A DNA stretch of 53,286 bases from a virus. Below the pieces are notes generated by a model. That model had not been told where the DNA came from, searched no databases, and worked only from the letters and a program-made list of their open reading frames with translations. The translations under genes were made by a program, and so were the position numbers. Below are positions 1-53,286 of the stretch, piece after piece. The DNA is taken from the IMG/VR virus record IMGVR_UViG_3300009159_000088, positions 1 through 53,286 of that record; one strand, written 5' to 3'. Within the stretch, counting starts at the first letter, position 1. Every line of letters starts with the position of its first letter.

Positions 1-101
1 AATCAGGAAAACCGATTCACATCCAAGAACTTAAATACCTTGAGGGCTTATTACCAGCAATCCGCGCGGTCGGGGCTTTTTATGGTAAAAAACTAAAATG
101 A
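1..101 (+). CDS. C-terminal end of an upstream gene (partial)
   Basis: An open frame enters the window at base 3 and ends with TGA at 99-101. It encodes 32 residues ending in AIRAVGAFYGKKLK. The stop overlaps the next start codon (ATGA), the same tight coupling seen between many genes here, which supports it as real coding sequence. The visible part is a short amphipathic, basic tail. I do not recognise the protein and the rest lies outside the window. Confidence 0.5.
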   Translation, partial: SGKPIHIQELKYLEGLLPAIRAVGAFYGKKLK

Positions 102-253
102 GCACAAATGGCAAAGGATCAAAACCGAGACCCTTCTCGGTACCATTCGAGGAGTTTGAAAAAACATGGGATAACATCTTCAAAAAGCTTCCAAAAGCAA
201 ATCCGGAACCAGCTGACGAAAGAAAGAAGCCCAAATTGAAAGATCGAAATTGA
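98..253 (+). CDS. Small basic phage protein, 51 aa
   Basis: This 51-residue protein begins MSTNGKGSKPRPFSV and continues with EFEKTWDNIFKK and a charged, lysine-rich tail. The N-terminal pattern (GKGSKPRPFSV, then a W..IF motif) recurs in many small proteins of tailed phages. No function is known to me for that family. The start overlaps the preceding stop by ATGA, so translation is probably coupled. No membrane segment or enzymatic motif is visible. Confidence 0.6.
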   Translation: MSTNGKGSKPRPFSVPFEEFEKTWDNIFKKLPKANPEPADERKKPKLKDRN

Positions 254-329
254 ATTTGTTTCAAGGGGAACGTCTGTCTCCCTGAATCTACACACAAACA
301 CACACAGACACAAAGAAAAGTATAACATC

Positions 330-566
330 ATGTCAAATAACAACAATGGTAAAAACGCCTACGAGATTCGTCTCGAGGTACTTCAAATGGCAATGGGTCA
401 CGCCGAGTCCGCTTATTATCAGGAGGTCGACCGTATCCGGTCTGCACGTCCGGATGATAAAGGACCATACGAACTCCCAGAGGATAAACGAGTTCGCGAT
501 GCTCTGAAGATTGCAAAGAAACTGTATGCCTTCGTTGAAGGTGACCAGACGGAATCTACAGAATAA
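330..566 (+). CDS. Hypothetical protein, 78 aa, helical
   Basis: A 78-residue, charged, mostly helical protein beginning MSNNNNGKNAYEIRLEVLQ. It contains an ALKIAKKLYAFVEG helix near the C-terminus. No Shine-Dalgarno sequence is visible upstream; the upstream bases are a CA-rich tract. The layout (AYEIRLEVLQMA at the N-terminus) is like that of small hypothetical proteins in marine T4-like phages, whose role is unknown. It is followed by a 15-bp hairpin and then an early-type promoter, so it is probably the last gene of its transcript. Confidence 0.65.
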   Translation: MSNNNNGKNAYEIRLEVLQMAMGHAESAYYQEVDRIRSARPDDKGPYELPEDKRVRDALKIAKKLYAFVEGDQTESTE

Positions 567-586
567 TCCTGTAGTTCTTTAAATCA

Positions 587-622
587 TTGATGGCCAATAT
601 CTTAAATGGTATTGGCCATCAA
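587..622 (+). terminator. 15-bp perfect-loop hairpin, likely terminator or operator
   Basis: Bases 587-601 pair with 608-622 (14 Watson-Crick pairs and one G-U) around a 6-base TTAAAT loop. It lies between a gene stop (566) and an early-type promoter (644-672). There is no long T-run after it, so it may be a weak or factor-dependent terminator, an RNA-stability hairpin, or a protein-binding palindrome. Confidence 0.5.
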
Positions 623-643
623 CATCTTATGTAATTTTTATTG

Positions 644-672
644 ATTTACTTTTAAGTGGATCAATGTAAGAT
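644..672 (+). promoter_or_regulatory. Early-type promoter for the 679 gene
   Basis: The -35 element ATTTAC (644-649), a 17-bp spacer and the -10 element TAAGAT (667-672) match the layout of T4 early promoters. The ATG at 679 is only 6 bases after the -10 hexamer, so the transcript should start at or next to the start codon. Confidence 0.7.
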
Positions 673-678
673 ATACAC

Positions 679-1038
679 ATGATCAAGTTCAACATTGTTA
701 TTTCCACTCAGGTTCACGAAAACTACGGAGCCCATGATTGGGACGGCAAAGGCCAATGCCCTCAGTATTGGAAGGCCAAGGGTGGTTATGAGTACCGCCA
801 TCCGATCGCTCTAGACCTCGGTGAGGTCCAGGATCGGTCAAAGGTCAATTCCTTTGTGGAAGAGCTTCGCACCGCGGTGACCCGCAACGATGACTCGTGG
901 CAAGAGTGCGTCATTGACTGGTATTTCCTTCCCGTGGGCGAGCTGACCCACGAGGAGAAGCAACAGGTTGAGTGGCACGGTTCGGTCAAGGAAACGACCA
1001 AGGCTCCCTATAAATTACAGAACGCTTACGCGGCTTAA
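679..1038 (+). CDS. Hypothetical protein, 119 aa
   Basis: A 119-residue soluble protein beginning MIKFNIVISTQVHENYGAHDW. It is rich in aromatic residues and has no membrane segment. I do not recognise a family. It is the first gene after an early-type promoter with essentially no leader, and the ligase gene starts 2 bases after its stop, so the two are likely co-transcribed. Base composition is more GC-rich than in the tail genes further on. Confidence 0.7.
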   Translation: MIKFNIVISTQVHENYGAHDWDGKGQCPQYWKAKGGYEYRHPIALDLGEVQDRSKVNSFVEELRTAVTRNDDSWQECVIDWYFLPVGELTHEEKQQVEWHGSVKETTKAPYKLQNAYAA

Positions 1039-1039
1039 T

Positions 1040-2131
1040 ATGAAACTTCCAACACTTTATTCACGAACCTCTACGGGTGCCACTCAGACCTGGACCATTG
1101 AAATTGATGGAGCGCAGTATCGTACAGAATACGGCCAGATTGATGGTAAGAAAACCACAACGGAATGGATGGTTGCCGAATCTACCAATGTCGGTAGAGC
1201 GAACCAACGTGACGTTAATGCTCAGGCAGAATTTGAGGCAAAGGCCATCTGGAAAAAGAAGTCGGAAGCTGGTTACTACGAGAACATCAAGGACATCGAT
1301 CGTCCAGCTTTTATTGAACCGATGCTTGCTCAAAAGTATGAGGACCGCAAGGATGAGATTGAATGGCCCGTGTGGGCTCAACCAAAGTTAGACGGCATTC
1401 GGTGTATTGCAACTGCAAAAGGTCTCTTTAGCCGAGCCGGCAAACAGTTTAAGTCGGTGCCTCATGTGTCTGCGGAACTCCAAAATTTCTTTAAAGATAA
1501 TCCTGATGCAGTGCTCGATGGAGAGTTGTACTGCGATAAGCTCGCGAATGATTTTAATAAGATCACCTCTTTAGTAAAGAAAACCAAACCATCCACAAAG
1601 GATCTTGAAGAGTCCGAGAAGACAATCCAATATCACATCTACGACATTGTGGATACCTCGAGGAGCTTTCCTGATCGGTCGAATTGGATCCAAAACCACA
1701 TTACGACGACAAACGTGATCCGTATGGTAATGACTGCTCGTGTAGAATCAATTGAGCAACTCGATCGATTGTACGAAGGTTTTCTTGCTGCCGGATATGA
1801 GGGTCAGATGATACGTACGGATGGATGCTATGAGCAAAAGCGGTCGAAGACCCTTTTAAAGCGCAAAGAGTTCCAGGACGCAGAATACGAAATCATTGAA
1901 ATCTGTGAAGGTTCTGGTAACCGCACGGGAATGGCAGGATTTGCAATTGTTAAAAACAATGATGGTTCTCAATTTAAGTCTAACATTAAGGGAAGCCACG
2001 ATTTTCTTACGGAGCTATTGACCCATAAGACCGAACTTATCGGTGAAAAAGCCACGGTGCAGTACTTTCGGCTCACTCCGGACGGTGTTCCTCGGTTTCC
2101 GTACATTACTTCTATCAGAAATTACGAGTGA
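1040..2131 (+). CDS. ATP-dependent DNA ligase
   Basis: This 363-residue protein seals nicks in DNA during phage replication, using ATP to form a lysyl-AMP intermediate. Motif I is QPKLDGIR with the nucleotidyl lysine at about K116; motif III is LDGELY (about 159-164); a motif V-like LLKRKEF follows near residue 275. The first 80 residues (LYSRTSTGATQTWTIEI through GKKTTTEW) look like the WGR-type N-terminal domain found in some phage ligases. I chose the ATG at 1040 because it directly follows the upstream stop; an in-frame ATG at 968 would lie inside the preceding gene. It is shorter than T4 gp30 (487 aa). Confidence 0.93.
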   Translation: MKLPTLYSRTSTGATQTWTIEIDGAQYRTEYGQIDGKKTTTEWMVAESTNVGRANQRDVNAQAEFEAKAIWKKKSEAGYYENIKDIDRPAFIEPMLAQKYEDRKDEIEWPVWAQPKLDGIRCIATAKGLFSRAGKQFKSVPHVSAELQNFFKDNPDAVLDGELYCDKLANDFNKITSLVKKTKPSTKDLEESEKTIQYHIYDIVDTSRSFPDRSNWIQNHITTTNVIRMVMTARVESIEQLDRLYEGFLAAGYEGQMIRTDGCYEQKRSKTLLKRKEFQDAEYEIIEICEGSGNRTGMAGFAIVKNNDGSQFKSNIKGSHDFLTELLTHKTELIGEKATVQYFRLTPDGVPRFPYITSIRNYE

Positions 2132-2167
2132 GTGTTGACTATCAATCGCTTAGAGTATATCTTTGTG

Positions 2168-2196
2168 GTTTACTTTTAGCTGGTTTTGTGTAGGAT
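2168..2196 (+). promoter_or_regulatory. Early-type promoter for the 2206 gene
   Basis: GTTTAC (2168-2173), 17-bp spacer, TAGGAT (2191-2196) preceded by TGTG, as in T4 early promoters. The ATG lies 9 bases after the -10 hexamer. The promoter-to-start segment is almost identical to the one at 13695-13735. Confidence 0.8.
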
Positions 2197-2205
2197 TGTA
2201 TCATA

Positions 2206-2406
2206 ATGAATAACACTACTAATTACTCCGTCAACTACGCTTACAAATCTGGTGCCATGGAAGGCGTCCTCAAGGCTATGACCTATCGCTGGTCCATTCC
2301 GGGTGTGCAAATCACCGACCGTGAAGCCTTCGAGCAATTCATTGCCAAAGAAATTGCTCGGGTGAATAAGGACGCTATGGAATTCTCTAAAAACAATACT
2401 AACTAA
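2206..2406 (+). CDS. Hypothetical early protein, 66 aa
   Basis: A 66-residue protein beginning MNNTTNYSVNYAYKSG. It is soluble, with an acidic helix near the C-terminus (REAFEQFIAKEIARVNKD). It sits directly behind a strong early-type promoter with a leader of 0-3 bases. Many small early T4-family proteins modify host functions, but nothing in this sequence indicates its target. Confidence 0.65.
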   Translation: MNNTTNYSVNYAYKSGAMEGVLKAMTYRWSIPGVQITDREAFEQFIAKEIARVNKDAMEFSKNNTN

Positions 2407-2407
2407 T

Positions 2408-2851
2408 ATGAATACCGAACTTAAAACCGACACAGAAATTCTCATAATTGCAATGCGCCACTGGGCAAAAGTAGTGCTCTCGAATGGTGGAGTTGCAGCT
2501 GATACTATTTCCGAAGGTGCCGACCGATTGCAGGAACTACAAGCCCGCGCTGAAAAAGCCGAGGCTGCGCTCGCCACTGAACGCAAAAAGGTCGTCGATG
2601 AAATCACAGAAAAGAACGCGCCGGAAATCGTCAAGGTAAACGCCCACATTGTTGACATGACAGCCCGCGCCGAGAAGTCGGAGAAACTCTGGAAAGAGTT
2701 CATTACCTTAATGGAAATCACCGAGGAAAGCGATTCCGGTTATGAGTTTAATCCCAATAAAATCAGCAGCTGTCGAGCAATTGACGGTCGCAGACTCAAT
2801 GAGATTCTCAATGAGGCTCGCGGAATGGTATTTAATGCACCAAAAGAATAA
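2408..2851 (+). CDS. Coiled-coil hypothetical protein, 147 aa
   Basis: A 147-residue charged protein whose residues about 35-105 form a probable coiled coil (LQELQARAEKAEAALATERKK). The start codon lies one base after the upstream stop, so it shares the 2168 promoter. I do not recognise a family; similar coiled-coil proteins of unknown role are common in phage early regions. Confidence 0.65.
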   Translation: MNTELKTDTEILIIAMRHWAKVVLSNGGVAADTISEGADRLQELQARAEKAEAALATERKKVVDEITEKNAPEIVKVNAHIVDMTARAEKSEKLWKEFITLMEITEESDSGYEFNPNKISSCRAIDGRRLNEILNEARGMVFNAPKE

Positions 2852-2858
2852 TTTTGTT

Positions 2859-2887
2859 GTTTACTTTCAGCACTTTCAATATAGGAT
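2859..2887 (+). promoter_or_regulatory. Early-type promoter for the 2894 gene
   Basis: GTTTAC (2859-2864), 17-bp spacer, TAGGAT (2882-2887). The ATG at 2894 is 6 bases after the -10 element, which predicts a leaderless transcript. Confidence 0.8.
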
Positions 2888-2893
2888 TGTATT

Positions 2894-3160
2894 ATGAAAA
2901 TCACTAAAGAGCAGCAAAAAGCAATCGACCAAATGTATTCCGTTTCAGCAATGGACCATAAACTAAAAGTCAAATTCACTAAAAAGCAGCAGAAGGAAAT
3001 CGCGAAGATCCGCAAGGTAATTGCTGCTCATCACGCAGAGCAAGATAAACTTGTTGATGGTTTCATTGAGTCCATGGGATTCTCGGGTAAAGAACCAGAA
3101 GATACCATCGTATGGGACTACATTTACAATGATTCAAACTGGATGGTTGAACTGGAATAA
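2894..3160 (+). CDS. Hypothetical early protein, 88 aa
   Basis: An 88-residue protein rich in Lys, Gln and Ile, with two related stretches (TKEQQKAIDQ near the start and TKKQQKEIAK about 20 residues later) that suggest a small helical internal repeat. The C-terminus is acidic and aromatic. It is read from its own early-type promoter and is followed 4 bases later by the 3165 gene. No family recognised. Confidence 0.65.
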   Translation: MKITKEQQKAIDQMYSVSAMDHKLKVKFTKKQQKEIAKIRKVIAAHHAEQDKLVDGFIESMGFSGKEPEDTIVWDYIYNDSNWMVELE

Positions 3161-3164
3161 CCTT

Positions 3165-3377
3165 ATGAAAGCAATACTGGAATTCAACCTACCCGAAGAT
3201 AACTATGAGCATATGCGGGCGGTTCATTGCAATCAAGCCTGGGCGTCATTGTATGAAATTGATTCCTTGTGTCGCAATATATTGAAGCATGGTACCGGTG
3301 ATTATAAAACCGTAGAAGAACTTGCTCAAGCCATTCGTATTGAAGCAGGAAATGCACTAAATCAAGTCGAGGAATAA
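3165..3377 (+). CDS. Conserved phage protein, 70 aa (MKAILEFNLPED family)
   Basis: A 70-residue protein beginning MKAILEFNLPEDNYEHMRAV, with ASLYEIDSLCRNILKHG in the middle. This start and the L.EID..LR pattern mark a small protein family widespread in tailed phages, of unknown function. I chose the ATG at 3165, 4 bases after the previous stop, because the conserved sequence begins there; an upstream in-frame ATG lies inside the preceding gene. Confidence 0.75.
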   Translation: MKAILEFNLPEDNYEHMRAVHCNQAWASLYEIDSLCRNILKHGTGDYKTVEELAQAIRIEAGNALNQVEE

Positions 3378-3380
3378 ACA

Positions 3381-3968
3381 ATGAAAGCAGAACTACAACA
3401 GCAGATTTTTGCCAAGTATCCGAAAATGTTTGGAGACCGCACCAAGCCAATGACCGAGACGTGTATGTGCTGGGGTCTTGAAGTTGGCGATGGTTGGTAC
3501 AATCTTATTGATACCCTCTGTGAAGCTCTTACCTACACTTATACTACAAGCGTACAGGTAGATGAAGAAGATGGTAAACGTCTTGGTGTTAAACCATACG
3601 CAGACAGCTATTACTTTTGCGTGGAGCCACCTCAAGTGATCGCTACTCAGGTAAAAGAAAAGTATGGCACGCTCCGGTTTTATTATCGTGAAGAGTATAA
3701 TGAAGAAATCATGTCTCTTATTGAGACTGGAAAGTATCCCGATCTTCAAAGGATTATTGATCGCTATTCGGACTATATTAATGGTATTGTTCACTTTGCC
3801 GAAACTGCTTCTGGTAGAACTTGTGAAGACACCGGTCAGCCCGGCGAGCTACATGCAACAGGAGGTACTCGTATGGGATGGTTAAAGACTGTGAGCAAAG
3901 AACACGCTAAGACTGTTTTGGCAGACCGAAACTATATTCCTTACTCAGAGATTCCTAAAAATGAATAA
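3381..3968 (+). CDS. Conserved phage hypothetical protein, 195 aa
   Basis: A 195-residue soluble protein. It has MCWGLEVGDGWYNLIDTLC near residue 30, VKEKYGTLRFYY near residue 90, and a small Cys/Gly motif (RTCEDTGQPGEL) near residue 150. The combination WG.E.GDGW, QVKEK.GTLRFY and CE.TG recurs in hypothetical proteins of unrelated phages; no role is known to me. The two cysteines could belong to a partial metal site. It overlaps the next gene by 8 bases. Confidence 0.75.
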   Translation: MKAELQQQIFAKYPKMFGDRTKPMTETCMCWGLEVGDGWYNLIDTLCEALTYTYTTSVQVDEEDGKRLGVKPYADSYYFCVEPPQVIATQVKEKYGTLRFYYREEYNEEIMSLIETGKYPDLQRIIDRYSDYINGIVHFAETASGRTCEDTGQPGELHATGGTRMGWLKTVSKEHAKTVLADRNYIPYSEIPKNE

Positions 3969-4281
3969 GCCGATTAAACAGTTTAGACTCAAGAAAGAAT
4001 ATATCACTTCAGTACCAGATGACAGGTATATGGTTCTGAGCGATCTGGTTGGTAAAATCATCTTTCAAGGTGATTCATATGCCTGCAAAGACCATCCTGA
4101 ATTTACAAAGTTGCGCAATAAACTTTGTGAGCTGGGTTATATCTTTATCGAGCCTACATACTGGAACGGAGATAGAGTTCTGAAACCATTTAAACTTAAC
4201 AAACTTAGTTTTAAGAAAGGCGAACAGTTTCCATGTGCAGCTGCGATAGCTGTAAAATTAGACATACGTCATAAAAAATGA
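3961..4281 (+). CDS. Hypothetical protein, 106 aa
   Basis: A 106-residue basic, beta-rich protein beginning MNKPIKQFRLKKEY. It has no membrane segments and no recognisable motif. It overlaps the upstream gene by 8 bases and the downstream gene by 4 (ATGA), so it is translated as part of one polycistronic early message running to 5505. Confidence 0.6.
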   Translation: MNKPIKQFRLKKEYITSVPDDRYMVLSDLVGKIIFQGDSYACKDHPEFTKLRNKLCELGYIFIEPTYWNGDRVLKPFKLNKLSFKKGEQFPCAAAIAVKLDIRHKK

Positions 4282-4553
4282 AAATTGTAATTAACGATTG
4301 TTACGGCGGCTTCGGTCTTTCTAAAGAAGCTCTTGCCCTTTTTAATGAACGCACTGGTACAGTCATTACATATGATATTGAAATCAAGCGTAATGATCCT
4401 ATTCTGGTAGAAATTGTGGAGCAACTTGGAGAATCTGCTAACGGCAGCTTTGCTGAACTTAAAGTTGTGGAGATTCCCGACGACGTTGTCTGGGGAATAG
4501 AAGAGGACGACGGTCATGAATGGATTGCAGAAAAACATAGAACTTGGAACTAA
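4278..4553 (+). CDS. Conserved phage hypothetical protein, 91 aa
   Basis: A 91-residue acidic protein beginning MKIVINDCYGGFGLSKEAL and ending IEEDDGHEWIAEKHRTWN. The start (KIVIND.YGGFGLS..A) and the end (EW..E.HRTW) match a small protein family common in tailed phages and some prophages. Its function is unknown. It is coupled to the upstream gene by an ATGA overlap. Confidence 0.75.
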   Translation: MKIVINDCYGGFGLSKEALALFNERTGTVITYDIEIKRNDPILVEIVEQLGESANGSFAELKVVEIPDDVVWGIEEDDGHEWIAEKHRTWN

Positions 4554-4554
4554 T

Positions 4555-4794
4555 ATGAAAATTAAAAACGTAAATGTAAATGTAAATATGAATGTAGAAA
4601 TCGATCCAGAAACAGCCGATGGTATTGTCCGCGCTTCCGTAAAACAAACCATTGAATACCTTCGCAAAGACATTGCCGTCCTTAAGAAGGTAAGGAAAGC
4701 CGAAGATTACCAAAAACGTGATCTAGCCGAACAGATTCGCACCTTAGATGCTATGGAAGAAGTTTTTGACTATTACGGAGGTAATTTAAAATAA
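4555..4794 (+). CDS. Hypothetical protein, 79 aa
   Basis: A 79-residue helical protein with a short N-terminal KNVNVNVNMNV repeat, which comes from a run of AATGTAAAT units in the DNA. I chose the ATG at 4555 because it directly follows the previous stop; an upstream in-frame ATG at 4516 would overlap that gene. The C-terminal half is a charged helix. Function unknown. Confidence 0.65.
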   Translation: MKIKNVNVNVNMNVEIDPETADGIVRASVKQTIEYLRKDIAVLKKVRKAEDYQKRDLAEQIRTLDAMEEVFDYYGGNLK

Positions 4795-5024
4795 TGACGC
4801 AAGAACAATTTATCTACTGGGTACGTGGCTTTATTGCTGGCAAAGACTATATTAGTGCACAGGATACGCTTATTCTAAAAGAACAAGCCGAAAAAGCGTG
4901 CGTTGTCACATTTAGTTCACCTACTATAACTCCTCTACGTCTACGTGAACCTTACGGTAAGGGGCAATACGAGCCTTATGTTAAGGGTCCGAGCGATTAC
5001 CCCACGCCAATAGTTACTTCATAA
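4794..5024 (+). CDS. Hypothetical protein, 76 aa (YW..GF family)
   Basis: A 76-residue protein beginning MTQEQFIYWVRGFIAG. The EQF.YW..GF start is typical of a small family found in many phages, usually written as a hypothetical protein. The second half is rich in Pro and Tyr (PYGKGQYEPYVKGPSDYPTP) and is probably disordered. It overlaps the upstream stop by one base. Confidence 0.65.
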   Translation: MTQEQFIYWVRGFIAGKDYISAQDTLILKEQAEKACVVTFSSPTITPLRLREPYGKGQYEPYVKGPSDYPTPIVTS

Positions 5025-5025
5025 A

Positions 5026-5505
5026 ATGAAAAAGAATAAAGATTTAGAACATTACAAGAATGAATGCGAGCGTCTTCGTTACCAGCTTCACTATAAGTTT
5101 AAAAATGACTCTGTAACTGCTAAAGCTGCTGAAATAGAAAGCCAACGTCTTTACCGCAAAGTTGGTAAGAAGTTTGTTCCGGTTAACGACCCATATGCAT
5201 ATACAGGCTTGCATAACGGCTTTTGGCTTGTTCATATTAAAGAAGGATGCACTTCTATTCGTCAGCAAATCTTTCCAGATAAAGCACCGCTTACTGCGGC
5301 TGCCCGTCTTATCGAAGATAAGCTCATTGACATTATTCGCGAGGCATCAGCGGCTCGTCCTACCAAAATTGCTCTTACTCCCGAAGAAAAGAAAGATTGG
5401 GATAAATTCATTGCAAAACACGGTGACTCGTTTAATACTCTTCACTATCCATCTATCCAGGAGAATGCAGAGAAGATTGTTGCCGCACTAGTCGACAACA
5501 AATAA
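5026..5505 (+). CDS. Hypothetical protein, 159 aa
   Basis: A 159-residue protein with an N-terminal charged helix (LEHYKNECERLRYQLHYKFK), a central segment VNDPYAYTGLHNGFWLVHI, and a helical C-terminus. No family recognised. It is the last gene of the early plus-strand block; a plus-strand terminator follows at 5536-5566. Confidence 0.65.
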   Translation: MKKNKDLEHYKNECERLRYQLHYKFKNDSVTAKAAEIESQRLYRKVGKKFVPVNDPYAYTGLHNGFWLVHIKEGCTSIRQQIFPDKAPLTAAARLIEDKLIDIIREASAARPTKIALTPEEKKDWDKFIAKHGDSFNTLHYPSIQENAEKIVAALVDNK

Positions 5506-5524
5506 TTACCCAAAAGGTAATAAA

Positions 5525-6484
5525 TTAAACACTCGGAGGAGCCGTTACTGGCTCCTCTTTCTTTTTGCCTGGTAATGAAATCTTGCCCGTCTTTGGGTCC
5601 ATCATTACCATCACAATCACAAAGACACCCATGACGGCTGCTACAACCCAGAATGGAATTGTGGCTGCAACATAAGCAAGCCCCAACATCGTAATACCCG
5701 ACACAATGAATGTCGGAGACTTCATAAGGAAGCCAATGACTAGGATTACAATACCCACGCCTAATAAGGCTTTGACAATCCAGCCCACCATCTCGAGGCG
5801 TTGTTTCTCTTTGGCAACTGCAACGGCATCTGCTGCTTCTTTACGGAGCTTTTCTCTTTCGGCTTCCTGATCGGCTCTTAGCTTTTCAAGGATGGTTGCT
5901 TGCTGATCGCGTAGTTTAGCCTTTTCAGCTTCTTTGAGTTTGACCTGTTTATCGGCTTCCTCATAGGCGGCTGCTGCGGCTTCGCCTTCTTTAATTTTGG
6001 CTTCGTACTTCTTTACGATTTCAGCCTCGAGTTTTTTACGGTCGCCTTCAAGCTCGGCAATGATCTCTTTCTTCTTGGCTTCACCAATAGGCATTAACCG
6101 AGCCATATTCTCTTTGGACTTTAAATTTGCAATCAGTACCCGAGCATCCAGTTTGGTAACATCCTCGGTGGCTTTAAAGATGCCATAGTTGATTTCGGAG
6201 ATACGATCGAAGTTGTCATTGTCCAGCCTTTCACGATTGGCGTAGGCTGCCGCTAATTGTTCGCGGAACTTAGCATACTCTATTTCCATTGCTTTGCGTG
6301 CTTCCTCATTCCGTTTACTAATCTCTGCCATACGGTCGACGGCTGCAGCGGTATTTTGAGCAGCAGCTACGGATCCGGCAGAGTCTCCGGTTTTACCGCC
6401 GCCAAGACTGGGCATTTTTAACCCACCGAGCATGGTGCAACCAGTCAGACTCATTACAAATAATAATGAAATGACAAAACGCAT
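5525..6484 (-). CDS. Predicted lipoprotein with coiled coil and C-terminal membrane segments
   Basis: This 319-residue protein starts with a lipoprotein signal peptide (MRFVISLLFVMSLTGC, lipid-modified Cys about 16). Residues 45-230 form a long, highly charged coiled coil. Residues 232-300 contain two or three membrane segments (GWIVKALLGVGIVILVIGF and following). I chose the ATG at 6484 because it creates the signal peptide and lies 5 bases downstream of a minus-strand TATAAATA box; an upstream in-frame ATG at 6535 would begin before that promoter. Function is unknown; late expression and an envelope location suggest a role in lysis or envelope remodelling, but that is inference. Confidence 0.75.
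   Translation of the reverse strand: MRFVISLLFVMSLTGCTMLGGLKMPSLGGGKTGDSAGSVAAAQNTAAAVDRMAEISKRNEEARKAMEIEYAKFREQLAAAYANRERLDNDNFDRISEINYGIFKATEDVTKLDARVLIANLKSKENMARLMPIGEAKKKEIIAELEGDRKKLEAEIVKKYEAKIKEGEAAAAAYEEADKQVKLKEAEKAKLRDQQATILEKLRADQEAEREKLRKEAADAVAVAKEKQRLEMVGWIVKALLGVGIVILVIGFLMKSPTFIVSGITMLGLAYVAATIPFWVVAAVMGVFVIVMVMMDPKTGKISLPGKKKEEPVTAPPSV
5536..5566 (+). terminator. Rho-independent terminator for the early block
   Basis: An 8-bp GC-rich stem (5536-5543 with 5550-5557) around a 6-base loop, followed by TTTCTTTTT on the plus strand. It lies inside the 3' end of the minus-strand lipoprotein gene, so one segment serves both as coding sequence and as terminator of the opposing operon. 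Confidence 0.8.
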
Positions 6485-6489
6485 AACCC

Positions 6490-6497
6490 TATTTATA
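6490..6497 (-). promoter_or_regulatory. T4-type late promoter box, minus strand
   Basis: TATAAATA read on the minus strand. If the box occupies -13 to -6 as in T4, the transcription start falls exactly on the A of the lipoprotein ATG at 6484, which predicts a leaderless late message. Confidence 0.8.
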
Positions 6498-6510
6498 ACC
6501 ACCCGATGTT

Positions 6511-6518
6511 TATAAATA
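6511..6518 (+). promoter_or_regulatory. T4-type late promoter box, plus strand
   Basis: TATAAATA, 29 bases before the ATG at 6548. It is divergent from the box at 6490-6497, with 13 bases between them. The predicted start is near 6524. Confidence 0.8.
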
Positions 6519-6547
6519 GATGTACTTAACCTCAAACAATTAATTCT

Positions 6548-6802
6548 ATGGTATCAACAATTCTCAAAGTATTAGGAGAAGAAGCCGCAGTAGGAACTGT
6601 CGGTAACAATTTTAACGGCAAGACTCTGATCCGTGTATACAACAACACTGCTTCCGACGTTTCTGTTCTCGTAAAAGATGCTGCAGTAGTCACTACTGGT
6701 AGCTTTACCCTTCGTTCGTATGAAACCGCATTTGTCACGAAACTACCAGCCGAAAGCATTTTCGGTAGTGCAACGATCCGCATGGTGCCAGTGGCATTCT
6801 AA
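6548..6802 (+). CDS. Small beta-rich protein, 84 aa, probably virion-associated
   Basis: An 84-residue protein beginning MVSTILKVLGEEAAVGTVGNN, with alternating polar and hydrophobic residues typical of a small beta-barrel. Similar small proteins are annotated as hypothetical in marine T4-like phages. A late promoter 29 bases upstream suggests a structural or assembly role. I cannot assign a more exact function. Confidence 0.65.
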   Translation: MVSTILKVLGEEAAVGTVGNNFNGKTLIRVYNNTASDVSVLVKDAAVVTTGSFTLRSYETAFVTKLPAESIFGSATIRMVPVAF

Positions 6803-6804
6803 CC

Positions 6805-7389
6805 ATGGCTGCCGATAAAAACCTAGAGTCCCACGCTGGTGAGGACGGAACGCTTATCTCCAACCGTGTGATCGCACCGGATGATTGGACGCAGATTTCT
6901 GATGTCCTTAAGTTCTCCAACTGCACAAACATTGTTGTCGATGGTTGCACCATTGAAGGCGGTAAGGAAGACTGCATTGATGCTGTCAGAGGTTCAAACT
7001 ATACCTTCAACAATACCGTTCTGGCTCCGCGCAAGAATGGCATTACCATTAAGGGTTCCGTCGATGGATACACCATCCGTGATGTGTCATTTATCTCGAG
7101 TGGATCCGACTGTGATATGGAATTTGGCCAATACGATAACTATTGGTACATTGGTCGAAAACCAACCCGTAACGGTAAAATCAGCCTCACCAAGTCTGTA
7201 AGCGGTACACCACTTGTGCTGAAACTCTGGGACGCAGAGATGCCAGTCATTACCGACTCCAACATTAAGGTCGTCAAGATTCCAAAGATCGTCTGGTGGC
7301 CATATTTCGTTTTTCGCGCCATTCAAACACGCGGTATCAAGAACATATTCAAACCTGTAGAAGCTGGTACATTTATTAAAACTAAATAA
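6805..7389 (+). CDS. Right-handed beta-helix (pectin-lyase-like) protein
   Basis: A 194-residue protein. Residues about 35-110 show the regular N-hydrophobic-x-hydrophobic pattern of parallel beta-helix rungs (NCTNIVVDGCTIEGG, SNYTFNNTVLAP, NGITIKG, GYTIRDVSFISS). Such folds occur in phage tailspikes, depolymerases and other glycan-binding proteins. The last 60 residues are a separate basic, aromatic region. There is no signal peptide. It begins 2 bases after the upstream stop and shares the late promoter at 6511. Catalytic activity cannot be inferred from the sequence. Confidence 0.65.
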   Translation: MAADKNLESHAGEDGTLISNRVIAPDDWTQISDVLKFSNCTNIVVDGCTIEGGKEDCIDAVRGSNYTFNNTVLAPRKNGITIKGSVDGYTIRDVSFISSGSDCDMEFGQYDNYWYIGRKPTRNGKISLTKSVSGTPLVLKLWDAEMPVITDSNIKVVKIPKIVWWPYFVFRAIQTRGIKNIFKPVEAGTFIKTK

Positions 7390-7406
7390 TACGACGGCGC
7401 TTTATT

Positions 7407-7435
7407 GTTTACACTCTGCTTAGATACGTTATAAT
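7407..7435 (+). promoter_or_regulatory. Strong early-type promoter without an adjacent gene
   Basis: GTTTAC (7407-7412), 17-bp spacer, perfect TATAAT (7430-7435). Unlike the other early promoters, no start codon follows within 10 bases; the next substantial gene is at 7573, beyond a terminator. Confidence 0.8.
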
Positions 7436-7499
7436 GTATCTCTATTCAACTTAATGTCTCATAGGATTCAAATACTGTAATACTACAAACTGTTTATTT

Positions 7500-7507
7500 T
7501 ATAAATA
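7500..7507 (+). promoter_or_regulatory. T4-type late promoter box upstream of the curli operon
   Basis: TATAAATA with a predicted start near 7513. It is the only late box between 7389 and the operon beginning at 7573, and should drive the curli/cyclase genes. A terminator-like hairpin lies between the start and the first gene, so read-through or antitermination would be needed. Confidence 0.7.
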
Positions 7508-7516
7508 GCAATACTG

Positions 7517-7557
7517 AATGCTACCTTATCTTTATTGATGGGGTAGCATTTTTATTT
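7517..7557 (+). terminator. Rho-independent terminator
   Basis: AATGCTACC (7517-7525) pairs with GGTAGCATT (7542-7550), giving 9 bp with a 16-base loop, followed by TTTTTATTT. It would end the transcript from the 7407 promoter. The late promoter box lies just upstream of it. Confidence 0.8.
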
Positions 7558-7572
7558 ACAACTCTTATTACC

Positions 7573-7836
7573 ATGGCAACAAATAATTCTATAGACCCCT
7601 TTGACTTTGGTTTCACTACTATCGCCGAAGATGAACTTGACGTAACAAAGCAAGTAGACGTAGCCGAGAAGGCTGCTGCGCATCATGAAGACAGATTGAA
7701 TCGGTTATACCAATCAATCCTTCCGCTTCTCCAGAATCTCAAAAAGAACCCTGAGAAGGAATACATTAAATGGCCGAACAGGGTTAAGAAGATTGAGGAG
7801 TTTGAAGCTAATATTTCCAAGATTGTAAACGGATAA
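7573..7836 (+). CDS. Conserved T4-like hypothetical protein, 87 aa
   Basis: An 87-residue acidic, helical protein beginning MATNNSIDPFDFGFTTIAEDE. The DPFDFGF.....DE start and the KWPNRVKKIEEFE end are familiar from small proteins of marine T4-like phages. The function is not known to me. Its stop overlaps the next start (TAATGA), so it is the first gene of the packed operon leading to the curli and cyclase genes. Confidence 0.7.
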   Translation: MATNNSIDPFDFGFTTIAEDELDVTKQVDVAEKAAAHHEDRLNRLYQSILPLLQNLKKNPEKEYIKWPNRVKKIEEFEANISKIVNG

Positions 7837-8120
7837 TGAGTTTCGAAACACTTAAATCTCTTGCGGACCTTGGCTTCTCTGTTGCAGCAGTTATTGCTGG
7901 CGGAGTCTTCATTGTAATTCTCCTCAAGTATATCCTTGCGGGAGTGGTTGACGATGTAAAATCTTTGAATGGTCTTGCCGGCATGTTAAACAACCGTGTG
8001 CGTACAATGAATAATGACCTTATTCGGATTGATGCGCTCATCTCATCACGGTTCGGATTACGTGTCGATCTTGAACGTCTGGCGCGCAGCGATGGTAAGA
8101 CGGATGCCAGAAAGGATTAA
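7836..8120 (+). CDS. Single-span membrane protein, 94 aa
   Basis: A 94-residue protein with one strong membrane segment (about residues 13-37, FSVAAVIAGGVFIVILLKYILAG in outline), then an amphipathic helix containing RVRTMNNDLIRIDALI. It resembles the next protein in layout: one membrane span, then an R-R/T-M-NDLIR motif, suggesting a duplication. Small one-span proteins of this kind are sometimes called holin-like (UviB/BhlA type), but its place in front of csgF leaves a role in the curli system open. Confidence 0.65.
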   Translation: MSFETLKSLADLGFSVAAVIAGGVFIVILLKYILAGVVDDVKSLNGLAGMLNNRVRTMNNDLIRIDALISSRFGLRVDLERLARSDGKTDARKD

Positions 8121-8122
8121 TT

Positions 8123-8437
8123 ATGGATCCTATTGAACTAAAACAGATGATCAACCAGTACGGTATGCCAATGATGGCTGCCGCTGGTATGGGCTACTTT
8201 ATTTACTTTGTTTGGAAATTTGTGACGGAGAACATTAATTCTGAGCTGTCGGAAGCGAAGAAAACTATGATTGCGCTGATTGACCGAATTCGTATGCTTG
8301 ATAATGATTTAATTAGACTAGAACAAAAAATTAATACAGCTATCGAAATGCAACGCGGGGGTCCACATATTGTGCCACCCGCACCAATCACCAATGAAAA
8401 ACCTGCTCCTACTTCTAATACTCAGCTTCCTCAGTAA
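8123..8437 (+). CDS. Single-span membrane protein, 104 aa, paralogue of the previous one
   Basis: A 104-residue protein with a membrane segment near residues 15-33 (PMMAAAGMGYFIYFVWKF), then an amphipathic helix with LIDRIRMLDNDLIRLEQKI, and a Pro/Thr-rich tail. The LIDRIRMLDNDLIRL motif recurs in phage proteins with this layout. It begins 2 bases after the previous stop, and its 3' end overlaps csgF by 44 bases. A holin-like role is possible but unproven. Confidence 0.65.
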   Translation: MDPIELKQMINQYGMPMMAAAGMGYFIYFVWKFVTENINSELSEAKKTMIALIDRIRMLDNDLIRLEQKINTAIEMQRGGPHIVPPAPITNEKPAPTSNTQLPQ

Positions 8438-8849
8438 GGCTGTTGCATCTGATATGGTGCATGGTTTTAAGTCTCCAATGTTTAACGGCATTGGTTTTTC
8501 TTCACATGAAATCACCATTGAGAACCTTGCAAGAACCCGAAAGCAATCAATCAAAGATCAAGCGAAAGCGGATGCTGAAACTGCGAAAGTTACAGCGCAG
8601 AATACCCCGCTTAACGCATTTATCAATAACCTACAGGCTCGAATCTATTCTCAACTAGCATCTCAGGTCACGGATGCCATTTTTAACTCGGATGGAGCAA
8701 ACTTTGGCATTATTAATCTTCAAGGCGGATCAACGGTGACATGGCAAAAGAATGGCGATATGGTGACTCTTTACATTGTTGATCCTGCAACCGGAAATAC
8801 TACAACCATTCAAGTTCCTGTGGGAACATTGAAACCCGGCGGCGGCTGA
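8394..8849 (+). CDS. csgF: Curli assembly factor CsgF homologue
   Basis: This 151-residue protein has a signal peptide (MKNLLLLLILSFLSKAVAS) and then the CsgF pattern: an N-terminal F.SPMF.G.GF segment, equivalent to the F.NPNFGGNP region that inserts into CsgG, and a C-terminal half containing QARIYSQLASQVTDAIF and GDMVTLYIVDPATGNTTTIQV, matching the YIVDI..R.G...L.V.D..TG.T.TIQV region of E. coli CsgF (138 aa). CsgF forms a second constriction on the CsgG channel and couples export to nucleation. I chose the ATG at 8394 because it gives the signal peptide; it overlaps the upstream gene by 44 bases. Confidence 0.9.
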   Translation: MKNLLLLLILSFLSKAVASDMVHGFKSPMFNGIGFSSHEITIENLARTRKQSIKDQAKADAETAKVTAQNTPLNAFINNLQARIYSQLASQVTDAIFNSDGANFGIINLQGGSTVTWQKNGDMVTLYIVDPATGNTTTIQVPVGTLKPGGG

Positions 8850-8852
8850 TCG

Positions 8853-9668
8853 ATGGTGAAATTCATTTCCATACTCTTACTATCTTTGTTGTTCGGGGGT
8901 TGCGCTTCGGTTCCATCTAAGCCCGCCATCCTCGAGACCCCGAAGGTACAGATGTCCCCGATGGCAAAACAACTATTGGAACTTCCTCCAATTGATGGTC
9001 CTCGGATGACAATTGCGGTCTATGGCTTTGCTGATAAAACGGGACAGAGAAAGACTGCTGATGCCTATGCCACATTCTCTTCTGCCGTCACGCAGGGTGC
9101 AGAAAGCTGGCTCATTGATGCATTACGCCTTGCAGGAAATGGTGTATGGTTCCAGGTACTTGAACGTGCGAGCCTTGACGACATTATTAAGGAACGCCAA
9201 CTTATTTCCCAGACAAGAGAAACTTTCCTCGGTAAAGACGCCGAGAAACTCACCCCGATGTTATTTGCCGGCGTTATTGCGCAGGGCGGTATTATCGGAT
9301 ATGATAGCAATATCCTTACGGGAGGCGCTGGTGCCAGTATTCTTGGTATCTCCAGCAGTACTCAATATCGTAAAGACGTAGTAACAGTGTCGCTGAGACT
9401 CGTAAGCGTTCAAACAGGAGAGGTCCTCTTGAGTGTGGCTGTTACTAAAACCATTACGAGTATTGCCCTCTCGGGCAATCTATTTAAATTTTATGATCAC
9501 GGAACAACCCCGATTGAGTCAGAACTTGGTCTCACTGCAAATGAACCCAACGGCATCGCCGTACGGAGCGCTATTGATCAGGCAGTCATCGAAATCGTAA
9601 AACAGGGGCAAACAGCAGGTCTTTGGCAATTCAAAGACATAACCAACAATAACGCTAAAAAGAAATGA
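8853..9668 (+). CDS. csgG: Curli secretion channel lipoprotein CsgG
   Basis: This 271-residue protein is the outer-membrane export channel of the curli (type VIII) system, a nonameric lipoprotein pore. It has a lipobox (LLFGGC, Cys about 17) and the full CsgG domain: IAVYGFADKTGQRK, FSSAVTQGAESWLIDAL, WFQVLERASLDDIIKERQ, GIIGYDSNILTGGAGA, VSLRLVSVQTGEVLLSV and a C-terminal LFKFYDH.....E.G.T.NEP segment, all aligning with E. coli CsgG (277 aa). The length is full, so it is likely functional. It starts 3 bases after csgF and overlaps the curlin-like gene by 4. Confidence 0.95.
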   Translation: MVKFISILLLSLLFGGCASVPSKPAILETPKVQMSPMAKQLLELPPIDGPRMTIAVYGFADKTGQRKTADAYATFSSAVTQGAESWLIDALRLAGNGVWFQVLERASLDDIIKERQLISQTRETFLGKDAEKLTPMLFAGVIAQGGIIGYDSNILTGGAGASILGISSSTQYRKDVVTVSLRLVSVQTGEVLLSVAVTKTITSIALSGNLFKFYDHGTTPIESELGLTANEPNGIAVRSAIDQAVIEIVKQGQTAGLWQFKDITNNNAKKK

Positions 9669-10465
9669 AAACAAAACTAAAACTAGGATTCATTCTTGGG
9701 CTTATGCTATTAACTCCAGCCTTTGCCCAGAATCAGATATATGTGAATCAAATCACAACCGCGGGTTCCACAACCCTAATTCAGGTCGGCAGCCTGAATC
9801 GAATCGGCTCCTCTGGAGTTGCAAGTAACATCACCGGCGATAACATCACCTTTGAAACTCGCCAGATGGGAGATAGCAACAGTACTGACTTCTCTATTAT
9901 CGGAGCCAACAATCTGAGCTTGCTCGCTGTTGCCACGGGTAATACGAACACTCAGAAATACTTCATGAATGGTGGCAGCAATACATTCAATGTGTCGTTG
10001 GTCGGAAACACAAATTCGCTCACAGTGAATAAGGATGTCTCCGTCGATCACACCTCTGATACCGATACATCAAAGGCGACCATTGCGAACAGCGATGTCA
10101 CCATTGATGTAGTTGGTAGTTCAAACACGATGAAATTCGGATTTGAGAATGCTTCGTACAACTGGGTTGATTATAACATTACCGGTAGTTCGAATGTCAT
10201 AAAATCAACTCAGATCGGAAGCGTTGGTGCATCAACTCAGAGAGGCGGACATTATCAAGATGTTACCATCCTGGGTAGCACGAATAACCTCACCGTCTAT
10301 CAGGCTGGAATAGAACAGCAGAAGCTCGTCTATAATTTAACTGGTAGTAATAATACCGTTCAGATTATCCAGACCACAACGGCTGCTGCTCCTATTATGA
10401 CTACGGGTACATCGAACTACGGCGCCGCAAATCCAACTGCGACTATCTCGCCTCCGACTCCCTAA
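9665..10465 (+). CDS. Curlin-repeat (CsgA/CsgB-like) secreted protein
   Basis: A 266-residue protein with a signal peptide (MKTKLKLGFILGLMLLTPAFA) and about ten G-x-x-N turns (GSLN, GDSN, GANN, GNTN, GGSN, GNTN, GSSN, GSSN, GSTN, GSNN). They are often flanked by V/I-x-x strands and Q residues, as in curlin repeats, where each unit forms a strand-turn-strand rung of the amyloid. The repeats are less regular than in E. coli CsgA, and the last 25 residues are a Thr/Pro/Ala tail. Its place directly after csgG makes it the probable export substrate. Amyloid formation is inferred. Confidence 0.8.
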   Translation: MKTKLKLGFILGLMLLTPAFAQNQIYVNQITTAGSTTLIQVGSLNRIGSSGVASNITGDNITFETRQMGDSNSTDFSIIGANNLSLLAVATGNTNTQKYFMNGGSNTFNVSLVGNTNSLTVNKDVSVDHTSDTDTSKATIANSDVTIDVVGSSNTMKFGFENASYNWVDYNITGSSNVIKSTQIGSVGASTQRGGHYQDVTILGSTNNLTVYQAGIEQQKLVYNLTGSNNTVQIIQTTTAAAPIMTTGTSNYGAANPTATISPPTP

Positions 10466-10468
10466 TGT

Positions 10469-11623
10469 ATGCGCATAGCCGCAGCACTGTTTTTGTTTGC
10501 GGTTATTTTTATATCTGAAGCCAGTGCCTCGGTCGGGAAACTGACCGAGGTTACTGGTCCCACTCAGATTGTTCGTGGAAAGGATAAGTTAGAAGGTAAA
10601 ATTGGTACAGAGATAGAGCAGGATGATACCATCGAGACACTAAAGGCTCGGGTATCCATTAAATTCGAGGATCATACAGTAATGCAGATCACTGAGTTCT
10701 CGAAGCTCAAGATCGATGAATTTGTGTATGATCCTGCAAGTGGTAAGGGTAAGGTCGGAATGAAAACGGCATTCGGTACCGTTCGTTATGCTTCGGGTAT
10801 TATTGCAAAGAACAGCAGAGAAAACATTAAGGTCCAAACTCCTACCGCAAAGATTTCTGTTCGTGGTACGGATTTTTCAATGACCGTCTCCGAGGATGGT
10901 AAGAGTCTCATCATTCTATTACCTTCACGCCCCGAGTATAGCGCAACTCCTGGAACCGTGGGAGTCATCGAGGTGTCGAATGTAGCAGGAAGTGTCCTTA
11001 TGACTCAGGCATATCAGGCGACCTTTATCGCGTCAATGCAGTCCGCTCCTACAAATCCCGTCATACTTAACTTTCAAGATGAAAGCAAAATCAATAACTT
11101 GATTCTTGTTGAGACTCCGAAGCCCGTCACAAGTGCGGTAAAGGAAGCCAAGAAACAGACACAGGCAAACACATCCGAATCGGTAGATGATAAACCAAAC
11201 AAAAAATCAAGCGGCAAGAGTGATTCCTCTACTGCGGTTGCTCAGGTTGAACCTAGTACGTCTACTCAAGTTAAGGCTGAAGAAAAGCCTGTAGAAGAAA
11301 CTAAAACCGCCATCATCGATGTAAAGGCAATGCAGCCAGAAATACTGCAAGCCGTAGCAGAGGTCATCTCCAAGAATCCAGAGGTCACTATTGCAACATC
11401 GGTAAATATATCACCCACCTTGATTGTTACGGCAACGGTCAATAATGGGTTTACAACCGACGGTACAAACGCTATAATGAATCTTTCGACATCCAAAGGT
11501 ACAATTCAATACAAATTAAAAGCCGACACAAGTGCAACATTTAAGATTACCGACTCCAATGGAACCACGGTATACCCACTCAACTTCGGAGACAAACTCA
11601 AGGTAAACATCATTCAGAAATGA
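10469..11623 (+). CDS. Secreted FecR-domain protein
   Basis: A 384-residue protein with a signal peptide (about 1-20) and a FecR-type domain at about 22-140: G....VTGPTQIVRGKDK, IEQDDTIETLKARVSIKFEDHT, FGTVRYASG and VQTPTAKISVRGTDFSM. Residues 215-280 are a Lys/Glu/Ser/Thr-rich linker, and residues 285-384 a separate beta-rich domain. Periplasmic FecR domains typically transmit signals or bind envelope ligands. It starts 3 bases after the curlin-like gene and overlaps the cyclase gene by 4 bases (ATGA), so it may sense export or envelope state for the cyclase; that link is inference. Confidence 0.85.
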   Translation: MRIAAALFLFAVIFISEASASVGKLTEVTGPTQIVRGKDKLEGKIGTEIEQDDTIETLKARVSIKFEDHTVMQITEFSKLKIDEFVYDPASGKGKVGMKTAFGTVRYASGIIAKNSRENIKVQTPTAKISVRGTDFSMTVSEDGKSLIILLPSRPEYSATPGTVGVIEVSNVAGSVLMTQAYQATFIASMQSAPTNPVILNFQDESKINNLILVETPKPVTSAVKEAKKQTQANTSESVDDKPNKKSSGKSDSSTAVAQVEPSTSTQVKAEEKPVEETKTAIIDVKAMQPEILQAVAEVISKNPEVTIATSVNISPTLIVTATVNNGFTTDGTNAIMNLSTSKGTIQYKLKADTSATFKITDSNGTTVYPLNFGDKLKVNIIQK

Positions 11624-13659
11624 ACAAACACACACTCAGAATTCTTCTTGTTGGTCTTATGCTTCTCACGGTTGCCGTGAGTCTCCGCATTGCAAATCCG
11701 TATCCTATTGAGGTAATGCGTCTCAAAGGTCTGGATTATTACCAACGGAAGCAGGACAAGGTAGCGTCCGACAGTATTGTGATTGTGGAGATTGACGAGA
11801 AGGCGCTTGAAAAGAATGGACAGTGGCCATGGAAGCGTACGGAACTTGCAGGCGCAATAAGAAAAGCCATGGAGTCTGGAGCAACCGGTGTTGTATTACC
11901 CATTATTTTTGCTGAGCCTGACCGTCTTGGCGGCGATAAAGAATTCATCGAGATACTGAGTCAGTTTCCCGTTATTACAGGCCAATCAGCTTCACTAAAG
12001 GGTAAGGGCATTCCGATTCCACGCGGAGTTGCCACAATTGGTGGTAATACGGATGATTGGTTATTTGACTACCCTGCGGCAATCGGACCACTCAAAGAGA
12101 TTGGTGAGGCTTCCACGGGCGTGGGTATGTTGTTGACGGCTCCAGAGCTTGATGGCGTGGTGCGTAGATTGCCGCTCATGATTCAGATTGAAAAAGAAAA
12201 GTATCCCACAATGCCACTGGAAATCCTTCGGGTATTCGGCAACCAACCCAGCTTCCAGATCAAGGTTACAGAATCTGGTGTTTCTGCCATTCGGGTTCCG
12301 GGCACTCCTCCAATTAAGACTGATGGCAATGGGCGCGTGTGGATCAATTTTAAATATACCTTCAAGTCAGTTCCGTATACCGATGATGAATGGCACGTAA
12401 AGGATAAGATTGTAGTGATTGCCCTTACGGCTGAAGGTCTTGCAAATACCGTGGCAACTCCATTGGGTACGGCGTACGGACACGAATTCAGCCTTCAGAC
12501 TCTTCAGATGCTTCTTGATGGTAACCGACTTGAACGCCCAGCCGAGTTTGATCTATATGAAATCGCAATCGGTGTCGGTGCAGCGCTCATTCTGATTGGA
12601 GCGATCTCATTTTTGGGATATGCCTTGAATCTTGGTGTGTATCTTATTGCGGTATGTCTTCCCGTTTATTACGGCTTTCATTTATTCGATAAAGGTCTCC
12701 TTGCCGACTATACTTGGATTGTGGGTACAGCATCGGTAGTCTGGGCTGGTTCTCTCTTCATGCGATTCATCATGGAGTTTAAACTGAAACAGCAAATCAA
12801 GAAACAGTTTGGCACGTACCTATCTCCCGCCATGGTTGAGAAACTCCAAAAGAATCCTGACCTCCTCCAACTGGGCGGTGAGTCAAGAGAACTCTCCATT
12901 ATGTTTACCGATGTTCGTGGATTCACCGCAATCTCCGAACACTACGGCAAGGATGTTCAGGGTCTCACGAAAATTATGAATCGGTACATGACGGCAATGA
13001 CGCAAGCCATTCTGGACAACCAAGGGACGCTGGATAAGTACATTGGTGATGCTCAGATGGCTTTTTGGAACGCACCACTCGATGACAAGGATCATGCTCT
13101 ACACGCAGTTGAAACGGGTCTAACGATGCTGGGAAGTCTCAAGGCATTCAACGATGAGGTCACCAAGGAAGGTATCCCTGCATTCGGAATGGGTCTTGGC
13201 GTAAATACGGGTACCGTTGTTGTGGGTAATATGGGATCGACTCAACGGTTCGATTATACCTGCCTCGGAGATTCGGTGAACCTTGCCTCTCGTCTTGAGG
13301 GTCAGTCTAAACCCTACGGAGTCAAATTTGTAATTGGTCCCATCACCCGAGAATATGTGAAGGACGTATATCCCACGTTGGAACTGGATTGCATTGCGGT
13401 AAAGGGTAAGAAAGAAGGTGTGAAGATTTACACCGTATTCAACAGAGGTACACGCGTCTATTCAGATTCCCACAACAATTTTCTTGATTTCTACCGTAAT
13501 AGAGAATGGACCAAGGCACGTGTATTAGCCGTTGATTTAAAATCACATATGACTTTTCTAAGTGATTACTACGACATGATGGTAGAACGTATAGATGACC
13601 TTGAAAAAGCCGATCCTGGACCGCTCTGGGATGGTGTTTTCCGTGCAACTTCTAAGTGA
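11620..13659 (+). CDS. CHASE2-domain transmembrane adenylyl cyclase (class III)
   Basis: This 679-residue protein should make cAMP from ATP. Order of domains: N-terminal membrane segment (5-25), extracytoplasmic CHASE2 sensor (about 30-310), three membrane segments (about 315-395), cytoplasmic cyclase domain (about 420-600). The catalytic residues are present: metal-binding D431 in MFTDVRGFT and D477 in KYIGDAQMAFW, adenine-selecting K473 and D545/T547 (RFDYTCLGD), and transition-state N554 and R558 in VNLASR. An intact active site and a Lys/Asp specificity pair favour adenylyl over guanylyl cyclase. It is the last gene of the curli operon. A complete cyclase of this type is rare in a phage. 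Confidence 0.93.
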   Translation: MNKHTLRILLVGLMLLTVAVSLRIANPYPIEVMRLKGLDYYQRKQDKVASDSIVIVEIDEKALEKNGQWPWKRTELAGAIRKAMESGATGVVLPIIFAEPDRLGGDKEFIEILSQFPVITGQSASLKGKGIPIPRGVATIGGNTDDWLFDYPAAIGPLKEIGEASTGVGMLLTAPELDGVVRRLPLMIQIEKEKYPTMPLEILRVFGNQPSFQIKVTESGVSAIRVPGTPPIKTDGNGRVWINFKYTFKSVPYTDDEWHVKDKIVVIALTAEGLANTVATPLGTAYGHEFSLQTLQMLLDGNRLERPAEFDLYEIAIGVGAALILIGAISFLGYALNLGVYLIAVCLPVYYGFHLFDKGLLADYTWIVGTASVVWAGSLFMRFIMEFKLKQQIKKQFGTYLSPAMVEKLQKNPDLLQLGGESRELSIMFTDVRGFTAISEHYGKDVQGLTKIMNRYMTAMTQAILDNQGTLDKYIGDAQMAFWNAPLDDKDHALHAVETGLTMLGSLKAFNDEVTKEGIPAFGMGLGVNTGTVVVGNMGSTQRFDYTCLGDSVNLASRLEGQSKPYGVKFVIGPITREYVKDVYPTLELDCIAVKGKKEGVKIYTVFNRGTRVYSDSHNNFLDFYRNREWTKARVLAVDLKSHMTFLSDYYDMMVERIDDLEKADPGPLWDGVFRATSK

Positions 13660-13679
13660 TAATTGATAGTCAATCACTT
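13654..13679 (+). terminator. Hairpin at the end of the cyclase operon
   Basis: AAGTG (13654-13658) pairs with CACTT (13675-13679), and ATTGA (13662-13666) with TCAAT (13670-13674), around a TAG loop with a 3-base bulge. The stop codon lies in the 5' arm. No T-run follows, so it may be a weak terminator or a stability hairpin. Confidence 0.35.
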
Positions 13680-13694
13680 ATAAAATTCTTTGAT

Positions 13695-13723
13695 ATTTAC
13701 TTTCAAAGAGTTTTGTGTAGGAT
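13695..13723 (+). promoter_or_regulatory. Early-type promoter for the 13733 gene
   Basis: ATTTAC (13695-13700), 17-bp spacer, TAGGAT (13718-13723), then 9 bases to the ATG. The last part of the spacer, the -10 and the start region are identical to those of the 2168 promoter. Confidence 0.8.
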
Positions 13724-13732
13724 TGTATCATA

Positions 13733-14065
13733 ATGAAAATTAAACGTGCCCAAGAACTTTACAACAGTAAATTGGAAATGGTTGCCTATGCTCAACTCAA
13801 TGAATGGCCAGAGCTTCGCGCAATAAAGACCACACTTTGGATTTTGGCCAATAAAATTGGCATTAGCCGAACCAAAATGCAACTGGATATTGATGCTGCG
13901 GTTCCTCGACTCGGACCGGCAGGTGAAGGCAGACTCGAAGAAAAGACCCTTGGGCTGAGAAAAAAAACCTGGCGTACAGCTCCAGGTGGACCAAGCTGGC
14001 GCCAAGAGCGTGAAAAAAAGAAATCTTATTCCAACGGTCGGTCGGGATGGATTCGTGGACATTAA
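13733..14065 (+). CDS. Hypothetical basic early protein, 110 aa
   Basis: A 110-residue protein with a helical N-terminal half (KRAQELYNSKLEMVAYAQLN through NKIGISRTKMQLD), which resembles a helix-turn-helix-sized segment, and a Lys/Arg/Trp/Gly-rich C-terminal half that is probably disordered and nucleic-acid-binding. No family recognised. It stands alone behind its own early-type promoter. Confidence 0.65.
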   Translation: MKIKRAQELYNSKLEMVAYAQLNEWPELRAIKTTLWILANKIGISRTKMQLDIDAAVPRLGPAGEGRLEEKTLGLRKKTWRTAPGGPSWRQEREKKKSYSNGRSGWIRGH

Positions 14066-14106
14066 TTAGGGTTGTTGGTTAATAACAACTTAGGACAATC
14101 TATTTG

Positions 14107-14135
14107 ATTTACTTTGACACGGTTTTGTTTATGAT
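14107..14135 (+). promoter_or_regulatory. Early-type promoter for the transglycosylase gene
   Basis: ATTTAC (14107-14112), 17-bp spacer, TATGAT (14130-14135), then 9 bases (TGTATCATA, identical to two other early promoters) before the ATG at 14145. Confidence 0.75.
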
Positions 14136-14144
14136 TGTATCATA

Positions 14145-14582
14145 ATGAAAGTCAAACATATCCTCGCAATCCTGGCTATTACCGCTACCGTTTCGGCTCA
14201 AAATGTTGACCGCTTGATTGAAGCCCTGGTGCGTACCGAAAGCAACGGCAACGCTGCTGCCATCGGCGACCGCGGTAAAGCCCTTGGAATCCTTCAGATT
14301 CATGATGTGATGGTCAAGGACTTTAACCGTATCACCGGTAAGAATTACAGACATGCCGACATGTTCGACGAAATTACCTCTCGGGAGGTCGCCAGAGGCG
14401 TTCTGAATTTCTACTCAAAACACATTGAAAAAACCATGAACCGTAAAGCCACCGAAAAAGAGCTTGGTTTTATTTGGAACGGTGGCGGTAGTTCTTGGCG
14501 CCGTGTGGCGGCTCCGATTTCGGACACCAAGCAAAAGAATCTGGAAGCCTATTGGGCCAAGGTCTACAAAAACCTAAAGTAA
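14145..14582 (+). CDS. Exported lysozyme-like transglycosylase
   Basis: A 145-residue protein with a signal peptide (MKVKHILAILAITATVSA) followed by a compact SLT/lysozyme-like domain. The probable catalytic glutamate is E32 in ALVRTESNGN, and the GDRGKALGILQI motif (41-52) matches the substrate-groove pattern of lytic transglycosylases. It should cleave peptidoglycan glycan strands in the periplasm. It could be the phage endolysin, exported by the Sec system, or an early wall-modifying enzyme; the early-type promoter is odd for an endolysin. Confidence 0.8.
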   Translation: MKVKHILAILAITATVSAQNVDRLIEALVRTESNGNAAAIGDRGKALGILQIHDVMVKDFNRITGKNYRHADMFDEITSREVARGVLNFYSKHIEKTMNRKATEKELGFIWNGGGSSWRRVAAPISDTKQKNLEAYWAKVYKNLK

Positions 14583-14595
14583 TAAATAACCTCTG

Positions 14596-14720
14596 AAAGC
14601 ATCGTTTCAAAAGAGCTTACTTTCACTCAGAAGTAGATCATCGATCAACTACGACCACTTATGGTGGTTTATCTTTTATAAAGAATCTTCTTTGAGTAGG
14701 CTCCTTTGAAACGATGCTTT
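14596..14720 (+). ncRNA. 125-nt multi-branched inverted-repeat element (structured RNA candidate)
   Basis: A 21-bp outer stem (14596-14616 with 14700-14720, one A-C mismatch) encloses a second stem (14625-14633 with 14687-14697, with a 2-base bulge) and three small hairpins: 14633-14639/14643-14652 (with bulge), 14654-14658/14664-14668 and 14672-14676/14680-14684. The 3' arm ends in TTTTGTTGTTT, so it may also terminate transcription. No open frame crosses it. It could instead be a small inverted-repeat mobile element; no known RNA family is recognised. Confidence 0.5.
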
Positions 14721-14724
14721 TGTT

Positions 14725-14754
14725 GTTTACATTTGACCGACTTCACTTTAATAT
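14725..14754 (+). promoter_or_regulatory. Early-type promoter for the 14764 gene
   Basis: GTTTAC (14725-14730), 18-bp spacer, TAATAT (14749-14754), then 9 bases to the ATG at 14764. It begins 5 bases after the inverted-repeat element. Confidence 0.65.
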
Positions 14755-14763
14755 ATCTACATA

Positions 14764-15072
14764 ATGAAAAAATACACATACACTGAAATCAAGGATATTC
14801 TAAAAGAAAATTCCGTCGTAACGGTTTTCTTTACAAAAGTTAATGGTGAATCAAGAGTTTTGCAAGCGACTCTTTCACTCGATCTTATTCCAGAAGAACA
14901 TAGACCCACCGGCAATACTCCGCGGATTCAAAGCGAAGATGCGATTTGCGTCTATGATGTTGAAAATGAGGGATGGCGCGCGTTTCGTGTCGAGGGTATA
15001 ACACACATTGAGATCCCGGCTTTAGTTGAATCAGAATCTGAATCTGAAACCCAAGTCGAATTCATTGATTAA
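14764..15072 (+). CDS. SH3-like small phage protein (DUF2693-like), 102 aa
   Basis: A 102-residue protein. The first part (KDILKENSVVTVFFTKVNGESRVLQATL in outline) and the later DAICVYDVENEGWRAFRV match a family of small SH3-like barrel proteins in T4-related phages, which I recall as DUF2693. Function unknown. An acidic ESESESETQ tail follows the domain. The next gene begins immediately after its stop. Confidence 0.7.
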   Translation: MKKYTYTEIKDILKENSVVTVFFTKVNGESRVLQATLSLDLIPEEHRPTGNTPRIQSEDAICVYDVENEGWRAFRVEGITHIEIPALVESESESETQVEFID

Positions 15073-15073
15073 T

Positions 15074-16282
15074 ATGCAAAGAGGTAAACGCAAAGCCGGC
15101 GGTGGAATCAAAGCGCTTGATTCTCGTTATACGGGAGAAGAACCAATCTGGGATGGTTGGGAGACTTGGCCTGTGGAACAATTCTGGAAGGAGTATTCTC
15201 GGTCCTTTAATTTCTACAACTATTACTCCACAGCAAAGGACAGCAAGCCAGCCGTTCTGGAATGGATGGTCAATAATGGCTACACAAAGGAAGATATTTC
15301 TGCAGTGAAAGCTGCTCCAGATTATTCTCCTGGTATGACGACAGGTACTCTTTGTACATGCATGAATAAAGGAATGCCGAAATTTCATCCTGGAATCAAT
15401 GACTATCTCAAGTCACTTCGGAGCGATGCATTACCTCAGATTGCCTGCGACATCTTTGTGAAAGAAGCGATTGCCACTTCAATCTTTGAAGGCAAAAAGC
15501 TGAAACATCGAGATGCAGTTGAAACTGTTACCGCTGAAAAGCCGACTGGTATTTCTCCAATGGATCACCTCAAGGCCAAATGCACGCGGACCATGATTAT
15601 GGATCTTGATGTGCTTATGGATGAATGGTGCGATTCGGGCAATGAAGTACGAGTCATTCCAGTGTATAAGACGATGCAGCAGTACGAACTTCCTGCTGCA
15701 GCATGCACTTTTGTGGAAGATTACCTTAAGAAGTTGCTGAACGAAATGACTGATGCCCACACGGGCGCCAGCGAGTACCTTGCTGAAGCCTATGGCTTCT
15801 ATACCAAGAAGCAGCTGCTCATGCGCATTGATGCTCTGTCGGCAATGATTGATGATCTCACCATGTTTAAGACGAGCGTCAAGGCTGCCAAAGCACCGCG
15901 TGAGAAGAAGCCCACGGCTGCCACAAAGCAGATTGCAAAGCTCCAGTACCTCAAGCACAGTGAGGAGTTTAAGATTACCTCCATCAATCCTATTCGGGTT
16001 GTGGGAGCCTATCGTCTCCTTGCCTTCAATGTGAAGACCCGGGTACTGTTTGATTATGTTTGCACGGTAACCACTGGGTTTACTATCAAGGGTACCACTA
16101 TCCAGAACTTTGATGAGGTGGCTTCCCGCTGCATCCGTCTCCGTAAGCCCGATGAATTTATTCCTATTGCCGTAGGAAGCACAGAGAAACAACTTGAAAA
16201 GGCGTGGGTAAAACTCACTACTAAGATTGCAAAACCAAATGGGCGCATTAATGGTGACATTGTGCTCCTCAGAATTCTATAA
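15074..16282 (+). CDS. Conserved T4-like hypothetical protein, 402 aa
   Basis: A 402-residue soluble protein beginning MQRGKRKAGGGIKALDSRY. It contains EPIWDGWETWPVEQFW, NFYNYYSTAK and LEWMVNNGYTKEDI in the first 80 residues, and a basic segment (KAAKAPREKKPTAATKQ) near residue 280. I recall similar proteins in marine T4-like phages with no assigned role. I chose the ATG at 15074, directly after the previous stop; the in-frame ATG at 15026 lies inside that gene. No nuclease, NTPase or membrane motif is visible. Confidence 0.75.
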   Translation: MQRGKRKAGGGIKALDSRYTGEEPIWDGWETWPVEQFWKEYSRSFNFYNYYSTAKDSKPAVLEWMVNNGYTKEDISAVKAAPDYSPGMTTGTLCTCMNKGMPKFHPGINDYLKSLRSDALPQIACDIFVKEAIATSIFEGKKLKHRDAVETVTAEKPTGISPMDHLKAKCTRTMIMDLDVLMDEWCDSGNEVRVIPVYKTMQQYELPAAACTFVEDYLKKLLNEMTDAHTGASEYLAEAYGFYTKKQLLMRIDALSAMIDDLTMFKTSVKAAKAPREKKPTAATKQIAKLQYLKHSEEFKITSINPIRVVGAYRLLAFNVKTRVLFDYVCTVTTGFTIKGTTIQNFDEVASRCIRLRKPDEFIPIAVGSTEKQLEKAWVKLTTKIAKPNGRINGDIVLLRIL

Positions 16283-16285
16283 ACT

Positions 16286-16633
16286 ATGGACACTCTTGAA
16301 AAAGAACCAATAGATGTAATGACGATTGCTCGGATGAGTACAGTCATCATCGGAAGCAAAAAATCAGTCTTGGAAAAACTGAATGAATTGTATCCTCTTG
16401 AAGTCAAGAGCGACACGAATCCGTCACCGAAATTCTATTCGGACATGCCGTTTGAGGCACAGATTGAAAAGCTCCTTAACTTTAATAAATACAAGAACAG
16501 CCATTTCGTATATGGTATCATGTACTACTATGAAACTGACAATTCTCCCGAACGTGCCAAAATTGTAAAGGACATGAACCTTCCTGAAACGGTTATTAAC
16601 TATCGTATTCAACGCGTAGAACTCCACCGTTAA
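16286..16633 (+). CDS. Hypothetical protein, 115 aa
   Basis: A 115-residue soluble protein beginning MDTLEKEPIDVMTIARM. It has a helical N-terminal half and a Tyr-rich segment (YGIMYYYETD). No family recognised. It begins 3 bases after the previous stop, in the same transcript. Confidence 0.65.
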   Translation: MDTLEKEPIDVMTIARMSTVIIGSKKSVLEKLNELYPLEVKSDTNPSPKFYSDMPFEAQIEKLLNFNKYKNSHFVYGIMYYYETDNSPERAKIVKDMNLPETVINYRIQRVELHR

Positions 16634-16641
16634 TTAAACCT

Positions 16642-17076
16642 ATGAAAACTATTCTTACACTCGGCTTAATGTTATCATTTTTAACGCCAGCCTATTCTCA
16701 AAATCTTCGTCCGGAAACTGTCAACGGTACCATCATTGGTGCCATTGCTGGTGCAATTATTGGCAACAATAGCGGCAGTCTTGGACATAATTCACTCCGC
16801 GGAGCGGCGTATGGCGCCGGCGCGGGATTAATTATTGGCAGCATTGTTGGCAGAACAAACGAGCGAACTATTGTTTATCAGCAAGAACCAATTTATTACC
16901 ACGATGAAGTCGTTCATCACTCGGTTGTTCTTCAAAGACAGCACGGACCACATTGCCGAGTTTTTCATCTGGAAAATGTACCACACTCCATCTGTCATTA
17001 TCGACCACAGCCAACAACGGTTATTATTCAGAAGCACTATCACAGTCCAAATAAAATGTTTGGCAGAAGAAACTAA
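16642..17076 (+). CDS. Secreted glycine-zipper protein, 144 aa
   Basis: A 144-residue protein with a signal peptide (MKTILTLGLMLSFLTPAYS). A glycine-zipper region follows (GTIIGAIAGAIIGNNSG, then GAAYGAGAGLIIGSIVG), which can form a membrane hairpin or oligomer. The C-terminal 70 residues are rich in His and Tyr (YYHDEVVHHS, HGPHCRVFH), perhaps a metal-binding tail. Glycine-zipper proteins occur in bacterial outer and inner membranes; a phage version may alter the envelope. Function is inference. Confidence 0.7.
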   Translation: MKTILTLGLMLSFLTPAYSQNLRPETVNGTIIGAIAGAIIGNNSGSLGHNSLRGAAYGAGAGLIIGSIVGRTNERTIVYQQEPIYYHDEVVHHSVVLQRQHGPHCRVFHLENVPHSICHYRPQPTTVIIQKHYHSPNKMFGRRN

Positions 17077-17080
17077 AATT

Positions 17081-17314
17081 ATGTTAAAGGATATTCCAAC
17101 AAAGCAGAGTCTTACTCAAACGATTGAAAGTTTAGTTTCTAAAGAAGGAATGTCCTATATTGAAGCCGCTCTTCACTATTGTGCAGAACTACAAATTGAC
17201 CCATTGGACGTTGGTAAACTTATCTCTCCTGTCATTAAATCTAAAATCGAAGCCGAAGCAATGACACGCAATCTATTACCGAAGGGCAATTCGCTTTCAA
17301 GTTTTATTAAATAA
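17081..17314 (+). CDS. 33: Late transcription co-activator gp33
   Basis: A 77-residue protein. Its centre (IESLVSKEGMSYIEAALHYCAELQIDPLDVGKLISPVIKSKIEAEA in outline) matches gp33 of marine T4-like phages. In T4, gp33 binds the RNA polymerase beta-flap and links the gp45 clamp to the gp55 late sigma at TATAAATA promoters, which are frequent in this window. I chose the ATG at 17081, which gives the family's usual start and length; a longer in-frame reading would overlap the glycine-zipper gene. It is followed by gp59 and gp32 after two inserted genes. Confidence 0.85.
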   Translation: MLKDIPTKQSLTQTIESLVSKEGMSYIEAALHYCAELQIDPLDVGKLISPVIKSKIEAEAMTRNLLPKGNSLSSFIK

Positions 17315-17880
17315 TGTCTTTTCTATTAGACACGCCTTACACACCGTGCCTTATAAGAAATGAATTCCTTTTCGATGAACAAGAAGGTCATGGTGAATTT
17401 ACCCATGGTTTTGTTTTTGGTTTTAGAGCGGAGCCGCACGGTGTACCAGTGTTTCAGGTTATGCTCGAAAACGGAGCGCAATGGGCACGGATACCGGTGC
17501 ATATGATCTGCAGTAAACCATGCGACCCATTACCGCTGGATATATGTGTATGGTGGGATGGTTTTAGTAGGTGCAGTACCGTCCATCAGTTTAACTTTCT
17601 AAAAAACATGCCTGTTGATTGTTATGGAAGAGATAAAATAACTCGTAGGGGCAATTACATATTTACAATTGACTGGGCAAAGGATGGCTGGTCGGAAATA
17701 CCGGACCAGCATAAAAATCATCATATTATCAGTTTAAATACCGGTCAATGGGTGGCCTATCCTAACAATAAAACAGTTTGGCTCGATAATAGCTGGATTA
17801 AGCCAGAAGTAAATTTTAAGTGGAAAAGCCCAAGTAAAAGTTATAGCGTCGAAAGCAATCCATCAAATTATTCTATATGA
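17314..17880 (+). CDS. Hypothetical protein, 188 aa
   Basis: A 188-residue protein rich in Trp, Pro and His. Residues 25-75 (GEFTHGFVFGFRAEPHGVPVF then WARIPVHMIC) suggest a beta-sheet domain, and there are several conserved-looking Trp residues (WWDG, DWAKDGW, WVAYPN). I recall similar proteins near gp33/gp59 in marine T4-like phages, without known function. It overlaps gp33 by one base and the next gene by 4. Confidence 0.7.
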   Translation: MSFLLDTPYTPCLIRNEFLFDEQEGHGEFTHGFVFGFRAEPHGVPVFQVMLENGAQWARIPVHMICSKPCDPLPLDICVWWDGFSRCSTVHQFNFLKNMPVDCYGRDKITRRGNYIFTIDWAKDGWSEIPDQHKNHHIISLNTGQWVAYPNNKTVWLDNSWIKPEVNFKWKSPSKSYSVESNPSNYSI

Positions 17881-18275
17881 ATACCATCAGTGACAGCCTC
17901 ATTGAAAAACTTGAGGAGTTATATCCTAAGCCGAAGCCCGAGCCTGTAAAGGAAGAACCCGTTGCAGTAAAACAATCGGTTACCGACTATACTATTACAT
18001 CCGGTAGTAGTACATACAGTGGTAGTTACGCCAGTGGTGGTTACGCCATTCAGTCCACAAATGCGGGCATTAACTTTCCTCCTACTTGGGGTGCCGTAAC
18101 GACACCACCTATTACAGTTCTTGATCAGATGAAGGTTAAGGAAACCAGTGTTTCATATGAAACCACTCTCAAACAATACTTTGATTGCAAAATGATTGAC
18201 CTTGAATTTAAAATAAAAGATCATATCAGACAGGAAATTGACAAACTAAAATGCAGCCCTGGGACGCCTACCTAA
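17877..18275 (+). CDS. Hypothetical protein, 132 aa
   Basis: A 132-residue protein with a Pro/Lys/Glu-rich N-terminal part (YPKPKPEPVKEEP), a Ser/Gly/Tyr-rich middle (SSTYSGSYASGGYA) and a helical C-terminus. It looks like a flexible linker joined to a short helix. It overlaps gp59 by 25 bases. No function can be assigned. Confidence 0.6.
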   Translation: MNTISDSLIEKLEELYPKPKPEPVKEEPVAVKQSVTDYTITSGSSTYSGSYASGGYAIQSTNAGINFPPTWGAVTTPPITVLDQMKVKETSVSYETTLKQYFDCKMIDLEFKIKDHIRQEIDKLKCSPGTPT

Positions 18276-18871
18276 TATATAATAGTGTTAAACTGCATTT
18301 CGAGAGTGACTCTTACGACGCAATTAAATACAGTTTTAAAACTTCTGCGACCCAGAAGTCGTTCTTTCAACGTAAGGACAAATATTTCTTTGCTAAATTG
18401 GCCAAGAAGTATTCCGACAAACAAATTTTGATTGACTTCCTGGTTGCGAACTTTGCATCCTTGGATACGGGTAAGTGCTGGGCAGGCAATCTAGTTGAAC
18501 AATCGGCAGATGATAACTACAAGTTCTATCTAAAAAGAATAGAATCAATGAGTTATTTCTTTGACGATCAAGTAGACAGACTGGTGGAGCACTGTAAGGG
18601 TAGTGGGATTTCATTTGATGACTTATTCAAGTCAGAGAATGGAGCTCATCCACGAATTGCGACATTGGTGATGGACAAAACTATTGAGCTTGAAACCTTG
18701 GTAGTTCTCGACATTATGGTGGGCTTTATGAAACGCTCGAAGATTACGGAGACCATTCTATGGCCTGAGTTTTCCAAGAAAGTTATAAAGTTCAAGCCAT
18801 TCCTCAAACAGAAAGTAGACATAAAAAAGTTACGTCAGATTGTGCTTTTAGGGTTTACAAATAGGGAATAA
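18251..18871 (+). CDS. 59: gp59-type loader of the replicative helicase
   Basis: A 206-residue helical protein matching T4 gp59 (217 aa): DAYLIYNSVKLHF, YDAIKYSFKT, QRKDKYFFAKLAKKY and a later IELETLVVLDIMVGFM segment align in order with the T4 protein. gp59 loads the gp41 hexameric helicase onto gp32-coated single-stranded DNA at forks and recombination intermediates. It lies just before gp32, as in T4. The start overlaps the preceding gene by 25 bases. Confidence 0.88.
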   Translation: MQPWDAYLIYNSVKLHFESDSYDAIKYSFKTSATQKSFFQRKDKYFFAKLAKKYSDKQILIDFLVANFASLDTGKCWAGNLVEQSADDNYKFYLKRIESMSYFFDDQVDRLVEHCKGSGISFDDLFKSENGAHPRIATLVMDKTIELETLVVLDIMVGFMKRSKITETILWPEFSKKVIKFKPFLKQKVDIKKLRQIVLLGFTNRE

Positions 18872-18918
18872 AGGATATTATCATACATGTTAGTCATACA
18901 CAACCATACTAAAATACT

Positions 18919-19848
18919 ATGTCATTCGCAGATCTAAAAAATAATCGCAATACTGCAATCAGTAGCCTTACAGCGGCTGCTCAAAAAGTCGCCGGTGGCG
19001 GCGAGAAGAAATCCTACACGGACGACCGCCTCTGGGCTCCCATCGTAGATAAAGCTGGTAACGGTTATGCCGTTATTCGTTTCCTTCCGGCTAAGGCTGG
19101 TGAGGAACTCCCATGGGTCCGTTACTGGGACCATGGCTTCAAGGGTCCAACCGGACGTTGGTACATCGAGAACTCTCTCAGTTCAATTGGTCAGCAAGAC
19201 CCCGTTGGTGAACTCAATTCCAAGCTCTGGAATTCTGGTGATGAGAAGGATAAGGAAGTCGCTCGTACTCAGAAACGCCGCCTTCACTATGTTTCAAACA
19301 TTCTTGTTGTTTCCGATCCGGCAAATCCAGCCAACGAAGGCAAAGTGTTCCTTTACAAATACGGCAAGAAAATCTTTGATAAGATGCTGGACGTAATGCA
19401 GCCAGCCTTTCAAGATGAGAAGCCAGTGAATCCATTCGACTTCTGGACCGGTGCCGATTTCAAGCTCAAGATTCGTAATGTTGAGGGTTACCGCAACTAC
19501 GATAAGTCGGAGTTTGCTCCTGTGGCTCCTCTCTTTGGTGGAGATGAAGCTAAGTTGGAAACCATCTACAACTCAATGCACGCTCTCAAGGACTTCGTCG
19601 ATCCGAAGAACTACAAGTCATACGCCGAACTGAAACGTAAGTTGTATGAAGTTCTCGGTGAAGAAGGTCAGGTTCTTACAACTGCGGAAGCGGTTGAACT
19701 GAGCGAATCACAACCAGCTCCAAGAAAAGCCACTGTTGAGGCGGCTGCTCCAAGAGAAGCATTTAAGCCTGTCGAGACAGGCAGCGACGATGAAGAAGAT
19801 ACCGGAGACACCCTTAGTTACTTTGCCAAGCTAGCAAAGGAAGACTAA
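18919..19848 (+). CDS. 32: Single-stranded DNA-binding protein gp32
   Basis: A 309-residue protein that coats single-stranded DNA in replication, recombination and repair. It has a basic N-terminal oligomerisation arm, the core segment GYAVIRFLPAKAGEELPWVRYWDHGFKG (in outline), VSNILVVSDPANPANEGKVF and FDFWTGADFKLKI, and an acidic C-terminal tail (TGSDDEEDTGDTLSYF) that recruits other replication proteins. All align with T4 gp32. However, the zinc-ligand cysteines of T4 (C77, C87, C90) are absent: the region reads YIENSLSSIGQQDPVGEL. A strong terminator follows. Confidence 0.95.
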   Translation: MSFADLKNNRNTAISSLTAAAQKVAGGGEKKSYTDDRLWAPIVDKAGNGYAVIRFLPAKAGEELPWVRYWDHGFKGPTGRWYIENSLSSIGQQDPVGELNSKLWNSGDEKDKEVARTQKRRLHYVSNILVVSDPANPANEGKVFLYKYGKKIFDKMLDVMQPAFQDEKPVNPFDFWTGADFKLKIRNVEGYRNYDKSEFAPVAPLFGGDEAKLETIYNSMHALKDFVDPKNYKSYAELKRKLYEVLGEEGQVLTTAEAVELSESQPAPRKATVEAAAPREAFKPVETGSDDEEDTGDTLSYFAKLAKED

Positions 19849-19880
19849 TCCGTATCGGCTTAATCTCTATATCATGATAA

Positions 19881-19910
19881 GAGGGTCCTCGAAAGGGGAC
19901 CCTCTTTTTT
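19881..19910 (+). terminator. Rho-independent terminator after gp32
   Basis: GAGGGTCC (19881-19888) pairs with GGACCCTC (19897-19904), followed by six T. It ends the 33/59/32 transcript at the point where it meets the minus-strand tail genes. Confidence 0.92.
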
Positions 19911-22551
19911 AGTAAAATTGTGGAGTCAACATCCAGGAGGTACGGTCGGGAATGTTGTTCGAATTATATGTAACAGATTTATTGTCGTTGTTGATGGTTC
20001 GGCTTGAAGAACCACCACCTCCACCACCCGAAGATGCACTAATCATTGCTGCATTTGCTGCATTTGTGTAAGCGTCTTCGGTACGAGCAGTATCGGTTTC
20101 AAGTGCATTCATTTCGGCGCCAACAATCGGCGAATCACTTCGTTCAAGTTGCGCTGTTCTGGCATAAGTGTTAAGCAACTCTTCATCGGAGTTTAACACA
20201 GCTTTTTGTGTTTCATCGAGCAACGCCGTCTGCTCGTATGCGTCTAACATATCAGCATCCGTCACTCTTGTCGATCTAAGAGGTGATTCTTCAGCAATCG
20301 TATTAACCGCAGACTTTAGTCCATCGAGAGATTTAAGACCAAATGGATCTTCAGATGCACCTAATGGAGCAGCAGTAATTTTACTTGGTTTAAGTCCTAA
20401 TGGATCTTCAGATGCACCTAATGGAGCAGCAGTAATCGGCGAAGACTCACCGGCTGCACCTGCTGCACCTGCTGCACCTGCTGCACCACTGCTTCCGCTT
20501 GAAGGCAGACCAAGTAGATCGAGCGCCTTCTTTGTAAGATCGAATCCAAATAATCCTGAGATTGCATTTAACGGAGATAAAAGCGTTTTAACTAAACCAC
20601 CCATAACATCTAAAAATATGGATTTAAGATCCTTTTCTCCGCTAAAAAGGTCTTTTAGCCCGTAGAATATTGAACTAATAAAGGCGAATTGATCCGTAAA
20701 AAATGTTACAACAGTATCGATTACTCCATTAATTGCATTCTTGATAATATCAGTGAAACTAAAACTATCCAAAGCTGCAGCAATACCGTCGAAACCTAAT
20801 GCTCCCGCGATCCATGAAACTCCGCCCTTCAGCATATTAAGGAGTCCTCCAATAAGACCGTCAACTAGGTTTGAAAGCCCATTTTTAAGCCCTCCTATAA
20901 TTTTATCAATAAAACTGCCTTCAGTTTTCTGAAAACCATCGATAAACCCCGTAACTAAATCAAATAAACCAATGATTGCGGTAATTGGCCAAGCTATTTT
21001 GCCAAGAATACTACCAAATGCACCGGCAAATTTACCAAAGATACCACTAACATTTCCGAGTGCCTTAAATATGCCTCCGGCTGCTTTCATTACAAAACCC
21101 AGCCCAATACCTATTTTATCAACGATGTCGCCAAAATTAAAACTGTCAAGCATTTTTTCTAAATCTTTAAAACCCAATGCTCCGGCAGCCCATGAAACAA
21201 TACTCTTCATGATATTAAAGATACCACCAATAAGACCATCAAGGAATTTTTTAACACCGCCTCTGAGCCCTCCCAAAAGTTTATCTATGAAATTGCCTTC
21301 AGTTTTTGCAAAACCATCAATGAAGCCAGTAATCGAATCGAATATACCCATGATCACCTGAAACGGAACATTTAATTTACCAATAAACGAACCTAATGCT
21401 TTACCAAATCTAAACATTACAGCTGTAACAAGTTTCATTTTACCGAAAAAAGAACTAATACCTTTAAAAGAATTAATTAATTTTCCTACAATACTAGTAG
21501 ATTCAGTACCGATAGATAATACTCTTTTTATAAGATTGAATTTTTTTATGACCGGCTCAAATGCTTCGGAAATACCCTTTCCTAAATTCGTAAAACCTTG
21601 AAACAATTCTGTAATGTAACCAATCAATGCAGATCGTTTTATTATTTGATACAATGCTCTAACCTTAGAACCAAAACGCTCAACAATTCCAATTATATCA
21701 TCGAATGATTTAGTTATAAACGTACCAAATTTTGATTGTTTAATTGTTTGATACAATGCTTTAGTTTTAGAAGAAAGACGTTCTCCAATTTCAACAATAC
21801 TTTTAAATGCTTTTGTTATTTCAGCAACAAACTTTGAACCTTTAATTTTTGCTAGTAATGGACGAAAGTCTAAAAGTTTAGTGAGGCTTTTGAATACCTC
21901 TTTGGCTTGGATTGCCAATTCTGCAACAAAGCTTGTAACAAAACCCAATAGAGCTGCACCCACCGCAACCGCCCATGCACCCCAACTCATTTCTGGTTTT
22001 TCCGGTTTTTCGTTCTTTTCCTCCTCTTCTTTTTTCTTGTTTTCTAGAGCCTCTCGAATTTTTTCAAATATTTCAAGCATCTCCTTGTTATTTTCTAAAT
22101 CTTTCAGAGAACTACCTCTGTTTGCGGCATCAACTAAGGAGCCAACGCGTACCATAATTTCTTCATTTGAAATTTCAATATTCTTCAAATATTCTTCAAT
22201 TGCAATTAAACTAATACCATTTGATTCTGCATAATTTGAAATAAAGGATAACCCAGCCACAATTTCCTTATCGTTTGCTGTAGGTTTTTGCGATCCTTTT
22301 TTAGGCGTGTTCGCAAGAATCTTAGTTAAACAATTCAAGCTTTTTTCCGAATTATTTACCAACTCATTTAAACGAGCAACCATTTCACTATTCTGTGTTT
22401 TATTGGCATCGCTGCTTGCTGTCGTAGCTTGTTCAGTAATAAGCAACGACTTTTGGATACCTTCAAGCTGAAATACTTGGTTAAAACTACCTTTGTTCGA
22501 AATTTGAAGTTCCGATAAAATATCTTGAAATGTTTTGTCTTTTTCAGGCAT
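19909..22551 (-). CDS. Tail tape-measure / hub-rod protein (gp29-position)
   Basis: An 880-residue protein with a helical N-terminal third, Gly-rich hydrophobic helices in the middle, and a Ser/Ala/Gly-rich C-terminal region. Two tandem copies of about 90 residues (near 395-485 and 522-612) share F-D-x-(V/I)-T-G-F-I-D-G-F, K-T-E-G-(N/S)-F-I-D-K, W-(A/I)-A-G-A-L-G-F and L-D-S-F-(N/S)-F motifs, with a spacing of about 127 residues. Length, repeats and hydrophobic segments are typical of tape-measure proteins, and it lies directly after the gp26/gp51 pair, where tail chaperones sit in other tailed phages. In T4 this role belongs to gp29 (590 aa); sequence similarity to it is not obvious to me. 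Confidence 0.7.
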   Translation of the reverse strand: MPEKDKTFQDILSELQISNKGSFNQVFQLEGIQKSLLITEQATTASSDANKTQNSEMVARLNELVNNSEKSLNCLTKILANTPKKGSQKPTANDKEIVAGLSFISNYAESNGISLIAIEEYLKNIEISNEEIMVRVGSLVDAANRGSSLKDLENNKEMLEIFEKIREALENKKKEEEEKNEKPEKPEMSWGAWAVAVGAALLGFVTSFVAELAIQAKEVFKSLTKLLDFRPLLAKIKGSKFVAEITKAFKSIVEIGERLSSKTKALYQTIKQSKFGTFITKSFDDIIGIVERFGSKVRALYQIIKRSALIGYITELFQGFTNLGKGISEAFEPVIKKFNLIKRVLSIGTESTSIVGKLINSFKGISSFFGKMKLVTAVMFRFGKALGSFIGKLNVPFQVIMGIFDSITGFIDGFAKTEGNFIDKLLGGLRGGVKKFLDGLIGGIFNIMKSIVSWAAGALGFKDLEKMLDSFNFGDIVDKIGIGLGFVMKAAGGIFKALGNVSGIFGKFAGAFGSILGKIAWPITAIIGLFDLVTGFIDGFQKTEGSFIDKIIGGLKNGLSNLVDGLIGGLLNMLKGGVSWIAGALGFDGIAAALDSFSFTDIIKNAINGVIDTVVTFFTDQFAFISSIFYGLKDLFSGEKDLKSIFLDVMGGLVKTLLSPLNAISGLFGFDLTKKALDLLGLPSSGSSGAAGAAGAAGAAGESSPITAAPLGASEDPLGLKPSKITAAPLGASEDPFGLKSLDGLKSAVNTIAEESPLRSTRVTDADMLDAYEQTALLDETQKAVLNSDEELLNTYARTAQLERSDSPIVGAEMNALETDTARTEDAYTNAANAAMISASSGGGGGGSSSRTINNDNKSVTYNSNNIPDRTSWMLTPQFY

Positions 22552-22557
22552 GGTCGT

Positions 22558-22692
22558 TTATTTTTGAAATTTCTTCTTGGCTCTTTCGTTTTCTTCTTTA
22601 ATATGGTCAACTAAAAGAGAAACGTATATCTCCCTCTCCCATGGCATCATGCTATCAAGTTCTGTTAGACTGTATTTGTGATGCTGCATCAT
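22558..22692 (-). CDS. 51: gp51-type baseplate hub assembly factor
   Basis: A 44-residue reading frame beginning MMQHHKYSLTELDSMMPWER. It matches the conserved C-terminal part of gp51-like proteins of T4-type phages as I recall them (QHHKYS..ELD.M.PWERE.Y). The same frame is open upstream, without a stop, to the T-run at the end of gp26, so it may be made mainly as a -1 frameshift extension of gp26 (297 aa in total) rather than from the ATG at 22692. It ends 6 bases before the tape-measure start. Confidence 0.7.
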   Translation of the reverse strand: MMQHHKYSLTELDSMMPWEREIYVSLLVDHIKEENERAKKKFQK

Positions 22693-22742
22693 TGCAAAAT
22701 TTGTTTGGTAATGATTCACGAGTGTATCATGCGAGAGGGCTA

Positions 22743-23450
22743 TTAGAAAAAATTCTGGAGTCCTTTTAGAACAACTTTGTTATCTTTCTGGCAATGCTTG
22801 CATGTAAAGGATATTTCCTTTTCAAGTTTTGGCATTTTTTCGATAAACTCTTGGATCTGTTGGAATTGTAACTGATTCAATGATTCAATGAATTCTAACA
22901 TTTCTTCTTGCGATTGCTCTGATGCTGGATAAATCTTTTTTTCATCAAAAATTGCTTCGATGCAATGAACCACAACATCGAATGCTGCGGATTTCTGATC
23001 GGTTTTTGACTTGGCTCCCATGTCGGTTACGAATTCAACGCTTGGCCAGCGCATAATCACTCCGATTTTATCGCTCAGTTTAATCTTGTTCGATGGTTTT
23101 TCTTCAACATCCATTTTAATGTCGTCGATGTTTACCTCGCAGGATGTTGTTTTTTCACAACTTGAGCATTTAACACCGATCTTTGCAATTTCGCCAACAG
23201 ACTTGGCTCTTAGTTTCAGAAAGATGTATTCCAGATCAAAAATAGCCAATGAATTTGGATCAATTTTATTAAATGTGCAGGAAGCAACAGTATCTTTCAT
23301 TGCCTGCATGATCTGCTTCTGGTCTTCAGATTCGATTGCAATCATTAAAAGTTTTTCTTCTTTTACGAGGTAGGGACGATATGTTAACTTTTTTCCGGTA
23401 GACGGAAGAGTCATTTCATATTTCGGTGTTTCTAGGATTGGTAGTGGCAT
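22743..23450 (-). CDS. 26: Baseplate hub assembly protein gp26
   Basis: A 235-residue protein matching gp26 of T4-like phages: MPLPILETPKYEMTLPSTGK at the start, then a Zn-ribbon made of two CxxC pairs (KCSSCEKT in the middle and TCKHCQKD near the C-terminus) flanking helical regions. gp26 is needed for assembly of the T4 baseplate hub. Its stop codon directly follows a slippery T-run, which allows an extension into gp51, in the way gpG/gpGT tail chaperones are made in other phages. That parallel is inference. Confidence 0.85.
   Translation of the reverse strand: MPLPILETPKYEMTLPSTGKKLTYRPYLVKEEKLLMIAIESEDQKQIMQAMKDTVASCTFNKIDPNSLAIFDLEYIFLKLRAKSVGEIAKIGVKCSSCEKTTSCEVNIDDIKMDVEEKPSNKIKLSDKIGVIMRWPSVEFVTDMGAKSKTDQKSAAFDVVVHCIEAIFDEKKIYPASEQSQEEMLEFIESLNQLQFQQIQEFIEKMPKLEKEISFTCKHCQKDNKVVLKGLQNFF
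22746..22752 (-). promoter_or_regulatory. Programmed -1 frameshift site, U UUU UUC
   Basis: Read on the minus strand in the gp26 frame, AAT TTT TTC is followed at once by the TAA stop. The heptamer T TTT TTC is a classical -1 slippery sequence. A shift there continues into 18 further codons and then the gp51 frame without interruption. Confidence 0.65.
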
Positions 23451-23494
23451 GTGATTAATTATGTGTTGTGGTTATCATTCAAGCGGAAATTTTC

Positions 23495-24067
23495 TTATTC
23501 TTCGAGCGGCTTCGCGTTCGAAAGTGACTCGGGAGCTGGTTTATAATTTAGTGGCAAGACGAAGAAATCTTCGTATGCCATTGATACTGCAAATCGTTGA
23601 ACTGTATTTTCTGAATTATTGTCTAAAGGAATACTATTTAGTGACGTTGGAAATGCATTCATTAGTTCCACGCCGTAAACCTTATTTTCATGTTTGTCTA
23701 ACTGATATATTTGAATCGTACCTTTGTAATCTTCAAGATAATTTGCTCGATAATTGTCAAAATTAATCACCGATGTCGACCAAGAATCGAATATCTTTTT
23801 AACATAAAAATCATTGGTCAATAAAAACGAAAAAGCGACTTCTTCGTTTATGTAGCCATTCGGAACCTTGATTGATTGGCGCAATAGTTGATAGTCAAAG
23901 GTTGTAATTTGTCTACCCGGAAGAGTACAATTTTCACATAGAATGTTAAAATCCGATCCATTCACTGAAATTTTTTGCGGAGGAGTAATTCGCACTAAGA
24001 ATCTGTTTTGATGAGCAAGACCCGATCGTCTATTTACTAAACCTTTAAGTTCTTGGATATTTGACAT
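23495..24067 (-). CDS. Tail-tube-fold protein (gp19/gp54-like)
   Basis: A 190-residue protein with the tail-tube pattern: an N-terminal RFLVRITPP strand, CENCTLPGRQITTFDYQL, VAFSFLLTNDFYVKKIFDSW, YKGTIQIYQLD, YGVELMNAFPTSLNSIPLD and a final VQRFAVSMAYEDFF. T4 gp19 shares this order of features. It could be the tube subunit, or more likely, from its place in the baseplate cluster, the tube-initiator equivalent of gp54. It is translated from the minus-strand message that also carries gp26 and the tape-measure protein. Confidence 0.75.
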   Translation of the reverse strand: MSNIQELKGLVNRRSGLAHQNRFLVRITPPQKISVNGSDFNILCENCTLPGRQITTFDYQLLRQSIKVPNGYINEEVAFSFLLTNDFYVKKIFDSWSTSVINFDNYRANYLEDYKGTIQIYQLDKHENKVYGVELMNAFPTSLNSIPLDNNSENTVQRFAVSMAYEDFFVLPLNYKPAPESLSNAKPLEE

Positions 24068-24078
24068 GCGAGTATTCT

Positions 24079-24678
24079 TTATGTCGACAGATATTGTTTA
24101 CGTGAATCGCGCCAAACCTCAGCGTTCTTTGCATTTTTAAAGTGTTCCGTTGGCAAGAAGATCGCTGTTTCCCAGTCCGGAGCAAATACCTGCGATGCTC
24201 TTGTCATCATATGATCCTTTAAATAGTGTTTTAAGCAAGGAGCGAATTCACGATATTTCTTTGCTCCGGCTAATAGCTTGTACCTGACCTTGAGTCTTGT
24301 TTTTTCTGTAAGAACATCGGCGGATATGGTTTCAAGTAATTTATCCAAAAACCTTGCTCGAATCTTAGGATGAAGGTAATGTAGGTTTAATCCTAGAAAA
24401 CCTCCGGGCGCGGGCCCGATGACAATAACTAAAGGAAATCGGTCGTAATATGGAAGTTCAGCTTTTAGTTTCGGATCATAGGCAAACATATACATATTGC
24501 CCAAGATGGCTGTCGATCTTTGCTGTAACTTTGTATCACGAAGAAGTTCGCGGCGGTTGATTCTGCCGTTGAGTTCTTTTACTTTTAACATGAACCAAGC
24601 CTTTGCCTCAGCAGAACGTTTTTCAAATCCTGTGGAATTGAATTGAGTCTCTAATTTGCTGAAAAGTGATACTGGCAT
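24079..24678 (-). CDS. Conserved T4-like structural or assembly protein, 199 aa
   Basis: A 199-residue basic protein beginning MPVSLFSKLETQFNSTGFEK. It contains LGNMYMFAYDPKLKAELPYYD, FPLVIVIGPAPGGFLGLNLHY and KYREFAPCLKHYLKDHM. I recognise this combination from marine T4-like phages, where it sits among tail genes and is unnamed. A minus-strand late box lies 5 bases upstream of its ATG. It may be a baseplate or neck component, but nothing in the sequence decides that. Confidence 0.75.
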   Translation of the reverse strand: MPVSLFSKLETQFNSTGFEKRSAEAKAWFMLKVKELNGRINRRELLRDTKLQQRSTAILGNMYMFAYDPKLKAELPYYDRFPLVIVIGPAPGGFLGLNLHYLHPKIRARFLDKLLETISADVLTEKTRLKVRYKLLAGAKKYREFAPCLKHYLKDHMMTRASQVFAPDWETAIFLPTEHFKNAKNAEVWRDSRKQYLST

Positions 24679-24683
24679 CCTAC

Positions 24684-24691
24684 TATTTATA
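24684..24691 (-). promoter_or_regulatory. T4-type late promoter box, minus strand
   Basis: TATAAATA on the minus strand, between gp4 and the 24079-24678 gene. With T4 spacing the transcript starts exactly at the A of the ATG at 24678, a second predicted leaderless late message. Confidence 0.8.
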
Positions 24692-24696
24692 ACAAA

Positions 24697-25137
24697 CTAC
24701 AGTATTTTAATGCCAAGCCTTCGAAGCATGTCCTCGTCCCAAATCTCAAAAACCCACCCGCGGTCGCTGGCGTACTCGGTTGCCGCCTCCCACTTCGAAA
24801 TGTTTTTTGCATAGGTCATAACCTCTGTAATGTATCTTTTAGTTTTTTTACCGGGGTTCTTCGGTGGGCTTACTTCTTTCTTGGGTTTTACCTCAATTAA
24901 CATGATTCGGCCATCCGTAAATTCAAACTTGACATCAACGAAATACCGATGCATCCTGCCGTCCGTCTTGCATCGATAAGGCACAACAACCTCTTCCGAA
25001 CTCCATGAAGCAACAAATGATTGTTCGTCCAACCATTTAAAAAGCTGCCGCTCCCAAAGAGAGCGATAAACAATGTTCGATGCATTGCCACGGTATTTGG
25101 ATGTATTCTTAGGCGTGAAGGTACCCTTGTATGTCAT
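24697..25137 (-). CDS. 4: Head-completion nuclease-fold protein gp4
   Basis: A 146-residue protein homologous to T4 gp4 (also called gp50/65), which is needed to complete the packaged head before tail joining. It shows SKYRGNASNIVYRSLWERQLF, then WSSEEVVVPYRCKTDGRMHR and IEVKPKKE. The putative TnsA-like nuclease residues E30, D68, E82 and K84 are all present. It is the first gene of the minus-strand tail block, read from a late promoter overlapping the one for gp48. Confidence 0.9.
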   Translation of the reverse strand: MTYKGTFTPKNTSKYRGNASNIVYRSLWERQLFKWLDEQSFVASWSSEEVVVPYRCKTDGRMHRYFVDVKFEFTDGRIMLIEVKPKKEVSPPKNPGKKTKRYITEVMTYAKNISKWEAATEYASDRGWVFEIWDEDMLRRLGIKIL

Positions 25138-25154
25138 ATAAATAGCTATTTATT
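25137..25154. promoter_or_regulatory. Divergent overlapping late promoters in a 16-bp palindrome
   Basis: Plus-strand TATAAATA (25137-25144) and minus-strand AATAAATA (25147-25154) share a perfect 16-bp palindrome (25138-25153). The plus start is predicted near 25150 (leader about 8 bases to gp48) and the minus start near 25141 (leader about 4 bases to gp4). Confidence 0.75.
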
Positions 25155-25157
25155 CCA

Positions 25158-25952
25158 ATGCTCAAAAAGAACAAACCAAGCTCTATTTATTCGTTTCCAC
25201 AAGAATTAGCGAACGAAAAAAATAATTGGCCTTTTATGACGTTTACTGTAAACGATCAAGAAGAAAATACTGTGTGTCTTCCGATTCCGCAAGGTCTTGC
25301 CTTTGGAGATAATATGAGTTACGGTAGCATTGACCTTGGCATTATTGGTGATATTGCTGCCAAGGCAATAGTAGCAGAAAAAGGAAAAGTATCCGCTGGT
25401 GCAAATGCACTTTTAAATAAGGTAAAAGATACGAATGCGGCAGCAGTAGCAAGTATTGCTGCAAAAAGAGGTTTGGCAATACCTGGAGTTGGAGCAGAGG
25501 TTATCGACTTTGCCAATAGACAGGTCGTTTCTCCTAATACTAATACAACATTTCAAAATTCAACCATAAGAAACTTTAGTTTCGCATTTAAACTAGTAAG
25601 CCGAAAACAAAAGGAAGCAGAAAGTATTAAGAATATCATTGACCTTTTTCAGGCAAAAATGTATCCGGAAGGCGACGAATTGATTTTAAAATATCCTCCT
25701 ACATTTACAATTAAATTTTTTAATGGTTCTGGTAAGGAAAACAAATTTATTCCTGCAATCTTCGAATCATATCTTACAGGAATGTCTGCTGTATATAACG
25801 GATCAACAAACATATTCCATAATGATGGAAGCCCACTCGAATCGGATGTTCAACTTACATTCCAAGAAATTAAAGCCCTGACCAGAAAAGAAATTGTTGC
25901 ATTAAGTCGTAGAGAATCAAAACAAATTCAGACTGCAGATTCTTTTATTTAA
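25158..25952 (+). CDS. 48: Baseplate tail-tube cap gp48
   Basis: A 264-residue protein matching the gp48 family, which caps the hub and starts tail-tube polymerisation. Motifs: IRNFSFAFKLVSRKQKEAESI, IIDLFQAKMYPEG, LKYPPTFTIKFF, NIFHNDGSPLESDVQLTFQEI and a C-terminal basic tail. It is shorter than T4 gp48 (364 aa). It is the first gene of the plus-strand baseplate operon and is read from the divergent late promoter. Confidence 0.85.
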   Translation: MLKKNKPSSIYSFPQELANEKNNWPFMTFTVNDQEENTVCLPIPQGLAFGDNMSYGSIDLGIIGDIAAKAIVAEKGKVSAGANALLNKVKDTNAAAVASIAAKRGLAIPGVGAEVIDFANRQVVSPNTNTTFQNSTIRNFSFAFKLVSRKQKEAESIKNIIDLFQAKMYPEGDELILKYPPTFTIKFFNGSGKENKFIPAIFESYLTGMSAVYNGSTNIFHNDGSPLESDVQLTFQEIKALTRKEIVALSRRESKQIQTADSFI

Positions 25953-25956
25953 TACC

Positions 25957-27042
25957 ATGGCATTTTTTAAACAGTTTCCGAAAACCCAATACGATTTTAA
26001 TTCGCTAAACATTGGTACAACAATTACAGATATATTTAGATATATCAAAATTGACAAAACGTTATTCGATGATATTTCAACATATCAGTACTACAATATT
26101 CAATCTGGTGATCGTCCGGATATTGTTTCTAATATTCTTTACGGTACTCCAGAATACTATTGGACCTTTTTTCTTTGTAACGATGATTTAAAGAATGGGC
26201 TCTCTAGCTGGCCGATGAGTCAAAGCGAATTTGAAACGTATATGGATACGGAATACACCGGTATTGTAATTCAAACGGCACCTCAAATTCAACTTACATC
26301 AACACTGGATTCATTCGAGGATACTTCACTTGCCGGAAAATTTAACCTTTTCGATCGTTTTGTACCTACCGAAAATCGAGATTGCACATTGACCGTTAGT
26401 AACGATTTAGTCACTTTAATTTCTCACGGTTTAATTAATGGAACTCGTGTCAATTTTCAATCAATCGTCGGTACAACGGGTGTTATTTCTTCGAAAACGT
26501 ATTACGTGATCAATGCACAAACTAATACTTTCCAGATTTCATTAATTGAAGGCGGCGCGGTGGTTAATTTTACAGGATTAGATGGAACCGCAAAAGCAAG
26601 TGTGCAGTTTCAAGACATTAAAAGAAAATCTGTTTATGTTGATGGAGAAATTATTAAAGGAACTACTTCTGGAGCCGAAGCGTTTTTAGCTGGAAAGAAC
26701 GTACAACTTTCTCAATTAATATTGAGAAATACAATTGGAACATTTAGAGAACTTCCGCCAGAAGAGATCGTTGGTCAGACATCGGGAAATAAAGTAAGAA
26801 TTGATAAAATTTTCGAACGGCGTTTGGCTCCGCATCACTATGAAACATTCGATGGAAAGACAATTTACGATCCTAGAAGTATTCCAGAACTACAACCCGA
26901 ATACAATCGTGCCAACTTAAAACTTGTTACTAATCTTGAAGAAGAAATTCGTTTAAATGATGCAAGGGAGAGAATCAAGGTTGTGAACCCAAATGCAATT
27001 TATAGGTTTGCTCAAACTTATAAAAAGATACTAAATGCTTAA
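25957..27042 (+). CDS. 53: Baseplate wedge gp53 with an inserted beta-domain
   Basis: A 361-residue protein. Residues 1-105 (YQYYNIQSGDRPDIVSNILYG, then EYYWTFFLCND) and the last 60 (ARERIKVVNPNAIYRF) match the two ends of T4 gp53 (196 aa), which joins wedges and hub. Between them is an inserted domain of about 75 residues (about 143-218) with SHGLINGTRVNFQS and YYVINAQTNTFQISL, of the E1-FCCH-like type repeated in other baseplate proteins here. It overlaps gp27 by 8 bases. Confidence 0.85.
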   Translation: MAFFKQFPKTQYDFNSLNIGTTITDIFRYIKIDKTLFDDISTYQYYNIQSGDRPDIVSNILYGTPEYYWTFFLCNDDLKNGLSSWPMSQSEFETYMDTEYTGIVIQTAPQIQLTSTLDSFEDTSLAGKFNLFDRFVPTENRDCTLTVSNDLVTLISHGLINGTRVNFQSIVGTTGVISSKTYYVINAQTNTFQISLIEGGAVVNFTGLDGTAKASVQFQDIKRKSVYVDGEIIKGTTSGAEAFLAGKNVQLSQLILRNTIGTFRELPPEEIVGQTSGNKVRIDKIFERRLAPHHYETFDGKTIYDPRSIPELQPEYNRANLKLVTNLEEEIRLNDARERIKVVNPNAIYRFAQTYKKILNA

Positions 27043-28426
27043 TAATAACATAAGTGTTCTTTCTGGTACGTCCGAGTCGGAATTGCCTACACGCTATTCG
27101 TTGCAGGCCGTTGTACTGTCGAATCATAAGGGCGATAAGGTCGACATAAAAACCTTTGTTACAGACTTTACAATCACAGAAAGTATCTATCGCACCTCCT
27201 TAATTTTAAATCTAAACGTCAAAGACACAGTTAACATTATTGAAGAATATAAACTCACGGGGCAAGAAGTAATTAATGTGGTCATTGCTCGTAAAGATTA
27301 TGGTTCCACGGATGAGCAAATTATTAATTTAGATTTTCTTATTTCAGAATACCCGTTGTTGGGTAAATTAACCAATCGTCTACAAGTCTTTAGTATTTCT
27401 GCAATTTCACCTTATGCTTTTTTATCTAAATTAAAACGCATCTCTCGTGCATACTCTGGAACTCTTGGAGAATTTATAAAGAGTGTTTTAGAAAAGGATT
27501 TAAATGTCGATCCTAAAAAAATCATTCTTTCGAAATCAGTAACTCCTTCTTGCAAGTTTATCGTTCCTAATTTAGCACCACTGGACGCAATTTCTTGGGC
27601 ACTTAGAAGGTCCTATGATCAAAACGGTAGTCCTTTTTACTGTTATCAAACCTTAAACGGTGACATTCATATTGCTTCTCAAGGAGATATGGTAACAAAA
27701 GAAACCTACAAACAGTTTGATGAAGGTAAGTTTTTTAAATCAACTCGAGCAACCGAAGCCGATAAGATAGCCGATTACAAGGAAAGAGCGAGAAGAATTT
27801 TAAGTATTACATCTGATTTTCGTATGTCGAAGTATCTTGCTGGTGCGAATGGAGCATACGCATCAACCACTAATTATTTGGATCTTTCGACGAAAACAAT
27901 GTCGCGTAACATTTTTCATTATGAAAGGGATTTTAAAAAAATGACCTTCATTGAAAAGAATAATGTTATATCGCCGTTTTTTCATCCTGAAAAGGATAAT
28001 TTAAAGGATACAATGTCGAATTATCCAGACTCAAATGTTAATTTTATATCGACAAATTCTAAAGCATTTAATGGTAATAAAAAAAATTATCATTCTCCGA
28101 CTTTAAATGGTGCAATTAATAAGGCTCAAGCTCATACAGAAAATTTAGACACCTTAATTCATGATGTTTCTTTATGCGGAGATTTTAAAGTAAATTCCGG
28201 TGTTATGGTCGATTTAAAACTTTCTCCCTCGATCGATCCTCAGGTTGGTGTAAAAACAGGAGAAAGTGAAGGAGATGTCATTAAAGACCAATTCTTTTCC
28301 GGCAGATACCTTGTAACGGCGGCAGTGCATAAATTTGAATATGAATACACTGTGGATATAAAATTGAAAAAAGATTCTCTTCCATTTACATTCGTGAAAA
28401 GCCCGACTTCAGGAAAAACTATATGA
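27035..28426 (+). CDS. 27: Baseplate hub gp27
   Basis: A 463-residue protein with the gp27/VgrG-type pattern: VVLSNHKGDKVDIKTFVTDF and TITESIYRTSLILNLNVKD at the start, FLISEYPLLGKLTNRLQVF, a helical insert (TLGEFIKSVLEKDLNVDPKK), then PLDAISWALRRSYDQNGSPF and a final FSGRYLVTAAVHKFEYEY. In T4 a gp27 trimer forms the torus that holds the gp5 spike. It is longer than T4 gp27 (391 aa). gp5 follows, overlapping by 4 bases. Confidence 0.85.
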   Translation: MLNNNISVLSGTSESELPTRYSLQAVVLSNHKGDKVDIKTFVTDFTITESIYRTSLILNLNVKDTVNIIEEYKLTGQEVINVVIARKDYGSTDEQIINLDFLISEYPLLGKLTNRLQVFSISAISPYAFLSKLKRISRAYSGTLGEFIKSVLEKDLNVDPKKIILSKSVTPSCKFIVPNLAPLDAISWALRRSYDQNGSPFYCYQTLNGDIHIASQGDMVTKETYKQFDEGKFFKSTRATEADKIADYKERARRILSITSDFRMSKYLAGANGAYASTTNYLDLSTKTMSRNIFHYERDFKKMTFIEKNNVISPFFHPEKDNLKDTMSNYPDSNVNFISTNSKAFNGNKKNYHSPTLNGAINKAQAHTENLDTLIHDVSLCGDFKVNSGVMVDLKLSPSIDPQVGVKTGESEGDVIKDQFFSGRYLVTAAVHKFEYEYTVDIKLKKDSLPFTFVKSPTSGKTI

Positions 28427-29817
28427 TAAACAACGTTGATCAATTTATTGGAAGTAATTTTTGCTGGTTTACTGGCGTCGTCGAAGATGTTCTGGATCCT
28501 ATGCAAATGGGACGCGTTAGGGTTCGTTGTTATGGTTATCACACGGATGATAAAGAACAAATCCCTACTGAATCTTTGCCATGGGCCTTTGTGATGACTC
28601 CTGTTACCTCTGCCGGAATGAGTGGCATTGGACAATCTGCGACCGGATTGCTTCAAGGGTCTTGGGTTGTCGGTTTTTTTAGAGATGGTCGTTCGGCCCA
28701 GGATCCAATTATAATGGGAACAATTCCGTCCATAACTACGGGCGGAGATAAATCAAAGGGGTTTTCCGATCCAAGCGGTAAACATCCAAGAAAATCATCT
28801 TCCGTTGATCTTCCTATTGAATCGAGAAGCGATTACTTTAATTCAACAGCATACGTAGCCAGAGAACAACTAAGACAAGAAAACGTTGAAACAGCGATTC
28901 CTGGTGAATTAGTATCTGTTGCCATATCGGAACCAAGCACTTATTACAAACGGAATACATGGAGTAACTTAAAAACTGGAGACGTAGTAAATCCAATTTA
29001 TCCCAACAACCACTCAATTCATAGCGAATCTGGGCACGTAAAGGAAATGGATGATACTCCAGGTGCGGAAAGACTTTTTGAAATGCATAAGTCTGGAACC
29101 TATTGTGAAATTAATAACAAAGGAGATAAGACGACGACGATTGTGGGTAATAATTACACAGTGATCATCGGCGGAGATAACATCTACATCAAGGGATCCG
29201 CAAATCTAACAGTCGATGGCGATTTTAGACATCTTGTAAAGGGTAACTATCACCTCGAGGTCGAAGGCAATAAGACCGAATACGTTAAAGGATCTCGCCA
29301 ATCAAAGATCGGTAAGTCGGAACAGATTGAAATTGGTCAAGAGTTTGCGGCAAACATAAAATCTAATTCAGTTTTACGTGTCGGCAGAGATTCAACCATT
29401 CTCGTCAACGGTAACAAAAATGAAACCATTGCCGAGAACAACGATCTTTTTGTTAATAAAAATGACGGTCATATCGTTTTAGGTAAGCGCAATGAATTTA
29501 CCGGCGATAATAATAGTTCGACGACGAACGGTCTGTTGTTTTTAACTGGTAAGCAAATTAAAATTGAATCTCCTGAAACACTTGTAACAAACATTGATGG
29601 CGCCGTAACTGAAACATTTGGATCGACGCACGCACTTACTGTAAGCGGCGAACAAACAATTACTGCATCGAAGACATTCGTTAGAAATAATGTAGATGTA
29701 ACTGGTACTCTAACGGCAACAACTCAAGTAACCGCGGGTACACCGGCGATTTCGCTTACAACGCATTTACACAGACCCGGCGGCTTAATAGTTACTGGAC
29801 CACCGAGTGTTTCTTAA
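28423..29817 (+). CDS. 5: Central spike gp5, without lysozyme domain, with HxH apex
   Basis: A 464-residue protein. Residues 1-125 form an OB-fold (FTGVVEDVLDPMQMGRVRVR, then WVVGFFRDGRSAQDPIIMGT), followed by a linker and a long beta-helix with repeated polar/hydrophobic strands (residues about 215-430). No T4-type lysozyme domain lies between them. The C-terminus has a THLHRPGG motif; H448 and H450 match the HxH iron site at the tip of P2 gpV-type spikes, so the apex is probably built in. It forms the membrane-piercing needle on gp27. Confidence 0.88.
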   Translation: MINNVDQFIGSNFCWFTGVVEDVLDPMQMGRVRVRCYGYHTDDKEQIPTESLPWAFVMTPVTSAGMSGIGQSATGLLQGSWVVGFFRDGRSAQDPIIMGTIPSITTGGDKSKGFSDPSGKHPRKSSSVDLPIESRSDYFNSTAYVAREQLRQENVETAIPGELVSVAISEPSTYYKRNTWSNLKTGDVVNPIYPNNHSIHSESGHVKEMDDTPGAERLFEMHKSGTYCEINNKGDKTTTIVGNNYTVIIGGDNIYIKGSANLTVDGDFRHLVKGNYHLEVEGNKTEYVKGSRQSKIGKSEQIEIGQEFAANIKSNSVLRVGRDSTILVNGNKNETIAENNDLFVNKNDGHIVLGKRNEFTGDNNSSTTNGLLFLTGKQIKIESPETLVTNIDGAVTETFGSTHALTVSGEQTITASKTFVRNNVDVTGTLTATTQVTAGTPAISLTTHLHRPGGLIVTGPPSVS

Positions 29818-29852
29818 AGATATTTTACCTTGCTAAAAATACTTAAGGTTAT

Positions 29853-31010
29853 ATGGCTACATTAAGAAATATCAACATTACTTCGATTTCCGCCTTGGGC
29901 GAAATACCGGAGATTCCAACGAATTTTATAAGTACCAAGATACCGTGCGGTGAAAATATCGCACTGAATACATTAAGAGATGTGCAGGATCAAATCAAGA
30001 CTAAACTTGCAAGCGGTAAAGGTGCCCTTGGAGAGTTGGGAACTTTAATTCAAAAGGGTCAGGATGCTTTATCGAAAGTCCAAGAGAAGATAAACGAGGC
30101 TTATTCTTTTCAGGATGACATTAATTCGATCAAAAATGATCCATCTCCAGCAAACATTGCTCAAGTTCTACAACGCTACAAAGGTAAAATTCCGGAACTC
30201 GATCGTTATATTCAATTAGCATCGGACATTACAAATACAACGGAATTAGACATTTGCTCGGCCATACCAAACATTAAAATTGATATTGAAACGGGATTGG
30301 TTTCGGTTGATGCTAAAGATTCGATTACTCCAAACCAAAGTCCTCTTGATGCGATTCCCTTAGTTTCTACGGTAAAAGACTTTTTTAACGATACATCAAA
30401 GAGTCCTTCCGGAATTAGTCATGCTAGACTGGAGGAATATGAATTAAAGGTATCGGCGGAAATTAAGAAACAAGTCTTAGATCCAAGTTTAAAGGAAGAA
30501 GAAACGGCAATCGATGAGTATTTAAAGCAAGTAAAAATACTTGAAACATCTGGCATTTTTGTTAAAACAAAGACATATGGAAAAACACCAGAGGAACTTC
30601 AATCCCTCGGCTTTTTAACTTTGGATGAAATACAGAAGGTAGATCGAGCGAATGAGGCAAGAAAAAATTCAGAACTCTATACGATAAAAACACAGGTTCT
30701 TGCCTTAAGCGCGTTTCCAGAGACAATGAATGCTAAAAATAATGATGAAAATGCCTCTTACGATTTAGAAAGAATAGATTCTGAAGACGCAAATTTTATC
30801 CTAAAGTTTAATACAAGTCTGGATACAATCGATGAAATTGCACAAGCCAATAAGGAGTTAATCGCAGATTATGTCGCTCATTTAAATGCTTCAACACCGG
30901 CGGATATTAAACTAGCAATTAAAGCAGGTGAGAATCTAGTGGCTCTTCAGGAACCACCGATTCATATTAATACGGTTGCTCGCCCCACGAATACCAGAGG
31001 TCGTGTTTAA
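29853..31010 (+). CDS. Helical hypothetical structural protein, 385 aa
   Basis: A 385-residue mostly helical protein beginning MATLRNINITSISALGEIPE. Helical segments (VQDQIKTKLASGKGALGELG, LIQKGQDALSKVQEKINEAY) dominate. The C-terminus, IHINTVARPTNTRGRV, is basic. It lies between the spike gp5 and wedge gp25, so it is probably a baseplate or hub component of marine T4-like phages, not matched by any T4 protein I know. Confidence 0.65.
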   Translation: MATLRNINITSISALGEIPEIPTNFISTKIPCGENIALNTLRDVQDQIKTKLASGKGALGELGTLIQKGQDALSKVQEKINEAYSFQDDINSIKNDPSPANIAQVLQRYKGKIPELDRYIQLASDITNTTELDICSAIPNIKIDIETGLVSVDAKDSITPNQSPLDAIPLVSTVKDFFNDTSKSPSGISHARLEEYELKVSAEIKKQVLDPSLKEEETAIDEYLKQVKILETSGIFVKTKTYGKTPEELQSLGFLTLDEIQKVDRANEARKNSELYTIKTQVLALSAFPETMNAKNNDENASYDLERIDSEDANFILKFNTSLDTIDEIAQANKELIADYVAHLNASTPADIKLAIKAGENLVALQEPPIHINTVARPTNTRGRV

Positions 31011-31043
31011 TGATGGTTCCAGTAACGGTTTTCTTGGATAACA

Positions 31044-31051
31044 TATAAATA
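31044..31051 (+). promoter_or_regulatory. T4-type late promoter box for gp25
   Basis: TATAAATA with a predicted start near 31057, 3 bases before the ATG at 31060. Confidence 0.8.
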
Positions 31052-31059
31052 CTAGTAGA

Positions 31060-31575
31060 ATGTCAAACCAATTTTCCGATATATCTGTATCCAATTTAAG
31101 AGATATTTCCGTTGTTTCCCGTGATAAACAGTACTCCGATTTGGACTTGTCGATGCAGCTATACCCAATCGTTCGAAGAACGAGTATTCAAGAAATACGA
31201 AATAGTCAGGGTGTTGTTACAGGTCTTCGACAAGATCAAGAACTTGGTGATATTGTTCCATTGTTTGATATAGATGCAGTAAAAGCATCGGTCAAGAATC
31301 TTATTCTTACAAATTACAATGAGCGTCCTTTTCAACCAAAAATTGGATCCAACCTTATAAATTATCTGTTTGAACCAGTAAATCGTCTTACCGTAGTAGC
31401 CATTCAAGAATCAATTAAAAGGATCATTCAACGCAGTGAACCTCGAGTTGATTCAGTTATTGTAGATGTAATAGATGATTCCGACCGAAATCGTTACGAT
31501 GTTACAATATACTTCCGAATTATTAATATAGATACAGAAGTCGACTTTACCATTTATCTTACACGCATCCGTTAA
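31060..31575 (+). CDS. 25: Baseplate wedge gp25
   Basis: A 171-residue protein of the gp25/W family (lysozyme-like fold without activity), which joins wedge gp6 to the sheath. It shows YSDLDLSMQLYPIVRR, VKNLILTNYNERPFQPKIGS and LINYLFEPVN, the family's hallmarks. T4 gp25 is 132 aa; the extra residues are at the N-terminus. It is read from its own late promoter with a very short leader. Confidence 0.92.
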   Translation: MSNQFSDISVSNLRDISVVSRDKQYSDLDLSMQLYPIVRRTSIQEIRNSQGVVTGLRQDQELGDIVPLFDIDAVKASVKNLILTNYNERPFQPKIGSNLINYLFEPVNRLTVVAIQESIKRIIQRSEPRVDSVIVDVIDDSDRNRYDVTIYFRIINIDTEVDFTIYLTRIR

Positions 31576-31585
31576 TATCTTTCCC

Positions 31586-33502
31586 ATGTCACAATTTAAC
31601 GTAACAGACCTTGATTTTGATACAATCAAAACAAACATTAAGGACCATTTTAAATCTCAATCAAAATACCGTGACTGGAATTTTGATGGTTCGGGTCTTT
31701 CAATGTTTTTAGACGTATTAGCATATAATACGCACTACAACGCGATGCTAGCTCACTTTTCGTTGAATGAAACATTTCTCGATAGTGCTCAGATTCGAGG
31801 TAATGTAGTGTCTCACGCAAAACTCTTGGGTTACATACCAAGATCGACCATCGCGTCGACCGCGACTGTGGATATCAGCATTCTTGCAAGAAATACATCG
31901 CCCGATCCATCGGTATTTTTACCGCGTGGATCGCGATTTGCTACGATCGTCGATTCTGTAACATATTATTTTGTGAATATGGTTCCACTAAGCGCACCTC
32001 TCATAAATAATGTCTATTCGTTTTCAAATGTTGTTTTAAAAGAAGGTGCAATTAAGAGAATGATTTATCGAATCGACAATTCAATCTTGGATCAAAAATT
32101 TGAAATCCCAGATTTGGATGTAGATACGTCAATTCTTCAGGTTCGTGTTAAATCGAATGTTCAATCCAATGAATACAGAACCTACAATAAATTTACGACA
32201 TTTACTAATATTGATTCAAATTCTCTCATCTATTTTGTTCAAGAAAATGCATTGGGGAAATACGAGATTTATTTTGGAGATGATGTTCTAGGAGATAAAC
32301 CAGCCACGAATGAAATTGTAGAAATTGAATATGTAATAACAAATGGTGCAGCTGCAAACAATGCTTCAAGATTTCAGATTGCCGACTTAATTGGAGGTTA
32401 CGCTCCGAGTTCGATAAGCGTTGTAATGTCGGCTTCTAATTCTTCTGTGGTTAATGCAAATGCCGTACAAGAATTTCTTTCATTTGGCGGAACGAGTAAG
32501 GAATCTATTGATTCAATTAAATTTAATGCACCTCTTTCCTTTATTTCTCAGAACAGAGCTGTTACAGCCGATGATTACAGAGCAATCATTTTAAGAGAGT
32601 TCCCTAATGTTAAATCCATTTCTGTTTGGGGTGGAGAAGATAACATTATTCCAAACTATGGAAAGGTTTTTATTTCAATTAAGCTTGAAGGCGCCGACGA
32701 ACTTTTCATGAATGATTCTCAAAAGAATCAAGTAACTTCTGTGATTTTAAAAGGAAAAAATGTTGTTTCAATTACGCCGGTGATTGTGGATCACGAATAC
32801 ACATTCCTAAAACTTGAAGCATTTTTTAAATTTAATCCAAATTTAACGGATCTTACAAGAATTCAATTACAAGCCGTTGTAAGCAATAAAATTGACGATT
32901 TCGATAATGACAATCTAAATAAATTTGACGGTGTCTTCAGATATTCTCAATTGCTGAAACAAATAGATTCTGCGAATCCTTCGATATTGAATTCATTCGT
33001 TCGAGTCTTCATGTTTAAGGAAATTACTCCGGTCGCAAACACACTCAATTCTGTGACTCTAAGGTTTCCGAATGGCATTGAAGGTTCTTTACTTTCAACG
33101 AGCGATACGATTACATCGACGAAACTCTTAATAAGAGGTGTCGAACACTATTTCGGCGATTCTCCAACAGTAAATACCGATATAACAAGAAGAGAAACCT
33201 TTGGAGATCGAACGGTTTATCTCTACCGTATTGTTTCAAATAGAAGAGTCCGAATTCGTGATGTAGGAAAAATATTTTTAAGTGAAGGACAAGTCATTCT
33301 TGAAAACTTTGTTACAGATGATAGCACTAAAATTCGTATTGTGGTACAACCATCCTCGAATGATATTGCTCCTAAACGAAATCAGCTGTTAAAAATATCG
33401 GATGAATTGCTTTCCGTTACTGGTGAAATTGACACTATTTCAGTAGCAGGTACATCAGGCTCAATTAATTATCAAACAATTCCGCGCAATGTCAGTAATT
33501 AA
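31586..33502 (+). CDS. 6: Baseplate wedge gp6 (J-like)
   Basis: A 638-residue homologue of T4 gp6 (660 aa), which forms the inner ring of the baseplate and the switch for sheath contraction. The N-terminal region is characteristic: YRDWNFDGSGLSMFLDVLAYN, THYNAMLAHFSLNETFLDSA, then VVSHAKLLGYIPRSTIAS. The central QNRAVTADDYRAIILREFPN segment matches J-type baseplate proteins. It overlaps the next gene by 14 bases. Confidence 0.92.
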   Translation: MSQFNVTDLDFDTIKTNIKDHFKSQSKYRDWNFDGSGLSMFLDVLAYNTHYNAMLAHFSLNETFLDSAQIRGNVVSHAKLLGYIPRSTIASTATVDISILARNTSPDPSVFLPRGSRFATIVDSVTYYFVNMVPLSAPLINNVYSFSNVVLKEGAIKRMIYRIDNSILDQKFEIPDLDVDTSILQVRVKSNVQSNEYRTYNKFTTFTNIDSNSLIYFVQENALGKYEIYFGDDVLGDKPATNEIVEIEYVITNGAAANNASRFQIADLIGGYAPSSISVVMSASNSSVVNANAVQEFLSFGGTSKESIDSIKFNAPLSFISQNRAVTADDYRAIILREFPNVKSISVWGGEDNIIPNYGKVFISIKLEGADELFMNDSQKNQVTSVILKGKNVVSITPVIVDHEYTFLKLEAFFKFNPNLTDLTRIQLQAVVSNKIDDFDNDNLNKFDGVFRYSQLLKQIDSANPSILNSFVRVFMFKEITPVANTLNSVTLRFPNGIEGSLLSTSDTITSTKLLIRGVEHYFGDSPTVNTDITRRETFGDRTVYLYRIVSNRRVRIRDVGKIFLSEGQVILENFVTDDSTKIRIVVQPSSNDIAPKRNQLLKISDELLSVTGEIDTISVAGTSGSINYQTIPRNVSN

Positions 33503-36500
33503 TACCAGTATCGTCAGTATTTCCGGATCAAGAAAAAGAACTAAAGAAAACGTTCGAGTCGAGTCCTTAATCCCTAGCCAACTAAGAGAGAGTTCGGCTG
33601 TTCTAATCGAGCTTCTTAGGGATTATTATGATTACATGAACAAGCATGATAATCCGAGTTATGAAATAGATTCGATTAATAATGTCCGCGATATTGATAC
33701 ACCCTATCACGATTATCTGGATGAAATTCAAAAAGAAATTGCAGCCGCATTGCCTGGTATAATTGTTGCAGATAAGGTTAAATTATACAAAAATTTAGTT
33801 CAATATTATAGACTTCGAGGGTCCTCGGACTCGATTGAGTTATTCTTTAAAATCATTTTTCAGGATAATGTCGAGGTCTATTATCCCAGAGAAGACATAT
33901 TGATCCCTTCATCGGGAAGATGGGATCTTCAATCAAGAAAACCAGCACGCGTTCCTTTATTTGATCAAAGACAACCAATTAGTTTTAAAATGGTTGTTGA
34001 ACCTGACGTTATCTTTAAACCTGGTGAGAGTATTTCAAATACGCTCGGTACAACTGCAACTGTTAGTTCTCAAGTCGAAGATGTTCTAACATTGACAGGC
34101 ATTAAAATCCCATCAAAAACTAATTTTGTTGATATTGAATTGTTAGGTTATCAGACTTGTAGTTTCGATACAAGTAACAATAGGGTTACCTTATCCGCTC
34201 ATGGTTTTTCAGTTGGTGATCGTGTAAGTTTTTCATCAGTTGATTCGGGCGTAATCTCGGGCACAACCGGTATTATCTTAAATAGTGTGTATTTCGTAAT
34301 TAACGTAAGCACAAATTATTTTTCTCTGTCTTTAACTCTTTCGGGTTCGCCCGTCGATATTATAGCTTCTTCCGTTGGAGGAAATATAAGCGGTAGTGTG
34401 GTTAAACTGCCGGAATATGATACCTTTTCAAAATTTAATCTAAAAAATGCTAGCGACGTTGTAATTGGTACCGCTCAAGCAAGAGCACTTGAACCGACAA
34501 AATTGTATCTTTTTGATATTAATATAGAAGATTCTTATGTTTTTTCAAATGTTAGAAAATACGGTAATTTTGCAGAAACACCGAATGCAACTGCTGCAAT
34601 CATAAAACAGGAAAACGTTCCAGCCACATATAATGGTTTCGTCTTGGGCGAAAAAGTAACAAGCAGTTTTATTGAAATTAATCTAGTTCCAGATTTAAAT
34701 AATACTAAAATCTATCGTACGAATGAAATAGTTTCAATTGAGAATGAAAGTAATGCAGAAATAGCAGCATGCGAGGTTTTAAATTTTTCGAATGCCGACA
34801 GTAAACTTGTATGTAAAATAGTAAGAGGTTCTCTTTCCGACGCATCTCTTGCAAAACGAGTTGTTTCGAATGAAGATAAATCTTTTGCTTTCACGTGCAC
34901 TTTTAAAGAAGACACAAATACCGTTACATTTGCAAACCACGGTTTTGTGAATGGAGACCAAATTAGTTTTTCATTAATTACGAACACTACTGGTATTCAA
35001 ATTAATACGCTGTATTACATCATTAACAAAACAGACAATACTTTTAAGTTATCTCTTACATCGGGAGGAAGCGCGATTGCTTTATTAAAAAACGGTATTG
35101 GATCCGCCTTTAAAAAGTGCAGCTTTACTGCATCGAGCGATTTAGTAACCATGACTTCTCATGGATTTTTAAATGGAGACCAAGTAAGGTTTAAAACAAT
35201 TAACAGTACAACGGCAATTGTTGCGAATACATTTTACTATGTAATTAATTCTGGAACGAATACATTTAGTCTGTCGCTTGTTTCAGGCGGTCCTGCAATA
35301 AATTTAACAATAGACGGAACCGGAACAATTGATCGAACCATATCACCGGGAGCGATTCGCTCTATTAATTCAAATGCTGTTAATTCAAATTATGGCATTC
35401 GAACAAATGAAAGTTTGGTTCGTTCGATTTATCTGGATAATGTAACGAGTTTCGTTTTCGAGTTAGGGAGAACAAGCGCCGTTTACAGTCCTGGTGAAAG
35501 AGTGACTGGATCAGTATCGGGCGCATTTGCTACGGTTCTTTCATATGACGTTAGTAATCTACAAAATAAAATTTTAAAAGTTGTAAATCCATCCAAGAAA
35601 TTTAAAATAAACGAACAAATAACGGGCGAACAGATCAGCGACATATCAACAATCATTGCAATGTATGTTCCAGGAAATTACATTGACAACAACGGTTTTC
35701 TTTCGGATGATAAAAAAATTCAGGATTCTTATTATTATCAGCAATTCTCTTATGTTGTTAAAACTGGTTTGGAATTAAAATCATGGAAAAACGAGTTTAA
35801 CCGCCTTGTTCACCCTGCTGGTTTTATTTTCTTTTCCGATATGCTTATTTTGTTAAAACTTTTGGACGATGGTTTAACAGGTCAGGTTACAAAACAGAAT
35901 CGCATCTCTAATAGATTTCCAGAGGATACCGAATTGCTAACAAGAAGCGAATACGATCCTTTAAAGGCGGGTTTAACAAAGTGGCTTGCCTCGAAAATGA
36001 CTGGGTACCAACCGGGTATGATCCGGCTTGAGGATATTCATCTATTAGTTTTAAGTCAGGCTGTTATTGATACGCACTACATTATTACAGATGAAACACT
36101 TACCGATAATTTTGCGGATAATTCTTATTTTATTCCTGGTGAAATTGTAGAAGGCAGTGTATCTGGAATACAAGCAGAAGTCCAGACATATGATAGTATT
36201 AAGTACTATACGAGTGCTCAGGATACACAAAGACTCGGAACAGAAGGAATCGGTACGAACCCCGGAAATAACGGAGGTGAACAATCCGACCAATCCTGCA
36301 ATTTTGAATTTGTACAAGGCGGAGCGAACAACTTAGTTAGATTCACTTCTTTGCAACCACACCGTCTTTGGCTTGAAGACACCGTTGTCTTTTCATCTCT
36401 CTCATCGAGTACTATTAGCGTTCGAGAAAACATTAGCGGTACTGATAGCTTTGTTACAACTACTCTTCTTGAAAAAATACCTTATTATGTAGTCGGAGTG

Positions 36501-37244
36501 ACGGATTATACCATAAAAATATCGAAGACTCTAAGAGGATTTCCAATTGAATTCCTTTCGTCCGGTACAGGATTAGCGAATATTGAATATGTTCAAAAGA
36601 AATACGGTCATACAGTTCTACACAAACTAAAATTACCTACAATTGGATCTTCATCGCTTGGCGTTAAGAATTTCTTCGAAGGAGAAACACTTACAGGTCT
36701 AAGTTCTGGAACTCAAAAGGTGATTACTTCCGATATTCAATACGAGGATAATTCTGGACAAATTCGGTTCCTTGATCTAGGCAATCTTTCTAGTGGAAAT
36801 AACCCGGTACCTTATAAACTAGGTGAAACCGTAACAATCAGAGATTCTGGAGGTTTAGCGGTTGGAACAGCCGAAGTGCTGGCGTACAATCACTCAACTG
36901 CGAGAATTGCACTTCATAAATTACAAGGCATTGTTCAAACGGCAACAACCATTACCGGCGAATTTACAAGAGCAGCACGCTCGATTACGTCAGTTACTAA
37001 GGGAGCATATCGTATCCCACGAAGCGGTAAGGCAGCATGGGACCGAAAACTCATTAGTACCATTCTTTTAGGTCTTGTAGCCGAAAACTCAAACCATCTG
37101 AATCGTTTAAAATCACAATACTCGAAACAACTTAAATTTTTTGACAATACCCCAATATCCGATTATTCCCATTATGTCATTGAAAATGATATAAATAATG
37201 ACATACCATGGAATAACGTCGGAACCTTTATAACTACCTATTAA
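33489..37244 (+). CDS. Large baseplate wedge protein (gp7 position) with FCCH-like modules
   Basis: A 1251-residue protein. The N-terminal 150 residues (LIPSQLRESSAVLIELLRDY, YRLRGSSDSIELFFKIIF, DNVEVYYPREDILIPSSGRW) recur in large baseplate proteins of marine T4-like phages. Four E1-FCCH-like modules follow (near residues 223, 468, 543 and 936), each with HGF.NGD-type, YY(V/I)IN and NTF.LSL motifs. Several PGE.V.GS.SG modules lie between them. A segment near 311-366 resembles one in the 39040 protein. From its place after gp6 it is probably the gp7 equivalent (T4: 1032 aa), but I see no clear similarity to T4 gp7. Confidence 0.7.
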   Translation: MSVINTSIVSISGSRKRTKENVRVESLIPSQLRESSAVLIELLRDYYDYMNKHDNPSYEIDSINNVRDIDTPYHDYLDEIQKEIAAALPGIIVADKVKLYKNLVQYYRLRGSSDSIELFFKIIFQDNVEVYYPREDILIPSSGRWDLQSRKPARVPLFDQRQPISFKMVVEPDVIFKPGESISNTLGTTATVSSQVEDVLTLTGIKIPSKTNFVDIELLGYQTCSFDTSNNRVTLSAHGFSVGDRVSFSSVDSGVISGTTGIILNSVYFVINVSTNYFSLSLTLSGSPVDIIASSVGGNISGSVVKLPEYDTFSKFNLKNASDVVIGTAQARALEPTKLYLFDINIEDSYVFSNVRKYGNFAETPNATAAIIKQENVPATYNGFVLGEKVTSSFIEINLVPDLNNTKIYRTNEIVSIENESNAEIAACEVLNFSNADSKLVCKIVRGSLSDASLAKRVVSNEDKSFAFTCTFKEDTNTVTFANHGFVNGDQISFSLITNTTGIQINTLYYIINKTDNTFKLSLTSGGSAIALLKNGIGSAFKKCSFTASSDLVTMTSHGFLNGDQVRFKTINSTTAIVANTFYYVINSGTNTFSLSLVSGGPAINLTIDGTGTIDRTISPGAIRSINSNAVNSNYGIRTNESLVRSIYLDNVTSFVFELGRTSAVYSPGERVTGSVSGAFATVLSYDVSNLQNKILKVVNPSKKFKINEQITGEQISDISTIIAMYVPGNYIDNNGFLSDDKKIQDSYYYQQFSYVVKTGLELKSWKNEFNRLVHPAGFIFFSDMLILLKLLDDGLTGQVTKQNRISNRFPEDTELLTRSEYDPLKAGLTKWLASKMTGYQPGMIRLEDIHLLVLSQAVIDTHYIITDETLTDNFADNSYFIPGEIVEGSVSGIQAEVQTYDSIKYYTSAQDTQRLGTEGIGTNPGNNGGEQSDQSCNFEFVQGGANNLVRFTSLQPHRLWLEDTVVFSSLSSSTISVRENISGTDSFVTTTLLEKIPYYVVGVTDYTIKISKTLRGFPIEFLSSGTGLANIEYVQKKYGHTVLHKLKLPTIGSSSLGVKNFFEGETLTGLSSGTQKVITSDIQYEDNSGQIRFLDLGNLSSGNNPVPYKLGETVTIRDSGGLAVGTAEVLAYNHSTARIALHKLQGIVQTATTITGEFTRAARSITSVTKGAYRIPRSGKAAWDRKLISTILLGLVAENSNHLNRLKSQYSKQLKFFDNTPISDYSHYVIENDINNDIPWNNVGTFITTY

Positions 37245-37250
37245 TTTCAT

Positions 37251-39014
37251 ATGTCCGCAATCATCACTTCACAATTTCGTTTAAGAAACGCAAATAATTT
37301 TATCTCTTTGGTTAAAGAATCCGCTTCATCAACGGCGGCCGAAAAGTTTTTTGTTTTTATCGGTAAGTCAGACGCATGGTCGTTGAATAAGGATGATAAC
37401 AGTGATACGGTACCCGATCAGCCTAAGGATACACTTGTAAGTGCTCGTGATGCTTGGCAAAATATGATCGCGCTCAAGAAAGTAACAGAATGCATAAACC
37501 TTGCACCAAGACATAATTGGATTGCAGGCGATACATCGGTTGTTGCTTGGGACGATAATATGATCGACCAAGAAGGGGAAATTTACCAAAAGAAATACTA
37601 TGTAATGACCGATGAATTCAAGGTCTACAAATGTATTGTAGCCGGATCTAGTTCCTTAGGAACAACCAGTAAACCAACTCATACGTCGACCGAGCCATTC
37701 GCCGGAGCCGACGGTTATTTGTGGAAATATATGTTTACAGTTTCCCTTTCGGATGGTTCTAAATTCCTTACTAATTACTACATTCCAGTAAAGACAGTCG
37801 TGGAACCTGTTGAAAATAGTAACGATGGTCTACTAAATGATGATGATGAAATTAAACTGGACAATCAGGAAGCAAACAAAACTCTCGCTGGTAAGATTTA
37901 CAGATATAAAGTTACAAATGGTGGAACTGGCTATGGTAATAAAGTAGGTAGTGCTTATACTACAACTCCAGTTGTAACTGTATACGGAAATGGAACAAGT
38001 GCCGAAGCCGTTGCGACTTTGGGTGCTATTGGATCATTAAACGAAGGAAAAATCGTAAGTGTAGTACCAAAACAAACTACAAAAACTGTTACATTTACTG
38101 CTTCATCTGAGTTAGTAACCTTAACAGATCACGGATTTTCAAATGGTAATGAAATTGTTTTTACTTCTGTACCTTCCGCCAGCGGTCTTTCTCTATCGAG
38201 AACATATTATGTTATTGAGAAAACATCTAGTACATTTAAATTATCGGAAACATACAATAGAGAAACAGGAGCATCTGCCGTCATTAATATAACGGCTGAC
38301 GGAAGTGGAACATTTATTACGGTAGGATCCGGTTCAGGCTACTCCGTTGCATTTACCGAAATCACGGGTGGCGGAGGTTCTGGAGCTGTTGTCGAGCCTA
38401 TACTTTCTCCTGATAACGGACACGGTACCGATCCAGTAAGCGAACTCGGTGCATTTTTTGCTGGAATATACACTACTCTTGAAAATACTGAAGCCGATGC
38501 AGTAAAAGATTTTATTGTCGAAGGCAGCTTTAGACAAATCGGTCTTATTCAAAACCCGACTCTTGCAAGCAATGCAACAGCCGATCAAAGAACCTACTCG
38601 GCATTACAACAGTTACAAATAGATACGGTAACTGCTGGTGCTACAACCGGCGTGATTCAAATCGGCGATTACATTACACAAACCACGAATCTAGTAAACG
38701 ATTTTCCAGTTCCATTACCAGGCGATGCTGTTGCTTTTGTTGATGATATAGATCTTGATGCAAGTCCTCCATACATTAAATACCATCAAAATGATAAAAC
38801 GGGATATGCTCCATTCCTTGCTAATGGTGTATCTGTTAGAGGAAAAACAGGCGGAGTCACTAAAATTTTAACAACGGGTGTTCCTTCAGGTACTGGATTA
38901 AGACCTGCCGAAGTAGTTAAATTTACTGGAGAAATCCTCTTTATTGAAAACCGAAGAGTAATTAACCGAACATTGTCTCAAGTTGAAGATATTAAGATCG
39001 TTATTGAATTTTAA
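37251..39014 (+). CDS. 8: Baseplate wedge gp8 with an inserted beta-domain
   Basis: A 587-residue homologue of T4 gp8 (334 aa): ITSQFRLRNANNFISLV, FFVFIGKSDAWS, ADGYLWKYMFTVS, FRQIGLIQNPTL and the C-terminal GEILFIENRRVINR match in order. Residues about 278-360 are an inserted FCCH-like domain (TDHGFSNGNEIVFTSV, YYVIEKTSSTFKLSE), followed by a Gly-rich strand. The inserts explain the greater length. gp8 lies in the wedge and contacts gp7 and gp10 in T4. Confidence 0.87.
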   Translation: MSAIITSQFRLRNANNFISLVKESASSTAAEKFFVFIGKSDAWSLNKDDNSDTVPDQPKDTLVSARDAWQNMIALKKVTECINLAPRHNWIAGDTSVVAWDDNMIDQEGEIYQKKYYVMTDEFKVYKCIVAGSSSLGTTSKPTHTSTEPFAGADGYLWKYMFTVSLSDGSKFLTNYYIPVKTVVEPVENSNDGLLNDDDEIKLDNQEANKTLAGKIYRYKVTNGGTGYGNKVGSAYTTTPVVTVYGNGTSAEAVATLGAIGSLNEGKIVSVVPKQTTKTVTFTASSELVTLTDHGFSNGNEIVFTSVPSASGLSLSRTYYVIEKTSSTFKLSETYNRETGASAVINITADGSGTFITVGSGSGYSVAFTEITGGGGSGAVVEPILSPDNGHGTDPVSELGAFFAGIYTTLENTEADAVKDFIVEGSFRQIGLIQNPTLASNATADQRTYSALQQLQIDTVTAGATTGVIQIGDYITQTTNLVNDFPVPLPGDAVAFVDDIDLDASPPYIKYHQNDKTGYAPFLANGVSVRGKTGGVTKILTTGVPSGTGLRPAEVVKFTGEILFIENRRVINRTLSQVEDIKIVIEF

Positions 39015-39039
39015 TTGATTAATAAATTTACCTAATTAT

Positions 39040-42000
39040 ATGCCTCTTAAAGTATTTCCTCTTGCTCCGTATTATGATGATTTTAATCAAGAAAAGAATT
39101 ATCAAAGAATTCTTTTTAAACCAGGATATTCTGTACAGGCACGCGAACTAACGCAATTACAAACTTCGATTCAAGCACAGATCGACCGTTTCGGCCGCCA
39201 TGTGTTTAAGGAAGGGTCTTCGGTTATTGGAGGCGAAGCGTCTTTAGATAGTTCTTTTGCCTTTATTAAGATTGAATCCGATTTTCAACTCGGTTCTGAT
39301 ACCTATAATTCAGAGGAGAGATCGGCAAACAAAAACTTTGTTGGTCGTACACTAACGGGAAAATATACTGGCATTACGGCGGTTGTTATTGATTCTGCAC
39401 CTTATGTCGACGATAGCAATCCACTCACACTTTACGTTCATTACAAGACGTCGAATACTAATGCTACCGGTAATGCTGTTGGCGTTGATAAAACGTTTTA
39501 CGCCGGAGAAATAATCGAAGTAGGACAAACACCGTCCGAAGTAGGTGAAGTTCAAGATTTAATTAAGGTTAAACCCGCAAATACGAATCCAATCGGAAAA
39601 GGAACTCGTGTTACTGTTACAGAAGGCGTATTTTTTGTTTCTGGTAATTTTGTTCATACTCCACAAAATTCTGTTATTCTTTCTCGATACAATTCGTTTG
39701 GATCTGGACGTATTGTATATTCTGTCACCGAAGGTATTGTAACAGCAGGATCCGGAGCAAATAACTCGTTATTCGATAATTCTCAGGGTACACCGAATGA
39801 AGCTGCTCCCGGAGCAGATCGTTATCAAATTTCTCTTGACCTTCAGGTACAGGACTACCAATTCAAGGATCGTACCGAAAACAACATTATTCAGTTAATG
39901 GTAGTAAAGGACGGCAGAGTTATTTCAAAGGCGCGCACGGAATATTCCGTCCTTGCAGACGTTCTGGCACAAAGAACATTTGAAGAGTCTGGTAACTATA
40001 CCGTTCGTCCGTTTCAAGCCGCTATTCGGCAATACTTAAATGCCAATAATAATGGCGGTCTTTACACCGCAGAACAAATTCAATCTCTTGTTCCTGCGTT
40101 TAATCGTGGATCATTGTCGGCGGCCGCTTACGGAGAAAAGAGATTGGCATTTGGTCTTGAGCCATCAACCGCATATGTAAACGGTTATCGTGTTGAGCTA
40201 TTAGATACAAAATATGTTGAAATTCCGAAGGCGCGTGAGACAGCTACCTTTCAAGATGCCGGATTCAACGCCGTCGTTGGAAATTATGTAACTGTTCAGC
40301 TTACTGGTACTGGATATCCTGACATCAAGACGTTTACTGAATTTAATCTTAAAAACTCTTCATCGGTTACAATTGGTACTGCTAGTGCACGTGCTATTGA
40401 AAGAGACGGTAGCAATTATCGTTTGTACCTTTTTAATGTTAAAATGGTAGCAGGTTCTTTCTTTGAAAATGTAAGAAAGTTTGGAGACTTTGCAACAACC
40501 AGCACTGCCTTAACTTTTAACGATGTAACAAATAATTCGCTGGTATTTAAATTACCATTTGATGTTGTTGATCATGTTGAAGATGTTTCTCACAGTATTT
40601 TAAAACAGTATTCTCCGGTTCGTTCTGTCAATGTCCTAACTCTTACTACGGATGTCGGTGAGACTTTGGATTTTGAAGATGATCCGATTGTTATTGATGG
40701 AAGTGGAGCCGCAGTAAGTGTTGATGATTTTACTACTAATGCATCGTCGAAAACAATTACTCTTACTACTACACCTGATAGCAATACTTACCAGGTCTAC
40801 GCAAAAACCCGAGTAACAAACAGTTCGGCAAATGCCACTGCCAAAACAAAAACTCTTACTGAGGTAACTAAATCATTATCTTTAGCGACATTTACATTTA
40901 ATTCTGGTAATAGGGATCAAAATATCCCACTGGGACAAACTGATTTATTTAAAATTATTAGTATTGAGGAAACAATATCGCTTACATCGACTAAAGACAT
41001 AACGAACGATTTTATTGTTGATAATGGTCAGAGAGATAATTTTTATGATGAGGCAAAAATTCGCCTTAAACGTACAGCAAATCTACCGGTTGGACCTTTG
41101 GCTATTAAATTCCAATACTTTGCTCACGGGTCGGGATCGTTCTTTACTCGTAATTCATATTCAGCAAATGTTGGTTTAGGTTTTGACGGATATTCACAAA
41201 TTCCAGTCTTTCAATCGACAAAGGGATTAATTCAGCTTCGCGATGCAATTGATTTCCGTCCATCTTTAAATGTATTAACTCCGACCACTTTTACCGGAAA
41301 GATGATCGATCCGAATAGCTTAATTACTGCCGACATTAGATACTATCTTTCGCGCGCAGATAAAATCTATGTCGATAAGAATGGAAATTTTGGTTACGTC
41401 GAAGGCATTTCATCAATTTCTCCGGTTCTTCCTGAAGATCCAAAGGACGCTATGGTCCTTTACACGGTTCGTTTAAATGCATTTACATTTAATAGCGACG
41501 ATATTATTCCGACGATGATCGACAATAAACGCTACACAATGCGTGATATTGGTAAGATCGAAAAGCGTGTTGCCAAGCTTGAGTATTACACAGCACTTTC
41601 TCTTCTTGAAAAAGATACTAATGACCGTGATATTCGAGACGACAATGGCGTCTCAAGATTTAAGAACGGTTTTATTGTTGATGCTTTCCATGGTCATAGT
41701 ATTGGTGCAGTAACGCATCCCGATTACCGTTGCTCAATTGATAAGGCCAATGGTCGTCTGCGCCCTTCATTTAAACAAGATAATGTTCGTCTTAAATGGA
41801 ATAAAACTAGCCAATCAACATATCACGTCAGACAGTCAAGTTCGCTAATTACTCTTGATTACACTCAACAGGCAATTATTCAACAGCCGTATGCATCCAT
41901 TGCGGAAAACGTAAATCCATATAATGTTTTCACGTGGATCGGCGATATGACTCTTTCACCGGAATCGGACGAATGGAAAGAGACGAAACGTCGCCCCGAG

Positions 42001-45000
42001 GTTGTTATTGATCAATCGGGAACATACGACTCGCTTAAATTTGGTTTGGACGAAAGTTCCGTCATTGGAACCGTATGGAATGATTGGCAAACAAATTGGA
42101 CCGGCGTAGTGGATCAATCGGCTGTAACCAATGTTGATAATGATTATAATTCGTACAAGCAAACTTCAACGACGACCCTTACTACGACAACCAGAAAAGA
42201 ACAAGCTCGCACTGGTATTCGTACATCGGTGGTTCCAGATACGGTAACCACTCAGTTAGGAGACCGTACGGTAGAAATTAATTTTGTACCCTTTATTCGT
42301 TCTCGTAAAATTTTCTTTAAGGCCGAAGGACTAAAACCTCTTACACGCTTACACGCATTTTTCGATAACACTCCGGTCAACCAGTTCGTTAAATCCGAGG
42401 CATTTCAATTTTATTCTGAACGTACGGATTCAACGGATTATTCAAATAAAACTAATCATCCAGATTATGTAACGACTGATGTTTTAATGACCGATGCATC
42501 TGGAAGAGTATCGGGTTCCTTTGTTATTCCGGTTAATAATTCCATTAAATTTAAAACTGGTGTCCGTATGTTTTCGTTGAGCGATGATTCAACGAACAAT
42601 AAATTAAAACAGTCAACCGGCGCACAGGCTGCCTATGATGCCCGCGGTGTAATTGAAACAAAGGAAAATTTAGTTGTTTCAACTCGCGTTCCACGCATTC
42701 GCCGCGAAGAAACTGGTGAGAACCGTACAATTGTGGACTCTTCAAAGGAAACTTCAGCAGCTGAAGCAAACCTTCCAAGACCGCCATTACCGCCAACTAC
42801 AATTGTAAAGCCGACCTTACCTCCATTAATTATACCTTCGATACCACCGACTGGTGTTTTTAAAGCTGATTTTCAAGCACATAACAGCACTGGAGGTTTA
42901 AGTGTAAGTTTTAATGGTGATTCAAGCGGCAACATTATTAGAGATATATCTTTTAATGGTGGAATATCATTTCCAATTGTTGCGGTACCGATGGACGCAA
43001 GTTCACCGATCCAACATCCAAATGGTCCCTATGAATTTTGGTATTGGCAAGTTAATTCTGGAAACATACAGATTGGTAGTGGTCTAGAATCCGACAAATA
43101 TGTCGCGAATACAGTAGTAAGAATTCAAAGTGCTGGTTTAAATGTAATTACCGCTATTTTTAGATTAACTGGTGTTCCGTATGTTGAACCTACCATAATC
43201 GATCCGGAAATTGTTTCATGCGGACCCGATCCTGTTGTACAGCCGCCCGGTGGCTGGTATCCAATTAACCAATGGCCATGGATAAAATATGGAGTTGGTG
43301 CTCCGGATCAAGTCGTCGATCCAGTTGTTGATATCGGTCCAATTCCTGCTTCAGTACAAGAAGAATGGGTAGAATTGCCAGAGGAATACATAAGTGAAAT
43401 TACACCTCCGGATCCAATTATTGTTGAAACTGCACCAGAAGAAAGTCTTGTCGACGATGAATATGTTCAAACAGGAGAACCTGATGCGCCAATCACGATT
43501 GAAGCAGCAGAAGATCCGTGGCAGTGGAGCGTTGAACAAGGATTTAGACCTGAGGTTTGTTGGAAAGATCCTCTGGCACAGAGCTTCATTATTGATATGC
43601 CGGGCGGAGCCTTTATCACATCTCTGGATCTATACTTTAAATCCAAGGATGGAAATGTTCCTATTACGCTTGAAATGCGCGTAATGGAAAATGGTATTCC
43701 TACACCTCGTGTTGTACCATTTTCAACAGTAAAAGCGTATCCAGCAGATATTTCAATCTCTGGAAATGCAACTGCTGCTACTCGATTTAACTTTGAGGCT
43801 CCAGTCTATCTTCTTCAGAATGTTGAATACTGCTTCGTCCTTATTTCAAATTCGGACCAATACGAAGTTTGGGTATCAGAAATCGGAGGTTTCGATGTTA
43901 CAAATCCAGCGTTCCGTATTACAAGCCAACCTTACATCGGTGTCTTGTTTAAATCACAGAATGCTTCTACCTGGACTCCGGATCAGACAAAGGACATTAA
44001 ATTTAATCTAAATCGTGCAGTATTTTATTCTTCCGGTAAGGTTGAATTAAATGAGGTACCACTTCCTTCAGAAGAATTAAATGAAAATCCATTGTTCACA
44101 ACATCGGGTTCTCCAAACGTAATTGTATCTCATAGAAACCACGGCCATGTAAATGGTTCCAATGTTTTAATTTCCGGAGCGACCGCTGTTGGTGGATTTA
44201 CGGCGACGGTGTTAAACGCTACTCATGTCGTTTCCGATGTTGAAGCTGATAGTTACAGAATTACAATGGCAACTAACGCGACCGCAACTCTTATCGGAGG
44301 CGGCGCGGCGGTTACTGCTTCCGGAAATAAGATGTTCGATGTTTTAAATCCAATCATTCAATCTGTTGTTCTTCCGGGCACCGATTTATACTGGAAGGTT
44401 AAAACAACTAGCGGCAAATCACTTGCTGGTTCTGAAACATTTGGTACAATTTCTGGAGAATCATTTATTCAACCAAATGATGCTACATTCTTTAATTCAC
44501 CTCAGGTCATTCTTTCTAACACAGAAAAAACAAGACTTAATTCATCGGCAAACCCAAGTTTTAGTTTAACCGGAGAATTTGTAAGTCTGAGAAACAACCT
44601 TTCGCCAGTCATCGATCTCGACCGTTTGTCGCTTATTACTGTTTCAAACCGAATCGACAATCCAGTTGCTTCAACTGAAACTAATCATAATGTTGTTCGC
44701 AATTATGTAGCAGAAACATCGGCAACAGGAGGTTCGGCACTTGCAAAATACATTACTCGCAAAGTGGAATTAAACAATGATGCAAATTCACTCAGAGTTT
44801 TCTTCCTGGCAAATCGTCCTTCCGGTACGGATATTGAACTATATTATAAGGTTCAGGATCAAGGAACCGACGTTGATTTCGAGGCACTTGGTTGGGTAAA
44901 AGCCGAACCTATAAGCCCTATTCCAATCAACGACAATGTAAACGATTACAGTGAAATCGAATATGATGTCACCGAGACCGATATAACAACTGATAATTTC

Positions 45001-45090
45001 CGTGCATTTGCAATTAAAATTGTATTTACCGCGTCGAATTCAGCTCGGGTACCAACGATCCGCGAATTTAGAGCGATTGCTGTTACCTAA
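39040..45090 (+). CDS. Giant DUF4815-type baseplate or fibre-adaptor protein, 2016 aa
   Basis: A 2016-residue protein beginning MPLKVFPLAPYYDDFNQEKN, followed by the DUF4815-type region (LFKPGYSVQARELTQLQTSI, IDRFGRHVFKEGSSVIGG). Residues 432-492 repeat a module of the 33489 protein. A Pro-rich linker lies near 1245-1280 and an acidic region near 1430-1490. After it comes a DPLAQSFIIDMPGGAFITSL domain near residue 1510. A divergent FCCH-like module may be present near 1687-1780. Such proteins are virion components in marine T4-like phages, probably linking fibres to the baseplate. It is the largest gene in the window. Confidence 0.75.
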   Translation: MPLKVFPLAPYYDDFNQEKNYQRILFKPGYSVQARELTQLQTSIQAQIDRFGRHVFKEGSSVIGGEASLDSSFAFIKIESDFQLGSDTYNSEERSANKNFVGRTLTGKYTGITAVVIDSAPYVDDSNPLTLYVHYKTSNTNATGNAVGVDKTFYAGEIIEVGQTPSEVGEVQDLIKVKPANTNPIGKGTRVTVTEGVFFVSGNFVHTPQNSVILSRYNSFGSGRIVYSVTEGIVTAGSGANNSLFDNSQGTPNEAAPGADRYQISLDLQVQDYQFKDRTENNIIQLMVVKDGRVISKARTEYSVLADVLAQRTFEESGNYTVRPFQAAIRQYLNANNNGGLYTAEQIQSLVPAFNRGSLSAAAYGEKRLAFGLEPSTAYVNGYRVELLDTKYVEIPKARETATFQDAGFNAVVGNYVTVQLTGTGYPDIKTFTEFNLKNSSSVTIGTASARAIERDGSNYRLYLFNVKMVAGSFFENVRKFGDFATTSTALTFNDVTNNSLVFKLPFDVVDHVEDVSHSILKQYSPVRSVNVLTLTTDVGETLDFEDDPIVIDGSGAAVSVDDFTTNASSKTITLTTTPDSNTYQVYAKTRVTNSSANATAKTKTLTEVTKSLSLATFTFNSGNRDQNIPLGQTDLFKIISIEETISLTSTKDITNDFIVDNGQRDNFYDEAKIRLKRTANLPVGPLAIKFQYFAHGSGSFFTRNSYSANVGLGFDGYSQIPVFQSTKGLIQLRDAIDFRPSLNVLTPTTFTGKMIDPNSLITADIRYYLSRADKIYVDKNGNFGYVEGISSISPVLPEDPKDAMVLYTVRLNAFTFNSDDIIPTMIDNKRYTMRDIGKIEKRVAKLEYYTALSLLEKDTNDRDIRDDNGVSRFKNGFIVDAFHGHSIGAVTHPDYRCSIDKANGRLRPSFKQDNVRLKWNKTSQSTYHVRQSSSLITLDYTQQAIIQQPYASIAENVNPYNVFTWIGDMTLSPESDEWKETKRRPEVVIDQSGTYDSLKFGLDESSVIGTVWNDWQTNWTGVVDQSAVTNVDNDYNSYKQTSTTTLTTTTRKEQARTGIRTSVVPDTVTTQLGDRTVEINFVPFIRSRKIFFKAEGLKPLTRLHAFFDNTPVNQFVKSEAFQFYSERTDSTDYSNKTNHPDYVTTDVLMTDASGRVSGSFVIPVNNSIKFKTGVRMFSLSDDSTNNKLKQSTGAQAAYDARGVIETKENLVVSTRVPRIRREETGENRTIVDSSKETSAAEANLPRPPLPPTTIVKPTLPPLIIPSIPPTGVFKADFQAHNSTGGLSVSFNGDSSGNIIRDISFNGGISFPIVAVPMDASSPIQHPNGPYEFWYWQVNSGNIQIGSGLESDKYVANTVVRIQSAGLNVITAIFRLTGVPYVEPTIIDPEIVSCGPDPVVQPPGGWYPINQWPWIKYGVGAPDQVVDPVVDIGPIPASVQEEWVELPEEYISEITPPDPIIVETAPEESLVDDEYVQTGEPDAPITIEAAEDPWQWSVEQGFRPEVCWKDPLAQSFIIDMPGGAFITSLDLYFKSKDGNVPITLEMRVMENGIPTPRVVPFSTVKAYPADISISGNATAATRFNFEAPVYLLQNVEYCFVLISNSDQYEVWVSEIGGFDVTNPAFRITSQPYIGVLFKSQNASTWTPDQTKDIKFNLNRAVFYSSGKVELNEVPLPSEELNENPLFTTSGSPNVIVSHRNHGHVNGSNVLISGATAVGGFTATVLNATHVVSDVEADSYRITMATNATATLIGGGAAVTASGNKMFDVLNPIIQSVVLPGTDLYWKVKTTSGKSLAGSETFGTISGESFIQPNDATFFNSPQVILSNTEKTRLNSSANPSFSLTGEFVSLRNNLSPVIDLDRLSLITVSNRIDNPVASTETNHNVVRNYVAETSATGGSALAKYITRKVELNNDANSLRVFFLANRPSGTDIELYYKVQDQGTDVDFEALGWVKAEPISPIPINDNVNDYSEIEYDVTETDITTDNFRAFAIKIVFTASNSARVPTIREFRAIAVT

Positions 45091-45308
45091 TGCAAATATC
45101 TCCTTCAATAAAAGCCGCAGTTATCGACAATCCCACACTTGAACGGGATATGTCATCAAAGGCCATAATAAATAAGAATAACACTGAATACGAAAAAAGA
45201 ATTGCTTTTAAAAATTTAACTGCCAAAAGAAAAAAAGAACTAGAAGATCTAAAAGGAGAAGTAGCAAATTTGAAAGAACTTGTTCAATCTCTTATAGCTT
45301 CTCGATAA
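45090..45308 (+). CDS. Small coiled-coil protein, 72 aa
   Basis: A 72-residue protein whose C-terminal half is a strong coiled coil (KRKKELEDLKGEVANLKELV). It overlaps the giant upstream gene by one base and ends 12 bases before the first fibre gene. It might be a fibre chaperone or trimerising connector, but that is only inferred from position. Confidence 0.65.
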   Translation: MQISPSIKAAVIDNPTLERDMSSKAIINKNNTEYEKRIAFKNLTAKRKKELEDLKGEVANLKELVQSLIASR

Positions 45309-45320
45309 AATAATTTTAAT

Positions 45321-48044
45321 ATGCCTACCGAAGTCGAACGTACAGATACATTTGAAACATGGCGCCAAAAGAGTAATGCCATTTCTGCTGACCTTGGCAC
45401 GACTGCCCAGTTGCCTTCCGACCTGGTCCTGAAAACGATCACCCTTGCTGAAACTGGTAACTACACAGCAACTCAAACCGTTACAGGTTCACATTCCGGA
45501 TCGACTGCGACCGTTGTTTCGATTGATGGTACTGTTCTTACAGTTAAAAATGTATCGGGTAATTTCATTGATCGAAGCGTTCAAAAATCAACTCTAATAA
45601 TCGAGCTTTCGGGTTCTTCCAGTGTATACACTCCCGTTGCATTGGGTGTTGGTGGCCTTATTACGGGTACTGATTCATCTGGTACAAGCGGCAATGGCGC
45701 ATCCGGAGCAACAGCAAAGGTATTTTCGTGTACCGTTGTTACAGGTACCTTTATTAAATTAGTTGTATATGATATTACTGGATCGTTTAAACCAGGAACG
45801 GATTACATCAGTCAAGGGTCGACTAGATTTCTTTTAAAACAAATTGTTTTAAATGATGCATCCGATAATGGAGAAAATATTGTTCAATCGGTGAGTGTTT
45901 CAAAAGAAATTGTTCGTTTTAATCATGATGTAATTACTGCATTGAGCGAGATTAAGGACGGAGACACAACATTTAATGGCATTAAAACATTTGCCGATGA
46001 TGCAATTTTTCAGGATAATGTTACGATCAATGATAATCTTACCGTTGATACAAATACATTGTTTGTTGATTCGACAAATAATAGAGTTGGTATTGGAACA
46101 CTTACTCCCACAAAAACTCTTCATGTTCAAGGAACTCTAAGAGTAACCGGCGATGTTACATTTGATACTCCTATTCCACTTGATACCCAAACAAGCGGAA
46201 ATTATGTGGCAACTGTTACTGCTGGAGGCGGTATTTCAGTATCAGGATCTGGAACAGAAACTGCAGCAGTAACTGTTGAGCATTCTGATACATCTTCTGT
46301 TGCAAATTTAACTGCGGTGAGTCGCACTTACGTTACGGCTCTTGGTTTTGATACCTACGGACACGTTATTAATTATTCGACTGGAACAGAAACAACACCG
46401 TTGCAAGGCGTCCAGGGTATCCAGGGTATCCAAGGCACACAAGGTACTACTGGTACCGGAACTCAAGGCGTCCAAGGTGTTCAAGGTACAGTTGGTTCTC
46501 AGGGTATCCAAGGTATTCAAGGTGCATCGGGAAGCGGCGGAGCAGGCAGCGGAGCTCAAGGCATCCAAGGTATTCAAGGCATCCAAGGCACACAAGGTAC
46601 TACTGGTACCGGAACTCAAGGCATCCAAGGTACACTTGGTTCTCAGGGTATTCAAGGTTCTACTGGCGCTGGAACTCAGGGTACTCAAGGTATTCAAGGT
46701 ATTCAAGGGCAAATAGGACCCGGCGGCGGAGCTCAAGGTACTCAAGGTACACAAGGTGAACAAGGTATTCAAGGGAATACCGGAACTCAAGGTACTACTG
46801 GTGCCGGAACTCAAGGTGCTACTGGTACCGGAACTCAAGGTACTCAAGGTGCATCGGGAACCGGTAGCGGAGGAAGCGGTGCTCAAGGCGCTCAAGGCGT
46901 ACAGGGTATCCAGGGTATTCAAGGTATTACTGGTGCTCAAGGTATTCAAGGTATTACTGGTGCTCAAGGTATTCAAGGTGGTTTTGCAAATCTTACGGGC
47001 TTTATTGAATCCGCCACCGGAGCAGTTTCTACGCTTTCAGCTAATGGTAGACCGGTTCTTACAAACTTGGTCGCACCGGGAGATATGAATACTCTTGCGG
47101 GTACATTTAATATTTTTGCGGCAGGTTCCGGAAATGGTCATCTTGCATATTCGGTTTTATCGCAACCTGCAATAGGGAATGGAGCAGTGACTGGTACCGG
47201 TAATGGTAGTGGATCTGCGCTAACATTTCATAGCAATCAGGTAACCGGAAGTCCACAAAGAGTCTGGGGAACAACTAACGGCTCGCATTTCGAACTTTAC
47301 GAACCAAGCGGTATTCAAGGTACAGCAGGTGCTGATGGTAACGATGGTGCTCCTGGTGCTGATGGTAACGATGGTGCTCCTGGTGCGGATGGTCCGACTG
47401 GTCCAACTGGTGCTCCTGGTGCCGATGGTAATGATGGTGCTCCTGGCGCGGATGGTCCAACTGGTCCAACTGGTCCAACTGGTGCTCCTGGTGCCGATGG
47501 TAATGATGGTGCTCCTGGCGCGGATGGTCCAACCGGTCCAACTGGTGCTCCTGGTGCCGATGGTAATGATGGTGCTCCTGGTGCCGATGGTCCAACTGGT
47601 CCAACTGGTGCTCCTGGTTCTGATGGTCCAACTGGTCCAACTGGTGCTCCTGGCGATGCTGGTCCAACTGGTCCAACTGGTGGACCTGGTCCAACTGGTG
47701 CTCCTGGTGCCGATGGTCCAACCGGTCCAACTGGTCCAACTGGTGGACCTGGTCCAACTGGTGCTCCTGGCGATGCTGGTCCAACTGGTCCAACTGGTGC
47801 TCCTGGTTCTGATGGTCCAACTGGTCCAACTGGTGCTCCTGGTTCTGATGGTCCAACTGGTGCTCCTGGCGATGCTGGTCCAACTGGTCCAACTGGTGCT
47901 CCTGGTGCCGATGGTGGAACTGGTCCAACTGGTCCAACTGGTCCTTCTGGCGTTATAGCATTAGAAAGCATTAGTGGTTATAATTCTGGCGTCAATCAAT
48001 ATTTAAGAAATACTGCCGGCACATTTGAATGGGTAAACGAATAA
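45321..48044 (+). CDS. Collagen-like tail fibre, 907 aa
   Basis: A 907-residue fibre. The N-terminal 350 residues contain beta-modules ([20 protein letters not shown]) and a [20 protein letters not shown] segment typical of fibre attachment regions. Residues about 360-553 are G-x-Q/G-x-T triplets ([10 protein letters not shown]), residues 554-663 a globular domain, and residues 664-875 G-P-T/G-A-P/G-A-D triplets, ending in a short C-terminal domain ([19 protein letters not shown]). Long G-x-y runs form collagen-like triple helices in phage fibres. The triplets contain no Lys, so hydroxylysine-type glycosylation is not possible, but Thr in the Y position is frequent. Confidence 0.88.
46400..46980 (+). 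repeat. Collagen-like coding repeat, GIQ/GTQ type
   Basis: Degenerate tandem repeats built on GGTATTCAAGGTATCCAA-type 9-base and 18-base units, encoding G-x-Q triplets with short interruptions (GSGGAGSG). They create long spurious frames on both strands. Confidence 0.85.
47312..47945 (+). repeat. Collagen-like coding repeat, GPT/GAP type
   Basis: Tandem repeats based on GGTCCAACTGGTGCTCCT units, encoding [12 protein letters not shown] and related triplets. The low codon variation suggests recent expansion or ongoing recombination. Confidence 0.88.
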
Positions 48045-48064
48045 ACCAATCAATTTAATTAAAT

Positions 48065-48072
48065 TATAAATA
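48065..48072 (+). promoter_or_regulatory. T4-type late promoter box for the 48082 gene
   Basis: TATAAATA with a predicted start near 48078, 4 bases before the ATG. Confidence 0.78.
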
Positions 48073-48081
48073 AGAAGATTC

Positions 48082-48417
48082 ATGGCTGTATTCGCAAACA
48101 TTTCCGTCGACCAAGGTTCATCTTTTACATCGATTATTGTCGTTGAAGGAGTTGAGGGTCTTATTGTGAATTTAGAAAATTACACGGTAAGAGGACAAAT
48201 TCGCAAAACATATGCGTCATTGACGGCAGTTAATTTTACTGCGGAGATTATATCTGAAGATTCTGGTGAAATTGAAATTTCATTAACAGCCGCTCAAACA
48301 CGAGCAATGAAGCCTGGACGATACGTTTACGACGTTGAAGTTATCGACGACACGAACATTGTGACAAGAGTCGTAGAAGGACAACTCGAAATTAACCCAG
48401 CAGTCACTCGGCCGTAA
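48082..48417 (+). CDS. Beta-sandwich fibre accessory protein, 111 aa
   Basis: A 111-residue protein of alternating strands: VDQGSSFTSIIVVEG, YTVRGQIRKTYAS, GEIEISLTAAQTRAM and GRYVYDVEVID. This is the pattern of small Ig-like or BppU-like phage domains found with receptor-binding proteins. No function beyond virion or fibre association can be given. It has a late promoter with a very short leader. Confidence 0.7.
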   Translation: MAVFANISVDQGSSFTSIIVVEGVEGLIVNLENYTVRGQIRKTYASLTAVNFTAEIISEDSGEIEISLTAAQTRAMKPGRYVYDVEVIDDTNIVTRVVEGQLEINPAVTRP

Positions 48418-48432
48418 TTACACTCTAATCAA

Positions 48433-48645
48433 ATGCCTACTCAACAAAGAATTCGATCTGGTAATCGTATCCAAGCAAAAGTTGTAGCTCTTGGTAAACC
48501 AACTACTCTTGCTCAATTTTCCGATCTTGATCTAACGGATGTGAGAGACGGAGCAATACTCATTTATGATGCAGCTCGCCAAAAGTTTGTTGCAAGAAAC
48601 GAAATAAGAAACTCCAATATTACTATTGACGGCGGCACATATTAA
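48433..48645 (+). CDS. Small fibre-associated protein, 70 aa
   Basis: A 70-residue protein beginning MPTQQRIRSGNRIQAKVVAL and containing FSDLDLTDVRDGAILIYDAA, a motif (DV.DG.IL.YD) common in phage fibre N-terminal domains. It is probably a small structural component or a cut-down fibre attachment domain. It lies 15 bases after the preceding stop. Confidence 0.65.
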   Translation: MPTQQRIRSGNRIQAKVVALGKPTTLAQFSDLDLTDVRDGAILIYDAARQKFVARNEIRNSNITIDGGTY

Positions 48646-48654
48646 GAATTCTTT

Positions 48655-49158
48655 ATGGCCACTGAAACAATTGTAAAACATCGGACAAGTTCAACACCGG
48701 GTGCTGTTCCGAATACAACGGATTTAACTCTTGGTGAATTGGCGATTAATGATGCGGACGGGTTCGTATTTTTACGCAGAACAGATTCCGTCCAATCGGT
48801 CGATGAGATTGTTAGACTTCGCGCTTCTCCTGTTCTTGGTTCCGGAGATAATTTTGTTTTCAATAAGATTCTAGTTTCAAGTGCGGGAAATCAACTTGTC
48901 GACAGTGTTTTAGCCACAGAGTATCGCACTGTAAAATATGTAATTCAATTTACTTACGCTGGAAATTTTCAGTCGACCGAATTACTTTTACTTCATGATG
49001 GCAGTTCGGTTTATTTGACGGAATATGCAATAATTCAAACGAACATGAATCTAGGAAACATCACAGCCGTCGTTGAAAGTGGATTGGTTAAATTATTAGT
49101 TACTCCTACATTTCCAAATACAACAGTTAAAGGAGTACGCGCAGCTATAAAACTTTAG
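48655..49158 (+). CDS. Tail-fibre attachment-type protein, 167 aa
   Basis: A 167-residue protein. The first 50 residues (IVKHRTSSTPGAVPNTTDLTLG, then ELAINDADGFVFLRR) match the N-terminal domain common to many phage fibre and tropism-determinant proteins, with a beta-sandwich region after it. It probably is a short fibre or an adaptor. The next gene is under a dual early/late promoter. Confidence 0.75.
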   Translation: MATETIVKHRTSSTPGAVPNTTDLTLGELAINDADGFVFLRRTDSVQSVDEIVRLRASPVLGSGDNFVFNKILVSSAGNQLVDSVLATEYRTVKYVIQFTYAGNFQSTELLLLHDGSSVYLTEYAIIQTNMNLGNITAVVESGLVKLLVTPTFPNTTVKGVRAAIKL

Positions 49159-49159
49159 T

Positions 49160-49188
49160 GTTTACTTTTATAAATAACAGTGTATTAT
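49160..49188 (+). promoter_or_regulatory. Overlapping early and late promoters for the sugar cassette
   Basis: Early layout: GTTTAC (49160-49165), 17-bp spacer, TATTAT (49183-49188). The spacer contains the late box TATAAATA (49169-49176). Predicted starts are near 49195 (early) and 49182 (late), 19 and 32 bases before the ATG at 49214. Confidence 0.75.
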
Positions 49189-49213
49189 AACATACTAACT
49201 TATTCTATAATTT

Positions 49214-50212
49214 ATGAAAAACTTTGTGAAACTTGCATTGCAAAATGGTGGAGCTATTAAGCCGTTAATTGTTCCAGCAAACCTTACGAAAGGTACGGGT
49301 CTGATGAACCCGTCTATTTTTAATGATGGAGGTAAACTTAAGGTTGTAATTCGGCACGTAAATTACACTTTTTACCATTCTGAAAACAAACTGTTTTTGC
49401 ATCCATGGGGTCCACTCACATATTTGCATCCCGAAAATGACATGCATCTTCGGACGGTCAATTATTATGGAGAATTAGATAATTCACGTGATCTAAACCT
49501 CAATCGTATTACAAAAATCGACATGAGCTTTGGAGATACCTATGAGCCCAAGTGGGAATTTGTGGGTCTTGAAGATGCACGACTTGTGCGATGGGATGAT
49601 AAGCTGTTCATCACTGGTGTTCGTCGTGATACAACCACGAATGGTCAGGGTCGCATGGAACTTTCTGAAATCGTTGTTACGGAAGATGCAGTAAAAGAAG
49701 TTTCAAGGTTCCGTATTCCAACTCCGGTTGATCCAAAATCATACTGCGAAAAGAATTGGATGCCAGTTCTGGACAAGCCGTTTCATTACATTAAATGGTG
49801 TACGCCAACTGAAATTGTAAAGGCAGATCCAGTCGCGCAAACCTGTGAAAGAGTGATCATGACGGATAATAATCCAAATATTCGTCGCGATTTGCGCGGT
49901 GGAACTCAGGCAGTAAAGATTGGCAATCAATATATTGCAATTACTCATGAAGTAAATCTATTTAAATCCGATGTTGGTCGTAAGGATGCGGTGTATTATC
50001 ACCGTTGGGTTGTATGGGATGAGAATTGGAACATCATCAAATACTCAAATGATTTTTTCTTTCTTGATGCTCAGGTTGAATTTGCAATTGGATTATGCTT
50101 AATCGACGACAAAGATGTTGCGATTACCTTTGGTTTTCAAGATAATGCCGCATATGTTATGCGTTGCCCTATTTCTACAATTATGAAGTTTATTGAGGAG
50201 AACAACACATGA
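49214..50212 (+). CDS. GH130-like five-bladed beta-propeller enzyme
   Basis: A 332-residue protein with the GH130 (beta-mannoside phosphorylase/hydrolase) pattern: NPSIFNDGGKLKVVIRHVNY near the start, then FVGLEDARLVRWDDKLFITG with the E-D-x-R motif (E120-D121, R123), and later HEVNLFKSDVGRKDAVYYHR. The E-D-A-R motif is characteristic of GH130 and related propellers. It has no signal peptide, so it acts in the cytoplasm. It could process or build beta-mannose-containing sugars, or be a non-catalytic glycan-binding propeller. It begins the sugar cassette and overlaps the methyltransferase gene by 4 bases. Confidence 0.7.
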   Translation: MKNFVKLALQNGGAIKPLIVPANLTKGTGLMNPSIFNDGGKLKVVIRHVNYTFYHSENKLFLHPWGPLTYLHPENDMHLRTVNYYGELDNSRDLNLNRITKIDMSFGDTYEPKWEFVGLEDARLVRWDDKLFITGVRRDTTTNGQGRMELSEIVVTEDAVKEVSRFRIPTPVDPKSYCEKNWMPVLDKPFHYIKWCTPTEIVKADPVAQTCERVIMTDNNPNIRRDLRGGTQAVKIGNQYIAITHEVNLFKSDVGRKDAVYYHRWVVWDENWNIIKYSNDFFFLDAQVEFAIGLCLIDDKDVAITFGFQDNAAYVMRCPISTIMKFIEENNT

Positions 50213-51387
50213 ACCGCACAACAATCATTAATTATTTAATTGCTCGCCGTCAAGCAAAATCCTATCTTGAAATAGGAATATGGAACGGAGTCAATTTTGA
50301 CAATATTGCCTGCTCAAATCGTACTGGTGTTGATCCATCATGGAGATTACCAAAACGTAAAGATATTCTGGCAATGAGCTCCGATGATTTCTTTAAACAA
50401 AATAAGGAAAAATTCGATGTTATTTTTATTGATGGGCTTCATCATGCCGATCAGGTACTAAAGGATTTAGTAAATGCAATGGATTGCTTGAATCCAGATG
50501 GATATATCGTGTGCCATGATATGAATCCTCTATCAAGAATCGCTCAGCAAATTCCATATTCCGGAAAAGGAGAATGGAATGGTGATTGTTGGAAAGCCTT
50601 CGTTGAATTCCGAAAGCTGCACGATGGTACTCATGACTTTAAAGTCATCAATACTGATCACGGTTGCGGTATTATTACTCCAAGAAAGACCGTTAAGGAA
50701 AATACTTTTGTTGTCACAGAAGAGCTTACATATGAAAACCTTGTTGCAAATCGTCAGGCTTGGTTAAATCTTATTGATTTTGAAACATGGTCGAAAGATG
50801 TTAGCTTTGATGAAATGATGAACGCTTATGTTGGCAACCCGTCGGAGCAATACAACAATTACGTATTGGCTTTGTGGTACGATCAGAATGAGCAAACTGC
50901 TTCCGCAATTTCTTATTATATTCGCGCAGCAGAGCGCAGTACGGAATTGACGCATCAGTATGAGTGTTTAATTCGAGCAGCTCTTTGTTTTCAAAGACAA
51001 GGTACTCGTGGCTTATCCGTTCGTGGTTTGCTGCAGAGAGCGATTTCGATTTTACCAAAACGTCCTGAAGCATATTTTCTTCTTGCACGTTATCATGAAA
51101 GAGAAAGTACCGTTGAAAGCTGGGTCAACTGCTACACGTATGCATCGATGGGTCTCGAAGTTTGTGATTTTCAAACTTGCCCTCCTCTGCGCACTTGGGT
51201 TGAATATCCCGGATATTACGGAATGCTTTTTGAAAAAGCTGTAAGCTCATGGTGGGTTGGTTTGTGCGAAGATTCAAAAAATATGTTTGTGAATCTTTAC
51301 AAAAACTATCAATGGATCAATGACGGTTATAGAAACTCTGTAATTAACAATCTTAAATTCATGAAGGTTAATACAGATACACTATGA
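50209..51387 (+). CDS. SAM methyltransferase fused to TPR-like repeats
   Basis: A 392-residue protein. Residues about 15-150 are a class I SAM-dependent methyltransferase (YLEIGIWNGVNFDNIA with the glycine loop, GVDPS, then FDVIFIDGLHHADQVLKDL and GYIVCHDMNP). The C-terminal 220 residues are helical TPR-like repeats (NNYVLALWYDQNEQTASAIS, EAYFLLARYHERESTVESW). Such domains bring modifying enzymes to a protein or glycan target. A good Shine-Dalgarno sequence (GAGGAG) lies 8 bases upstream, unlike most genes here. The next gene overlaps its stop by 4 bases. Confidence 0.78.
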   Translation: MNRTTIINYLIARRQAKSYLEIGIWNGVNFDNIACSNRTGVDPSWRLPKRKDILAMSSDDFFKQNKEKFDVIFIDGLHHADQVLKDLVNAMDCLNPDGYIVCHDMNPLSRIAQQIPYSGKGEWNGDCWKAFVEFRKLHDGTHDFKVINTDHGCGIITPRKTVKENTFVVTEELTYENLVANRQAWLNLIDFETWSKDVSFDEMMNAYVGNPSEQYNNYVLALWYDQNEQTASAISYYIRAAERSTELTHQYECLIRAALCFQRQGTRGLSVRGLLQRAISILPKRPEAYFLLARYHERESTVESWVNCYTYASMGLEVCDFQTCPPLRTWVEYPGYYGMLFEKAVSSWWVGLCEDSKNMFVNLYKNYQWINDGYRNSVINNLKFMKVNTDTL

Positions 51388-52931
51388 GTAAATTAGAAAA
51401 TTTCCCAGAAGTATATTGGCTAACACTATCAGATCAACCGGATCGTCATAAATGTATTGAACAGCAATTCCAAAAGTATGGTATTGAAAAACATACAAGA
51501 TTTAATGGGTATGACGGACGCATTTTAGATTACCGCACTCAACCGGATATTGTAACCGGTAGTTATTTTAACATTATTAAATCAACCGATATTGCCTGCG
51601 CAATGGGGCATCTGTCGATGATTAAACAGTGGTATGATAATTCGACGAGCGAGGTTGCTATGTTTTTGGAAGATGATGTGAATCTTGAAAACTGCGAAAA
51701 CTGGAGTTTTACATGGTCTGAATTTTTTAATGCGCTTCCTTCTGATTGGAAAAATGTTCAGCTGGCACAGATTCGTTCGGATGAAATTAGTGATATTGGT
51801 TTTCGCCCTCGGATTCCGTCGGATTGGTGCGTCACAGCATATATTCTAAAGCGGTCATACGCCAAAGAATTAATCGACGATTATTTCGTTGATGGAAAAT
51901 TTCGTTTAATCGTCCAAAAGGATAAACTATCACAGCCTATTGTTGAAAATCTTATCTACTTTCCAGCCGAGCCAAAATCATACAGTATTCCTCTTTTTAC
52001 AGAAAAGAACATTTTCTCTTCAACGTTTTACAGTAACGACAAAAAGAAAGTAAAAGAGTACAATGCTCTTTCGGAAAAGTATGTTACAACTTGGTGGCAA
52101 CAAAATGGAGCTAAATCAAGCCTTACGTCTATTATGACCAAGCCGGCTCCAATTCCAATGATTCCGATGATTGGAACTGCGGTTGTTACAAATACAAAAT
52201 GGGTAAAGCGTCTTGTCGAAAGCGTTGATTTCCCGGTAAAAGAATTTTGCATTATCAATAACAACGGCAGAGGAGAAATTGATGCTGAATTGGATGCTAT
52301 TGCGCAAACACCACACACCTTTATTCGCAAAATAAAGGTCGTTCATATGCCATCTAATCTTGGAGTTCCGGGTTCCTGGAATTTAATGATTAAATCGTAT
52401 ATGAAGGCGCCTTACTGGATCATTGTGAATGACGATGTCGCCTTTGGCGAAGGGTTCTTAGCCGAGATGCATTGCATGACAATGCGCGATCCATCATTTG
52501 GAATAATCCACGGATTTCAAGGAGACCATAATGTTGGAAGCTGGGATTTGTTTTTACTACGCGATCATGTAGTGGCTGATTATGGTCTTTTCGATGAAAA
52601 CCTTTATCCAGCATACAACGAGGATTCCGATTATTTTCTAAGGTTCGTGCATAAACCCATTCGGAAAGTAATGAATCTTAATACCGACTATTATCACGGA
52701 GATGGTAAGAAAAACGAATACCACACTCACGGGCGTCAAACCTCTAAAAGCGATCCAATTTTAAGAAAAAAGTTGGAAGAGGTGAATCTAATGAATATCG
52801 ACTATTTAACGCATAAATGGGGTAGAACCTGGAGGTGGTGCGCTCCTACTGAATTGCCGTTTAATGACAAGCCGATTGGGTATACAACATATGATCTAAG
52901 ATTTGTCAGACAAAAGCATTTAGGCTTCTAA
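51384..52931 (+). CDS. Bifunctional glycosyltransferase, GT25 plus GT2
   Basis: A 515-residue protein with two catalytic domains. Residues 1-200 are GT25-like: YWLTLSDQPDRHKCIEQQFQ, YGIEKHTRFNGYDGRIL, CAMGHLSMIKQW and the acidic metal motif E96-D97-D98. Residues 260-480 are GT2-like (GT-A fold): NLGVPGSWNLMIKS, then YWIIVNDDVAFGEG with D350-D351. GT25 includes bacterial lipooligosaccharide galactosyltransferases and collagen galactosyltransferases. No signal peptide is present, so it acts in the cytoplasm. It lies between two collagen-like fibre genes, so the fibres are possible acceptors; host surface sugars are the alternative. Confidence 0.8.
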   Translation: MSKLENFPEVYWLTLSDQPDRHKCIEQQFQKYGIEKHTRFNGYDGRILDYRTQPDIVTGSYFNIIKSTDIACAMGHLSMIKQWYDNSTSEVAMFLEDDVNLENCENWSFTWSEFFNALPSDWKNVQLAQIRSDEISDIGFRPRIPSDWCVTAYILKRSYAKELIDDYFVDGKFRLIVQKDKLSQPIVENLIYFPAEPKSYSIPLFTEKNIFSSTFYSNDKKKVKEYNALSEKYVTTWWQQNGAKSSLTSIMTKPAPIPMIPMIGTAVVTNTKWVKRLVESVDFPVKEFCIINNNGRGEIDAELDAIAQTPHTFIRKIKVVHMPSNLGVPGSWNLMIKSYMKAPYWIIVNDDVAFGEGFLAEMHCMTMRDPSFGIIHGFQGDHNVGSWDLFLLRDHVVADYGLFDENLYPAYNEDSDYFLRFVHKPIRKVMNLNTDYYHGDGKKNEYHTHGRQTSKSDPILRKKLEEVNLMNIDYLTHKWGRTWRWCAPTELPFNDKPIGYTTYDLRFVRQKHLGF

Positions 52932-52937
52932 AAAACA

Positions 52938-52945
52938 TATAAATA
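52938..52945 (+). promoter_or_regulatory. T4-type late promoter box for the second collagen-like fibre
   Basis: TATAAATA with a predicted start near 52951, giving a 31-base leader that contains AAGGA about 8 bases before the ATG at 52982. This is one of the few genes here with a clear Shine-Dalgarno-like site. Confidence 0.8.
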
Positions 52946-52981
52946 TCAAATTCACATATTCTGTGGATATAAGGAAACAGA

Positions 52982-53286
52982 ATGTCAATCGATAAAAATT
53001 TTAAAGTTAAAAACGGCCTAGATGTAGGCGGCAACGCACTTATAACCGGAACACTTGCTGTTCAGGGTATCCAAAGTGTACAGGGTATTACGCGCTATCT
53101 GGTCTCGGACTCGGATGGTCGTGTTTTTTATCAGGTCGTTGAAAACGTAGCAGCCGCTCAAGGCGCTCAGGGTATCCAGGGTATCACTGGTGCTCAGGGT
53201 ATCACTGGTGCTCAGGGTATCACTGGTGCTCAGGGTATCACTGGTGCTCAGGGTATCACTGGTGCTCAGGGTATCACTGGTGCTCA
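52982..53286 (+). CDS. Collagen-like tail fibre (5' part only)
   Basis: The first 101 codons of a second collagen-like fibre, running off the window. It begins MSIDKNFKVKNGLDVGGNAL (a common fibre start: KN...VKNGLDV), continues with ITGTLAVQGIQSVQGI and then GITGAQ hexapeptide repeats from about residue 66. The repeats are identical at the DNA level. Its full length and C-terminal receptor-binding part are not visible. Confidence 0.85.
   Translation, partial: MSIDKNFKVKNGLDVGGNALITGTLAVQGIQSVQGITRYLVSDSDGRVFYQVVENVAAAQGAQGIQGITGAQGITGAQGITGAQGITGAQGITGAQGITGA
53180..53286 (+). repeat. Perfect 18-bp tandem repeat, at least six copies
   Basis: GGTATCACTGGTGCTCAG repeated from 53180, five full copies and 17 bases of a sixth at the window edge. 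Each unit encodes GITGAQ. Identical copies suggest recent slippage expansion; the array is likely to continue and may have caused the contig or window break. Confidence 0.9.

Follow-up and report, generated by a model that had tools for sequence, protein, structure and literature searches.

The window, by which we mean the whole stretch of 53,286 bases analysed here, carries a new member of an already published phage curli-cyclase module. Five genes lie in order within 8394-13659 and encode CsgF, CsgG, a curlin-like secreted protein, a secreted FecR-domain protein and a CHASE2 class III cyclase. The additions to the published module are a late promoter, extra linked genes, a cyclic-nucleotide-binding (cNMP) protein in some relatives, and rare bacterial copies. 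With slightly less than even confidence, the module is best explained as an adhesive amyloid exporter that is expressed late and the state of which would be reported to a cAMP cyclase.

Gene content and distribution of the module

The five genes, with their 3-base gaps and 4-base overlaps, had been read from the letters of the window in an earlier note. The content was confirmed by Pfam for four products and, for the substrate, is supported by an orthologue profile compared with a solved curlin-repeat protein; the spacing is as claimed, by coordinates. The genome is T4-like, as the note held, with the baseplate genes gp53, gp5, gp6 and gp8 found in the same window. No Rfam families were found in the window. 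IMG/VR lists the source as a virus contig with a length of exactly 53,286 bases. The features are as follows.

7500..7508, + strand: T4-type late promoter TATAAATAG, from its motif; conserved in relatives
7516..7551, + strand: 15-bp stem-loop where the late transcript would be expected to begin
7573..7836, + strand: 87-aa protein, first gene of the probable unit; close relatives only
7836..8120, + strand: s1, 94 aa, one TM segment and a coiled coil, phrog_18771, paralogue of s2
8123..8437, + strand: s2, 104-aa paralogue of s1 with an invariant RxRMLDNDxIRL motif
8394..8849, + strand: CsgF (Pfam CsgF, E = 1.7e-17), signal peptide followed by an FKSPMF motif
8853..9668, + strand: CsgG, outer-membrane lipoprotein channel (Pfam CsgG, E = 2.8e-49)
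9665..10465, + strand: curlin-like secreted substrate with GxxN/QxGxxN repeats (orthologue profile; AF2)
10469..11623, + strand: secreted FecR-domain protein (Pfam FecR, E = 2.2e-9)
11620..13659, + strand: CHASE2 adenylyl cyclase (Pfam CHASE2, 8.5e-40; Guanylate_cyc, 8.8e-19)

The proposal of a virus-borne module joining curli export to a cyclase proved correct but not novel, the order being already in PMC9599517. The module was known from ocean viruses between 2013 and 2022, and the same gene order has been published for pelagiphage HTVC008M, methylophage Melnitz and many ocean contigs (PMC7029224, PMC9004378, PMC9599517). The order CsgF-CsgG-CsgA/B-FecR-[CsgA/B]-adenylate cyclase was reported in 2022 for two pelagiphage families, phage curli modules were present at all 65 ocean stations examined, and aggregation and superinfection defence were already proposed for the module (PMC9599517). 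In the Melnitz study, clumping of infected cells was not observed (PMC9004378). In the present searches many related phages had the operon, with the same order in most of ~140 phage loci; these locus counts are not independent because the two search sets come partly from the same contigs. A second curlin-repeat gene, found in other phages between fecR and the cyclase gene, is missing from the window lineage.

Three alphaproteobacterial MAG loci have the five-gene order and are nested inside the phage clade. These results argue against the published statement that bacterial curli operons lack FecR and cyclase. Loci L163, L164, L167-L171, L185 and L189 were rejected as cellular copies, since most have s1/s2 or fall inside phage clades and they appear to be phage contigs that were binned among bacteria.

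Late promoter and upstream genes

The earlier note had placed the operon at 8394-13659. The five genes do occupy that interval, but the unit starts further upstream than 8394, probably at the late-promoter motif at 7500. Late transcription would run from the TATAAATA site. Of 127 loci, 51 have a late promoter no more than 400 bases upstream, where background would give ~9. The hairpin just after it is retained in relatives despite altered sequence (alignment inspected by eye); alternatively, it could be the terminator of the upstream gene.

The paralogous TM/coiled-coil proteins s1 and s2 (7836-8437) track with the curli module and are part of its unit, and omega for s1 is 0.01-0.05. A 'histidine kinase' gene upstream was reported for podovirus modules, as no required part of myovirus modules (PMC9599517), and s1/s2 are probably the genes so called. 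They were rejected as histidine kinases, since Pfam gave no kinase domain in either protein (94 and 104 aa) even at E 5. Pfam holin families likewise gave no match for s1/s2. At the other end, the module is followed after 0.5 kb by a transglycosylase-like gene, at 14145.

Export components

The FKSPMF motif of CsgF matches the N-terminal segment with which E. coli CsgF binds CsgG. Residues F25 and F30 are invariant among 93 sequences and align to E. coli F26 and F31, the mutation of which disrupts CsgG binding (PMC10133297). This argues against the published statement that CsgG binding may have been lost by phage CsgF. The CsgG profile matched 3x2r at full length (E = 4.4e-71, positions 4-262 of 264), and C17 is invariant in 97 phage sequences. 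The outcomes that the earlier note took as refuting, CsgG and CsgF proteins unable to form the channel or an operon missing from all related phages and flanked by host DNA, did not occur: CsgG has the full-length match to a solved channel, CsgF retains its phenylalanines, and many related phages have the operon.

Pfam, its curlin model included, returned nothing for the substrate at 9665-10465, even with the E threshold at 0.1. A profile built from the substrate's phage orthologues hit 8c50, a solved protein with curlin repeats, at E = 1.1e-10 and, weakly, the major curlin of E. coli (8enq) at E = 1.1e-3, and the Melnitz protein at the same position matches Curlin_rpt (E = 8.6e-6). Its AF2 model is all-beta, with a strand-turn-strand arrangement (pLDDT 76); a structure search with this model returned no significant neighbour. 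In some relatives an extra exported protein carries PA14 or F5/8C domains: PA14 in HTVC008M gp018, together with curlin repeats, and in locus L066, and F5/8C in locus L147. The CsgE gate, which the earlier note did not find in the window, had no match in 11 related phage records either; CsgE belongs to E. coli-type systems and is reported missing from alphaproteobacterial and phage systems (PMC9599517). The dN/dS values for csgF, csgG, the substrate, FecR and cyclase genes are ~0.03-0.15 (purifying selection).

FecR-domain protein and cyclase

The FecR protein begins with a signal-peptide-like segment directly followed by the FecR domain (23-200), a disordered linker and a C-terminal five-strand domain ending VNIIQK. 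An inner-membrane layout with a cytoplasmic anti-sigma N-terminus was not found in it. The AF2 model resembles the PupR C-terminal domain (6ovk) with a Foldseek probability of 1.00 but E = 5e-3. A curlin-like terminal strand, C-terminal [IVLF]x[IVL]xQ, is present in 88/90 phage curli-linked FecRs, but the curli-free Caulobacterales FecRs that were examined all lack it; it is also missing from the Hyphomonas copy. The likeness of the tail to the curlin profile is suggestive, being short and statistically weak (best sequence E ~0.008). When positions were compared, FecR and CHASE2 cyclase genes lay less than ~3 kb apart in 12 of the 16 Caulobacterales genomes with both. A Burkholderia operon that regulates biofilm pairs the gene for a secreted LysM-FecR protein with that for a CHASE2 kinase (PMC5192318).

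The cyclase has a CHASE2 domain, TM segments and complete catalytic residues (D431, K473, D477, T547, N554 and R558) with an adenine-type K/T pair, from which cAMP is the predicted product. We take T547 to be of the class IIIb type. The catalytic D, K, D and R are present in 106/106 cyclases, the T in 95/106 and the N in 96/106, with replacements mainly D and S.

A cNMP-binding membrane protein is encoded in 19 phage contigs and its gene adjoins csgF in seven of them. The 140-kb close relative L011 lacks the gene, and of eight phage records searched only one had the protein. Its presence in some relatives makes the signalling arm more credible. The literature search found no phage-encoded pair of this kind, a cAMP maker with a cAMP reader.

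Proposed function and alternatives

The favoured explanation draws on gene order, the late-promoter motif, homologies, catalytic and docking residues, purifying selection and accessory-gene linkage, all of them read from sequence; from these we infer late timing, fibre formation, a FecR-to-CHASE2 signal, cAMP as product, and benefit. The module would be transcribed late, probably as one unit, from the T4-type promoter. The CsgG lipoprotein would form the outer-membrane channel with CsgF docked on it, and curlin-like subunits would exit through it to make a fibre on the infected cell, to which an extra exported protein may supply a lectin-type head in related phages. The FecR-domain protein would be periplasmic, its curlin-like C-terminal strand engaging channel or fibre, and the FecR domain would signal the state of either to the periplasmic CHASE2 domain and so set cytoplasmic cAMP synthesis; in some phages a phage-encoded membrane protein would read this signal. 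The likely benefit would be a late surface change through which cells adhere, cells and progeny aggregate, or competitors are excluded.

The cyclase may instead come first, raising cAMP to reprogram the host with the curli part as a mere sensor front end. The conserved catalytic residues, the FecR/CHASE2 pairs of curli-free bacteria and the linked cAMP-binding protein of some lineages are in its favour, yet most module-bearing records searched have no such protein, and the lectin-type heads of exported proteins suggest that adhesion is an output; we consider this reading unlikely. Lysis control is more doubtful still. As proposed in PMC9004378, CsgG would be a pinholin-like pore, with CsgF diverged from docking, that times lysis, and in a variant s1/s2 could be holin/antiholin-like partners. 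A late promoter, the tandem paralogues with their holin-like layout (N-terminal TM, coiled coil) and the transglycosylase-like gene at 14145 would suit it, but the docking phenylalanines of CsgF are invariant, a curlin-like substrate exists where that paper thought it missing, s1/s2 match no Pfam holin, and FecR and cyclase are left unexplained.

Two further proposals appear very improbable. An ungated CsgG might admit nutrients or cofactors during infection (PMC7029224, PMC9599517), in keeping with the lack of a CsgE gate in 11 phage records; a simple pore would not need CsgF, substrate and FecR, which are under purifying selection, and the late promoter suits late rather than early nutritional action. 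Equally, a fibre or pore might shield the infected cell against competing phages, as suggested in PMC9599517; an exported fibre that changes the surface would achieve this, but the probable late expression is late for exclusion.

Returning to the exporter, a joint reading would have the curlin-tailed FecR report amyloid export to the CHASE2 cyclase, the cAMP be read by a phage-encoded membrane protein in several lineages, and the module have passed between phages and cells of Caulobacterales type, the probable direction being phage to cell; taken whole, we regard it as possible but rather doubtful. The anatomy of the module offers testable handles in the probable late timing, the FecR tail that possibly couples export to the cyclase, the lectin-type heads of related phages, and the phage cAMP reader of some lineages.

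Comparison with known systems

The type VIII secretion module of pelagiphages and methylophages (HTVC008M gp014-gp019; Melnitz gp99-gp104) has the same genes, order and strand as the window. HTVC008M shares 34-46% identity over csgF, csgG, the fecR domain and the cyclase, and also has s1/s2 upstream. The window lineage differs in having no second curlin-repeat gene and in its extra 87-aa first gene. In the excerpts of PMC9599517, PMC9004378 and PMC7029224, no mention was found of the late promoter, s1/s2 linkage, FecR tail, PA14/F5-8C heads or cNMP-binding protein.

The E. coli csg operons have the CsgG channel, CsgF and a curlin-like substrate in common with the phage module. In the phage module CsgE was not found and neither CsgD nor CsgC was seen, the substrate repeats have diverged, and the operon includes FecR and the CHASE2 cyclase.

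The Caulobacterales FecR/cyclase and Burkholderia LysM-FecR/CHASE2 kinase pairs (PMC5192318) resemble the phage arrangement in placing a secreted FecR beside a CHASE2 membrane sensor. Unlike the phage, these bacterial pairs have no adjacent curli genes in the short flanks seen and a FecR without the phage-type curlin-like tail, and the Burkholderia output is a histidine kinase. The FecR/PupR anti-sigma regulators of cell-surface signalling share the FecR periplasmic domain; the phage protein has a signal peptide in place of the inner-membrane anti-sigma part, and its partner is a cyclase rather than a sigma factor or TonB receptor.

Conservation of the module and earlier reports

The five-gene content and positions that the earlier note had described were borne out, with Pfam matches for CsgF, CsgG, FecR and the CHASE2 cyclase, and the tight spacing it reported, with 3-base gaps and 4-base overlaps, was confirmed on the window.

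Genes of the module in the window (+ strand)
8394-8849, csgF
8853-9668, csgG
9665-10465, curlin-like substrate
10469-11623, fecR
11620-13659, CHASE2 cyclase

The viral origin and T4-like character claimed for this DNA likewise held, the 53,286-base sequence being an IMG/VR virus contig with T4-like baseplate genes. Recurrence of the gene order, which the note had proposed to check, was found in relatives whose cyclases are 89-96% identical to that of the window, where the order was unchanged. Two scans of viral contigs gave ~160 loci; of the loci of sufficient length, most by far kept the core order csgF-csgG-substrate-fecR-cyclase; a 4-base overlap was the commonest fecR/cyclase junction (67 of 124 pairs). 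In the window lineage, dN/dS was ~0.03-0.15 across the five core genes. The curli-FecR-cyclase module is real and well conserved and is probably functional.

The curli cluster was reported in 2020 (PMC7029224), and a pinholin-like role was proposed in 2022 (PMC9004378). Also in 2022, CsgF, CsgG, CsgA/B, FecR and adenylate cyclase of two phage families were treated as a single module that might serve in aggregation, in defence against superinfection or in import (PMC9599517). The central idea of the earlier note is therefore not new; the module is already described, and the novelty lies in the accessory findings. When the cyclase was compared by tblastn with 50,697 annotated phage records, full-length true relatives were found only in HTVC008M, a Pelagibacter phage, and the Melnitz methylophages, in both of which the gene order of the window recurs, with another substrate-like gene placed between fecR and cyclase.

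Export channel, substrate and additional exported proteins

The CsgG profile and the E. coli channel of known structure aligned at full length (positions 4-262 of 264), and the lipidation cysteine was invariant. PMC9004378 suggests that phage CsgF perhaps no longer pairs with CsgG. This idea is opposed by the N-terminal F25 and F30 of CsgF, kept in 93 of 93 sequences, which fall in the alignment on E. coli F26 and F31; point mutations of E. coli CsgF at F24, F26 and F31 disrupt its interaction with CsgG (PMC10133297).

A Pfam search returned no matches for the window substrate. A profile of 30 orthologues matched a curlin-repeat protein of known structure (E = 1.1e-10) and gave a weak match to E. 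coli curlin, both being scores of a kind that repeats inflate. The AF2 model was all-beta, with a strand-turn-strand pattern (mean pLDDT 76), and had no significant neighbour in a PDB structure search. The window lineage has no extra gene between fecR and cyclase; in HTVC008M, gp018 is encoded there and combines curlin repeats with a PA14 domain. Proteins at this place in the compared viral loci are listed below.

Proteins encoded between fecR and cyclase (locus:coordinates)
L066:5265-6548, PA14 protein
L147:11101-14592, F5/8 type C domain protein
L125:10921-12969, autotransporter beta-domain protein
L002:10540-11865, protein of the set with PA14, F5/8 type C or autotransporter beta domains

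Carbohydrate binding or anchoring at the surface is the usual function of domains of this kind, which makes an adhesive output of the module plausible.

Cyclase and a phage cNMP-binding protein

Across 106 distinct cyclases, four catalytic residues never varied: the two metal aspartates, the lysine that binds adenine and the arginine of the transition state. At the adenine-side position 95 cyclases have T and 10 have D; at the asparagine position 96 have N and 10 have S. This pattern carries the marks of a working enzyme, short of proof.

A search of eight phage records for cNMP-binding domains, which would mark a candidate phage reader of cAMP, gave one match, in a 140-kb phage, where the gene lies divergently just upstream of csgF.

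cNMP-binding protein of a compared locus
L040:3712-4350, (-) strand, divergent from csgF

Relatives in four other loci (L019, L044, L047 and L055) occupy the same position by csgF. All five proteins match PF00027 and share GEGALVS..PRNA, which fits a phosphate-binding cassette; each has a hydrophobic stretch at its C-terminus and lacks a DNA-binding domain. The protein is absent from the window's close relative. A scan of viral contigs found it in 19, with the gene adjoining csgF in 7; in 3 further contigs the cyclase lies 14-16 kb to its 5' side, and the others stop short of that distance. This linkage to the module is genetic evidence that independently supports a cyclic-nucleotide role.

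Late promoter, s1/s2 and other window genes

Features upstream of csgF in the window
7500, late promoter TATAAATAG, upstream of the 87-aa ORF 7573
7516-7551, 15-bp hairpin directly after the promoter, near the expected transcript 5' end
7836-8120, s1, phrog_18771, paralogue of s2
8123-8437, s2, phrog_18771, paralogue of s1

Of 127 loci, 51 have the late-promoter motif in the 400 bases before the unit; from its density in these loci, which are not independent, ~9 would be expected. Relatives have the hairpin too, with a different stem sequence.

Each of s1 and s2 has one hydrophobic segment (that of s2 falling under the hydropathy cut-off) and a coiled coil, a holin-like layout, and neither has a Pfam match. 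Among annotated phages, s2 is restricted to curli phages. Scanning viral contigs for s2 gave 80 loci; the module was present in all 24 of at least 19 kb, and the 7 loci without it were all among the shorter ones. In some loci the pair is also found downstream of the module on the opposite strand. The 'histidine kinase' genes of PMC9599517 are perhaps this pair; neither s1 nor s2 has a kinase domain.

Shortly downstream of the cyclase, a signal-peptide-bearing transglycosylase-like (SLT) protein (14145-14582) is kept in relatives. Elsewhere the window encodes a probable tail fibre, a protein of 907 aa that contains collagen-like repeats (45321-48044), and, near the right end, a glycosyltransferase family 25 (LPS-type) gene (51384-52931).

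Cellular copies

A single genome scan recovered ordinary alphaproteobacterial curli loci and three loci with the five-gene order.

Cellular loci with the five-gene order
L172:8453-14476, Hyphomonas sp. TMED17 MAG, 705-kb contig
L165:8513-14533, Caulobacteraceae MAG
L166, Caulobacteraceae MAG

The flanks of L172 and L165, the two loci scanned for this, hold bacterial metabolic and regulatory genes; these two loci lie in chromosomes of Caulobacterales-type MAGs. On their gene order, the three loci contradict the statement in PMC9599517 that FecR and cyclase do not lie within curli operons in bacteria. The cellular copies were nested in the phage clade, with the same phages beside them, in both the CsgG and the cyclase tree, which suggests transfer of the module between phage and cell. 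Unsampled cellular donors could produce the same picture; movement from phage to cell is the more likely direction. Cellular copies are rare, and a full-length match to the module-type FecR was found in 1 of 299 Caulobacterales genomes, namely the query's own.

The FecR protein and its pairing with CHASE2

The window FecR protein begins with a signal-peptide-like segment and so does not belong to the FecR anti-sigma regulators; its name should not be taken to imply a part in iron handling. The AF2 model starts with the FecR domain, continues through a disordered linker and finishes in a small beta domain. In the PDB, the FecR domain came closest to the PupR C-terminal domain (E = 5e-3, despite a Foldseek probability of 1.00). 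The C-terminus closes with an alternating strand followed by glutamine, [IVLF]x[IVL]xQ, in 88 of the 90 FecRs from phages, and resembles the ends of several curlin-like substrates (SNNISINQSN against TSTINIRQSN, for example). This tail was not found in FecRs of curli-free Caulobacterales loci; it is present in both Caulobacteraceae module copies and absent from the Hyphomonas copy. Physical contact of FecR with the curli machinery is a possible lead from these tails.

Of 16 Caulobacterales genomes that have a FecR match as well as a CHASE2-type cyclase match, 12 have the two within ~3 kb of each other. A secreted LysM-FecR protein of Burkholderia shares an operon with a CHASE2 histidine kinase, and disruption of this operon affected biofilm (PMC5192318). 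Together these cases point to a recurring arrangement in which a secreted FecR protein would feed a CHASE2 sensor. The phage module differs from the bacterial pairs in that its pair is coupled to curli, and from the Burkholderia pair in that the CHASE2 partner there is a histidine kinase.

Follow-up and report, generated by a model that had tools for sequence, protein, structure and literature searches.

A CHASE2 sensor cyclase, predicted to make cyclic AMP, is the last gene of a curli operon in a T4-like phage

Organization of the curli operon

The DNA analysed, referred to below as the window, is the whole 53 kb (53,286 nucleotides) of an IMG/VR virus record, and because T4-like gp5, gp8 and gp32 and baseplate genes are present in this record it is phage DNA. 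A tRNA search made for host prediction found none in the window, and an Rfam search gave no match. The features of the operon, all on the + strand, are as follows.

7500–7507, +: T4-type late promoter TATAAATA, an exact site lying 73 bp upstream of the first operon ORF
7573–7836, +: ORF of 87 aa, first gene after the late promoter, no family match
7836–8120, +: protein of 94 aa in which hydropathy shows one membrane segment, phrog_18771 by PHROG
8123–8437, +: 104 aa paralogue of the 94 aa protein, phrog_18771, overlapping the start of csgF
8394–8849, +: csgF, accessory protein of curli secretion, 151 aa counted from the ATG, signal peptide (Pfam CsgF, E 2e-17)
8853–9668, +: csgG, curli outer-membrane pore lipoprotein (Pfam CsgG, E 2.8e-49)
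9665–10465, +: curlin-like repeat protein of 266 aa, assigned from homology, GxxN repeats and a signal peptide
10469–11623, +: FecR-domain protein, 384 aa (Pfam FecR at residues 53–146, E 2.2e-9)
11620–13659, +: CHASE2 adenylyl cyclase, 679 aa, assigned from a frame running from ATG to stop, its domains and its residues
11677–12570, +: CHASE2 sensor region of the cyclase, residues 20–317 (Pfam, E 8.5e-40)
12886–13434, +: class III catalytic domain of the cyclase, residues 423–605 (Pfam Guanylate_cyc, E 8.8e-19)

From csgF to the cyclase, consecutive stop and start codons overlap or nearly touch, and the series ends with the cyclase. The gene content of a phage type VIII secretion system (T8SS, curli) cassette, namely csgF, csgG, a curlin repeat protein, FecR and a cyclase, is found here in one operon. 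The first-pass annotation had treated the cyclase as a lone sensor, a description that does not survive this arrangement. At the head of the operon, the 94 aa protein is possibly holin-like, and a homologue of it lies upstream of csgF in 19 of the 50 eligible viral loci.

The curlin-like protein has no Pfam match of its own. It aligns with proteins of the phages Melnitz and HTVC008M that are annotated as curlin-associated and with a Curlin_rpt protein of the bacterial genome L086 (see below). Its AlphaFold2 model consists of about 17 short strands in series, with a pLDDT of 77, and gave no match at E ≤ 0.001 when searched with Foldseek against the PDB. Taking together its homology, the GxxN repeats, the signal peptide and the model, this protein is probably the exported subunit.

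Domains, membrane layout and catalytic residues of the cyclase

The cyclase frame at 11620–13659 begins with ATG, ends with a stop and has no internal stops, and the CHASE2 and Guanylate_cyc matches have Pfam scores that far exceed chance, which upholds the initial description of a complete transmembrane cyclase. Of the four membrane segments first proposed, three are clear by hydropathy (residues 4–27, about 310–333 and 338–356). The fourth, near 365–383, is weak, yet it fits the published CHASE2 layout (PMC5192318), where one membrane helix precedes the domain and three come after it, and with this weak helix counted the CHASE2 domain lies between the N-terminal helix and three later ones.

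Both metal-binding aspartates of class III adenylyl cyclases, D431 and D477, are present, and these residues as well as K473, D545, T547, N554 and R558 carry the letters and numbers originally given. D431, K473, D477 and R558 are invariant in all 83 viral cyclase homologues. The other member of the transition-state pair formed with R558, N554, is found in 80/83 of them. The adenine-selecting pair consists of K473 and T547, the Lys-Thr combination of class IIIb, in which T547 is identified as the partner of K473 because of the count from the invariant Gly550. The first-pass annotation had listed D545 alongside T547 in this role; K473 and T547 stand, but D545 lies two residues before the selecting position. 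D545 is retained in 80 and T547 in 79 of the 83 viral homologues. In an alignment with PDB structures, K473 and T547 match the Lys and Thr of Pseudomonas aeruginosa CyaB (3r5g), and the same positions are Glu and Gly in 2w01, which we take to be the guanylyl cyclase Cya2. The gene is an intact, conserved membrane sensor enzyme that is predicted from these residues to make cyclic AMP.

In the cyclases of L045, L053 and L082 (Melnitz), the transition-state Asn is replaced by Ser and Asp occupies the adenine position. Because of the Asn to Ser replacement, catalysis may be weak or lost in these phages while the operon stays.

Distribution and conservation among viruses

A relative of the cyclase is found in at least 599 IMG/VR loci, and the protein constitutes the PHROG family phrog_35576. 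Of the phages in GenBank, HTVC008M and four Melnitz strains carry it, with annotation as a cyclase in HTVC008M and Melnitz. Curli genes together with FecR and an adenylate cyclase were reported in podo- and myophages in 2022 (PMC9599517), and a partial curli cluster has also been reported (PMC7029224). With so many relatives and a module that is already published, the gene is not unusual in a phage as had been thought; the window cyclase is part of a curli module known from aquatic phages, to which it adds one more phage, and does not stand alone.

Among the fetched viral loci that extend more than 5.5 kb upstream of the cyclase, csgF, csgG, curlin and FecR accompany it in 41 of 41, in a sample seeded by close relatives. 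The dN/dS of the cyclase against close relatives is about 0.05–0.11, which indicates purifying selection. With the catalytic core conserved in the 83 viral homologues as well, the earlier statement that this is not a passenger fragment is well founded. On a 297 kb viral contig, a cyclase relative (G241:C1:81430-84294) is spread over two frames corresponding to residues 1–581 and 586–679, and is either a broken or a separated gene.

A T4-type late promoter sequence preceding the operon

The window contains 10 exact TATAAATA sites, compared with 4 expected. All nine that have a next gene within the window lie 12–73 bp upstream of a gene start on the same strand, where the site at 6497 was scored against the ATG at about 6485 and not against the longer, mechanically listed TTG start. 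None of 20,000 random placements of the sites did as well (mean 0.47). In a survey of the 50 loci having enough upstream sequence, an exact site lies within 1.2 kb upstream of csgF in 25, compared with about 6 expected, many of the 50 being close relatives and not independent; in the other half of the 50, the exact site is absent from that interval. In several loci, including HTVC008M, it stands only 14–32 bp before csgF. The presence of a T4-type late promoter at the head of this operon is apparently new here. Judged from this promoter, the curli-cyclase operon looks late-expressed, which would point to the end of infection and not to an early takeover. The regulated cAMP production during infection that had been suggested for the cyclase is plausible.

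Neighbouring elements outside the operon

Just downstream of the cassette lies an SLT-type lytic transglycosylase gene (14145–14582, +), possibly a lysis or envelope gene. Between it and the ORF at 14764 is a hairpin (14585–14740, +) with a minimum free energy of −52.4 kcal/mol (z −7.8) and no Rfam match. The hairpin is 95–99% identical in 11 relatives, compared with a dS of about 0.2–0.8 in the neighbouring cassette genes, and one stem pair is changed on both sides in L003 and L007, from GCAUCGUUUC/GAAACGAUGC to GCACCGUUUC/GAAACGGUGC. It is a candidate for a new structured RNA. A repeat, GATTGTATCATAATGAAA, lies across start codons at 13721–13738, 14133–14150 and 2194–2211 (+); these three copies have at most 1 mismatch, compared with 0.1 expected at up to 3 mismatches, and the repeat, which follows directly on the cyclase operon, probably serves as a unit of early-type promoter and ribosome site. 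Elsewhere in the window, a 907 aa ORF (45321–48044, +) lies in a stretch whose GC content is clearly raised, at 0.50 against about 0.39 nearby.

FecR as a probable periplasmic partner of CHASE2

The sole hydrophobic segment of the phage FecR protein by hydropathy is its N-terminal 25 residues, a signal peptide, and the rest is periplasmic. The layout of FecR anti-sigma regulators, in which a cytoplasmic anti-sigma domain is followed by a helix and the FecR domain, is not found in this protein. A role as an anti-sigma or iron regulator was rejected as a poor fit to this topology, which leaves no cytoplasmic part.

Of 48 bacterial loci with long flanks, 18 have a FecR gene directly before that of the CHASE2 cyclase, and 29 have one somewhere in the locus. 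RTX repeats were found in three of five bacterial FecR-domain proteins scanned, one of the three falling below the curated cut-off. On two Rhizobiaceae plasmids, the FecR/CHASE2-cyclase pair lies in NHLP export loci that also encode cyclic-nucleotide-binding proteins. The BiofilmReg operon of Burkholderia, which regulates biofilm, combines a FecR-domain protein with a CHASE2 histidine kinase (PMC5192318). There, as in the window, a periplasmic FecR-domain protein is encoded beside a CHASE2 sensor, whereas the output is a histidine kinase with a response regulator and not a cyclase. From the adjacency in bacteria, the NHLP loci and the Burkholderia pair, we infer that, near export systems, CHASE2 probably has FecR as its partner in the periplasm; the adjacency could also come from shared ancestry of the locus and not from contact. 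That alphaproteobacterial CHASE2 cyclases often lie beside FecR-domain proteins, which suggests a partnership, is apparently new here, and a literature search on FecR with CHASE2 found no phage report.

Cyclic-nucleotide-binding proteins of related phages and possible targets of cAMP

Some related phages encode a cyclic-nucleotide-binding protein of 213–228 aa, transcribed divergently from csgF and ending in a hydrophobic C-terminal tail. Its occurrence beside the cassette is apparently new here. Examples beside csgF are the following.

L038:5709-6350, −: cyclic-nucleotide-binding protein
L042:3864-4526, −: cyclic-nucleotide-binding protein
L053:4370-5017, −: cyclic-nucleotide-binding protein
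L045:510-1196, −: cyclic-nucleotide-binding protein
L017:5603-6259, −: cyclic-nucleotide-binding protein

The binding pocket is intact (GEGALVSxxPRNAT), a profile of the family matches PKA/PKG regulatory domains and cyclic-nucleotide-gated channels, and Pfam finds no DNA-binding domain in it. In the AlphaFold2 model the cNMP domain is good and the C-terminal part, with pLDDT < 50, is unusable. The protein was found on 19 viral contigs, nine of which also carry the cyclase; contigs of 140 kb (G228) and 185 kb carry it without a cyclase. It is essentially absent from the GenBank phage collection, which gave one weak partial match. No cyclic-nucleotide-binding protein was found in the window, in L009 (a close relative of 140 kb), in Melnitz or in HTVC008M, and since the window and L009 do without this one, it is not a required partner of the cyclase. 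A phage CRP was also considered as the cAMP target, and none was found in the window.

That neither the window nor its close relatives encode a cAMP receptor would suit an auxiliary metabolic gene, with the cyclase feeding general host cAMP-CRP physiology (carbon metabolism, surface, biofilm) and the operon giving co-expression only, as would the fact that in Gammaproteobacteria cAMP drives curli regulation via CsgD (PMC9599517). The constant company of the curli and FecR genes, in 41/41 viral loci with enough flank, albeit in a sampling seeded by relatives, argues against it, and so does an operon that looks late-transcribed. In T4-like phages, host transcription is normally off late in infection. 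We regard this explanation as unlikely.

The late promoter and the small membrane proteins at the operon head could also belong to a lysis-timing device, in which CsgG and CsgF would form a gated outer-membrane pore, the one-span proteins would be holins and cAMP would set the time; the hydrophobic C-terminal segment of the relatives' cyclic-nucleotide-binding protein, encoded beside the cassette, fits such a device too. It has in part been proposed for Melnitz, as a lysis pore (PMC9004378). The conserved curlin-like subunits with their signal peptides would be superfluous for a pure pore, however, and the small proteins at the operon head match no holin family, so that this account appears rather improbable.

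In PADLOC, PycC models match the catalytic domain and PycTIR/effector models match the relatives' cyclic-nucleotide-binding proteins, as would be expected of a Pycsar-like pair in which a pyrimidine cyclic nucleotide opens a membrane effector and excludes other phages. These matches, however, do not reach beyond the class III and cNMP domains that are shared. Four positions ahead of the second metal Asp, the window cyclase has Lys, the adenine type, whereas the cCMP-making EaPycC has Arg (PMC11224242), and the window encodes no cyclic-nucleotide-binding transmembrane or TIR effector. A Pycsar-like function is very improbable, and membership of Pycsar itself was rejected since the pyrimidine-selecting residues are not found (Lys, not Arg) and no effector is adjacent.

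If the relatives' cyclic-nucleotide-binding protein answers to the cyclase, a cAMP circuit would exist that belongs to the phages themselves. We consider it quite doubtful that phages possess such a complete circuit linked to curli export, with a FecR/CHASE2-gated cyclase and, in some relatives, a membrane effector that is gated by cAMP and either times lysis or keeps out other phages.

Proposed role of the cyclase

We favour, with some reserve, a cyclase that acts as the inner-membrane sensor of the phage curli (type VIII secretion) cassette, made late, gated by FecR and producing cAMP. Late in infection, the operon would be transcribed as one unit from the TATAAATA promoter at 7500, giving the pair of small membrane proteins, CsgF, CsgG as the pore, the curlin-like subunit, the FecR protein and the cyclase. 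FecR would bind CHASE2 in the periplasm and report subunit export or the state of the periplasm, and CHASE2 would signal through the membrane helices to the dimeric class IIIb catalytic domain, which would make cAMP. The receptor would be a host CRP-like protein in the case of the window phage, and in some relatives the phage cyclic-nucleotide-binding protein. The late-looking cassette, FecR as the probable partner of CHASE2 and the matching bacterial operon described below provide testable points on why phages carry curli genes.

Comparison with known systems

The genes and gene order of the window cassette are the same as those of HTVC008M gp014–gp019 and Melnitz gp99–gp104, whose cyclases are 42% identical to the window cyclase over 89–98% of its length. 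The window has one curlin gene where the published phage T8SS clusters of HTVC008M and Melnitz have two, and, again compared with the published clusters (PMC9599517; HTVC008M, Melnitz), no histidine kinase was identified upstream.

The best bacterial match of the cyclase is in L086, a Caulobacteraceae metagenome-assembled genome that has the full csgF-csgG-curlin-curlin-FecR-cyclase set among bacterial genes. A second Caulobacteraceae genome, L179, has ORFs that match those of L086 in order and size, and its cyclase is 93% identical to that of L086. The cassette order in these two genomes is that of the window, and the cyclase is 40% identical to the window's; they differ from the window in having two curlin genes, in lying in bacterial genomes and in adjoining glycosyltransferase, S9 peptidase and TonB-receptor genes. 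That L086 might be a misbinned phage was rejected, as the genes around its cassette are bacterial ones for metabolism and TonB functions and the second genome has the same layout. The cyclase and FecR have been stated not to occur within bacterial T8SS operons (PMC9599517), and the two Caulobacteraceae genomes apparently provide a new counter-example. A bacterial operon of the same make-up bears on where the phage cassette came from; in an unrooted tree, the long branch of the L086 cyclase attaches at the foot of the phage clade, and such a tree gives no direction of transfer between Caulobacteraceae and phage.

Most of the other bacterial relatives of the cyclase are alphaproteobacterial. Cyclases of the Sinorhizobium meliloti CyaD1 type and other rhizobial adenylate/guanylate cyclases combine CHASE2 with a class III domain, as in the window, and are regulators that act via the CRP-like protein Clr (PMC5498481, PMC13001267). 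The homologues on rhizobial plasmids align over most of the window cyclase at 29–35% identity, but those examined lie outside curli operons, unlike the phage gene, which closes one.

Follow-up and report, generated by a model that had tools for sequence, protein, structure and literature searches.

Comparative evidence for a probable -1 ribosomal frameshift by which a single gene of a T4-like phage would specify short and long tail chaperones

Introduction

In the 53,286 nucleotide stretch of viral DNA analysed here (hereafter the window, a 53-kb IMG/VR record), a gene resembling T4 gene 26 terminates in a run of T residues, and an ORF of 44 codons, of the kind annotated as gp51 in related phages, lies in a different frame just beyond. 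This arrangement raises the question of whether the locus holds two genes or a single gene that is read in two ways. An earlier note on this DNA, made from the letters alone, favoured the second possibility and proposed that a -1 shift on the T-run carries gp26 into the gp51 frame, yielding a pair of tail chaperones of the gpG and gpGT type. Herein we follow up that proposal by comparing the locus with its relatives, with T4 genes 26 and 51, and with frameshift sites from other phages.

Results

The gp26-like gene meets an open -1 frame at a slippery site

The features of the locus are collected in Table 1; all lie on the minus strand, which the earlier note did not state. The gp26-like gene closes with CAG AAT TTT TTC TAA TAG, specifying LQNFF and a stop, and between 22779 and 22558 the -1 frame is uninterrupted from one stop to the next. 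The extension gained after a slip comprises 62 residues (LIALSHDTLVNHYQ...KKKFQK), giving a fusion of 235 + 62 = 297 aa, and the ATG at 22692 that opens the 44-codon ORF is found 18 codons into it. The end of gp26 as read in the earlier note (AAT TTT TTC TAA), the distance of 18 codons and the length of the fusion are therefore all correct. The 235-aa protein matched PF12322 ('T4 bacteriophage base plate protein') with an E-value of 1.2e-62 (211.9 bits, cut-off 24.5) and PHROG 150 at 6.5e-65, whilst the extension matched PHROG 634, described as 'baseplate hub assembly catalyst' (gp51), at 1e-28. In the window record, which may be a fragment, the gp26 protein has a single match, and the gp51 part is read at -1 to it; the T4-type organisation of two separate paralogous genes, one short and one long, was not observed within these possibly incomplete 53 kb.

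Table 1. Features of the gp26/gp51 locus and its neighbours in the window
Feature	Position	Strand	Remarks
Preceding gene, tail tube / tube initiator-like protein	23495..24067	minus	phrog_45 tail tube 2.3e-33
gp26-like gene	23450..22743	minus	235 codons + TAA; PF12322 and phrog_150 matches
SD-like AAAGGA, 8 nt 5' of heptamer	22761..22766	minus	stimulatory role uncertain
Slippery heptamer T_TTT_TTC	22752..22746	minus	0-frame codons AAT TTT TTC; read from sequence
Tandem 0-frame stops TAA TAG	22740..22745	minus	directly 3' of heptamer
-1 frame extension, C-terminal (T / gp51) domain of putative long form	22558..22746	minus	62 codons + stop
44-codon 'gp51' ORF, ATG ATG start	22558..22692	minus	annotated thus in relatives
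Next gene, 880 aa, probable tape-measure protein	19909..22551	minus	weak profile matches + position

The earlier note had placed the fusion just upstream of the tape-measure gene. A gene of 880 aa does indeed follow directly, and it probably encodes the tape measure, as judged from gene order and weak profile matches (phrog_58, 0.0012; phrog_1535, 0.0027). Within this gene we observed an Ala/Gly-rich tandem repeat with a period of 9 (20400-20490), followed by two near-copies of ITAAPLGASEDPxGLK. Elsewhere in the window, a gp5-like hub protein of 464 aa (28423-29817) gave matches to the OB and C-terminal trimer domains, with none to a lysozyme domain in between.

The T-run and its codon phase are conserved

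IMG/VR was scanned with the extension, yielding 80 loci of 62-100 % identity. Together with the window these form the comparison set (n=81), in which 60 representatives are less than 70 % identical (mean 44 %); for one locus, L051, gp26 was found only with a looser threshold. Conservation of the T-run in related phages, which the earlier note had named as a check on its proposal, was complete: all 81 sequences carry six T residues near the end of gp26 in the phase NNT_TTT_TTN, and in all 81 the gp51 domain is offset from gp26 by -1. The gp26 stop is located 0-9 codons 3' of the heptamer in every case, and directly after it in 20. By contrast with the T residues, the last base of the heptamer is variable (C in 46, T in 22, A in 12 and G in one), and through it Phe is changed to Leu in 13 of the 81 sequences; as such, the T residues are kept beyond what the amino acids require. 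A null expectation was derived from how these gp26 genes use their codons: TTT makes up 75 % of Phe codons, and 75 % of AAY/GAY/AGY codons end in T. Both synonymous positions would then hold a T with a probability of 0.56 per sequence, or about 8e-16 for the 60 representatives if these are independent, a figure that is optimistic as they share ancestry, though their divergence is large. The phased run of six T residues is more than chance.

The same break in frame recurs in the 80 other contigs and in isolate genomes of several families. This refutes the idea that one in-frame gene was split by a sequencing or assembly error, an explanation that the single in-frame ORF of gene 51 in T4-type phages might invite and to which we now assign practically no weight. 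The fusion might also result from slippage of RNA polymerase, rather than of the ribosome, as the run is homopolymeric, with six T residues in the window and up to eight in relatives. Slippage during transcription would not need a codon phase, yet the phase is the same in 81/81 sequences; furthermore, runs of 6-8 are below the length that is usually needed by polymerases. We thus consider a transcriptional origin of the fusion extremely improbable.

The -1 frame is constrained ahead of the usual first gp51 ATG

The arrangement could alternatively represent a separate small gp51 gene, with the T-run being incidental, that is translated from its own ATG (22692 in the window) or by reinitiation after the gp26 stop. 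Database records do give gp26 and gp51 a CDS each (e.g. Mosig, P-SSM2, P-HM1 and phiM7), and in some Ackermannviridae the equivalent ORF can start at an ATG overlapping the gp26 stop (see below). The first ATG of the gp51 frame is located 18 or 19 codons past the heptamer in 75 of the 81 sequences. Over codons 2-17, from the heptamer to this usual first ATG, the ratio of nonsynonymous to synonymous change was 0.105 in the -1 frame; the gp26 frame gave 1.54 and the third frame 3.05. The -1 frame is thus under purifying selection from the slippery site on, and residues conserved in this interval include LSHDSL and NF.

Signals for independent initiation were likewise scarce. A Shine-Dalgarno (SD)-like 4-mer was found before the first possible start of the gp51 frame in none of the 81 sequences and before the first ATG in one. 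By comparison, one precedes 67 of 78 starts of gp26 and 49 of 77 starts of the next gene. In the window itself, there is no SD-like site upstream of the 44-codon ORF and no start codon overlapping the gp26 stop; as the window's gp26 and next-gene starts also have no obvious SD by eye, the missing site at the gp51 ATG is informative in the relatives and not in the window. Moreover, in T4 the two parts are covalently joined. With protein constraint beginning at the heptamer and an SD-like site before the gp51 ATG in one sequence of 81, a separate gp51 gene is very unlikely in the window's clade, and the 44-codon 'gp51' ORF probably does not stand as a gene of its own; for the locus in question, we regard two separately initiated genes with an incidental T-run as quite improbable. 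The contrary case named in the earlier note, relatives that lack the run and instead have a gp51 start and leader of their own, was not found among the 80 relatives.

Candidate stimulators of slippage

RNA downstream of the heptamer folds more strongly than shuffled sequences (mean z about -1.6), and strong stems are present in some relatives (L010, L040, L044, L058 and L061). For the best candidate stem, covariation among the relatives is not consistent, its key pair forms in only 15 of the 60 representatives, and the stem of the window is weak; a conserved downstream hairpin was therefore rejected as a stimulator. On the upstream side, SD-like 4-mers peak 12-15 nt 5' of the T-run in relatives. 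The position of this stretch resembles that at other frameshift sites, and GAG is preferred to GAA at one codon (p 2e-5). Nevertheless, such motifs occur in 48 of the 60 representatives where 47.6 are expected under a synonymous-codon null, and an upstream SD-like stimulator was rejected as well. The stretch 8 nt upstream in the window is thus explained by codon choice, and any stimulatory role for it is uncertain.

The putative fusion is collinear with T4 gp51

In T4 (NC_000866), the products of genes 26 and 51 have 208 and 249 aa, respectively, and the two genes are found on opposite strands. PF12322 matches both products (8.8e-64 in gp26 and 3.9e-52 in gp51), whilst the PHROG 634 part continues, in frame, in gp51 alone. 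The same pattern was observed in Phi1, and the in-frame gp51 proteins of Thanatos-2 and Aes012 likewise have both matches. T4 gp26 and gp51 are paralogues. In profile comparisons, window-type gp26 covers columns 14-200 of T4-type gp51 (97.6 %, E 4e-12), and in hhalign the -1 extension of the same type falls on columns 200-247 (92 % probability, E 6e-7), such that the two aligned pieces join at the slippery site. As these columns adjoin, the predicted fusion would be the counterpart of full T4 gp51, and gp26 that of T4 gp26. The suggestion in the earlier note that gp26 and gp51 are T4-type equivalents consequently holds for gp26; for gp51 it does not hold for the 44-codon ORF by itself, as T4 gp51 combines a gp26-type domain and the C-terminal part within one in-frame ORF, and by these alignments its true equivalent is the whole 297-aa fusion. 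T4 gp51 is not present in the virion (PMC3004832).

In a tree of the family, T4-type gp26 and gp51 are sister groups (94/79), and the pair adjoins Straboviridae of the frameshift type (ValKK3, D481, Aeh1 and AS-zj). The window groups with the pelagiphage Mosig and the Methylophilales phage Melnitz (100/97). Deeper forks are moderately supported, and the placement of the Campylobacter phages is unsafe owing to long branches. Read most simply, this tree has the single frameshifting gene as the older state and the T4 pair as the result of duplication, which suggests that the pair arose inside the Straboviridae from a frameshifting ancestor.

Predicted fold of gp26

An AlphaFold2 model of the window gp26 had a mean pLDDT of 88. 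Foldseek returned no significant match in the PDB, the row of highest probability (0.44, E 1.4) being the HK97 tail assembly chaperone 2ob9. Upon structural realignment, the top four chains were 3fgx (Z 7.8), 2ob9 (7.8), 3klu (7.0) and 5ir0 (5.3), with the next row at 2.8, and all four align within gp26 residues 1-95; 3klu is the Bacillus protein YqbN, which we take to be prophage-encoded. For 2ob9, residues 1-90 of the model superimposed at 3.9 A over 83 residues, although Z values below 8 can be coincidental. The resemblance of the predicted N-terminal domain to the HK97 chaperone (HK97 gp13) is as such supporting, and not decisive. For T4 gp51, no solved structure was found by sequence, and a T4-type gp51 model had no significant Foldseek match in the PDB.

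Other phages and other layouts

The layout of the window recurs in isolates: T_TTT_TT followed by C, T or G, with the gp51 part in the -1 frame, was identified in P-SSM2, P-HM1, Mosig, Melnitz, S-N03, ValKK3 and D481, and likewise in Aeh1, AS-zj, Sinorhizobium phiM7, Stenotrophomonas BUCT608 and Rhizobium RHph_Y68. The joined product is annotated in none of the isolate records examined, and several start gp51 at an internal ATG.

Three groups of phages were organized differently. In Ackermannviridae (L111-L128, junction near locus position 1490-1510), a gp51-type domain follows a gp26-like gene in the -1 frame, and the site reads GAR ATT TTC ATY TAA, which is not a canonical heptamer. An ATG overlaps the stop in L125-L127 (TAATG) and TAATT is found in the others; reinitiation may yield the domain as a small protein (phrog_9633) that is not fused to gp26. 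In Thornevirus SP-15 and LIS04 (L096:2663-2922, L099:3148-3425), the C-terminal part is apparently +1 to the gp26-like gene, after GAR TTT TTT, which suggests a +1 or -2 shift in these phages of Gram-positive hosts. Finally, the Campylobacter phage CP220 (L103:1856-2590, L104:1833-2510) has two separate family members some 9 kb from each other, of which one carries a gp51-type C-terminus, and this duplication is probably independent of that in T4.

Taken together, these layouts raise the possibility, to which we give slightly less than even credence, that the chaperone family has at least three and perhaps four routes to a short/long pair, with the T4 pair derived from a frameshifting ancestor. 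The routes would be -1 slippage on six T residues in the window clade and in Vibrio KVP40-type, Aeromonas Aeh1-type and rhizobial phages; gene duplication with in-frame fusion in the T4 clade and, probably separately, in the Campylobacter phages; a C-terminal part apparently in the +1 frame in Thornevirus; and possibly an unfused C-terminal part obtained through reinitiation at an overlapping stop and start in Ackermannviridae. If true, the family would represent a natural experiment in swapping a frameshift for a gene duplication.

Discussion

We consider it highly likely that one gene of this T4-like contractile phage makes both a short and a long tail chaperone through a -1 ribosomal frameshift, as the earlier note had proposed. 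Comparative evidence supports this strongly; the frameshift signals and their conservation are observed, as are protein-level constraint in the -1 frame, collinearity of the two parts with T4 gp51 and a resemblance in predicted fold. As to mechanism, we infer slippage, its efficiency and the binding roles of the products. Most ribosomes would end at the TAA and produce the 235-aa short form (gp26, gpG-like or TAC-N). According to the standard model of tandem slippage, a fraction, with two tRNAs on the TTT and TTC of T_TTT_TTC, would slip back by one base; both tRNAs would then re-pair on TTT codons and translation would continue past TAA TAG, yielding a rarer, gpGT-like long form of 297 aa. 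A chaperone role is suggested by gene order, with a tail tube-like gene before and a probable tape measure after. Lambda gpG and gpGT both bind the tape measure, the T part being responsible for binding of the tail tube protein (PMC5009743); by analogy, the shared part would coat the tape-measure protein encoded next, and the 62 extra residues of the long form would recruit tail tube subunits.

Some six hundred phage records carry this locus, including those of cyanophages, pelagiphages, and Vibrio, Aeromonas and rhizobial phages, and in the isolate records examined annotation divides the predicted long chaperone form between gp26 and a small 'baseplate hub assembly catalyst'.

The lambda tail assembly frameshift was reportedly described by Xu, Hendrix and Duda in 2004, and PMC5009743 reviews it. 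As proposed for the window, gpG and gpGT of lambda are specified by a gene before the tape measure, with a -1 shift near its 3' end and a minor long form; the lambda heptamer, however, differs from that of the window, and our searches revealed no sequence relation between the two. A closer parallel for the site itself is the tail gene pair E and E+E' of P2, where a -1 shift occurs on TTTTTTG with no downstream hairpin (PMC3091744), so that in one known case a bare T-run is sufficient. P2 shares with the window the six T residues, a contractile tail, the lack of a clear downstream hairpin and the -1 shift that is predicted here, and differs in its TTTTTTG rather than TTTTTTC and in E being 91 aa, as opposed to a PF12322 protein of 235 aa. 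In Vandenendeviridae and Andersonviridae, there is again a conserved poly-T -1 site with a downstream ORF mis-annotated as a separate gene, although the motif is GTTTTT and the phage families are different (PMC12846349).

A 2016 review describes G-T frameshifting as widely conserved, with T4 as the exception (PMC5009743). The gp26 (short) and gp51 (long) proteins of T4-like phages belong to the same PF12322 family as the window's products, and form a short/long pair with a C-terminal extension as seen here; T4 employs two paralogous genes on opposite strands, whereas in the window one gene with a slippery site would serve for both. Tail assembly chaperones of T4-like phages were named by Vladimirov, Gautam and Davidson (2022), a study cited in both PMC10885494 and PMC12846349. 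From that work, the PRFect paper (PMC10885494) reports that a short gene occurs alongside a longer, fused one in some T4-like phages. In the Adele paper (PMC12846349), the same study is credited with poly-T signals for frameshifting in the TAC-N genes of T4-like phages. Judging from these citing papers, the idea of a frameshift is not new for T4-like phages, and the locus in the window is a well-supported new example of it, of a kind mis-annotated in databases.

What the first reader, a model, noticed from the sequence alone, without database searches (positions are those of the whole stretch)
49160..52931. Sugar-modification cassette between two collagen-like fibres
A GH130-like propeller, a methyltransferase-TPR protein and a GT25-GT2 bifunctional glycosyltransferase, all overlapping by 4 bases, lie between collagen-like fibre genes. 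GT25 is the family that includes collagen galactosyltransferases. The fibres contain long GPT/GTx runs without Lys, so Thr would be the likely acceptor, as in glycosylated bacterial collagen-like proteins. A phage-encoded fibre glycosylation system is a reasonable hypothesis.
Basis: partly seen in the sequence, partly recalled or inferred. Interest (0 to 1): 0.8.

Follow-up and report, generated by a model that had tools for sequence, protein, structure and literature searches.

The report
Phage collagen-fibre sugar-decorating gene set
Next to its collagen-like tail-fibre genes this virus of bacteria carries a small late-expressed set of sugar-handling enzymes whose constant core, a GH130-fold enzyme plus a helical-repeat (TPR) partner, recurs in hundreds of related virus sequences and is strongly linked to collagen-like fibres, so it probably decorates the fibres with sugars, though no experiment yet shows this.

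Summary
49214-50212, 50209-51387 and 51384-52931 are three ORFs with 4-nt overlaps: a GH130-fold propeller, an O-methyltransferase-TPR protein and a GT25-GT2 fusion. They sit in the late fibre block, with an exact T4-type late promoter (TATAAATA, 49169) 45 nt before the first gene.

GT25 is not the link to collagen: it is an optional passenger, unassociated with collagen ORFs, and its cyanophage relatives sit in glycan-synthesis clusters. The constant core is the GH130-like protein plus a ~190-aa TPR domain, together in 64 of 65 dereplicated loci, sometimes fused, while attached enzymes vary. Large viral records with the GH130-like gene carry collagen repeats in 20 of 21 cases, against 5 of 39 T4-like records without it. 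Catalytic GH130 residues are invariant, so the enzyme is probably active.

Best explanation: a modular, phage-specific system that decorates collagen-like fibres with O-linked, methyl-capped glycans (confidence 0.55). Main rival: late modification of host surface glycan. Acceptor, donor and any chemistry are untested; virion mass spectrometry of Synechococcus phage S-SCSM2R, which carries the core, could decide.

The parts
45321..48044 (+). collagen-like tail fibre, 907 aa (GIQ/GTQ runs, then a 216-residue GPT/GAP/GAD run); candidate acceptor
   Evidence: PF01391 2.6e-43, no Lys in the repeats
48082..48417 (+). small tail/fibre-assembly-like protein, 111 aa
   Evidence: phrog_1084 3.3e-25 and phrog_3304 1.7e-24 (L-shaped tail fibre assembly)
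48655..49158 (+). short structural protein with gp9/gp10-like C-terminus, 167 aa
   Evidence: phrog_967 9.2e-10 (baseplate wedge tail fibre connector)
49169..49176 (+). T4-type late promoter TATAAATA, 45 nt before the GH130-like start codon
   Evidence: exact match; NATAAATA within -200..+40 of the GH130-like start in 20/64 loci against a 4.8% background (p=1e-11)
49214..50212 (+). GH130/GT108-fold enzyme, 332 aa, constant core of the module; catalytic-site candidates N32, R47, E120-D121, H245, D310
50209..51387 (+). SAM O-methyltransferase domain (about residues 1-190) fused to the ~190-aa TPR domain (191-391) that is the second core element
51384..52931 (+). GT25 (about 1-250; LEDDV at 95) - GT2 (about 256-515; NDDV 349, EDSDY 413) glycosyltransferase fusion, accessory
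52938..52945 (+). late promoter TATAAATA of the next fibre gene, closing the cassette transcription unit
52982..53286 (+). next collagen-like fibre gene (GAQGIT repeats), cut by the window end

Best explanation
The cassette is a late, cytoplasmic glycan-building module that decorates the phage's own collagen-like tail fibres before or during assembly. A GT domain (here GT25 or GT2) attaches or extends a sugar on Thr/Ser of the GXT repeats. The GH130-fold enzyme adds a further sugar, most likely beta-mannose, from a sugar-1-phosphate or a nucleotide sugar. The methyltransferase caps it by O-methylation. The TPR domain is the constant adaptor that holds the enzymes together or on the fibre. Shown: gene content, predicted fold, conserved catalytic motif, near-obligate GH130-TPR pairing with occasional fusion, varying attached enzymes, late promoter, co-occurrence with collagen repeats. 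Inferred: synthetic direction, donor, linkage, acceptor residue and the role of TPR.
For: Pairing: TPR domain present in 64 of 65 dereplicated GH130-like loci, next gene downstream in 49, same ORF in 2. In the reverse search 61 of 69 TPR loci have GH130-like, and six of the other eight have the TPR gene at or near a contig end. Collagen: PF01391 in 20/21 large records with the GH130-like gene vs 5/39 without; IMG/VR only 18/19 vs 4/22, p=7e-7, or 6e-5 counting doubtful cases against it. Timing: exact late promoter before the cassette and at 25137, 31044, 37190, 48065, 52938 in the structural region. Neighbours: upstream genes are often tail or structural. Chemistry: GH130 fold Z 23.5, GT108 Z 18; N32, R47, E120, D121, R147, K180, R228, H245 and D310 identical in all 42 aligned members, N32/R47/E120/D121/D310 matching N74, R89, E141, D142, D363 of BT3780 (PMC4599007). 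In two TPR loci without GH130 the slot just upstream holds DUF4422 instead, which I recall as a putative glycosyltransferase. Cargo elsewhere: FkbM methyltransferases, GT2, GT17, radical SAM-SPASM. No transmembrane-like stretch in the three proteins. Precedent: sgtA immediately upstream of bclA3 adds GlcNAc to Thr of GPT collagen repeats (PMC7157674).
Against: No acceptor, donor or product is known. GH130 and GT108 enzymes act on sugars, not on protein. About half of the loci (24/49) have no collagen ORF within five genes upstream, and some cores lie in larger enzyme clusters. GT25 relatives in cyanophages lie in LPS/capsule-like clusters. Co-occurrence counts are not fully corrected for relatedness, and many IMG/VR records are fragments. 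The GH130 phosphate-site residues in the middle of the protein could not be aligned with confidence.
Confidence: 0.55

Rival explanations
1. The enzymes modify host surface glycan (LPS or capsule) late in infection, for superinfection exclusion or to stop progeny from re-adsorbing to debris; fibre proximity is shared late expression.
For: GT25 relatives in cyanophages sit in LPS/capsule-like clusters; GH130, GT25 and GT2 all act on glycans; late expression also fits release of progeny.
Against: No flippase, polymerase or sugar-nucleotide genes in the cassette; strong specific link to collagen repeats; TPR and radical SAM-SPASM partners point to protein substrates; GT25-bearing cyanophages with the LPS-like clusters mostly lack both core and collagen.
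Confidence: 0.2
2. The GH130-like protein is a degradative enzyme (mannosidase or phosphorylase) that trims host or environmental glycan, perhaps virion-borne, or recycles sugar.
For: The fold family consists mainly of phosphorylases and mannosidases; late expression.
Against: No secretion signal or transmembrane stretch; paired with transferases, methyltransferases and TPR; replaced by DUF4422 in two loci; H245 aligns with the His of phosphorylases and not with the hydrolase pattern.
Confidence: 0.08
3. The linkage is only a gene hot-spot: fibre regions and accessory sugar genes both vary in T4-like phages of certain lineages and hosts, with no functional tie to the fibre.
For: Cargo is very diverse; half the loci lack a collagen ORF in the five upstream genes; relatedness is not fully controlled.
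Against: A hot-spot does not explain a fixed two-gene core with fusions, nor 18/19 vs 4/22 among capsid-matched contigs.
Confidence: 0.13
4. The enzymes modify phage DNA or nucleotides (glucosylation as in T4).
For: PHROGs name GT25 'glucosyltransferase' and the methyltransferase 'DNA methyltransferase'.
Against: The methyltransferase fold is an O-methyltransferase, expression is late, and partners lie with fibres; no T4 DNA-glucosyltransferase family was hit.
Confidence: 0.03

Closest known systems
Clostridioides difficile SgtA-BclA3 (and Bacillus BclA) collagen-like glycoprotein systems
   Same: glycosyltransferase gene beside a GPT-rich collagen-like gene; Thr is the acceptor (PMC7157674)
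   Different: spore surface, not phage; single initiating GT shown; no GH130-like/TPR core
CAZy GH130 beta-mannoside phosphorylases and mannosidases
   Same: five-bladed propeller, catalytic Asp in a G-x-E-D motif, conserved Asn, Arg and Asp
   Different: sequence below the Pfam cut-off, a virus-specific clade, linked to fibres and TPR
GT108 beta-1,2-mannosyltransferase/phosphorylases of Leishmania
   Same: same fold; shows that the fold can use GDP-Man or Man-1-P in the synthetic direction
   Different: weaker structural match (Z 18), storage polysaccharide role
GT25 family: bacterial LPS transferases, animal and mimivirus collagen glycosyltransferases
   Same: GT25 domain with intact acidic motif; best solved match is mimivirus R655 at E=0.02
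   Different: no Lys in the fibre repeats; accessory, not tied to collagen here
Glycosylated mycobacteriophage virions
   Same: phage-encoded glycosyltransferases proposed to modify virion proteins (PMC11256854 abstract)
   Different: capsid, other enzymes, unrelated phages

Membership tests
GH130 (CAZy / PF04041) | Pfam gathering score 26 bits | tested here: not met
   14.8 bits, E=0.014; 22 of 42 relatives hit at E up to 1, best 1.3e-4
GH130 (CAZy / PF04041) | five-bladed beta-propeller fold | tested here: met
   predicted model only: Foldseek 6.5e-10, VIA Z 23.5 to 5ay9, rmsd 3.2 over 281 residues
GH130 (CAZy / PF04041) | invariant catalytic Asp and mannose-binding Asn, Arg and Asp | tested here: met
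   D121, N32, R47, D310 in 42/42; profile alignment E=2.8e-5; residues from PMC4599007
GH130 (CAZy / PF04041) | phosphate-binding basic residues (phosphorylase) or Glu pair (hydrolase) | tested here: inconclusive
   H245 aligned to the phosphorylase His; K194/R228 region not aligned with confidence
GH130 (CAZy / PF04041) | activity on beta-mannosides | not testable with these tools
   needs enzyme assay
GT108 | fold and GDP-Man-dependent transfer | tested here: inconclusive
   Z 18.0 to MPT-2, lower than GH130; activity untested
GT25 | PF01755 over cut-off with acidic motif | tested here: met
   37.4 bits vs 24, LEDDV at 95
Collagen (hydroxylysine) galactosyltransferases | Lys/Hyl acceptor in the collagen substrate | tested here: not met
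   0 Lys in the collagen runs of both fibres
Collagen (hydroxylysine) galactosyltransferases | GT25 tied to collagen genes | tested here: not met
   8/19 vs 26/42, p=0.17; named phages with GT25 mostly lack PF01391
BclA-type Thr-glycosylated collagen-like protein | GT gene near a Thr-rich, Lys-free collagen-like gene | tested here: met
BclA-type Thr-glycosylated collagen-like protein | O-glycan on Thr | not testable with these tools
   needs mass spectrometry

The most novel reading that the evidence does not exclude
A previously undescribed, virus-specific modular system in which a GH130-fold enzyme works as a glycan builder on virion protein, with a TPR subunit that selects collagen-like fibres and onto which phages plug interchangeable glycosyl-, methyl- and radical-SAM enzymes, giving each phage its own fibre coat.
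Probability: 0.3. Interest if true: 0.82.

Novelty: new variant of a known kind. Interest (0 to 1): 0.62.

Why it matters
Collagen-like fibres are common in environmental phages, and I know of no enzyme system assigned to them. A conserved core found at 600 or more places in IMG/VR would make fibre glycosylation testable, and would bear on host recognition, fibre stability and how phages vary their surface. It would also add protein decoration to the known uses of the GH130 fold.

Tried and rejected
GT25 as the collagen link: no association, and cyanophage GT25 genes lie in LPS-like clusters. DNA-level relatives in named phages: none. Sequence matches of the GH130-like protein in the PDB: none at E up to 1, with single sequence or profile. 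Mapping of phosphate-site residues by subset profiles: the global mode failed and the local mode left the middle of the protein ambiguous. relatives as a collagen-composition control: no collagen ORFs found, so the Thr-rich, Lys-poor composition (30% T, 0.3% K) has no matched control and is not used as evidence. Cellular origin: among 84,980 species genomes only nine hits, all in MAG contigs and eight with the TPR domain next door, probably viral. Sigma-70 promoter and terminator scans gave no excess.

Full report
What is there. The window is a 53-kb viral record from a T4-like myovirus (gp5, gp6, gp8, gp25 and gp53 homologues), related to Pelagibacter, Methylophilales and cyanobacterial phages. 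At 49214-52931 three + strand genes overlap by 4 nt each. A perfect late promoter, TATAAATA, lies at 49169, 45 nt before the first start codon, and another at 52938 before the next fibre. On the + strand there are eight exact copies in the window, about two being expected by chance, and the six in the structural region lie just before structural or cassette genes. Across the family, NATAAATA occurs near the GH130-like start in 20 of 64 loci against a background of 4.8%. The cassette is therefore probably a late operon of its own inside the fibre block.

The proteins. The first is GH130-like only by fold: Pfam score below cut-off, but a confident model that matches GH130 phosphorylases (Z 23.5) better than GT108 (Z 18) and GH43-type propellers (up to Z 18), and a profile-profile match over nearly the whole length (E=2.8e-5). 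Asn32, Arg47, Glu120, Asp121, Arg147, Lys180, Arg228, His245 and Asp310 are the same in all 42 aligned relatives, including one with 27% identity. By position and motif N32, R47, E120, D121 and D310 correspond to N74, R89, E141, D142 and D363 of BT3780, most of which are important for that enzyme (PMC4599007). The protein is thus probably an active enzyme. Whether it is a phosphorylase or a transferase was not settled. The second protein is an O-methyltransferase fold followed by a helical TPR domain. The third has intact GT25 and GT2 motifs.

The constant core. In dereplicated loci the TPR domain accompanies it in 64 of 65 cases, as the next gene in 49 and in the same ORF in 2. Starting from the TPR domain, 61 of 69 loci have the GH130-like gene; six of the other eight have the TPR gene at or near the contig end, and in the remaining two a DUF4422 protein sits in its place (shown for one of them by Pfam, the other by similar start). 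The TPR domain itself is joined to different partners: Methyltransf_24 in front, FkbM-type methyltransferases behind, or GT25. Accompanying genes add GT2, GT17, FkbM, DUF6445 and radical SAM-SPASM proteins. In prokaryote genomes the family is nearly absent.

Link to collagen. Of 49 loci with at least 4 kb upstream, 25 have a collagen-like ORF within five genes, and other upstream genes are often tail or structural. In whole records the link is stronger. Of 19 large IMG/VR records with the GH130-like gene, 18 carry PF01391; of 22 large contigs matched by capsid protein gp23 and lacking it, 4 do (7 if doubtful cases are counted). Two named phages with the gene both carry collagen, and 1 of 17 complete named relatives without it does. 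Fisher p is 7e-7 for IMG/VR alone and 6e-5 in the conservative count. Relatedness is only roughly controlled, so these values are indicative.

The GT25 argument. Within GH130-like loci GT25 presence does not go with collagen. Named cyanophage GT25 genes stand in glycan-synthesis clusters away from fibres. The fibre repeats contain no Lys, so the animal-type collagen reaction is not possible on them.

Mechanism. I favour decoration of the fibre: a GT attaches or extends a sugar on Thr/Ser of the repeats, the GH130-fold enzyme adds (most likely) beta-mannose, the methyltransferase caps, and the TPR domain holds enzymes and fibre together. The closest tested precedent is SgtA, encoded directly upstream of bclA3, which puts GlcNAc on Thr of GPT repeats (PMC7157674). 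Pairing, predicted fold, motif, promoter and co-occurrence are shown; donor, acceptor, linkage and direction are inferred. The main rival, late change of host surface glycan, is not excluded by any experiment.

Limits. Gene calls in loci are mechanical, many records are fragments, models are predictions, and no chemistry was tested. Literature searches found no paper on this core in the library held; that is not proof that none exists.

Noticed in passing
L226:7235-7975 and L231:7223-7966: In the two TPR loci that truly lack the GH130-like gene, a different protein (DUF4422 by Pfam in L231, similar start in L226) sits in its slot, overlapping the TPR gene, beside collagen-rich ORFs; the TPR, not GH130, may be the most constant part.
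   Followed up: partly
L050:10323-11900, L073:8980-10593, L044:61-1644: Second GH130-like copies and GH130-TPR fusions in both domain orders.
   Followed up: partly
window 6511, 7500, 25137, 31044, 37190, 48065, 52938 (+): Exact TATAAATA late-promoter motifs elsewhere in the window; those from 25137 on lie before structural or fibre genes.
   Followed up: yes
L095-L102: Contigs filed under bacterial or archaeal MAGs (Rhodobacteraceae, Chitinophagaceae, Verrucomicrobia, Woesearchaeota and others) carry the GH130-TPR pair, probably viral contigs binned by mistake.
   Followed up: partly
L094:6968-7849 (Actinomycetia phage DSL-LC01): A distant GH130-like gene (25-27% identity) next to a methyltransferase gene, without the TPR domain, in a phage that is collagen-positive.
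   Followed up: no
window 17314-17880 and 19909-22551: A gene matching phrog_3704 (labelled ferredoxin) and an 880-aa minus-strand ORF with no Pfam match.
   Followed up: no
L047:12078-15074, L073:12338-13936: Large fusions such as FkbM methyltransferase + GT17 + DUF6445 in one ORF, near the core.
   Followed up: no
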